Source: Candidatus Poribacteria bacterium
Lineage (GTDB): Bacteria; Poribacteria; WGA-4E; WGA-3G
Assembly: GCA_022827885.1 (NCBI GenBank)
Contig: JAJEIP010000039.1
Location: 1 to 32,936, forward strand
DNA length: 32,936 nucleotides
Reading direction: 5' to 3'
The notes under the pieces are model-generated. The model was given only the letters and a program-made list of their open reading frames with translations. It made no database searches and was not told the origin of the DNA. Position 1 is the stretch's first letter, and the number at the start of each line of letters is the position of its first letter. This document shows, in pieces, positions 1 to 32,936 of the stretch. Position numbers and translations under genes: made by a program.

Positions 1-4
1 CAGA

Positions 5-970
5 CTTTTAATCGAACCAGTTTGGAATTGAAACATCTTGTGATCCATTCTGGCGAAAAGTTGACAGGCGAGACTTTTAATCGAACCAGTTTGGAATTGA
101 AACTTAGCAGCAGTTCGGACGTTGGACGGGGTGACGGTCCTTTTAATCGAACCAGTTTGGAATTGAAACTCGAGATGGTGATGCAGTATACGATGGATAT
201 AGCAGACTTTTAATCGAACCAGTTTGGAATTGAAACATCTTGTGATCCATTCTGGCGAAAAGTTGACAGGCGAGACTTTTAATCGAACCAGTTTGGAATT
301 GAAACATTTTTATTTGGAGAAGGTCGATGCGAACGCGATCAGCTTTTAATCGAACCAGTTTGGAATTGAAACCATCACGTACTCTTCGAGTTTTGTGAGT
401 GCCACTGACCTTTTAATCGAACCAGTTTGGAATTGAAACTGGCATCGGCTTCGAGTTGTTTATCGAGGGTTTCCCTTTTAATCGAACCAGTTTGGAATTG
501 AAACGAATACAAAGAACGGACAGTCAAGAAAAAGAAGGTTTTCGACTTTTAATCGAACCAGTTTGGAATTGAAACGAAGCATCAAACGCCTGTGTCGCAC
601 CTGTATTGCCTTTTAATCGAACCAGTTTGGAATTGAAACAAGTTGAAAGTCGCTTCGGTCTCGATATTGCTTTCGCTTTTAATCGAACCAGTTTGGAATC
701 GAAACTCTAAGGAGTATGTAATGAACTTTCAAGACCAAAACCTTTTAATCGAACCAGTTTGGAATCGAAACGATTCAGGTTCAAACCGTGCATATTACTG
801 TTTAGACTTTTAATCGAACCAGTTTGGAATCGAAACCAGGGTCAGCGGAATTGACAACGCTAAAGTCGTATGCTTTTAATCGAACCAGTTTGGAATCGAA
901 ACGTGGAATTGCTCTGGGAACGGAGCAGCATTTTCGGGGACTTTTAATCGAACCAGTTTGGAATTGAAAC
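5..970 (+). CRISPR. CRISPR array, 15 repeats, 14 complete spacers
   Basis: Fifteen 30-bp repeats begin CTTTTAATCGAACCAG and end TTTGGAATTGAAAC. They start at 5, 74, 140, 207, 276, 343, 410, 475, 546, 610, 676, 742, 807, 873 and 941. Spacers are 34-41 bp. The four repeats at 676-902 carry T to C (GGAATCGAAAC); the last repeat is canonical again. The repeat end ATTGAAAC matches the 8-nt 5' handle typical of Cas6-processed type I/III arrays. This implies plus-strand transcription, a leader to the left of the window, and the old end near 970. Spacers 1 (35-73) and 4 (237-275) are identical. The array runs off the left edge and no cas gene is visible, so the subtype cannot be assigned. Confidence 0.97.
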
Positions 971-1060
971 ACGATTGGACATATATGGTTTATGGAGAAA
1001 GGGCTTTAGAGAATGTGAGTAATCCCAACCATATTTTTGAGTACGCGTGATAGTCGTTAG

Positions 1061-1085
1061 GTAGGTGCCCCGAAAGACGCGCCTG
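1061..1085 (+). repeat. Degenerate REP-like GTAG hairpin
   Basis: GTAG is followed by an imperfect hairpin (AGGTGC paired with GCGCCT, one G-T pair). It lies in the 138-bp gap between the last CRISPR repeat and the FGE-like gene. GTAG followed by a palindrome is the usual layout of REP elements mobilised by IS200-like REP transposases. The rest of the gap shows nothing recognisable except the ribosome binding site of the next gene. Confidence 0.4.
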
Positions 1086-1108
1086 CCGCGACCTTACAGG
1101 AGCTGTCT

Positions 1109-1687
1109 ATGATCTTAATACCCCCTGGCAGACTTGATATAGGAAGTGTTGACGCATTCTATATTGACACGCATCCTGTGACAAACCTTGAATACCAGCA
1201 ATTTCTATTTGAAAACCCGCAGTGGCAAAAATCGCATATTGAGAATATGTTTCATGACGGGGATTATTTGCTCAATTGGGACAGAAACGACTACCCAAAA
1301 GGAAAAGCAGATCACCCTGTTGTTTATGTGAGCTGGTTCGCGGCAATGGCTTATGCTTTATGGGCAGGAAAGAGACTCCCGACGGAGGCAGAATGGGAAA
1401 AAGCATACGGGGTTGTCAAGAATTATCCGATTTGGGAGTGGTGCATAGACCTCTATGACGACGATTTTTTCTTCGCAACACCACGTAAGAACCCACGGGC
1501 AGGTACGAATGAAATAGGCTGGTTGACAGCAAATTTCACAGATATTGAAACACTTCCTATGAGGGCATTACGCAGCAAAGGTATCTCCCCCACCAATCGC
1601 CTACTACTTGCACCCAAAAATACGCTCTACGAATACGGATTCCGTTGCGCACAATCCGCAGACTCATCCGAACTGATAGATTTCTGA
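1109..1687 (+). CDS. Small FGE/SUMF1-like domain protein, C-terminal part atypical
   Basis: This 192-aa protein has the hallmarks of the formylglycine-generating-enzyme-like (FGE-sulfatase, C-type-lectin-like) fold. It opens with an IPPG-type start, then FYIDTHPVTNLEYQQF, the HPVVYVSWFAAMAYALWAGKR segment, LPTEAEWEKA, WEWCIDLYD and a terminal GFRCA. An AGGAG ribosome binding site at 1098-1102 lies 6 nt before the ATG. The RGGSW block normally found before the C-terminus is not recognisable, and the catalytic cysteine pair of true FGE enzymes is absent. A binding or structural role is therefore more likely than sulfatase activation. The gene sits between an intact CRISPR array and decayed copies of the same repeat. 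I see no reverse transcriptase or template repeat that would make it a diversity-generating-retroelement target. Confidence 0.85.
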   Translation: MILIPPGRLDIGSVDAFYIDTHPVTNLEYQQFLFENPQWQKSHIENMFHDGDYLLNWDRNDYPKGKADHPVVYVSWFAAMAYALWAGKRLPTEAEWEKAYGVVKNYPIWEWCIDLYDDDFFFATPRKNPRAGTNEIGWLTANFTDIETLPMRALRSKGISPTNRLLLAPKNTLYEYGFRCAQSADSSELIDF

Positions 1688-1797
1688 AATCAAAACACCA
1701 TAGGTTTATTTCTTAACATGAAATTGCGCGAAACTTCTAATCGCATCACCATAGAACGAAACCGTACTGGCGGCTGATGGTTGATCGCCGCTAACTA

Positions 1798-1954
1798 TTT
1801 TCTAACCCAACCCGTTTGGAATCGAAACAGGGCGGGGAAACCCCTCCCCTACGAAAAGGTGGTTATACGTTGCTTTTAATCGAACCCGTTTGGAATCAAA
1901 ACGCAACATTGTTACGGCACGACGGCGCGTGCCTACTACCTTTTAATCGAAACC
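1798..1954 (+). repeat. Decayed CRISPR repeats with REP-like hairpins between them
   Basis: Three relics of the upstream CRISPR repeat are visible. The first (1798-1828) ends AACCCGTTTGGAATCGAAAC. The second is nearly complete (1873-1902) and ends GGAATCAAAAC. The third is truncated (1940-1953), CTTTTAATCGAAAC. They share CCCGTTTGG where the intact array has CCAGTTTGG. The intervening 44-bp and 37-bp stretches each hold a hairpin followed by CTAC (GGCGGGG/CCCCTCCCCTAC near 1831-1851 and GGCACG/CGTGCC plus TAC near 1916-1937), so they are probably not ordinary spacers. From 1955 to the methyltransferase gene the sequence is AT-rich, with TATAAT at 2079-2084 and 2099-2104 but no convincing -35 partner. 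Confidence 0.7.
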
Positions 1955-2197
1955 TCTCCTCCTAAAATTACAGTTCTTCACGGTCAATTTTCTCTCCAGA
2001 TACCTTTCACAACACGACTCTCATAAAAAATGGCGTAAGTGCGATTGATGTTTTATGTCATCATATGAATTTTTATTCTATAATTTTGCATAATTTACTA
2101 TAATATGGTATGTTATGGCGTGATGTTGTGGCCCCGTTTGATAAAAAGCGGAGGTTTTCAGCTGGAAGAATTTGATGGGATTTTTTGAGGAATCTTT

Positions 2198-3868
2198 ATG
2201 CCTACACTCGATTTCAAGGGTAAACAATTCATTTATGGATATCACCTGACTGTCCCTGTTCGGACGCTAAAGATAGATAAGCAGAAATCGCTGAATATAG
2301 GGGGATCTCGTCGTAAATCTCTGTTGGATGAGAATCTGATTCTTCATGGCGATAATCTACACGCCCTGAAGGCGCTTCTGCCGAGATATGCTGGTAAAGT
2401 CAAGTGTATTTATATCGATCCGCCCTATAATACGGGCAACGAAAATTGGGTCTACAACGATAATGTCAACAGTCCGATGATGCAGGCGTGGTTGGAGAAA
2501 CACGGTCCGGTTGACCTTGAGGATTTAGAACGCCACGATAAGTGGTTGTGTATGATGTGGCCTCGGCTCCATTTATTGTATGAATTGCTATCTGACGATG
2601 GGATCATTTTTATATCCATTGATGACAATGAACAGCACCATCTGCGCTTGCTGATGGACGAAATTTGGGGAGTGGAAAACTTTCTTGCGGACATTATTTG
2701 GCAACACCGCTATGGCAGAAGTAATAATGCTAAATTATTTTCAAACCAACGTGAGCATATCATTGTATATAGAAAATCCGATATTGTCTCGCACATTCGG
2801 GTTAAGCGGGATGAAAAACTTAATGAAACATATTCTAATCCTGATGATGATCCACGGGGGAGTTGGGTGTCCAGTTCATATGTCAACCCGGCATTGAAAG
2901 AGCAACGTCCAAATTTAGTTTATGCGGTAATAAACCCATATACAGGAGAGGCTATAAATCACCCTACGCATGCTTGGAAATACAGCCGAAATACTTATCA
3001 GGAGCATGTTAGGGAAAACAGACTTTGGTGGGGAATAAATGGAAATTTGTGCTATCCTCGTCTCAAAAATTTTCTTAGTGAGTCTGAAGAAAAAGGTATT
3101 GTCCCAATTGATTTAATGCTGGCCGATATTGCGGGGACCACTGACGAAGGAACAAAACAACTACAAACTGTTTTTCAAAGCGGAGCTCTTGCGTTCAACA
3201 ATCCTAAACCGACGAGATTGATTGCTAACTTAATAGAGATTGCCGAAGGTGTATCCAAAAAAAATGACACTATCGTTCTGGACGCTTTTGCTGGTAGTGG
3301 CACCACTGCTCAGGCTGTCCTTGCACTCAATAAAGCGGATGGCGGGAACCGGAAGTTTATCCTCGTTGAATGTGAGGACTATGCAGATACGATCACTGCC
3401 GAACGGGTCCGACGCGTTATCAATGGCGTTGAAAATGCTACAGATGAGAGTCTCCGAGAGGGGCTCGGCGGTGCCTTCACTTATTGCACTCTCGGTGAAC
3501 AGATTGACGAGGAAGGTATGCTCACTGGCGAAAATCTCCCTACCTACGAAGCTTTAGCTGACTATATCGCTTATACCGCAACGGGTCGCGCGTTGGCGTT
3601 TACCAGAAAAGAGGAGGATTACTACTTCGGCGAAACGAGCGACATCCGTTTCTATCTTATTTATGAACCTTCGTTGGATTTTCTGGAGAGTCCTGCGTCT
3701 GCGTTAGATGGTGAGCGTGCTGAGGAGATTGCTAAGGTGTGCAAAGAGACGGGTCAAAAGGCGTATGTCTATGCACCGCAGAAATTCGTCAGTCAGAAGG
3801 AGTTGACACATTTGGGTATCACTTTCTGCCAGTTGCCTTACAATATCCATCGGATTTCGGATGCATAG
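2198..3868 (+). CDS. Type III-style (Mod-like) adenine DNA methyltransferase, orphan
   Basis: This 556-aa site-specific DNA methyltransferase is predicted to transfer a methyl group from AdoMet to adenine. The catalytic motif IV, DPPYNTG, is at residues 74-80. The AdoMet-binding motif I, DAFAGSGTT, is at about 362-370. This order (catalytic motif first) is the beta class used by type III restriction-modification Mod subunits; the variable segment between the motifs would hold target recognition. A GAGGAA ribosome binding site lies just before the ATG. No Res helicase/nuclease follows: after the TAG stop there are 230 bp with no recognisable gene and then a convergent gene. It therefore appears to be a solitary methyltransferase, or the remainder of a type III system. 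It is somewhat shorter than most Mod proteins. Confidence 0.9.
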   Translation: MPTLDFKGKQFIYGYHLTVPVRTLKIDKQKSLNIGGSRRKSLLDENLILHGDNLHALKALLPRYAGKVKCIYIDPPYNTGNENWVYNDNVNSPMMQAWLEKHGPVDLEDLERHDKWLCMMWPRLHLLYELLSDDGIIFISIDDNEQHHLRLLMDEIWGVENFLADIIWQHRYGRSNNAKLFSNQREHIIVYRKSDIVSHIRVKRDEKLNETYSNPDDDPRGSWVSSSYVNPALKEQRPNLVYAVINPYTGEAINHPTHAWKYSRNTYQEHVRENRLWWGINGNLCYPRLKNFLSESEEKGIVPIDLMLADIAGTTDEGTKQLQTVFQSGALAFNNPKPTRLIANLIEIAEGVSKKNDTIVLDAFAGSGTTAQAVLALNKADGGNRKFILVECEDYADTITAERVRRVINGVENATDESLREGLGGAFTYCTLGEQIDEEGMLTGENLPTYEALADYIAYTATGRALAFTRKEEDYYFGETSDIRFYLIYEPSLDFLESPASALDGERAEEIAKVCKETGQKAYVYAPQKFVSQKELTHLGITFCQLPYNIHRISDA

Positions 3869-4098
3869 AGAGCGACGACTTGCCACATAGCACCCATTGT
3901 GTATTTTTGGGCAATCGGCACGTTTTGTAGCAGATGGGTATGACACAATAGATGGTATCGTTGCCCTGTTTTTCTGGATGCCACTGGTGTGGAGGGGTCT
4001 GGTATATATCAAAAAGTGGACGGATGGATGCAGAAAGTTAGCATGGGGTTCCAAATTCCATGCCAAGGCTGGTGGAATAGAGAAGCCCGTGGCGTTTG

Positions 4099-4476
4099 TT
4101 AACGGCTTACAAGCAGCCGTTGCTTAAGGGTTTCTATCTCTTCTTTGAGGTTTTCTATTTCTTTGAGTTGTGTGCTGTCTCGGACACTGCGCCTGTGTGT
4201 CAATATGCCCCATATCGTTGCGCCTATCGCAATAATCGCCAAAGGGATACCGATACAAGCGATAATGATGTTATTTTGTCTGTCAAAGCCCTTTTCGACC
4301 CCATCAAAGCGCTTATTGACATTTTCCTTTAGGTTTTTGACCTCGGACGTTAGCACCGCAAGGTCTGTTTTTATGGTTGCGATGTCGTCTTTGATTTCCG
4401 AAATCCCTTGTGTCTCGGCACGCAAAGGCATGGCAATGACACAGAACAGTATTGAGAAAAATAAAAGCGTTTTCAT
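4099..4476 (-). CDS. Small membrane-anchored coiled-coil protein, function unknown
   Basis: This is a 125-aa protein of unknown function. The N-terminus (MKTLLFFSILFCVIAMPLRAE) is a signal peptide or first membrane segment. Residues about 25-65 form a heptad-rich helix (IKDDIATIKTDLAVLTSEVKN). A hydrophobic helix follows at about 69-92 (NIIIACIGIPLAIIAIGAT), then a second charged coiled-coil tail (LKEIENLKEEIETLKQR). The architecture matches many small bacterial DUF proteins with a periplasmic coil and a membrane anchor. An AAAGGAG sequence lies 7 nt before the ATG on the minus strand, supporting the start. A 7-bp hairpin (4101-4121) covers the last codons and stop. Confidence 0.8.
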   Translation of the reverse strand: MKTLLFFSILFCVIAMPLRAETQGISEIKDDIATIKTDLAVLTSEVKNLKENVNKRFDGVEKGFDRQNNIIIACIGIPLAIIAIGATIWGILTHRRSVRDSTQLKEIENLKEEIETLKQRLLVSR

Positions 4477-4606
4477 TGTGTCTCTCCTTTGGAAGATAGT
4501 AAACCATATCTGTTTCTGGATGTCAAGAAAAAAATGCGAGTCGGTGTCAACTTTTCCGCAGAAACAGGAACACGCCTGCCTTTTTTTCGGGAGTGGGAGG
4601 CTATAC

Positions 4607-5176
4607 TTACCGGAGGAAAAAGAGGAGATAGGAGCCTAAGAATAGGACATTGATGGCAATCAGTGCCCAACGTGCTATTCGGGTTTTTAGGCGTCGGAAG
4701 AGGTAGATGGAGGCGATGAGCATTAACAATCGCTCTATGGGTGCGACGATACCGGCATAGTGATCCCGGTCCCAATAGGAGATTGGGCTTTCAAAGACGT
4801 AATCGGAGAGGGGGAAGAGGTGATGATGTCCGTCGTCGTGATGCGTCACAAAGTCGAAGCCGCAATGGAGGAGCATGCTCCACGCCAAAACTACGATCCG
4901 CTCGGAATTCAGTAGGTAATACCCAATCCCTAAGACGATCAGAATCAATGGAACGGCGTTGAAGAGGTCAAAGAAGGTTTGCCACGCCTCCATGAAGTAT
5001 CGGGTCCCCCAGAGTTCACGTTGCGGTGTCTTCAGGATAAAAGTTTCGATTGCGAAAAAGATGAACATCGGTAGGTCGGGAAGGACGGCACCGATGAACG
5101 CATAGATGTGAAGGAAGGGTTTGTCTCGTTTTGAGAGGAGGGTTATGTTGAGAACAACGTGCGATTGGGTGACCAT
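4607..5176 (-). CDS. Multi-pass membrane protein resembling YdjM-type metal-dependent membrane hydrolases
   Basis: This is a 189-aa integral membrane protein. Its opening (MVTQSHVVLNITLL, then AFIGAVLPDLPMF) resembles the start of the YdjM/LexA-regulated inner-membrane hydrolase family, where an early His and a GAxLPD motif are conserved. A later His/Asp-rich stretch (FDFVTHHDDGHHHLFPLSDY) could bind metal. I count about five hydrophobic segments. The reading frame is open upstream for another 15 codons, but that would overlap the preceding gene. The ATG at 5176 lies 2 bp after the stop of the acetyltransferase gene (TTTAACAATG), which suggests translational coupling. The family assignment is tentative. 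Confidence 0.75.
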   Translation of the reverse strand: MVTQSHVVLNITLLSKRDKPFLHIYAFIGAVLPDLPMFIFFAIETFILKTPQRELWGTRYFMEAWQTFFDLFNAVPLILIVLGIGYYLLNSERIVVLAWSMLLHCGFDFVTHHDDGHHHLFPLSDYVFESPISYWDRDHYAGIVAPIERLLMLIASIYLFRRLKTRIARWALIAINVLFLGSYLLFFLR

Positions 5177-5178
5177 TG

Positions 5179-6507
5179 TTAAAGATGCCAGACCTCTCCA
5201 GCAAAGGTTGGGAACAGGCAATCGAGTAGCACGGCAGGAGAACTCCCGTCCGTCCAGCAGTCAACGAAATTTGCTGTCAATTCCTCCGTCCGACACCGTC
5301 CGCAGAGGAGCTGCAAAAAGGTCAGGTCTGGAAACGCGGCATCCCCTTCCTCGACGTCTTTCGGCGTCCAATCGGCAATATCCGTGATGCGTCCGCGTTC
5401 AAATTTGAGGTGTATGCCAGTTCGATAGAGGTTGAGTTTGAGTTCACCGGTGTATCCCTCCGCGACGGTTCCGATGAGGTGTTTTTCGAGGGCGGGTTGG
5501 ATGTGCCGTAAAAACGCTATTAAATCCGGTACTCGGATATACCACGCATAAGGTGGCTCCTGACGGACAACGGCTTTAGGGAGTGCCTGATAGATCGGGT
5601 GTTCACGCCCCAACATGAACTGCACACCTGTCACTTTCCGGTTGTCATTCTCAGCGACAATGGGTGTCGTCTCTGCCTTTTTCCATAACGCTCGCAAGAG
5701 TGACGAGATGTGATGGAGACAGCCGACACCGGGTTTAAGCGTCAGTCGCATGACAAGGAAATTATCGTAGCACCATTGGAAATGCTGGACATAGCCGAGT
5801 TTCGTGCCTTCCTTGTCCTCAATCAGTAAGAATTCATACCGTGCCTCACTCCCCGCCGAGCGTCCATTGAATTCATACTCCCACATCGCTGGTGTCCGAG
5901 TGCAAGTGAAGATATTCTGTTCAGCCCTGCTCTCATAAAGGTCTTGGATGAAAACGTTATCGGCATCCGTTCGGGGTCGAAGGCGACACGTCTCGGTCTC
6001 CCCTGTTTTCAACGATGGGATATGTATCCCGTCTATAACGCGTTCTGCTTCCATATCCAGTGCCATCTCGTATCCGAAGAGTCGGTAATACCATGGGATC
6101 CCTGTGATCCCCTGCATGAGTTCCCCGCGCGCCTCACTCAAGGCGTGAATCACCTCGAACTGCTTACGGACCAAGCCTCTCCTGCGGTATTCGGGTTCCG
6201 TTGCAACGAATTCGGGTTGCCCGAACTTGAAAGGGATACCGCTATATGTCCATGTCTGTGAGATTAGGCAGAGCGAGGACACGATTTTTCCTGTCTTGGT
6301 ATCTTCAACGACGGTGAAATCGCTTGCTTTGCAGGTGGGGTGATCCCCTGACATCAGGTCTCGGATCCCTGGACCCACGCTTTCTTCTCCGTGAAGACGG
6401 GTGTTGAATTCAGCAAGTGCGTCCGTATCGGCAGGCGTCGCAAATCGGAGGTTTAGGTTGTTGCCGAGGTCTATCGGCATCTGTGAGAGAATATTGTTTT
6501 TTGGCAT
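5179..6507 (-). CDS. Eis-like GNAT N-acetyltransferase
   Basis: This 442-aa protein has the layout of Eis-type acetyltransferases: an N-terminal GNAT domain, a second GNAT-like domain and a C-terminal sterol-carrier-like domain. The acetyl-CoA pyrophosphate loop EYRRRGLVRK is at about 106-115, and GIPWYYRLFGYEMA follows at about 136-149, both typical of the family. The C-terminal third (VPDLIAFLRHIQPALEKHL, then a beta-rich segment) fits the SCP2-like domain. Family members acetylate amines such as aminoglycosides, lysines or unknown metabolites; the substrate here cannot be read from sequence. An AGGAAA motif lies shortly before the ATG. The downstream membrane-protein gene is coupled to its stop codon. 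Confidence 0.85.
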   Translation of the reverse strand: MPKNNILSQMPIDLGNNLNLRFATPADTDALAEFNTRLHGEESVGPGIRDLMSGDHPTCKASDFTVVEDTKTGKIVSSLCLISQTWTYSGIPFKFGQPEFVATEPEYRRRGLVRKQFEVIHALSEARGELMQGITGIPWYYRLFGYEMALDMEAERVIDGIHIPSLKTGETETCRLRPRTDADNVFIQDLYESRAEQNIFTCTRTPAMWEYEFNGRSAGSEARYEFLLIEDKEGTKLGYVQHFQWCYDNFLVMRLTLKPGVGCLHHISSLLRALWKKAETTPIVAENDNRKVTGVQFMLGREHPIYQALPKAVVRQEPPYAWYIRVPDLIAFLRHIQPALEKHLIGTVAEGYTGELKLNLYRTGIHLKFERGRITDIADWTPKDVEEGDAAFPDLTFLQLLCGRCRTEELTANFVDCWTDGSSPAVLLDCLFPTFAGEVWHL

Positions 6508-6635
6508 TTACGTTTCCTATGGAGGGGTATTAAAGGGAATTGTATCACAAAGGTAAGGACACGTCAAGCGGAACCTGTTGGGGGGGTGTGTAAAGTTTGA
6601 TCCTAAATTCGTCACGCCGCTTCTTATGCTTCTTA

Positions 6636-6802
6636 CATAGCACTCCGCTGGAGTGCAGGGATGGCTCTTGCTGATTTCTATAGACATATCACCCCGCTGG
6701 GGTGAGGAAGTGTTGATCTGTAAAACTGCCTCTTTGCTCCAGTGGAGCAACAGGTCTATAGAAAAGACGGGACCCCTTCTGGCACTCCAGCGGAGTGCTA
6801 TG
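6636..6802. repeat. Cluster of small hairpin repeats, inverted arrangement
   Basis: Four hairpins lie in the 350-bp gap between the acetyltransferase and comEC. They are CATAG plus CACTCC-GCT-GGAGTG (6636-6656), TATAGACATA plus TCACCCC/GGGGTGA (6680-6705), TTGCTCC-AGT-GGAGCAA (6734-6750), and an exact inverted copy of the first (6782-6802). The same two hairpin types, in direct order, form the core of the elements at 14514-14733 and 32783-32936. Here left and right halves face each other, as in two inverted half-elements. Confidence 0.75.
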
Positions 6803-6858
6803 GGTGTGGACACCGATTTCTGAGAAAAAATCAGAATATTTTTGAAGATACGGGTATA

Positions 6859-9357
6859 ATGGAAGGACAGCAAGAAAAAACCTCGCATAAAATTCAGATG
6901 AAGATCAAACCGCGTCCGGCGCTCTATTTTCTTATCCCGTATTTACTGGGCATCATTGCAGGCAAATGGGTATCTCTCCCGTTTCTGTGGCTCTGGATGT
7001 TTGTACTCCTCTGCTTTATGGGTGGCATGGTAACAAGAAACCGTCAGCGGTTCCTCTGTTACGCCCTGCTCCATCTATCCATCTTCGCTGGTGGTATGCT
7101 CCGATTAGAAACCGCAACCCATTCGCCAATCCCATCCCACTTTTATAACGAACCGATTCATTTTTCAGGCACCACGGTATATCAACCCGAACGCGGGGAG
7201 GCGTGGGATGCCTGCTACGCCGTCGGTGAACTCCAGTTATTGTCAGACCCAGCACAACAGGTCTCAGCGAAATGCCTCATCAGATTCCAAGAGTTGCTAC
7301 CGCTCCGCTACGGTAAAGATCTGACGCTGACCGGTGTGCTGCGTCAACCGCAAACCAAGCGCAATCCCGGGGGTTTCGATTACCAGGCACATCTTTCCCG
7401 GCAAGGAGTCGTTGGGATCATCGATACGATCGGTCTTGTGCGAATTGGGAAACAGGGCGGATTTCCACCCTTACGGTGGATAGAGGCACTCCGTCTCCGG
7501 ACCGAACGTCTGATTGACGGTATCTATACAGAGACTGAGGTCGAAACGCCGTTTCCTGAACCGTCATTGCATGCCCAGCTTCTCAAAGGTATCCTCCTCG
7601 GCAAACGGAGCGATGTTCCCACAGAGACATTGGTGCTCTTCCGAAACAGCGGCACCTTCCATGTGCTCGCCGTCTCCGGTCTGCATGTCGGGCTTGTTGC
7701 GATGTTCTGCTATTTCGGTTTCTCGCGCTTCAGATTACCACAGAAGATACTTTGTCTCTTGACGATTATCGTAGTGCTCATCTACGCCTGTCTCATCGGT
7801 TTCCGCCCTTCCGTCTTTCGTGCCTCGCTGATGGCAATCCTATTTCTCTGTGCGACCCTCATTGATAGAGATGCGGATATCTTCAATCTATTAGCGTTTG
7901 CGGCGTTAGTGCTGCTCCTTTTGAACCCATTGCAACTGTGGGATGTCGGATTCCAGTTGTCCTTTGTCGCCGTGGCTTCAATCGTCTATTTCGTTCCGAA
8001 GATGGAGACCCCGTTGCGCCGACTCTGGGAAGGCACAGAGGGTTCAGCTTCGGAAAGCGAGGGTTCAGTCCTGACGAGATTTCGGACGGCTGCACTCAAA
8101 TGGATGGTGCTCTCCTATCTCGTGACGTTCGCAGCGCAAATCGGAACGGGTCCCCTCATCGCCTACCATTTCTTTCGGGCATATCCGCTCGGTATTGTTG
8201 TCGGACCCTTCGCAGTCGGACTCGTATCGTTCATCGTTGCGGTGGGGATGGCATCTGTATGCATCGGTTTTATTTGGCTTCCGCTTGCGAAACTGCTCGG
8301 CGTTCTCAATCACGCCCTTATCTCGATCTTCTTGACCCTCATCGGTCTATTCGGACAGATATCGGGTGTCGTCAAGTTAGCACCCCCGACGTTCGGTCTG
8401 TTCGTCGTCTACATCGTCTTCTGTCTATGGATGACCCATTGGCGAGCCACCTATCGTCACTGGAAAGTCGCAAGCCTCATCGGACTCTCCGTTATAGCGA
8501 TTTGGATCTGGGATACCGCATTCCATGAGAAGGGAAGATTGTTAGAAGTGATTACGCTGGATGTCGGGCAGGGAGACGCCGCAATCGTCAGGTTTCCAGA
8601 CAACCGAACGCTGCTGATTGATGGTGGCATCCAACGACGTTATTACGACAAACAGAAGCAGAAATGGGTTGAATACGATGTCGGGGAACGGATCATTGAA
8701 CCCTATCTTGATTTCCACGGCATTCGGGCACTCGATATGGTGATGCTGACACACCCAGACCTCGACCACGGCGGCGGACTTGGCTATATCCTACAGAACT
8801 TTAAAGTCGGACAGGTGCTCGGTATATCCGATATGCCGCTCGACTCTCAGACGCATCGCCGCTTACATGCCATTGTTAAAGCCCGGAATATCCCGTATGC
8901 GTTTCCTTATGCTGGAGAGATCGAATTCACGTCAACCGCCACGCTCAATCTCCTGCATCCCGTCGATCCGAGTTCCACCAACCTGCTGGATACGGATAAA
9001 AACGACGATTCCCTCGTCATGAAAATTACATATGGTGCAGTGGACATCCTGTTCACGGGTGACATCGGTAAGCAGGCGGAGTCCCGACTCATCGCCGCTG
9101 GACACGACCTCCGTTCCGAAATCCTAAAAGTGCCGCATCACGGGAGTCGTACATCGAGCAGTGTTCCGTTTTTGGATGCCGTTCAACCGCGGTGTGCGAT
9201 CGTCTCACTCGGTCAAGGAAACCGTTATCAGTTTCCGCATGCAAGTGTGGTTGCGCGGTATCAGGCGCGTGGCTGTCCGATGCTACGCACCGACGCAGTA
9301 GGCGCGATTACCGTCCGTACTGATGGCACACGGTGCTGGATTGATACGGAACTGTAG
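6859..9357 (+). CDS. comEC: ComEC/Rec2-family DNA internalisation protein
   Basis: This is the inner-membrane channel protein that brings single-stranded DNA into the cytoplasm during natural transformation. From the N-terminus there are two membrane helices and an OB-like DUF4131 region. The polytopic Competence domain follows, with the family motif FHVLAVSGLHVGL. A C-terminal metallo-beta-lactamase domain starts at ITLDVGQGDAAIV and carries LTHPDLDHGGG (metal ligands at about 632-637 from the chosen start) and a late VPHHGS motif. Length (832 aa) and domain order are normal. The frame is open back to 6742, but that part lies inside the hairpin repeats, so I prefer the ATG at 6859; 6898 is also possible. 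No other competence gene is nearby. Confidence 0.92.
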   Translation: MEGQQEKTSHKIQMKIKPRPALYFLIPYLLGIIAGKWVSLPFLWLWMFVLLCFMGGMVTRNRQRFLCYALLHLSIFAGGMLRLETATHSPIPSHFYNEPIHFSGTTVYQPERGEAWDACYAVGELQLLSDPAQQVSAKCLIRFQELLPLRYGKDLTLTGVLRQPQTKRNPGGFDYQAHLSRQGVVGIIDTIGLVRIGKQGGFPPLRWIEALRLRTERLIDGIYTETEVETPFPEPSLHAQLLKGILLGKRSDVPTETLVLFRNSGTFHVLAVSGLHVGLVAMFCYFGFSRFRLPQKILCLLTIIVVLIYACLIGFRPSVFRASLMAILFLCATLIDRDADIFNLLAFAALVLLLLNPLQLWDVGFQLSFVAVASIVYFVPKMETPLRRLWEGTEGSASESEGSVLTRFRTAALKWMVLSYLVTFAAQIGTGPLIAYHFFRAYPLGIVVGPFAVGLVSFIVAVGMASVCIGFIWLPLAKLLGVLNHALISIFLTLIGLFGQISGVVKLAPPTFGLFVVYIVFCLWMTHWRATYRHWKVASLIGLSVIAIWIWDTAFHEKGRLLEVITLDVGQGDAAIVRFPDNRTLLIDGGIQRRYYDKQKQKWVEYDVGERIIEPYLDFHGIRALDMVMLTHPDLDHGGGLGYILQNFKVGQVLGISDMPLDSQTHRRLHAIVKARNIPYAFPYAGEIEFTSTATLNLLHPVDPSSTNLLDTDKNDDSLVMKITYGAVDILFTGDIGKQAESRLIAAGHDLRSEILKVPHHGSRTSSSVPFLDAVQPRCAIVSLGQGNRYQFPHASVVARYQARGCPMLRTDAVGAITVRTDGTRCWIDTEL

Positions 9358-9423
9358 GCGCGAACGGATATAGGGTGTCCCAAACTATGGTAGGTTTTAG
9401 AATTAATTAGACATTCAGAACCG

Positions 9424-9618
9424 GTGCGGTTGGAAACCGCACCTACCGCGTCGGGGGAACGAGTGCGGTTGGAAACCGCACCTACCGCGTCGGGAGAACG
9501 AGTGCGGTTGGAAACCACACCTACCAAGTCGGGGGAACGAGTGCGGTTGGAAACCACACCTACCAAGTCGGGGGAACGAGTGCGGTTGGAAACCGCACCT
9601 ACCGGGTCGGGGGGAACA
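9424..9618. repeat. Tandem array: five 39-bp REP-like hairpin units
   Basis: Five units of exactly 39 bp start at 9424, 9463, 9502, 9541 and 9580. Each begins with GTGCGGTT-GGA-AACCGCAC, a hairpin, followed by CTACC and a GTCGGGGGAACGA-like linker. Units 3 and 4 share AACCACAC and CCAAG changes, so they duplicated from each other. A single diverged unit recurs at 13290-13327. Because 39 is a multiple of 3, both strands show a false repetitive open frame. The remainder of the 300-bp gap between comEC and the dehydrogenase shows nothing else. Confidence 0.95.
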
Positions 9619-9660
9619 GAGGATTACCGAGTTATTTATTCAAACTTCATACAGTTTGAG

Positions 9661-10758
9661 CTACATGCCTAAAGATGGGGCAATCGCAACGCGGAGGGTC
9701 TCTTGGCGGAACGCGTGTTCAAATGCGGTGTTAATTTCCGCTAATGGATATGTTTCTCCGATGAGCTCGGCAAATGGGTAACGGCTCCGATTTTCCGCAA
9801 CGAAGCGGATCGCATCGCCAAGTGCAGTATGATGATAGTTATGAACGCCCCGGAGCGTCACACATTTCGTGACGAGTTGGTGGGCATCGACAGTGATATG
9901 TGCGTTTGGATAGACGTAACCGAGGGTCAGACATCTCCCGCCAATTGCTAACCATGTAATCAGGTTAGGGATGCCAATCGTCGCGCCGCTGACCTCTACA
10001 CCGAGATCGGCGCCTCGTCCGTTCGTCAGTTCTTTTACGGCTGCGTCAATTTCTTCAACAACGGTCTCATCCGGGTTGAAGGTATGCGTTGCACCGAACC
10101 GTTTGGCAACCTTCAATCGGCTTTCGTTGGTATCCACAACAACGACATGTTGATATCCCTGTTCATGCAAATAGCATGCGGCATAGATTCCGAGCATGCC
10201 GGCACCGTGGACGATAGCCGTCTCATCGGAATATGTGCCGATGTTCGCCAAGCCGTTTACGACGGTCGTCAGTGCGCAGTTGATCGGGACAGCCTCTTGA
10301 TCCGTCATGGTGTCAGGAATGCGATAGATCGCTGTCCCTGGACGCAGTAGGATATGCGTAGCGAACCCACCTGAAATAGCGTCGGGACCTTCACTTCGGG
10401 CGTGCCCGTATTTAAACATCGTCTCACATTTTTGGGGGAGGTTCCGACTGACGCAATACTCACATGTCCCACAGGCAGTCGTGAGACTCCAGGTAATCCG
10501 ATCGCCTTCCCGCAGTATCTCATCGGTTGCAGAACGGAGATGGGTGGGTGCCGCAACTGTTCCGGTGACTTCATGCCCGAGTACACATGGGATCTCTGCA
10601 CCCCGGCGCCCCGATACTGTATGGAGGTCTGAGCCACAGATCGTTGCGAGTGAGATGCGGGCGAGAACAGCGTCTGGTGTTGCAGACACGGGCATCTCGG
10701 AAACTTTAAAGGGTATACCTACACCGTGAAATTGTGAAATCTGTGCGGATATTTGCAT
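9661..10758 (-). CDS. Zinc-dependent medium-chain alcohol dehydrogenase
   Basis: This 365-aa medium-chain dehydrogenase is predicted to oxidise an alcohol with NAD(P)+. The N-terminal GroES-like domain has the catalytic-zinc Cys41 in CGSD and GHEVTG at 61-66. Structural-zinc cysteines are at 96, 99, 102 and 111 (CGTCEYC...KC). The Rossmann domain contains the AIVHGAGMLGIYAA nucleotide loop. The stretch MFKYGHA...GGFATHILLRPGTAIYRIPD recalls the subgroup called putative phosphonate-catabolism dehydrogenases. That is from memory, and no phosphonate gene is nearby. The frame is open to 10803, but AAGGAG lies 10 nt before the ATG at 10758, which decides the start. Confidence 0.9.
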   Translation of the reverse strand: MQISAQISQFHGVGIPFKVSEMPVSATPDAVLARISLATICGSDLHTVSGRRGAEIPCVLGHEVTGTVAAPTHLRSATDEILREGDRITWSLTTACGTCEYCVSRNLPQKCETMFKYGHARSEGPDAISGGFATHILLRPGTAIYRIPDTMTDQEAVPINCALTTVVNGLANIGTYSDETAIVHGAGMLGIYAACYLHEQGYQHVVVVDTNESRLKVAKRFGATHTFNPDETVVEEIDAAVKELTNGRGADLGVEVSGATIGIPNLITWLAIGGRCLTLGYVYPNAHITVDAHQLVTKCVTLRGVHNYHHTALGDAIRFVAENRSRYPFAELIGETYPLAEINTAFEHAFRQETLRVAIAPSLGM

Positions 10759-11116
10759 GGTGTTCGTGCTCCTTAACTGACTATTGATAACTGATGACTG
10801 CATTTAATTTGACAAACACAGAGGGTTTACGTATCATTAATATTATACACTATTTTATTACAGATAACCCAACTTGTCACTAGGGTCATTCAGTTTTGGG
10901 TTTTTGGTCCAAAGAAACCCCCTAAATCCCCCTTATCAGGGGGACTTTCCGCCTTTTTTGAGGGAAAACTAAATAGTTGGCATCGGGCGCGGAACCCTCG
11001 GGAAACCTCCAAGCAAAAACCTCTTACGGGTTCGCAGCCTTCGGGAAAATGGGAATTTATTTCCGAATATCGCTTAATGAAGTTTAAGAAAATAAAAGGG
11101 AACGAGACTTAACAAG
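10759..11116. other. Intergenic region between divergent genes, one GC-rich palindrome
   Basis: This is 358 bp between the divergently oriented dehydrogenase and argB. It holds a CCCCCTTATCAGGGGG hairpin at about 10929-10944, preceded by a CCCCCTAAAT stretch. Further on is a GC-rich segment with short inverted CGGG/CCCG pieces (10981-11046). No coding potential and no clear sigma-70 promoter is recognisable. The argB ribosome binding site is weak (GGGAACGAG, with AACAAG next to the ATG). Confidence 0.5.
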
Positions 11117-11992
11117 ATGGATAGAACTGCTGAAGTTCTTATTGAAGCCTTACCTTATATTCGTCGCTTTTACGATCGGCGGATTGTTATCAAATATGGC
11201 GGTGCCGCGATGGAGGATGAGACGCTTATCCATTCCGTCATGCAGGATATTGTGTTGATGAAATATGTCGGCATCCGACCGATTATCGTGCACGGCGGGG
11301 GTCCGAGAATCAGCGCATGGATGGATAAAATCGGGAAGGTCCCGGAGTTTATACAGGGGTTGCGGGTAACCGATGCGGAAACGGTTGAAATCGCTGAGAT
11401 GGTGCTTGGGTCGATCAATAAGGAGATTGTGGCTCGGATCAACCAACACGGGGGAAAAGCGATTGGGTTGTCTGGAAAGGATGCGAACATGATCCTCGCG
11501 GAGAAACAGGAGACGCAGATTAGCGACGAAGGTGGACGCAGTATAGATGTTGACTTGGGGTTTGTCGGGAAAATAATTGGCGTGAACACCGAGTCGGTTA
11601 CGGCACTCGACAAAGCAGGTTATATCCCTATCATCGCACCCATCGGTGTTGGGACTGACGGACAAACCTATAACATCAATGCCGACACCATGGCGGGTGA
11701 GATCGCTTCTGCGTTCCAAGCGGAGAAATTGATTGTCCTGACGGATACACGCGGTATCCTCCGGGATCTATCGGATACAGCCTCGCTGATACCTACCCTG
11801 CGTATGAGGGAGATAGACGCATTAATAGAAGAAGGGTTCATCGCAGGCGGTATGCTGCCGAAGGTAGAGGCATGCACGACAGCGCTTATCGGTGGGGTTT
11901 ACAAAACACATATCATTGATGGACGCATCCCGCACTCTCTATTGCTGGAAGTTTTTACAGAGGGTGGGATCGGGACCGAAATTGTGAGGTAG
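11117..11992 (+). CDS. argB: Acetylglutamate kinase
   Basis: This is N-acetyl-L-glutamate 5-phosphotransferase, the second step of arginine biosynthesis in the cytoplasm. The amino-acid-kinase fold is clear: phosphate-binding KYGGAAM at 26-32, HGGGPRIS at 59-66, the substrate region LGFVGKI, NADTMAGEIA, LTDTRGIL, and the C-terminal GGMLPKVEAC and HIIDGRIPHSLLLE motifs. Length (291 aa) is normal. The N-terminal helix before the first strand (AEVLIEALPYIRRFYDRR) matches the N-helix of hexameric, arginine-inhibited enzymes, so feedback inhibition by arginine is likely. No other arginine gene is adjacent. The next gene starts 12 bp downstream in the same direction and is probably co-transcribed. 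Confidence 0.95.
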   Translation: MDRTAEVLIEALPYIRRFYDRRIVIKYGGAAMEDETLIHSVMQDIVLMKYVGIRPIIVHGGGPRISAWMDKIGKVPEFIQGLRVTDAETVEIAEMVLGSINKEIVARINQHGGKAIGLSGKDANMILAEKQETQISDEGGRSIDVDLGFVGKIIGVNTESVTALDKAGYIPIIAPIGVGTDGQTYNINADTMAGEIASAFQAEKLIVLTDTRGILRDLSDTASLIPTLRMREIDALIEEGFIAGGMLPKVEACTTALIGGVYKTHIIDGRIPHSLLLEVFTEGGIGTEIVR

Positions 11993-12004
11993 GAGAGGGG
12001 AACA

Positions 12005-13174
12005 ATGGACACACCCAAGAAAATTGCTGCGATTATCACGACGTATTATCAGCATTCGCATGCTGATGTGATTGCTACGAAATATATGAAGGGGTTCCCG
12101 ACGGATACGGGGCATCGGATGCCGCGCGTGGAATTGGTGTCCATCTATCTGGATCAGGTAGACGATCGGGACATTGGGGTCGGTTTAGCTGCTGAGCATA
12201 AGGTGCCTATCTATCCGAGTATTCGGCAAGCCTTGACGCTCGGTGGGAATGAATTGGCTGTCGATGGTGTGCTCTTGATCGGCGAACACGGGGATTATCC
12301 GTATAACGAGATCGGGCAACACATGTACCCGCGCCGTTATATGTTCGAGCAGATTTGCGGTGTCTTCGCATCGAGTGGCAGATCCGTCCCTGTTTTCTGC
12401 GATAAGCATCTCTCTTATAATTGGGACGACGCGATTTGGATGTATCATCGCGCAAAGGCACTCGATGTCCCGTTTATGGCGGGTTCCTCGCTACCGCTCT
12501 CTTGGCGGAACCCCTTTTTGGAACATCCGCTTGATACAGAACTGGAAACCGCTATCGGTATCGGTTATGCCGGTGTGGAGTCCTACGGTTTTCATTCACT
12601 TGAAACGCTACAGTGTATGATTGAACGTCGACACGGCGGTGAATCTGGCATCGTGGCAATTCAGTGTCTGGAAGGCGACGCGGTCTGGGAGACGGGTGAA
12701 GCAGGAAAGTGGTCCCTTGATTTAGCAGAAAAGGCGTGTGCACAGATTGAAAATCGTCCGGATACCTCCTTTATAGAGGGTTGCCCGAATCCAACGGCGT
12801 TTCTGTTGGAGCATAGCGATGGATTCCGTTCTACTGTGCTGATGCTGACCGGGTACGTCTCTGATTTCGCTTACGCGGCGAAGACTGGCGATACCTACCA
12901 CGCGACGGAGTTTTATCTACAGAACGGACCTCCGCACGCGCATTTCAGTTATTTGAGTCTTAATATTGAAGAGATGTTCGTGACAGGGAAACCTCAGTAT
13001 CCTGTGGAACGGACGCTCCTCGTGACGGGTGTGCTTGACGCGCTCATGCACTCACGGGCGGAAGGACACGTCCGAATTGAAACGCCATATTTAGCAGACC
13101 TCGCGTATCGTTCTTATGAGAAGCTACCTATCCGACCAACAGCACCCCGCCCTACAGGCGCGACGTTAATATAG
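12005..13174 (+). CDS. Conserved protein with Rossmann-like N-terminal part, function unknown
   Basis: I cannot assign a function to this 389-aa protein. The N-terminal third alternates predicted strands and helices: KIAAIITTYYQHSHADVIATKYMKG, then VELVSIYLDQ, then DGVLLIGEHGDYPYNEIGQHMYPRRYMFEQI. It resembles the dinucleotide-fold half of Gfo/Idh-type proteins without a clear GxGxxG loop. His, Asp and Tyr residues are enriched in GEHGDYPYNEIGQ and VFCDKHLSYNWDDAIWMYHRA, which could line an active site. A GGAGAGGGG ribosome binding site lies just before the ATG, and argB ends 12 bp upstream. The stop is followed directly by a MITE. Similar proteins are, as I recall, found as hypotheticals in Planctomycetes-like genomes. 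Confidence 0.8.
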   Translation: MDTPKKIAAIITTYYQHSHADVIATKYMKGFPTDTGHRMPRVELVSIYLDQVDDRDIGVGLAAEHKVPIYPSIRQALTLGGNELAVDGVLLIGEHGDYPYNEIGQHMYPRRYMFEQICGVFASSGRSVPVFCDKHLSYNWDDAIWMYHRAKALDVPFMAGSSLPLSWRNPFLEHPLDTELETAIGIGYAGVESYGFHSLETLQCMIERRHGGESGIVAIQCLEGDAVWETGEAGKWSLDLAEKACAQIENRPDTSFIEGCPNPTAFLLEHSDGFRSTVLMLTGYVSDFAYAAKTGDTYHATEFYLQNGPPHAHFSYLSLNIEEMFVTGKPQYPVERTLLVTGVLDALMHSRAEGHVRIETPYLADLAYRSYEKLPIRPTAPRPTGATLI

Positions 13175-13177
13175 TTA

Positions 13178-13284
13178 TAGTAAAGTCCATATCTATTGTC
13201 GCGTAGACTGTGAGGCTGCGTGCTAAAGAGGCACAAACTAACAGTTTGTGCTACAGAAGTCAACTTATTTTTCGACTTTACCAA
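13178..13284. mobile_element. TA-flanked MITE (IS630/mariner-like), decayed copy
   Basis: It starts TAGTAAAGTCC after a TA at 13176-13177 and ends near GACTTTACCA, a decayed form of the GACTTTACTA end seen at 14509. The internal hairpin CACAAACT-AAC-AGTTTGTG followed by CTAC is intact. It is about 107 bp, 13 bp shorter than the other two copies, with a gap in the left half. It begins 4 bp after the stop codon of the preceding gene. Confidence 0.75.
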
Positions 13285-13289
13285 AATAT

Positions 13290-13327
13290 AAAGGTGCGGT
13301 TACAAACCGCACCTACCGGGTCGGGGA
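13290..13327. repeat. Single REP-like unit
   Basis: GGTGCGGTT-ACA-AACCGCACC is followed by CTACCGGGTCGGGG. It is the same unit as the tandem array at 9424-9618, in single copy, located 9 bp before the convergent Gfo/Idh stop codon. Confidence 0.8.
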
Positions 13328-13335
13328 AAGTAGTC

Positions 13336-14340
13336 TTAGCGTTCTGGACGTGCTGGGACACCCGTTTCCGCAGATTCGTAGATGAGATCCATCAATTCGG
13401 ATTGGATAATCCCGTTCATGGGACTCGTGCGGGATTCTGCTCTCCCCAAAACAGCGTCGATGAAGTTGTCGTCAGGCGAACCGGCGGACATGTCGTCTGT
13501 AATCGGAGGCGGATCCAACGCTTCTCCACCTTTCCAGACGCGAATCCAACCACCACTCCAGCCGTCAACCTCGATCCTGCCGTTTTCAAACACTAACGCC
13601 ATGTGCGTGCCGCCAGGACTTGGGCAATTGCCACTCACCGCCATCGCTGCGAGCACACCGTTTTCAAACTTGACGTTAATCGAGGAGTTGATATCAACGT
13701 CTCGGTCTTGGTTGTCTGTATAGGCGTAGACTTCAGCGACTTTCGACTCGACCGCCCAGCAGAGACTGTTCAGGAGATGTGCGCCGCTATCGTAGGCTTG
13801 TCCACCGCCAGAGAGTTTCGGGTTCTGCCGCCATGTCCCTGTTGTGCCGCCTTTCCAGCCCTGCGTAATATAGCCAATGACCAATTCCAGCTTGCCAAAT
13901 TCCCCGCTACGGATAATCTCTCGGGTATAATAGAAATTGGGTGTGCACGGCGTATTGTAGCCGATGGTGAGGGTAAGTCCGGTCTCTTCCACCTTCTCTG
14001 CGAGGGTATACGCGTCTCTGGAAGACGTGACCATCGGTTTTTCCATTAAAACGTGGCAGCCCGCTTCAAGTGCCTGCATGCCCTGCTCGAAATGGAGCGT
14101 GTGGGGTGTAGAGATGACCACGGCATCCGGCGATGTCTCTTTCAGCAGCGTGCCGATGTCGTCATAAGCCCCCGGACGTGGACTCAGATCGGACAGGTTC
14201 CGATCAATATAACCGTTAGCGATATCGGTATTCACATCGCAAGTGCCGACGATTTGCACGTCAGGATTTGCATTCATACGTCTGGCGTGACCTGAGGAGT
14301 TTCCGCCACACCCAATCATGGCAAGTCGAATCTTCGCCAT
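13336..14340 (-). CDS. Gfo/Idh/MocA-family NAD(P)-dependent oxidoreductase
   Basis: This is a 334-aa two-domain oxidoreductase. The N-terminal Rossmann domain starts MAKIRLAMIGCGGNSSGHARRM (nucleotide loop GCGGNS at 10-15), continues with DAVVISTPHTLHFEQ, and has the family signature HVLMEKPMV at about 93-101. The C-terminal alpha/beta domain contains GGGQAYDSGAHLLNSLCW, where the Asp and His are the usual catalytic positions. Members act on sugars, inositols and related polyols; the substrate is not predictable here. A GGAG sequence lies 6 nt before the ATG on the minus strand. It may be transcribed with the PhyH gene, which has the same direction, but 400 bp of repeats lie between them. Confidence 0.93.
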   Translation of the reverse strand: MAKIRLAMIGCGGNSSGHARRMNANPDVQIVGTCDVNTDIANGYIDRNLSDLSPRPGAYDDIGTLLKETSPDAVVISTPHTLHFEQGMQALEAGCHVLMEKPMVTSSRDAYTLAEKVEETGLTLTIGYNTPCTPNFYYTREIIRSGEFGKLELVIGYITQGWKGGTTGTWRQNPKLSGGGQAYDSGAHLLNSLCWAVESKVAEVYAYTDNQDRDVDINSSINVKFENGVLAAMAVSGNCPSPGGTHMALVFENGRIEVDGWSGGWIRVWKGGEALDPPPITDDMSAGSPDDNFIDAVLGRAESRTSPMNGIIQSELMDLIYESAETGVPARPER

Positions 14341-14389
14341 ATTGTTCTCCTTTTTTAATTATTCCTTGCGGATAAGTAACAGCAAATTA

Positions 14390-14509
14390 TAGTAAAGTCC
14401 ATAATTACGTGAACACTTCCATTGTCACGTAGACTATGAGTCTGCGCGCTAAAGATGCACAAACTAACAGTTTATGCTACAGAAGTCAACTTATTTTTCG
14501 ACTTTACTA
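14390..14509. mobile_element. TA-flanked 120-bp MITE (IS630/mariner-like)
   Basis: The ends are TAGTAAAGTC and its exact inverse GACTTTACTA, flanked by TA on both sides (14388-14389 and 14510-14511). Inverted similarity extends with mismatches for about 30 bp. A central hairpin CACAAACT-AAC-AGTTTATG followed by CTAC lies in the right half. Its length equals that of the copy at 23412-23531. A non-autonomous element moved by a TA-targeting DDE transposase is inferred. Confidence 0.88.
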
Positions 14510-14513
14510 TAAA

Positions 14514-14733
14514 AACCTAAGTTGCCACCTATCTATGAACATAGCACTCCGGAATCAACGGTATGAATGCCGTATGGCATTCCCCGGGAGTGCAAGAGGT
14601 TGAACACACAATTTTCTATAGACATATCACCCCGGAATCAACGGTATGAATGCCTTATGGCATTCCCCGGGGGTGAAGAAAGGTACTGAAAAGGTTTTTC
14701 AAACAAGCAAAACCGTTAGTAGCAACTTGGGTT
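14514..14733. mobile_element. MITE-like element with two expanded hairpins
   Basis: The terminal inverted repeats are AACCTAAGTTGCCAC and GTAGCAACTTGGGTT (13 of 15 paired). Inside are two hairpins after a CTATGAACATA or CTATAGACATA lead: CACTCC...GGAGTG and TCACCCC...GGGGTGA. In this copy each hairpin loop carries the same extra ~34 bp (GGAATCAACGGTATGAATGC onward, ending GGCATTCC), differing by one base. An 8-bp direct repeat TATAAAAA flanks it (14508-14515 and 14733-14740) and may be a target duplication or chance AT-rich sequence. It abuts the preceding TA-flanked MITE. Confidence 0.8.
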
Positions 14734-14740
14734 ATAAAAA

Positions 14741-15559
14741 CTAAACGATTGGGCTTTCGTACTTAAACTTCGATAAATCCTCGACACGGATAGCGTCATC
14801 GCCGAACACCCGCGTAAAGGCGTGCCCGTGATGCGACTTCGTCTCGCCATGCATGTAGCAGACACTGAACGCCCGCCGCGGAATATCGGTATCGTTCGTC
14901 CCGGAACTGTGTAGCATCCAATTGTGGAGTAAGACGACCTCTCCCGCCTTCAACTCCATCGGGAGCGGTGTCGCCTTCGCGACGATGTCGTCGATGTGTT
15001 CCTGTGTGAGAAAACCGGATCCGTTTTCAGGATTGATGAGCCTGCTATGCGACTTCGGAATGATATGCACACACCCATTCTCAATCGTTGCGGGATCCAA
15101 AGCCGTATAAATCGTGATCTGCGGGTCACGATCGAGGTCTCGCCATCTGTCCTGATGCCATGTCAGCTGCGTGCCCTCGTGTGCGGGTTTGTTCATAAAC
15201 ATCGCCCGAAAACAGGCAACAGGGGTGTCATCTCCGTAGATTTTCGCGCATACCTCTTGGAAAACGGGTTTCTGGAGATACGCCAAGAAAATCGGATCGA
15301 GTTCGAGGTTCTGAATTTTCCGATACAACAACGTGGCACCTTTATGTCCCTTAGACTGCGGTCCGGGGGAGTTCTTTCCGGGTTCCCGATCCAGTTGCAT
15401 CATGATTTGGTCATAATCCAGTGATGCTTTCCCGAGCATGATGTCGTCCATCTGCTGCTGCAGTCCTGCGAGTTCTGCGTCCGTCGCGACTTGTCCGATG
15501 CGCACGTAACCGTTTTCCCAAAAATGTTCCCACTGTTCATCTGTTATATGGTGTTCCAT
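14741..15559 (-). CDS. Phytanoyl-CoA dioxygenase (PhyH) family protein
   Basis: This is a 272-aa Fe(II)/2-oxoglutarate-dependent oxygenase. The double-stranded beta-helix carries the HxD iron ligands in WHQDRW (His135, Asp137), the distal His217 in LHSSGTN and the 2-oxoglutarate-binding Arg at 228/229 in PRRAFSVCY. All three facial-triad residues are present, so it should be active. The N-terminus (ITDEQWEHFWENGYVRIG) is the usual family opening. Members hydroxylate diverse small molecules; this family is strongly expanded in Poribacteria-like genomes, so the substrate cannot be inferred. GGGAGG lies 7 nt before the ATG on the minus strand. Confidence 0.93.
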   Translation of the reverse strand: MEHHITDEQWEHFWENGYVRIGQVATDAELAGLQQQMDDIMLGKASLDYDQIMMQLDREPGKNSPGPQSKGHKGATLLYRKIQNLELDPIFLAYLQKPVFQEVCAKIYGDDTPVACFRAMFMNKPAHEGTQLTWHQDRWRDLDRDPQITIYTALDPATIENGCVHIIPKSHSRLINPENGSGFLTQEHIDDIVAKATPLPMELKAGEVVLLHNWMLHSSGTNDTDIPRRAFSVCYMHGETKSHHGHAFTRVFGDDAIRVEDLSKFKYESPIV

Positions 15560-15662
15560 GCTAAGCCTCCCAGTTGCGCATGTCTATCGTGGTTCCGAAA
15601 AAGCCTGTATTTTTAAAGTATAACATATATTTCAAGAAGTTTGAATGAAAATTACAAAATAA

Positions 15663-15691
15663 TGCAACCTTTGGATATCCGAGTTACGTCA
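15663..15691 (+). promoter_or_regulatory. ECF-type promoter motif, distal copy upstream of sigma A
   Basis: TGCAACC (15663-15669) is separated by 17 bp from CGTCA (15687-15691). An AT-rich AAAATAA run precedes it and CCTCAATCAATGA follows. An AAC-containing -35 and a CGTC-type -10 are the standard ECF sigma pattern. It is about 147 bp before the sigma start, the outer of two tandem copies. Confidence 0.75.
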
Positions 15692-15766
15692 CCTCAATCA
15701 ATGAGGGCTGTCAAAAATCTGTTTGGTGAATCTTTTTGTCGAACATTTACCTTTTTGAAAAAATAA

Positions 15767-15795
15767 TGCAACCTTTCGGCACGCATGTTACGTCA
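15767..15795 (+). promoter_or_regulatory. ECF-type promoter motif, proximal copy upstream of sigma A
   Basis: TGCAACC (15767-15773), 17 bp, CGTCA (15791-15795). It is preceded by GAAAAAATAA and followed by CTTCAATCAACAGAT. The conserved downstream AATCAA-GA matches the copies at 23635 and 28389. It is 42 bp from the ATG, a normal leader length with a GGAGG ribosome binding site. Confidence 0.8.
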
Positions 15796-15837
15796 CTTCA
15801 ATCAACAGATACCACACGATTCCGGAGGTAGTTTGTA

Positions 15838-16494
15838 ATGGAACAGAAAGATGCTCAGCTCATCCAGAGGGTCCTCCAAGGTGACCAGGAGTCATTCAGT
15901 CCCTTGGTGAGAAAATATCAGAAGGGGGTTCATGCGCTGGTATGGCGGAAGATAGGGGACTTCCATATTGCGCAAGAGATCACGCAGGACGCGTTTCTCA
16001 CTGCGTATAAAAAACTCAGAACCTTGAAAAACCATAACCAGTTTGCGGGTTGGCTCTACGTTATCGCGGCAAACCTGAGTCGCGACTATCTCCGAAGGAA
16101 GCGTTTGCCGATGGAATCCTTAGACGCTGACAATACCAATGAGGTGGACAAAGGGTCATATTCTCAATATGTAGCAGACAAGCAGAAAACCGATGCGGAT
16201 GAAACACGGCGTGAAATCGTCAAGGAACTGCTCAAAAAATTGCCGGAAAGCGAACGAACGGTGATGACGCTCCACTATCTCGGCGAGATGACGATCCAAG
16301 CGATTTCCGAGTTTCTCGGTGTCTCTCCGAATACCGTCAAAAGCAGGCTCAGCCGCGCCCGCAACCGTCTACGGAAAGAGGAAGACGTGATTCAGCAGAA
16401 TCTCGGGAGCTTCCAACTTCCCGATACTTTCGCGGATAACATTATGCAGGAAGTTTCACGTATCTCTCCCGTTTTCAGAGACCTTACAATTTAG
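15838..16494 (+). CDS. ECF sigma factor A, separated from its sensor by a frameshifting deletion
   Basis: This 218-aa sigma-70 family protein of the ECF class recruits RNA polymerase to specific promoters. Region 2 is at about 20-85 (FSPLVRKYQKGVHALVWRKI, DAFLTAYKKL, FAGWLYVIAANLSRDYLRR). Region 4 is at about 130-185 (LPESERTVMTLHYLGEMTIQ, then SEFLGVSPNTVKSRLSRARNRLR). Start: GGAGG before the ATG. Paralogues B and C continue in frame through a membrane helix into a beta-propeller. Here the frame changes at 16468-16473 and ends with FRDLTI and TAG. The sigma domains are complete, so a soluble, untethered sigma factor could be made. Two tandem ECF-type promoter motifs lie upstream, suggesting autoregulation. 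Confidence 0.9.
   Translation: MEQKDAQLIQRVLQGDQESFSPLVRKYQKGVHALVWRKIGDFHIAQEITQDAFLTAYKKLRTLKNHNQFAGWLYVIAANLSRDYLRRKRLPMESLDADNTNEVDKGSYSQYVADKQKTDADETRREIVKELLKKLPESERTVMTLHYLGEMTIQAISEFLGVSPNTVKSRLSRARNRLRKEEDVIQQNLGSFQLPDTFADNIMQEVSRISPVFRDLTI
16468..16494 (+). pseudogene. Deletion junction that splits sigma-sensor gene A
   Basis: Aligned by eye with copy B, sequence before 16468 matches B up to CCTGTT (24328-24333), and sequence after it matches B from CCCGTT (24431 on). About 103 bp encoding the linker and the start and core of the membrane helix is missing. Copy A has CCCGTT at the join, consistent with recombination between short repeats. Because 103 is not a multiple of 3, the downstream part continues in another frame (RFQRPYNLDATSEPTVEIID...) from about 16471 into the propeller. 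Seen together, 15838-18785 is a broken gene. Confidence 0.85.
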
Positions 16495-16724
16495 ATGCGA
16501 CATCGGAACCCACGGTTGAGATTATTGACGCAGTTTTCGTTTACGATTCCCCTGCGAAACCCGCAGTTCGGAGTCAGGCAGGAAGTTCGGCACTCCCCGG
16601 TAAAAGTCCCGGCGCGGGTCAGAAACCCGACGACTCTCTTGTTGCTACGCTACCCGTCGATACGATAGACGTCTCAACGCCGAAACCGCAATGGCGCCAA
16701 ACTCGGGGACCTGAAGGTGGTAGC

Positions 16725-18785
16725 GTGCAGAACCTATCTATCACATCTAACGGGGATTCTTACGCCAGAACAGGGACCGATCTCTATAGATTGGCAGACG
16801 ATGGAAGTCGGTGGAGCATTGTCAACACCAACATGCCTGTTAGCGGATCCTGGCAGATGACAGAACATGATAAGACCCTCTATGTTGTCTCTGATACGGA
16901 AGTCCTCACTTCAATAGATAGAGGCGAGACATGGCATGCCCTCGGTGCGCGTCCCGAAGGACAGCTGGTTGATCTCGTCATAACAGATGGGTTTCCTGGG
17001 ACGCACACTGATATTGTCATGTACTTGGGACTCACTAATGGCGTATTCAGCTCTGTGAACGCCGGAAAATCGTGGACGCCTGCCAGCGATCCGTTGATGG
17101 ACAAAGAAATTCACGTAATTACTGCTATTGAAGATGTCGTGTTCGTTGGAACGGATTCTGGACTTTACCGCCTCAATTCTGCAGGTTGGATGTTATTACC
17201 GGTAGATGAAGACCATGAGACCCGCAATGTCCGCGCGCTGGCAAATGCCGGGCATCGACTCTATGTTGCCGTGGGTGACAAAGTGGTGAACAAAGATTTT
17301 GGGATCATGGTGCCATCGCAAATGGTATGGGAGACATCTCTGTCCCTGTATCGTTCAACAGATTTGGGAGATACGTGGCAGACATTAGACTATGGAAAAG
17401 TAGAAACAGAGCCTTCCACCCCAGTTAGCATGACGATTCGGGTTGGCGCTGGAGATCCGAACTCCGACCCAAATGGGAAGGAGCCTCCTAAGAACGCAGA
17501 AACGAAACCGACTTTAATCTTTAAAATGATAGCAGTGGAAGATAACCTTTTGATATTAGACGACAGAAACAGTTATTACTCAAGTGACGCGGGGGACACT
17601 TGGGTTCTTTTGAATTCAAGCATACCGAATATAGCAGATGTTTCGACGCTTGTGTCTTCGGATGCGAATACCTTCTATCGGAACGGAGAGTCCGGGATTT
17701 ATCGCACAACCGATGCCGGCAAAACGTGGCATCCGTTTAACCCTGGATTGGTAAAGACAGCTGTGATGCATTTAGTTTCTGTGCAGAACGTGCTCTATGC
17801 GAACGTGGGAGGCACCCTTCTCACCTCATCCGATGCGGGTGAGTCGTGGACCCCTGTCCCAAGCAGCCTCGGAAACATCATAAATCTGGTAAGATTCAAC
17901 GATCTGCTCTACGCCAGAGGTGTAGACGAAACGACACCGCACCCCCGCCTCTTTCACTTATCTACTGAGGATAATCGGTTAACACCTGTTCCGGGTATGC
18001 CATTTTTAGTCGGGAGAAACTATACCAAACTGCTGGAAGAACGTTTCATGGAAATTTTTCCAGGAACAGACGAGACGGAGGGAGAAAAAAATACTCTTGA
18101 AGATTTAGATGCAGAGGCATTTGTTGAAGACTATAGTCCGGTTTTAGAGGAACTCGTTGTTGAGATTTTGACCTCGCTTGTCGGGAATTTCGCTGTCGGT
18201 GGTGACGCTTACTATATGGAGTTTGAACAAAGACTTTTCAGATGGAAGCCCGGCACAACTGAATGGGTGGATACCGGACTCATCAATAAACTTCCTGCCG
18301 ATATAATTGGCAATGCTGACACCGCTGATTCCCTGCCTTCTAACCTGACGGCTTCAGGGAATACCGTCTACATCGGTACATGGGACGGACGCCTCTTTCA
18401 ATCGTTTGACGAAGGAAACACGTGGAACGATGTTACGGAGAGCCTCCCATTTCCTGTTGCGGATTTCAATGCAATCACCTTTGCAGGCAGTACTCTTTAT
18501 GTCGCAACTGATAGTGGAGTCATTTATGCAAACGATGGAGCCCTCGACTGGCACACGACAACGGATACAGAAGGCACTCCCATCGTTATAGAAAGGTTTG
18601 CGGTAGACGGGACAACGCTGTATGGGACAAGTGAACGACAGGTGTATCAATTCAAAGAGGGGACTGGGGTGTGGCAACAGGTTGCCCCGGAAATCCCGAT
18701 GCCTATTACCTCGCTTGCTGTTGAGGGTAACGTGCTTTATGTGGGTACCCGTGGCAGCGGTGTGCTACGTTTTAAACTGGATTGA
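16725..18785 (+). CDS. Detached Asp-box (BNR) beta-propeller part of broken sigma-sensor A
   Basis: This 686-aa open frame has repeated Asp-box motifs typical of BNR/Vps10/Ycf48-like beta-propellers: SIDRGETWHALG, SVNAGKSWTP, STDLGDTWQTL, TTDAGKTWHPF, SSDAGESWTPV, SFDEGNTWNDV. Blocks such as VLYANVGGTLL and VLYVGTRGSGVLRFKLD lie between them. It is closely similar to the C-terminal two thirds of copy B. The listed start is a GTG without a good ribosome binding site, and the frame is open back to the deletion at about 16471. It has no signal peptide or membrane helix, so even if translated it would stay in the cytoplasm. I regard it as a pseudogene fragment that keeps an open frame, which suggests the deletion is recent. 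Confidence 0.75.
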   Translation: MQNLSITSNGDSYARTGTDLYRLADDGSRWSIVNTNMPVSGSWQMTEHDKTLYVVSDTEVLTSIDRGETWHALGARPEGQLVDLVITDGFPGTHTDIVMYLGLTNGVFSSVNAGKSWTPASDPLMDKEIHVITAIEDVVFVGTDSGLYRLNSAGWMLLPVDEDHETRNVRALANAGHRLYVAVGDKVVNKDFGIMVPSQMVWETSLSLYRSTDLGDTWQTLDYGKVETEPSTPVSMTIRVGAGDPNSDPNGKEPPKNAETKPTLIFKMIAVEDNLLILDDRNSYYSSDAGDTWVLLNSSIPNIADVSTLVSSDANTFYRNGESGIYRTTDAGKTWHPFNPGLVKTAVMHLVSVQNVLYANVGGTLLTSSDAGESWTPVPSSLGNIINLVRFNDLLYARGVDETTPHPRLFHLSTEDNRLTPVPGMPFLVGRNYTKLLEERFMEIFPGTDETEGEKNTLEDLDAEAFVEDYSPVLEELVVEILTSLVGNFAVGGDAYYMEFEQRLFRWKPGTTEWVDTGLINKLPADIIGNADTADSLPSNLTASGNTVYIGTWDGRLFQSFDEGNTWNDVTESLPFPVADFNAITFAGSTLYVATDSGVIYANDGALDWHTTTDTEGTPIVIERFAVDGTTLYGTSERQVYQFKEGTGVWQQVAPEIPMPITSLAVEGNVLYVGTRGSGVLRFKLD

Positions 18786-18811
18786 GAGTGGTTCATGATT
18801 CCGAGATATTC

Positions 18812-18866
18812 GTAGCACAAACTGTTAGTTTGTGCCCCTACGACGCAAACTAACAGTTTGCGCTAC
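18812..18866. repeat. REPIN-like pair of inverted GTAG hairpins
   Basis: GTAG plus GCACAAACT-GTT-AGTTTGTGC (18812-18835) is followed after a short linker by CGCAAACT-AAC-AGTTTGCG plus CTAC (18844-18866). Two REP units facing each other with GTAG at both outer edges is the usual REPIN layout. It sits in the 200-bp gap between the propeller fragment and the next gene. The same hairpin core is found inside the TA-flanked MITEs. Confidence 0.75.
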
Positions 18867-18986
18867 AAAAGATAGGCACGCTCTTAGATTGCTCAAAACA
18901 GAAACTCAACTATTCATCCAATAGATAAGCGTTCAGGCGACTCACAATGATTAAAAAAAAAGAAAATAAAAAAGGAGATTTTGAAA

Positions 18987-20297
18987 ATGTTAAAAATAAT
19001 TAGAAAATCCAGAACCATTGTTGCACAACCTTCTGTCTTGCGACCCGGACTACACAAATTAACGGTTTGCGCGACACTCCTGCTAACGACTCTATTCATG
19101 ACGATGGTAACCCAACTACCGCTTCAGGCAGGCACAGATCAGCTCCTTTTTGATATGGCTGCGGTTAAAGATCCGGGCAGTTTGGTTGCAAAACTCCAAG
19201 ACGCGCGCGCGCCGGTGTCCGAATTTATCGCATCGCAATTGTCGGAAGATATGCAGTGGGTGTTATTCGGATACAATGGCGCAAGCACCCCATCCCCTCG
19301 GCAGCAGGAAGTACTGCTTTCAGACCTAAATCGACTGCTTCAAGGGGATTCCCTCTACGATGCGCAACGGTTCGCCAATATTGAACTCAGTGAACACACA
19401 GAGGCACTCATCGCAGAAAACCCGCAAGGTGGAGAGGCGTTGGTACGCCTCAACCGGTGCCTCTTGGCAGATGTCTATCCTTACGAACTTGCCTCACTCT
19501 CGGAGCAACAAAGTTCTAAGGCTTCCAAAGGGATTGAGATGTGCAGAGAAAATTTGAGAAAAATAAAGCGCGCCCGTGATGACTATAGGGCTGCCAACGC
19601 CGATGTAGATCCGCAGTGGCTTTCCGAACTTTCTCCTGAGTATCTGGACGCAAAATTTCTCCTCTGCGCAGCAGATACAACAGCAGGCATCCCTGGCGTT
19701 CTCACCGAAGATGCGTCGGATCCGACCCTGCCGTGCAGTTATCTCTATGAGATCCGGCCTTCTGAGAAAGAGGCGCAACAGATGCTATGGACACAGGAAG
19801 GCGATATGACACCTATCGTTCGCTGTGAACACCATCGTCTCAATCTCAGTCTCGGTGGAAAACTCTATCGTAACGGTCCGCAAAGAGACATTTATAATAG
19901 CAACAAAATGGGATTCTCCGCGCTTGCTGACGTTGTGCGGGACTTACACAAACAACACGGAAAGGCATTTCTCAAGACACAAGCAGGCAGGCAGCAACTC
20001 AAGCAGGCAACTGAAAAACTGATAATCAAACAATTCGTGCCGAAAATGCTTGGTGCCTTGGAGAAAGAAATTGCTTCTCAGGTTGAGGCACAATTGGGAA
20101 AAGACTTTCTCAAAACACCAATGGGGAGGGATATCTTCAAACAAGCACTCCCGCAGGTGGGAAGCCAAATTAAGGAACAGCTACAGGCGCAACTCGAATC
20201 GCAACTCGGCGCGGAATTTCTGAAATCGGAAGAAGGACGGGACATCCTTGAGCAACTATCGGTATTGTTGTCCGCTGACGTGTTATCCGTTCATTGA
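18987..20297 (+). CDS. Secreted protein with pseudopilin-like segment and C-terminal FLK repeats, function unknown
   Basis: This is a 436-aa protein of unknown function. An N-terminal membrane or signal segment lies at about 27-48 (VCATLLLTTLFMTMVTQLPLQAG). The middle part (CRENLRKIKRARDDYRAANA, then SELSPEYLDAKFLLCAAD, CSYLYEI and RCEHH) resembles the C-terminal half of bacterial pseudopilin-like proteins, with four Cys that could pair. The C-terminus contains three copies of a motif of the type GKxFLKTxxGRxxxKQ, about 20 residues each, separated by coiled segments (GALEKEIASQVEAQL, IKEQLQAQLESQL). AAAGGAG lies 9 nt before the ATG at 18987; a TTG 6 nt earlier is too close to it. It lies between sigma A and the first permease. 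Confidence 0.8.
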   Translation: MLKIIRKSRTIVAQPSVLRPGLHKLTVCATLLLTTLFMTMVTQLPLQAGTDQLLFDMAAVKDPGSLVAKLQDARAPVSEFIASQLSEDMQWVLFGYNGASTPSPRQQEVLLSDLNRLLQGDSLYDAQRFANIELSEHTEALIAENPQGGEALVRLNRCLLADVYPYELASLSEQQSSKASKGIEMCRENLRKIKRARDDYRAANADVDPQWLSELSPEYLDAKFLLCAADTTAGIPGVLTEDASDPTLPCSYLYEIRPSEKEAQQMLWTQEGDMTPIVRCEHHRLNLSLGGKLYRNGPQRDIYNSNKMGFSALADVVRDLHKQHGKAFLKTQAGRQQLKQATEKLIIKQFVPKMLGALEKEIASQVEAQLGKDFLKTPMGRDIFKQALPQVGSQIKEQLQAQLESQLGAEFLKSEEGRDILEQLSVLLSADVLSVH

Positions 20298-20312
20298 CTT
20301 CACTCTATAATA

Positions 20313-20350
20313 ACGTGAGTTCGGTAAAAGAGATGCAACCGAACTCACGT
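20313..20350. promoter_or_regulatory. Perfect 13-bp inverted repeat before permease 1
   Basis: ACGTGAGTTCGGT and ACCGAACTCACGT flank a 12-nt loop. The stem is perfect and lies between the secreted-protein stop and the permease start (22 bp before the ATG). It is followed by AAAAAA, not a T run, on the plus strand. It is therefore not a standard intrinsic terminator of the upstream gene and could be an operator, an mRNA-processing hairpin or an attenuator. Confidence 0.65.
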
Positions 20351-20372
20351 AAAAAACGCAGGAGAAATTATC

Positions 20373-21809
20373 ATGTTAACGACATTGATTCAAAAAGAGA
20401 TTATGCATCACATTCTCAGCGTCCGGTTTATCGCGCTCCTGCTGATGTGTGCTTTACTCATCCCACTCACGCTTTCGATCAATTATCGTAGATATAGCCA
20501 GAACTTAACAGATTATCAAGAATCGGTAAAACGCGAACGGACAGAAGCGGAGGAAAATCCACCGAATACCCCAGACCCAAACACGGAAGTTTCTAAATTC
20601 TTCCTCAAACCCACGCCGCTAAGCGTCTTCGCGAGCGGTTTAGAGGAGGCGCTGCCGACCTATCTTGGGATGACACGGAATGGCGTGCGACAAGGGTCAG
20701 CAGGGGTTTCTCAAGCATCCGTGGCGTATGCCCTTGGGAACCTGGATTTCCTATTTATCGTCGGGATCGTTTTCAGTTTGTTGGCACTCCTGTTTACGTG
20801 TGATGCGATTGCCGGGGAGAAAGAGGCAGGTACGCTTCGGGTAAACCTGTCAAATCCGCTTCCGAGAGATGTGTTTTTGTGGAGCAAGCTGATTGGCGGA
20901 TACATTGTGTTCGTCGTTCCATTCCTGGTGTCTTTCCTCTTGGGATTACTCATACTCGTCGGGCAAGGGTTTCCACTCGGTGAGCTCAATGTTGCGCTGC
21001 CCGTGCTCGGTCTGACGCTTGTCTCGCTGCTCTATATTGCTGTGTTTTTTGCGATAGGTGTCGCCATTTCAACGTATCTGGACAATTCAAAGACTGCATT
21101 GATCATCGCTTTTACGTTTTGGGTATTTGCGGTGTTGATTGCCCCCCGAGGTGCGTTTGTCATCGCCAAACTCGTCGCACCCACCCGGACACAGCAAGCG
21201 GTTTATATGGAAAAAAGCGCACTTCACAATAACCTGACGAAGGATAAGGACGAGAAGATTTGGCAAAAAACGGCTCTGGCCTTCGATAGTGGGGGTTCTA
21301 TTGGTCTAGACCTAAGCGATCCAGAGACGCAAAAACGGTTGGATAAACTTAGAGGACCGATTGAGGAAGAGTTTCGACAGACGTTCCAGAATCGAGCGGA
21401 CAAGATTGATAGGGACTATCAACGCGAAAAGGATCGGCAAGAACAGGTTGGCGAGATGCTTTCCCGGATCGCGCCCACCGCCTCACTCACCTATTTCGCG
21501 ATGAACCTCACCCAAACCGGCAAGTTAAAAAGGGATACCTACTTTCAAACGGGGGAGCGGTACTACGATCAACTCGATGATGCGTATTTCAGCCAAATTT
21601 CAGACGACGCGTTGTCACAGATGTTACAATTGGGGAGTCGACTGAATGGTGAATCCGAAACAGAGGCACTCCCGCCACCCCCACCTCTGACAGAGCCTTC
21701 TTTATCGGATACAGTGCGTCGCTCGGCAGTGGATGTCCTCTTACTCTGTTTTTTCGCATTAGCGTTTACGGCGGTAGCGTTTCTGAAGTTCTTCCGTTCC
21801 GATATTTAA
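20373..21809 (+). CDS. ABC-2-type transporter permease 1
   Basis: This is a 478-aa membrane subunit of an ABC-2 exporter. A first helix is at about 17-37 (FIALLLMCALLIPLTLSI), followed by a hydrophilic region to about 115. A cluster of helices follows at about 120-260, containing DAIAGEKEAGTLRVNLSNPLPRDVFLWSKLIGGY, the usual ABC-2 coupling segment. A long charged, probably extracytoplasmic segment (about 275-450; DREYQREKDRQEQ-like coil) precedes a last helix near the C-terminus (VDVLLLCFFALAFTAVAFL). AGGAG lies before the ATG. The next permease starts 12 bp after the stop. No ATP-binding partner is present in the window. It is closely similar to permeases 2 and 3. Confidence 0.87.
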   Translation: MLTTLIQKEIMHHILSVRFIALLLMCALLIPLTLSINYRRYSQNLTDYQESVKRERTEAEENPPNTPDPNTEVSKFFLKPTPLSVFASGLEEALPTYLGMTRNGVRQGSAGVSQASVAYALGNLDFLFIVGIVFSLLALLFTCDAIAGEKEAGTLRVNLSNPLPRDVFLWSKLIGGYIVFVVPFLVSFLLGLLILVGQGFPLGELNVALPVLGLTLVSLLYIAVFFAIGVAISTYLDNSKTALIIAFTFWVFAVLIAPRGAFVIAKLVAPTRTQQAVYMEKSALHNNLTKDKDEKIWQKTALAFDSGGSIGLDLSDPETQKRLDKLRGPIEEEFRQTFQNRADKIDRDYQREKDRQEQVGEMLSRIAPTASLTYFAMNLTQTGKLKRDTYFQTGERYYDQLDDAYFSQISDDALSQMLQLGSRLNGESETEALPPPPPLTEPSLSDTVRRSAVDVLLLCFFALAFTAVAFLKFFRSDI

Positions 21810-21821
21810 GGAGAAATTACG

Positions 21822-23261
21822 ATGTTAATGACATTGATTCAAAAAGAGATTATGCACCACATTTTGAGTGTTCGGTTTGTGGCACTTCTGTTAATGTGTC
21901 TCTTGCTCGTTCCACTCACGCTTTCGATCAATTATCGGAGGTATAGCCAGAACTTAACAGATTATCAAGAATCCCTGAAACGCGAACGGACAGAAGCGGA
22001 GGAAAATCCACCGAATACCCCAGACCCAAATACAGAAGTTTCTAAATTCTTCCTCAAGCCCACACCGCTAAGCGTCTTCGCCAACGGTTTAGAGGAGGCA
22101 CTACCGACCTATCTTGGGATGACGCGGAATGGCGTGCGGCAAGGGTCAGCAGGGGTTTCGCAGGCATCCGTGGCGTATGTATTAGGAAATCTGGATTTCC
22201 TGTTTATCGTGGGGACGGTTTTCAGTCTGCTGGCACTTCTGTTTACATTTGATGCGGTGGCAGGAGAGCGGGAGGCGGGAACCCTTCGGATAAACCTATC
22301 GAATTCTCTGCCCCGAGATGTGTTTTTGTGGAGCAAGTTAATCGGTGGATACATTGTGTTCGTTGTTCCGTTTTTAGTGTCTTTCCTCTTGGGGTTACTC
22401 CTGCTCGTCTGGCAAGGGTTTCCGCTGGGTGAGCTGAAAGTTGCGCTGCCTGTGTTGGGTCTAACGCTTATCTCGTTACTCTATATTGCGGTATTTTTTG
22501 CGATAGGCGTGGTCATATCAACGTGTCTTGATAACGCCAAGACTGCGCTGATCGTCGCTTTTACGTTTTGGGTGTTTGCGGTGCTCATCGCGCCGCGGGG
22601 TGCGTTTGTCGTCGCCAAACTCGTCGTGCCCACCCGGACACAACAGGCGGTTTACATGGAAAAAGCGGCAGTTCACAACAACCTGAGTAAAGATAAGGAT
22701 GAAAAAATTCGGGAAAAAATGACTGAAGCTTTCGCGGCGCGCGAAGGTGTCTTTATTCGCTCAGACGACGTAGCGTTCCAAGCAAAAATGGATAAACTCA
22801 GAAAGCCGATTAACGAGCAGTTCCGGTTGGAGTTCCAGAATCACGCAGATAAAATTGACAGGGACTATCAGCGTGAGAAGGATCGGCAAGAGCAGGTTGG
22901 CGAGCTGCTCTCCCGGATCGCACCAACGTCCTCTCTGATCTATTCTGCGATAAACCTAACACAAACCGGTAAGTTAAAAAGGGACACCTACTTTCAAACG
23001 GGGAAGCGGTACTACGATCAACTCGATGACTCGTATTTCAGCGATATTTCAGACGATGCCCTGGCAGTGTTGATGCAGTTAGCGGCTCGGATGAATGATT
23101 CTGAATCCGAAACAGAGGAAATACCACCGCCACCAACGTTGACAGAACCTTCTTTATCGGACACATTGCGTCGATCTACAGTGGATGTGTTCTTACTCGG
23201 TTTTTTCGCATTAGCGTTTACGGCGGTAGCGTTCTTAAAGTTCTTCCGTTCCGATATTTGA
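21822..23261 (+). CDS. ABC-2-type transporter permease 2
   Basis: This 479-aa paralogue of permease 1 has the same topology: one N-terminal helix, a central helix cluster with GEREAGTLRINLSNSLPRDVF, a long charged loop and a C-terminal helix. The first ~130 codons are almost identical at DNA level to permease 1, whereas the charged loop after TRTQQAVYMEK (about 285-325) differs. This points to recent duplication or gene conversion with local divergence. AAGGAG overlaps the permease 1 stop region and lies 8 nt before the ATG, so the pair is one transcription unit. The ATPase must be encoded elsewhere if this is a functional exporter. Confidence 0.87.
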   Translation: MLMTLIQKEIMHHILSVRFVALLLMCLLLVPLTLSINYRRYSQNLTDYQESLKRERTEAEENPPNTPDPNTEVSKFFLKPTPLSVFANGLEEALPTYLGMTRNGVRQGSAGVSQASVAYVLGNLDFLFIVGTVFSLLALLFTFDAVAGEREAGTLRINLSNSLPRDVFLWSKLIGGYIVFVVPFLVSFLLGLLLLVWQGFPLGELKVALPVLGLTLISLLYIAVFFAIGVVISTCLDNAKTALIVAFTFWVFAVLIAPRGAFVVAKLVVPTRTQQAVYMEKAAVHNNLSKDKDEKIREKMTEAFAAREGVFIRSDDVAFQAKMDKLRKPINEQFRLEFQNHADKIDRDYQREKDRQEQVGELLSRIAPTSSLIYSAINLTQTGKLKRDTYFQTGKRYYDQLDDSYFSDISDDALAVLMQLAARMNDSESETEEIPPPPTLTEPSLSDTLRRSTVDVFLLGFFALAFTAVAFLKFFRSDI

Positions 23262-23273
23262 GGCGAGGGATGT

Positions 23274-23313
23274 CTCACCACCATTGGCGGGGTTCCCACC
23301 CCGCCTACTCGCA
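23274..23313. repeat. REP-like hairpin after permease 2
   Basis: GGCGGGG-TTC-CCACCCCGCC is followed by CTAC: a hairpin with CTAC on its right side, as in the other REP-like units here. An equivalent copy follows permease 3 at 28155-28185, because the whole intergenic block is duplicated. Confidence 0.65.
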
Positions 23314-23411
23314 CTGCCAAATTAATTATAAAACGTCAATCTCCATAATTTTTCTCACTATACGCCCATTCTTTCTCCAATCGTTTTTTTTTACAACCCG
23401 CTGCTGAAATA

Positions 23412-23531
23412 TAGTAGATTCCGTAATTACTTAGACACTCGTATCGTTGGATGAACTGTGAATTCCAGGCTACGCTCGGCACAGGCTAACAGCCTATGCT
23501 ACAAGTGTAAACTTATTTTTAGCATCTACTA
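23412..23531. mobile_element. TA-flanked 120-bp MITE with a preserved empty site
   Basis: The ends are TAGTAGATTCC and GCATCTACTA, flanked by TA at 23410-23411 and 23532-23533. The duplicated intergenic block upstream of sigma C (28281-28290) has the same flanks with a single TA and no insert, which defines both element ends and the 2-bp target duplication. The inner hairpin is CACAGGCT-AAC-AGCCTATG plus CTAC. It belongs to the same family as 14390-14509. Confidence 0.92.
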
Positions 23532-23575
23532 TATTTACATACTTACTTTTGGATAGATCTGTGCTATTATTAACA

Positions 23576-23617
23576 AATCCAAGTTGCCCCTATTTATAGA
23601 CATAGCACTCCGCTGAG
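23576..23617. repeat. Truncated left end of the hairpin MITE, upstream of sigma B
   Basis: AATCCAAGTTGCCCCTATTT, then ATAGACATAGCACTCCGCTGAG: the left terminal repeat and half of the first hairpin of the element type seen at 32783-32936. It then stops. Its end lies 18 bp before the ECF -35 motif. Confidence 0.75.
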
Positions 23618-23634
23618 AACCCTTTGAAAAATAA

Positions 23635-23663
23635 TGCAACCTTTTGAGGTCTAAATTACGTCA
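23635..23663 (+). promoter_or_regulatory. ECF-type promoter motif upstream of sigma B
   Basis: TGCAACC (23635-23641), 17 bp, CGTCA (23659-23663), preceded by GAAAAATAA and followed by CCTAAATCAATAGATG. It is 31 bp before the GTG start. The spacing and both boxes are identical to those of the other three copies. Confidence 0.82.
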
Positions 23664-23694
23664 CCTAAATCAATAGATGTAGGGGAGGCTTGCT

Positions 23695-26673
23695 GTGGAA
23701 CAAAACGATGCCCAACTTATTCAGCGGATATTACAAGGGGACCAAGAGGCATTCAGTTCCTTAGTGAGAAAATATCAGCAAGGGGTTCACGCGCTCGTTT
23801 GGCGGAAGATCGGCGATTTTCATATCGCACAGGAAATCACACAAGACGCGTTTCTCCAAGCGTATAAAAAACTCGGAACCTTGAAGAACCCTACCCAATT
23901 CTCGGGGTGGCTCTACGTTATTGCGGCAAACTTATGTCGCAGCTGGTTCCGAAAGAATCGCATGCCGGTGCCGGAATCCTTAGAGGCTACTGAGGCTACT
24001 GAGGTAGATAGGGTTTCATATTCTCAGTATGTGGCAGAAGAACAGGCAACTGAAGCCGATGAAACGCGCCGTGAAGTCGTTAAGACGCTCCTCCAGAAAC
24101 TGCCCGAAAGCGAGCGGACGGTGATGACGCTCCACTACCTCGGCGAGATGACGATCCAAGCCATTTCCGAGTTCCTCGGTGTCTCCCCGAATACCGTCAA
24201 AAGCCGCCTGAGCCGCGCTCGCAACCGTCTACGAAAAGAGAAAGACGTGATTCAGCAGAACCTTGGCAGCTTCCAACTCCCGGATCAATTGACAGAAAAC
24301 ATCATGCGGGAAGTTTCGCGTCTGAGTCCTGTTCCTGCGCCTACGGGAAAGCCGACAGCCCCGTTGGCACTTTCAGCTGTTTCAGCTGTCGTGCTTTTCC
24401 TACTGATTGGGGTTGGCACGCAGCATCTCGCCCGTTTTCAGAAGCCTTACGACCTCAATGCCACCTCGGAATCGACGGTTGAGATTATTGATGCAGTTTT
24501 TATTTACGACTCCCCTGCGAAACCCGCCGTCCGGACTCAGGCAGGAAGTTCGGTACTTCCCGGTAAAAGTCCCGGGGCAGGTCAGAAACCCGACGACCCC
24601 CTTTTTGCCACACTCCCCATCAACACGACAGAAGTCCCGACCCCGAAACCGCAATGGACCCAGACAAAGGGACCCATAGGCGGTAAGGTCCAGAGTCTGT
24701 TCCTCACAGCGAACGCCGATCTCTATGCTGGCGCAGGCACAGATCTCTATAGATTGACAGACGATGGAAACGCCTGGCGATCCATCACGCCTAACATCCC
24801 TATCCAAGGATCGTGGCAAATAACAGAACGGGACGATATCCTCTACGTTGTCTCCGATAGGGCAATCCTCACTTCAATCGATAGAGGTGAGACGTGGCAT
24901 CCACTCGGCACACGTCCCGAAGGACAGTTGATTGATCTCGTCATAACAGATAAGGCACCCGGGGCACAAGTCGATATTATAATGTACTTGGCCCTCGCTG
25001 ATGGTGTATTTCGTTCCGTAGACGCTGGCACCTCGTGGACTTCCGTAAGCGCGCAGTTGATGAACAAAAAAATTCGCGCAATCACTGCCGTTGAAAATGT
25101 CGTGTTTGTCGGGACGGACTCGGGACTTTATCGCCTCAATTCGCAAGGCTGCACCTTATTACCAGTGGGTGAATCCCAGAATATCCGGGCAGTAGCGAGT
25201 GCCGGGCACCGACTCTATGTCGCCGTGGGAGAAGCGGCTGTAAATCAAGGCATCGGTTTCGGCGTGCCAGCGCGAATGATATCGGCGACATCTCTGGCAC
25301 TTTATCGCTCAACAGATTTGGGAAATTCGTGGCAGACCTTAGACTTTAGAAAAAGAAAAACAGAGCCATCCTCCCAAGACGGCATGACGATTCATGTTGC
25401 TTCTGGAACTTCGGAATCCTACCAGAAGGGTAAAAATGGATCCAAAGAGGCAGAAACGAAAACGACTTCAACCTTCAAAATGGTAGCAGTGGAAGAAATC
25501 CTTTGCGCAATGGACGACACAGGCAGTTATTACTCAAGTGACGCAGGTGAAAATTGGGTTAGCTTGGATTCACATATACCAGACATAAGTGATGTTTCCA
25601 GGCTTGTGTCTTTGAATGCGAATACCTTCTATCGGAACGGAAAGTCTGGGATTTATCGCACAACCGATGCCGGCAAGACGTGGCATCCATTTAGCACGGG
25701 ATTGGTAAATACAAGCGTGATGAATTTAGTTTCTGTCCGGAATGTGCTCTATGCCAATGTGGCGGGCGAACTTCTCGCCTCGTCCAACGGGGGTGAGTCG
25801 TGGACGCCTATCTCACACAATCTCGGAAACATCACGCATCTGGCGAAATCCAACGATTTGCTCTATGCCAGAGGTATAGAAGACACGCGCGTTCAACTCT
25901 TGCGCTTAACTACCGAGGACAATCGGTTAAACCCTATTCCGGGGATGTCATCTTTAGGGAGGTCAGACTATTTTGAAAGGAAAAACTTCCCTGTAGATGT
26001 GGATGGACTCGCTGGAGATTACAGTAAGACCGTGGAAGAGATCCTGAAACTGGTGAGCGGACTTTTCGGAGGTTTCGCTGTCAGTGGTAATACTTACTAT
26101 ATGGAATATGAACAAAGACTCTTCAGATGGAAAATCGGCACGCCTGAATGGGTGGATACCGGACTCATAGATGAAGGTGAATACATTGATACGGCTGACA
26201 GTTTTAAAAATCCGAGTTTCATGGGTTTCAAAATCGCTGTTTTAGGGAGAACTGTCTACGTCGCTAAATTGGACGGACACCTCTTCCAGTCGTTTGATGA
26301 AGGAGATACGTGGAACGATGTTACGGGGGAACTTCCGTTTTCTTTTTCACATTTCAAGGCAATAGAATTCGCTGGCGCCACTATCTACGTGGCAACCGAT
26401 AGCGGGGTTGCATATTCAAGCGATGGCACACATTGGCACGTTACATCCGGTCCTGAAGGCGTGCCAATCGTTATAGACCAATTTGCGGCGAGCGGAACAA
26501 CTCTGTATGGCGTAGCGGAACAAGGCGTCTATCAATTAAAAGAAAATTCTGACAGATGGGAACAGATGACACCCGATATTCCGAGTCCTGTTAGTGCTCT
26601 TGATGTTGAGGGGAACATACTTTATGTTGGCACCTATGGCAGCGGTGTGTTACGTTTTAAATTAGACGACTAA
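23695..26673 (+). CDS. Membrane-tethered ECF sigma factor B fused to Asp-box beta-propeller sensor
   Basis: This is one 992-aa polypeptide. Residues 1-190 are an ECF sigma factor (region 2 about 20-85, FLQAYKKLGTLKN; region 4 about 130-185, SERTVMTLHYLGEMTIQ and VSPNTVKSRLSRARNR). A linker follows (QLPDQLTENIMREVSRLSP), then a single membrane helix at about 223-243 (PLALSAVSAVVLFLLIGVGT). Residues about 330-990 are a beta-propeller with many Asp boxes (SIDRGETWHPLG, STDLGNSWQTL, TTDAGKTWHPF, SFDEGDTWNDV). The topology implies sigma in the cytoplasm and propeller outside. Release by proteolysis or conformational control is inferred. Start is GTG with GGGGAGG upstream, and an ECF-type promoter precedes it. 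Permease 3 follows after 39 bp. Confidence 0.9.
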   Translation: MEQNDAQLIQRILQGDQEAFSSLVRKYQQGVHALVWRKIGDFHIAQEITQDAFLQAYKKLGTLKNPTQFSGWLYVIAANLCRSWFRKNRMPVPESLEATEATEVDRVSYSQYVAEEQATEADETRREVVKTLLQKLPESERTVMTLHYLGEMTIQAISEFLGVSPNTVKSRLSRARNRLRKEKDVIQQNLGSFQLPDQLTENIMREVSRLSPVPAPTGKPTAPLALSAVSAVVLFLLIGVGTQHLARFQKPYDLNATSESTVEIIDAVFIYDSPAKPAVRTQAGSSVLPGKSPGAGQKPDDPLFATLPINTTEVPTPKPQWTQTKGPIGGKVQSLFLTANADLYAGAGTDLYRLTDDGNAWRSITPNIPIQGSWQITERDDILYVVSDRAILTSIDRGETWHPLGTRPEGQLIDLVITDKAPGAQVDIIMYLALADGVFRSVDAGTSWTSVSAQLMNKKIRAITAVENVVFVGTDSGLYRLNSQGCTLLPVGESQNIRAVASAGHRLYVAVGEAAVNQGIGFGVPARMISATSLALYRSTDLGNSWQTLDFRKRKTEPSSQDGMTIHVASGTSESYQKGKNGSKEAETKTTSTFKMVAVEEILCAMDDTGSYYSSDAGENWVSLDSHIPDISDVSRLVSLNANTFYRNGKSGIYRTTDAGKTWHPFSTGLVNTSVMNLVSVRNVLYANVAGELLASSNGGESWTPISHNLGNITHLAKSNDLLYARGIEDTRVQLLRLTTEDNRLNPIPGMSSLGRSDYFERKNFPVDVDGLAGDYSKTVEEILKLVSGLFGGFAVSGNTYYMEYEQRLFRWKIGTPEWVDTGLIDEGEYIDTADSFKNPSFMGFKIAVLGRTVYVAKLDGHLFQSFDEGDTWNDVTGELPFSFSHFKAIEFAGATIYVATDSGVAYSSDGTHWHVTSGPEGVPIVIDQFAASGTTLYGVAEQGVYQLKENSDRWEQMTPDIPSPVSALDVEGNILYVGTYGSGVLRFKLDD

Positions 26674-26712
26674 CGAAACGGTTAAGAAACAAAAAACAGA
26701 GGAAAAATTACC

Positions 26713-28137
26713 GTGTTAATAACATTGATTCAGAAAGAGATCATGCATCACGTTTTGAGTGTTCGGTTTGTGGCACTTCTGTTAATGTGCATTTTGCTCA
26801 TCCCACTCACCTTTTCTATTAGTTATCGCAAGTATCGTCAGAACTTGACAGATTATCAAGAATCGGTGAATCGCTCACGATCAGAAACAAAGGAAAATCC
26901 GCCGAATGCACAGAACCCAAACATAGAAGTTTCCAAACTTTTTCTCAAACCCACGCCGCTGAGCGTCTTCGCAAACGGTTTAGAGGAAGTGCTGCCGACC
27001 CATCTTGGAATGACGCGAAATGGCATTCGGACGGGTTCACCCGCACTTGCACAAGCACCCCTCGCGTACGTACTCGGCAATCTGGATTTCCTGTTTATTG
27101 TGGGGACGGTTTTCAGTCTGCTGGCACTTCTGTTCACATTTGACGCTGTGGCTGGAGAGAGAGAAGCCGGCACACTTCGGATAAACTTATCCAACTCCCT
27201 TCCCCGAGATGTATTTTTATGGAGCAAACTGATCGGTGGATATGTTGTGTTTGTCGTTCCATTTCTGGTGTCTTTCCTCTTGGGATTACTCATACTCGTC
27301 GGGCAGGGATTTCCTTTAGGTGAGTTCGGGGTTGCTGCCCCCGTGTTCGGTCTCACGCTTATCTCGTTACTTTATATCGCGGTATTTTTTACGATGGGTG
27401 TGCTCATCTCAACATGCCTTGATACCGCCAAAACCGCCCTCATAGTTGCTTTCACATTCTGGGTGCTCGCGGTGCTCATCGCGCCCCGCGGTGCGTTTGT
27501 CATTGCTAAATTGGTCGCACCGACCCGAACGCAGCAGACTGTTTATATGGAAAAAACAGCAATTCGCAATAACCTCGGGAAAGAGAAACAAGAGAAGTTG
27601 ACTCAAAAAATGGTTGAAACTTTTGGGACGAAGTTGGCGATAACACCAGAGGTGCAAAAAAAATTGGACGAGCTTCGGAAACCGATTAACGAGGAATTTC
27701 GACTGAAGTTCCAAGATCAAGCAAACAAGATTGACAAGGACTACCAACGCGAAAAGGATCGCCAAGAACAAATGGGAGAAATGCTCTCTCGGCTCGCGCC
27801 AACGTCCGCTCTCATCTATTCTGCGATAAACCTAACGCAAACGGGTAAGTTAAAAAGGGACACCTACTTTCAAACGGGTGAGAGATACTACCAGCACCTT
27901 GATGATTCATATTTCAGTGAAATCTCAGACGACGCGATGGCACAGGTCCAACAAATATTGGATCGACAGATGAATAATCTTTCTGAATCAGAAGAAATTC
28001 CACCGCCCCCAACACTGACGGAACCTGATTTATCGGAAACGTTGCGGCGGTCTGCAGTGGATGTGTTCTTACTCGGTTTTTTCGCTTTAGCGTTTACGGT
28101 GGTGGCATTTCTGAAGTTCTTCCGTTCCGACATCTGA
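26713..28137 (+). CDS. ABC-2-type transporter permease 3
   Basis: This 474-aa third paralogue has the same helices and coupling motif (DAVAGEREAGTLRINLSNSLPRDVF) as permeases 1 and 2. Start is GTG, as the alignment of MLITLIQKEIMHHVLSVRF with the paralogues shows, with GAGGAA upstream. The early hydrophilic part (SRSETKENPPNAQNPNIEVS) and the charged loop (NNLGKEKQEKLTQKMVETFG) are the most diverged stretches. It follows the sigma B fusion by 39 bp and is probably co-transcribed from the sigma B promoter. No ATPase is adjacent. Confidence 0.87.
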   Translation: MLITLIQKEIMHHVLSVRFVALLLMCILLIPLTFSISYRKYRQNLTDYQESVNRSRSETKENPPNAQNPNIEVSKLFLKPTPLSVFANGLEEVLPTHLGMTRNGIRTGSPALAQAPLAYVLGNLDFLFIVGTVFSLLALLFTFDAVAGEREAGTLRINLSNSLPRDVFLWSKLIGGYVVFVVPFLVSFLLGLLILVGQGFPLGEFGVAAPVFGLTLISLLYIAVFFTMGVLISTCLDTAKTALIVAFTFWVLAVLIAPRGAFVIAKLVAPTRTQQTVYMEKTAIRNNLGKEKQEKLTQKMVETFGTKLAITPEVQKKLDELRKPINEEFRLKFQDQANKIDKDYQREKDRQEQMGEMLSRLAPTSALIYSAINLTQTGKLKRDTYFQTGERYYQHLDDSYFSEISDDAMAQVQQILDRQMNNLSESEEIPPPPTLTEPDLSETLRRSAVDVFLLGFFALAFTVVAFLKFFRSDI

Positions 28138-28154
28138 GGCGAGGGATGTATCAC

Positions 28155-28185
28155 CACCATTGGCGGGGTTCCCACCCCCGCCTAC
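28155..28185. repeat. REP-like hairpin after permease 3
   Basis: GGCGGGG-TTCC-CACCCCCGCC followed by CTAC: the duplicate of the unit at 23274-23313 with one extra C in the right arm. Confidence 0.6.
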
Positions 28186-28329
28186 CTGCACCGTCAAATT
28201 AATTATAAAACGTCAATCTCCATAATTTTTCCCACTATACATCCATTCTTCCTCCAATCGTTTTTTTTACAACCCGCTGCTGAAATATTTACATACTTAC
28301 TTTTGGATAGATCTGTGCTATTATTAACA

Positions 28330-28371
28330 AATCCAAGTTGCCCCTATTTATAGACATAGCACTCCGCTGAG
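28330..28371. repeat. Truncated left end of the hairpin MITE, upstream of sigma C
   Basis: The first 42 bases have the same fragment as at 23576-23617, with the same break point after CACTCCGCTGAG. The truncation therefore predates the duplication of the intergenic block. Confidence 0.75.
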
Positions 28372-28388
28372 AACCCTTTGAAAAATAA

Positions 28389-28417
28389 TGCAACCTTTTG
28401 AGGTCTAAATTACGTCA
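28389..28417 (+). promoter_or_regulatory. ECF-type promoter motif upstream of sigma C
   Basis: TGCAACC (28389-28395), 17 bp, CGTCA (28413-28417), then CCCATAATCAATAGAT. It is 42 bp before the GTG start. It differs from the sigma B copy mainly downstream of the -10, where the leader is longer. Confidence 0.82.
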
Positions 28418-28459
28418 CCCATAATCAATAGATATAAACATTTCTGGAGGAGACTTGCT

Positions 28460-31387
28460 GTGGAACAAAACGATGCCCAACTTATTCAGCGGATATTACA
28501 AGGGGACCAGGAGGCATTCAGTCCCTTAGTGAAAAAATATCAGCAGGGGGTTCACGCGCTGGTGTGGCGGAAGATCGGCGATTTTCATATCGCACAGGAA
28601 ATCACACAAGACGCGTTTCTCCAAGCGTATAAAAAACTCGGAACCTTGAAAAACCATACCCAATTCTCGGGGTGGCTTTACGTTATTGCGGCAAACTTAT
28701 GTCGCAGCTGGTTCCGAAAGAATCGCATGCCGGTGCCGGAATCCTTAGAGGCTACTGAGACTAATGCGGTAGATAGGGTTTCATATTCTCAGTATGTGGC
28801 AGAAAAACAGGAAGCTGAATCCGATGAAACGCGCCGTGAAGTCGTTAAGACGCTCCTCCAGAAACTGCCCGAAAGCGAACGGACGGTGATGACGCTCCAC
28901 TATCTCGGCGAGATGACGATCAAATCCATTTCCGAGTTTCTCGGTGTTTCCCAGAATACCATCAAAAGCCGCCTGAGCCGCGCCCGCAACCGTCTCCGGA
29001 AAGAGGAAGACGTGATTCAGCAGAATCTTGGCAGCTTCCAATTCCCGGACAGTCTCACTGAGAATGTTATGCGACACATTGCCGAGCTGAGCCCAACCGC
29101 GCCACCCCCGTCTAAGAAACCCTTACTCCCTTTGGCAGCACTCGGTGCCGTAGCCGTCTTGGCGATCCTCTTCGGCATCGGGAGTCAATATCTCCTCCGG
29201 TTTCAGGTGCCATACAGTTTCGATGCCGACACTGAGCCTACCATTGAAATCGTTGATGAACTCATCTACCTTGAGATTCTCGCCAAACCTGCAGTGCGGA
29301 ACCGGAGCGGTAGAACGATCGCGCCCGGTGAAAACAGCGGTGCCGGGATGCAAACCGCCGAGCCTCACTTCACCGCAAACGCATCGGACGACACCGACAC
29401 GGGGGCGGATTCACGGTGGACCCAGGCAATGAGTCCCACAGGCAGTATTGTCTTCACTATCTTTGAATCTGCTGACGGCACCCTCTACGCTGTTGCAAAA
29501 ACGGGTCTCTATAAATTGACGCCCGATGCGACATGGGTGCTTCTTAACGCTGACATCCCTATTGGACAGTACCGAATCCCTATCACCGAGCACCAAGGCA
29601 CCCTCTATACCGTCTCTACCGATGAAGTATTCGCTTCAGAAGATGGGGGTGAGACTTGGAACGCCCTTGGCGCGCGACCCAAGGGCATCGCGAATGGACT
29701 CATCGTCACCGAGTCACCCGAGAAAGAAGGTATCACCCTGTCCCTCGCCCTTCAAGAGAAAGGCATCTTCCGATCTACCGATACCGGTCGGCACTGGATG
29801 CCCCTGAACACCGGATTGACAGGGAAACGGATTTATAGCTTCGCCGCCGTCGGAAACACCTTATTCGCTGGCACCAACCAAGGCCTCTATCGGCTGGATT
29901 CAAACGAATGGCACCAATTGCTCACAGACGCAGCCGATGCCGTCTATGCCGTGACGGTTGACGGAAGCGACCTGTATATTGGAATGGGACGAGATGTCGA
30001 GATGTCGGGATCCAGGAAACGCGGGATTCCGAGAAGCGTAGACAAAAGAATCTTCCACTCCGCGGATCTTGGAACGTCATGGACGGACATAACGCCTATA
30101 GATGCATCCCGAGTGATGCATTTCGACTCCGCCCTACAGATTTTGGCTGTAGATAAAACGCTCTTCGTCCTCGGCGTAACCGAATTTCGATCCAAGGATG
30201 GCGGGAAAACCTGGACACGCCTCAGATCTAACATAAGTTCCCGGATGGTCTCCAGATTCCCAGCGATCGCAATCGATGAGAATACATTTTACAAAGCCGA
30301 CCCCTACGGCATCAGCCGCACCACCGATGCTGGTGAGTCTTGGCACCCGTTTGTAAACGGGATGACAGGTCCCGCCATATACGACTTAATTGCCCTGAAT
30401 CAGAGACTCTATATGCGTATCGGTGGACACCTGGTCCACTCCACCGATGCCGGTCAGACCTGGCAACGGCTGCGCTTCAATACCGATGCGCCGACACCCC
30501 CATTGGATCCCGATTTTTATGCACGCATAAAACTCACAACTGCCAATAATCGCCTCTATGGCATTTCAATTGAGGAGTACAGACCGAGCCTTTTCCGAAC
30601 ATCCGATGCCGGAGATGAACTCATCCCCCTCCAAGGGGTCCCCGCTTTTGAACCTGAGCCGCCCCCAGACAGGGCAAGCGATATGTTGCGTCTATCGAGA
30701 AAAATAGGTTTAAGAATCAAGGCCTTTGCTGTCCGGGGTGAGACGTTTTACGCGCAATATCAGGAGAAACTTTACAAATGGAAACCCGGAGATACCGAAT
30801 GGACAGACACAGGACTTGCCGATCTCGGCTTTCTATCTCCTATCTTGGCTGTTTCTGGGGAAACCGTCTACATCAGTAGACCGCGCCTCAGTAGGCCGCG
30901 CGGAACATTGTTCCAATCTTTAGACGGCGGAACCTCGTGGAAAGACCTCACTGCAACGCTGCCGAGCGGATCCACACGTTCTTTAGACGGCGGAGATGCC
31001 TCGAAAGACAGCGGCGTACTGCAGGCGAGCCATTTCACACGTTTTAAGGAGATAACCTTCATCGGTTCATCGGTTTGTATCGCAACCGACACAGGTGTCT
31101 TGACCTCACACACCGGAGAACACTGGCGGGTTATCACAGATAAAAACCGGATGCCCATCATCATAGAAAAATTCGCTACAGACGGCACGACCCTCTACGG
31201 TGTCGGCAAGAACGGTGCCTACCGCTTAGATGCTGCCGGAGACTGGGACCTGATTTCTTCAGAGGTTCCCAACGGTTCGATTACATCTCTCGTTATCAGT
31301 AACAATCAACTTTACATCGCAACCCACAGCGACGGCATATTCCACATCTCGCTTGAGGAGCAGATGGATATTGCCAATTCGTTCTAA
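28460..31387 (+). CDS. Membrane-tethered ECF sigma factor C fused to a diverged Asp-box beta-propeller
   Basis: This is a 975-aa polypeptide with the same plan as copy B. The ECF sigma factor occupies residues 1-190, with region 4 helix SEFLGVSQNTIKSRLSRARN. The linker FPDSLTENVMRHIAELSP follows, then a membrane helix at about 221-242 (LAALGAVAVLAILFGIGSQY). A long propeller carries Asp boxes such as SEDGGETWNALG, STDTGRHWMPL, SADLGTSWTDI, SKDGGKTWTRL, TTDAGESWHPF, STDAGQTWQRL and SLDGGTSWKDL. The sigma part is nearly identical to B, while the propeller shares only the framework, so a different ligand is likely. Start is GTG with GGAGGAG upstream. A hairpin without a T run lies after the stop (31411-31440). 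A selenoprotein candidate gene follows 128 bp later. Confidence 0.9.
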   Translation: MEQNDAQLIQRILQGDQEAFSPLVKKYQQGVHALVWRKIGDFHIAQEITQDAFLQAYKKLGTLKNHTQFSGWLYVIAANLCRSWFRKNRMPVPESLEATETNAVDRVSYSQYVAEKQEAESDETRREVVKTLLQKLPESERTVMTLHYLGEMTIKSISEFLGVSQNTIKSRLSRARNRLRKEEDVIQQNLGSFQFPDSLTENVMRHIAELSPTAPPPSKKPLLPLAALGAVAVLAILFGIGSQYLLRFQVPYSFDADTEPTIEIVDELIYLEILAKPAVRNRSGRTIAPGENSGAGMQTAEPHFTANASDDTDTGADSRWTQAMSPTGSIVFTIFESADGTLYAVAKTGLYKLTPDATWVLLNADIPIGQYRIPITEHQGTLYTVSTDEVFASEDGGETWNALGARPKGIANGLIVTESPEKEGITLSLALQEKGIFRSTDTGRHWMPLNTGLTGKRIYSFAAVGNTLFAGTNQGLYRLDSNEWHQLLTDAADAVYAVTVDGSDLYIGMGRDVEMSGSRKRGIPRSVDKRIFHSADLGTSWTDITPIDASRVMHFDSALQILAVDKTLFVLGVTEFRSKDGGKTWTRLRSNISSRMVSRFPAIAIDENTFYKADPYGISRTTDAGESWHPFVNGMTGPAIYDLIALNQRLYMRIGGHLVHSTDAGQTWQRLRFNTDAPTPPLDPDFYARIKLTTANNRLYGISIEEYRPSLFRTSDAGDELIPLQGVPAFEPEPPPDRASDMLRLSRKIGLRIKAFAVRGETFYAQYQEKLYKWKPGDTEWTDTGLADLGFLSPILAVSGETVYISRPRLSRPRGTLFQSLDGGTSWKDLTATLPSGSTRSLDGGDASKDSGVLQASHFTRFKEITFIGSSVCIATDTGVLTSHTGEHWRVITDKNRMPIIIEKFATDGTTLYGVGKNGAYRLDAAGDWDLISSEVPNGSITSLVISNNQLYIATHSDGIFHISLEEQMDIANSF

Positions 31388-31515
31388 ACTTTCCCGATTC
31401 CCGACTTTCTTATCCCCTCTACCTCTGATAACGGGGGATATGAGACTAAGAGATACTTCTTAAAGTAAATAGGACTTACGAGTGATACGCTTGTAATATC
31501 AAAGGGAACTTCAAA

Positions 31516-32766
31516 ATGAAAAACAGAAAGTTAGTTTCTACAATTCTCGTCATATCGGTTTTAAGTTTGAGCCTAATTCTTCAGGGGTGTGCCGATAAAA
31601 TAAATATGAGGAACACGTTAGACAAGAAGGCAACCTTACAGGTGAATGCCCACTGGGATCCAATTGCTGATTCCTCGTTGGATCTTCCTAACCATTCGCC
31701 GAAACACGCCGCACTTCTTAACGACCTTTCACCAGCACACCCCAGTCAAGCATATAAGGCAGATGCCTTCACAGTCTTTTTCCCAAACCGAAGTGTTAGC
31801 GTAGGAGATTTGTGGGAACTTGATGCCAAGGAAATTATTCCCTTTCTGCGTCAGTTCCATCCCGGTGCGACTGCAGAGATACGTAGCAATCCAGGCAGTA
31901 AATTTTTCGTACCCCTGTTTAACTTCACGCTGACGTTCTCAAAGGTTGGACTGGAATCAGAAGGTGCCTACGCGTGCCTACGGGCACTTTCGTCGTCTTA
32001 CGCCGAAATCGTCTTCAGAATCCATGCGGACTTCCTGCTCAATAAGGACGCTGGTGCTTACTTTACACCTGCACAATTTACCGGACGCTTGATACTCAAC
32101 CGGAGCAACGGCGCGATTCGAGAATTCTGGCTCTATCTGCCGCCTCGCAACAGCAATGTCGACTTTTTCGCCTTTGGAGGGGCGGATATGCTGTTCGTAC
32201 CGCGCATGGAACTCATTGGACGGCATACAGATGACAAGAATGAGATTGTGTGGGAAACCACTATCACGGAAGCAGCGGCAAAAACAGCATTGAAGCAGGC
32301 TTTCTACAAGTCGGCTCAGATTGAAACATTCCCTATTGAGGAGATTGTCGCAGAAGCACAAGCAAAAAATCGTCCGATTCATCTCCTTCTCACATGGGGT
32401 GTATTCGACGATGAATCGTGCTGAGCGAGTGGCAAAACTTTGAGAGCGGGTCCGCTCTACTCATCAGAAGTCATTCAGCTACTCAATAAACAATTTGTCA
32501 ATGTATTCGTTGTTTTGGGGGATTTGCCAGCACTCCAGAACAGCACAAAAGGCGCACCGGTAAATCAATTGGCGGCAGTTGTTGCCCAAACGCTTAAAGA
32601 ATCTGTCGGCCAAGGGGCAGGGAAATCGGTCAACACTTTTGTACTATCGCCCGAGTTGGAACTGGTAGGTCATTTACCCTATCGAAAACCGAATGAGTCC
32701 TTTTCACCTGTTGATGAAGAAAAATATTTAACGTTTCTCAAGGATTCTTTGGCGATGCTTAAATAG
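31516..32766 (+). CDS. Candidate lipoprotein selenoprotein with Cys-Sec (TGC TGA) motif and thioredoxin-like C-terminus
   Basis: I read one 416-aa protein through an in-frame TGA at 32422-32424. The N-terminus is a lipoprotein signal (LILQGC, lipidated Cys25), so it should sit in the envelope. Residues about 26-280 form an unrecognised beta-rich domain. From about 290 the pattern IHLLLTWGVFDDESC-U-ASGKTLR, then SSEVIQLLNKQFVNVFVV, resembles thioredoxin-like proteins, with Cys302-Sec303 at the redox site. The TGA continues in frame for 113 codons to TAA, and a GGTC-loop hairpin lies 24 nt beyond it. If the TGA were a stop, the protein would end at 302 with a lone Cys, and 32440-32766 would be an orphan frame starting at a TTG without a ribosome binding site. 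AAAGGGAA precedes the ATG. Redox or thiol chemistry is inferred. Confidence 0.8.
32425..32475 (+). promoter_or_regulatory. Candidate bacterial SECIS element
   Basis: Directly after the in-frame TGA is a 6-bp perfect stem AGAGCG/CGCTCT (32443-32448 and 32453-32458) closed by the tetraloop GGTC (32449-32452). There are 24 nt between TGA and loop. Known bacterial SECIS hairpins lie immediately downstream of the UGA, have a G in the first loop positions (GGUC in E. coli formate dehydrogenase) and are read by SelB. A weaker outer pairing, ACTT (32437-32440) with AAGT (32468-32471), could extend the stem. Confidence 0.75.
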
Positions 32767-32782
32767 CAGTAGATGCTATACT

Positions 32783-32936
32783 AACCTAAGTTGCCACTTA
32801 TCTATAGACATAGCACTCCGCTGGAGTGCAGGGGTTAAATACGCCATTTTCTATAGACATATCACCCCTCTGGGGTGAGGAAGCACCTGAAAGACCTCTT
32901 TGAAATCTTCAAAACCCGTTAGTAGCAAGTTGGGTT
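32783..32936. mobile_element. MITE-like element with two short hairpins, at the window edge
   Basis: The left end AACCTAAGTTGCCAC and right end GTAGCAAGTTGGGTT are inverted repeats with a few mismatches. Between them are TCTATAGACATAG plus CACTCC-GCT-GGAGTG and TCTATAGACATAT plus TCACCCC-TCT-GGGGTGA. It is the same element type as 14514-14733 but without the loop expansions. The right end coincides with the last base of the window, so the outer boundary is uncertain. Confidence 0.8.

Follow-up and report, generated by a model that had tools for sequence, protein, structure and literature searches.

A selenoprotein family of Candidatus Poribacteria most likely homologous to selenoprotein N

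Near the end of a contig of a sponge-associated bacterium (Candidatus Poribacteria), an open reading frame (ORF) of 302 codons ends at a TGA, and the same frame continues beyond it. The question raised by this locus is whether the TGA is a stop codon or a codon for selenocysteine (Sec, U), and what kind of protein the complete frame encodes. The window analyzed in the present study is the whole contig (JAJEIP010000039.1; 32,936 nucleotides) from a metagenome-assembled Candidatus Poribacteria genome of 5.13 Mb that is 97% complete (GCA_022827885.1). We consider it highly probable that the gene encodes a Sec-containing, exported (probably lipid-anchored) thiol-selenol oxidoreductase, which belongs to a Poribacteria family most likely homologous to selenoprotein N (SelN; SELENON or SEPN1 in humans).

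Reading frame and protein family

The 302-codon ORF lies on the forward strand (31516–32424) and ends with DDESC followed by the TGA (32422–32424), its last codons being TGC TGA. A further 113 in-frame codons extend up to a TAG (32764–32766), and the whole gene (31516–32766), with its one in-frame TGA, encodes a product of 416 residues with U at position 303. The initial annotation had described this continuation of a lipoprotein frame and had anticipated that standard annotation would split the gene. The frame was as described, and ordinary gene calling would return the 302-aa ORF ending at the TGA.

The source genome carries seven copies of the family, six besides the window gene, and in all of them the TGA lies in the motif C-U-x-(S/T)-G-K. 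A profile search detected the family in 65 of the 85 Poribacteria genomes and in 7 of the 22 genera, and a single genome gave as many as 18 matches. One TGA was present in nearly all of the matches listed by this search, and divergent members belonging to other families and genera also contained it. When 84,980 species were scanned with a pattern, a test that detects close relatives only, the family was found in Poribacteria only, and viral contigs yielded no match to it.

The Sec site was surveyed in 77 distinct Poribacteria copies using a pattern that allowed U, C, G, S, or A at this position. The codon was TGA in 73 copies and a Gly codon (GGA or GGC) in four, and no copy encoded Cys. In the Gly variants, the downstream protein is unchanged, and both halves form one chain. 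The search for homologues across the TGA that the initial annotation recommended was thus successful in that TGA or Gly variants with the shared C-terminal half were obtained; the Cys homologues that it envisaged were not found among them. In comparisons with eight homologues, dN/dS was 0.20–0.50 downstream of the TGA versus 0.12–0.22 upstream, and the extension past the TGA is under purifying selection. Since the Gly variants are continuous and homologues align across the TGA, we conclude that the two ORFs constitute one protein.

Natural loss of Sec by a change from TGA to GGA or GGC, resulting in Gly rather than Cys, was noted in the SelN-like paralogues at loci L061, L069, L070, L071, and L072. 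As read from the sequences, two of the four distinct Gly variants (L061 and L071) retain the stem and loop described below, as may be expected after a recent loss of Sec. The loop of the L069 variant is without its G.

Decoding of the in-frame UGA

The genome encodes the complete machinery for the synthesis and insertion of Sec: selA (601 bits), selB (350 bits), selD (360 bits), and tRNA-Sec (selC, 75 bits), which is located approximately 60 nt downstream of selB. Furthermore, selA scored above the curated cut-off in 18 of the 20 Poribacteria genomes tested, which indicates that the Sec trait is widespread across this phylum. The initial annotation had proposed a search for selA, selB, selC, and selD in the same genome, and had listed the outcomes that would speak against a selenoprotein. 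In each case the opposite was observed: sel genes are present, homologues continue beyond the TGA, and they align across it with Sec.

The selD gene of the source genome (L027:1501-2424) is itself a selenoprotein gene, with one in-frame TGA in the motif CAGUASK.

A bacterial SECIS element was located downstream of the Sec codon (32443–32458). It consists of a 6-bp stem with the 5' arm AGAGCG (32443–32448), the loop GGTC (32449–32452), and the 3' arm CGCTCT (32453–32458). The stem and loop had been recognized in the initial annotation, which placed the stem 24 nt after the TGA; it is the loop that lies 24 nt after the TGA, and the stem starts at 18 nt. The stability of the stem in the window sequence alone was not unusual (z = -0.5 against dinucleotide shuffles), and an Rfam scan of the window at the gathering score returned nothing. 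Since free-energy z-scores were not significant, a synonymous-recoding test was used in their place. All of the 77 distinct UGA contexts contained a perfect stem of 6–8 bp with the tetraloop AGUU, AGGU, or GGUC, beginning approximately 15–18 nt after the UGA, whereas synonymous recoding with the codon usage of the family produced such a stem in 21%. Compensatory changes were observed in the two arms (GAGAGCG/CGCUCUC to GAGAGUG/CACUCUC, and GAGGGC/GCUCUC to AAGAGC/GCUCUU). The stems occur in two registers, one base apart, with the loop at a nearly fixed distance from the UGA. In the family, the stem follows the UGA at a short distance, and the loop has a G at its first or second position, as is expected of a bacterial SECIS. 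It is because the stem is conserved across the copies of the family, with compensatory changes, that we regard it as being beyond chance.

The sel machinery, the conservation of the TGA, purifying selection, and the conserved SECIS bring Sec decoding close to being established by computation. We conclude that the decoding of the family UGA as Sec is as good as established computationally.

We weighed two other readings of the TGA, both of which we rejected. The first is that an ordinary 302-aa lipoprotein stops at the TGA, in which case the ORF that follows would be another gene or the remains of a decayed one. This is the output of standard annotation, a TTG start is available at 32440, and the stem is thermodynamically ordinary by itself. 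However, a start at 32440 would remove the conserved ASGK motif, conservation of the protein crosses the TGA in all copies, the Gly variants join both halves, dN/dS is below 1 downstream of the TGA, the stem is present in every context, and the genome has the full Sec machinery. The comparative evidence (conservation across the TGA, the Gly variants, and the stem) already contradicts two genes, and we consider this reading extremely improbable. The chance that the UGA is decoded as another residue, through reassignment to Trp, Gly, or Cys or through plain readthrough, is almost negligible: UGA has been reassigned in some bacterial lineages and four copies have Gly at the site, but many other ORFs of the window and the loci terminate normally at TGA, tRNA-Sec, selA, selB, and selD are present, a SECIS-type stem follows each UGA, and the site is next to Cys within a thioredoxin fold.

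Domains and relation to selenoprotein N

The Sec-containing product begins with a signal peptide (31516–31590) with the lipobox L-Q-G-C at residues 22–25, and Cys25 is the predicted lipoprotein anchor. The lipobox Cys is retained in many orthologues and is replaced in others (e.g., L031 and one L033 copy). Therefore, the lipid anchoring proposed in the initial annotation agrees with the lipobox of the window protein, but does not extend to copies that begin with an ordinary signal peptide or with an extracytoplasmic function (ECF) sigma factor and a transmembrane (TM) segment.

Alignments and an AlphaFold model divide the remainder of the protein into an N-terminal beta-rich domain (residues about 28–245; 31597–32250) and a C-terminal thioredoxin-like domain (residues about 246–416; 32251–32763), which contains Cys302-Sec303 in S-C-U-A-S-G-K-T-L-R. 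The model of residues 28–416, built with 42 members, had a mean pLDDT of 88 and a pTM of 0.83; an earlier model from 17 sequences had a mean pLDDT of 77. In the model, the Cys-Sec pair is located in the loop that connects a beta strand to the first helix. Foldseek matches were convincing for the C-terminal part only and included DUF255/DsbH (3ira and 7tkv), DsbH (2ju5), AGR2/AGR3, ERp18/19, and the UAS domain, with E-values from 2e-4 to 6e-2 and modest TM-scores of approximately 0.5–0.6 normalized by the target; the PDB matches cover the thioredoxin domain only. Weak Pfam matches to Thioredox_DsbH and Thioredoxin_7 were also obtained in a few family members. These results support the proposal that the extension past the TGA is the rest of a thioredoxin-like domain. 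DsbH/DUF255 (Thioredox_DsbH), ERp18/19, and the AGR proteins share the C-terminal fold; however, their identity to the Poribacteria family is 12–17%, and they are without a SelN-type N-terminal domain. We know of no vicinal Cys-Sec pair in these proteins.

In the N-terminal domain, G150, R168, H170, Q187, G190, P209, and N214 are invariant. Foldseek gave no convincing structural match to this domain, and searches of Pfam, NCBIfam, and PDB sequences with the protein and profiles identified no relative of it and no model for the family. The initial annotation had called this domain unrecognized, which holds with respect to the databases; however, judged by its similarity to an approximate human sequence, it seems to correspond to the N-terminal domain of SelN.

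Human SELENON carries Sec462 in an SCUG motif of a thioredoxin-like domain (PMC12839072, PMC8967691), and disease substitutions of SEPN1 have been reported at G463, R466, and R469 (PMC3541580) and at R291 (PMC8967691). The site of the Poribacteria family is S-C-U-(G/A)-x-G-K-x-L-R, with SCUG in many copies and SCUA in the window protein. Human G463, R466, R469, and R291 correspond to A304 (G in many copies), K307, R310, and R168 of the window protein, respectively. The alignment of 42 members shows no variation at K307, R310, or R168; the human protein has the same residues as R310 and R168, and K307 is a conservative replacement. Accordingly, the published SELENON positions 460–463, 466, 469, and 291 fit the family in residue type and local spacing.

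Further SEPN1 substitutions at G273, H293, G315, and N340 correspond to the invariant G150, H170, G190, and N214. The spacing of human positions 273-291-293-315-340 is 18-2-22-25, and that in the Poribacteria family is 18-2-20-24. An approximate C-terminal human SELENON sequence, written out by us rather than taken from a database record, matched both domains with 169–171 bits, and the best of 2000 shuffles scored 3–4 bits. Since this sequence was written after the bacterial sequences had been read, we regard the full-length match as a strong lead and not as a test. When P0001 and 42 members of the family were scanned against Pfam, no EF-hand was detected. Because of the caveat on the human sequence and because no EF-hand was detected, the family is called SelN-like and was not filed as an orthologue.

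Convergence needs to be weighed against homology. The family may be a genuine Poribacteria family of thioredoxin-like Sec proteins that has no eukaryotic counterpart, its resemblance to SelN being due to an SCUG-like motif that arose independently in a widespread fold. The dependence of the long alignment on the approximate human sequence, the missing EF-hand, and the absence of a PDB or Pfam link are consistent with this explanation. However, the published SELENON positions 460–463, 466, 469, and 291 match in residue type and local spacing, and the approximate human sequence matches both domains. We consider convergence unlikely and regard homology of the Poribacteria family with eukaryotic selenoprotein N as the most likely explanation.

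In both proteins, Sec lies within a thioredoxin-like domain, in a Cys-Sec site of the S-C-U-G type that continues with x-G-(R/K)-x-L-R. From sequence only, the N-termini of the Poribacteria family (signal peptide/lipobox or ECF-TM) predict a domain outside the cytoplasm, on the side equivalent to the ER lumen. The two proteins differ in several respects. The SECIS of SELENON is in the 3'-UTR, whereas that of the Poribacteria family is an in-frame bacterial element, and SELENON has a type II TM segment in place of a lipoprotein, signal-peptide, or ECF-TM N-terminus. The human protein has a luminal, calcium-sensing EF-hand and SEPN1 is described as a reductase in the ER lumen (PMC7474598), whereas in Poribacteria an EF-hand was not detected, many paralogues are present per genome, and many of these carry an extra C-terminal beta domain.

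Regarding novelty, an inventory of 119 prokaryotic selenoprotein families from May 2026 contains no SelN-like family (PMC13188914, Table 1). As examples of families also present in eukaryotes it names SelD, GPX, deiodinase-like, SELENOW-like, and MsrA (PMC13188914), and a similar short list of families found in both domains of life is also without SelN (PMC3473315). Sec is likewise next to Cys in those known prokaryotic selenoproteins that have a CU motif (KCU-star/DUF466, SaoC, SaoL, HgcA, CopZ-like form 2, and MbdU); however, they are assigned to other named domain families, and the table describes none of its families as SelN-like and gives none an SCU(G/A)xGK site (PMC13188914, Table 1). 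Nothing relevant on a bacterial SelN or on selenoproteins of Poribacteria was found in the open-access literature searched, and earlier subscription reports or database entries are possible. Judged by these inventories (PMC13188914, PMC3473315), the family appears to be new among prokaryotic selenoproteins.

Mutations in SELENON cause human myopathies, and no solved structure was found that matches the Poribacteria family by sequence. A bacterial form without an EF-hand may be a tractable protein for investigating Cys-Sec chemistry and the N-terminal domain. The family also marks a blind spot of annotation: it is present in most of the Poribacteria genomes examined, and standard gene calling cuts nearly every copy at the TGA.

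Sigma factor fusions and proposed function

In four genomes (L002, L076, L077, and L078), the SelN-like domain and a module comprising an ECF sigma factor and a hydrophobic segment form a single-frame fusion in which the TGA is kept. In fusions of the type found at L002 (L002:1492-3561, reverse strand), Sigma70 regions 2 and 4 were detected with E-values of 1.1e-13 and 3.2e-15, respectively. A related gene lies directly upstream of the window selenoprotein gene on the same strand (28460–31387); it encodes an ECF sigma factor, a presumed TM helix, and an extracytoplasmic BNR/Sortilin-like beta-propeller (Pfam Sigma70_r2, r4_2, ECF, and Sortilin/BNR), and the ECF-TM module of this gene closely resembles that fused to the SelN-like domains in L002 and L076–L078. 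Known ECF sigma factors with fused membrane and extracytoplasmic domains likewise have Sigma70 regions 2 and 4, after which come a hydrophobic segment and a C-terminal domain of large size; the difference is that the extracytoplasmic domain is a SelN-like selenoprotein in L002 and L076–L078. In other genomes, SelN-like genes occur in tandem clusters adjoining ECF sigma factors, the C-terminal domain of which is homologous (87–92 bits) to the extra C-terminal domain of many SelN-like proteins.

This beta domain of approximately 120 aa (...NAFxAxISV), common to the C-termini of many SelN-like proteins and the neighboring ECF sigma factors, was noted at L033:4001-5725, L031:6434-7753, L079:6269-7654, and L080:13286-14632. 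It corresponds to no Pfam family.

The following mechanism is proposed. SelB, guided by the stem-loop approximately 17–18 nt past the UGA, is predicted to deliver Sec-tRNA at codon 303. The product would be exported, through the lipobox here and through other anchors elsewhere. In the model, the C-terminal thioredoxin-like domain would present the vicinal Cys302-Sec303 in the loop that leads into the first helix, where the pair of an SCUG-like site is expected. The pair may cycle between the thiol/selenol and selenenylsulfide forms and thereby reduce disulfides or peroxide-oxidized thiols outside the cytoplasmic membrane. By analogy, this role would resemble that of SEPN1 as a reductase in the ER lumen (PMC7474598). 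In the ECF fusions, the SelN-like module may serve as the extracytoplasmic part that conveys redox signals to transcription.

Since the ECF fusion is found in four genomes and ECF sigma factors adjoin the genes elsewhere, part of the family probably participates in redox signaling across the membrane, and the fusions are a possible selenium-dependent transmembrane transcription regulator. The fusions and neighborhoods would make a direct link from selenium or redox state to transcription testable. We tentatively envision a broader scenario, which at present is rather doubtful. SelN, which the cited papers treat as a eukaryotic family, would also be an expanded Sec family of Poribacteria and would have been exchanged between the domains of life, possibly by sponges and the bacteria living in them, the SECIS moving from the 3'-UTR into the reading frame or in the opposite direction. 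In some genomes, it would then be the sensing half of a selenium-dependent, membrane-anchored ECF sigma factor, the Cys-Sec pair of which controls transcription.

The window contains a second ECF-sigma/beta-propeller gene (23695–26673), interleaved with ABC-2 permeases. From 20373 to 31387, ABC-2 permease genes are in tandem with the two ECF-sigma/beta-propeller genes (23695–26673 and 28460–31387), an arrangement suggestive of a modular, membrane-anchored ECF system in Poribacteria.

TGAs with a long in-frame run on both sides were found twice in the window, in the selenoprotein gene and at 28135. The latter, at the end of an ABC-2 permease gene, is followed by 71 codons in frame and is without further support as a Sec codon; this continuation is probably due to chance. 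At the contig end (32790–32900), there are two similar copies of TCTATAGACATA...CACTCCGCTGGAGTG / CACCCCTCTGGGGTG, which may represent a dispersed repeat at which the assembly broke.
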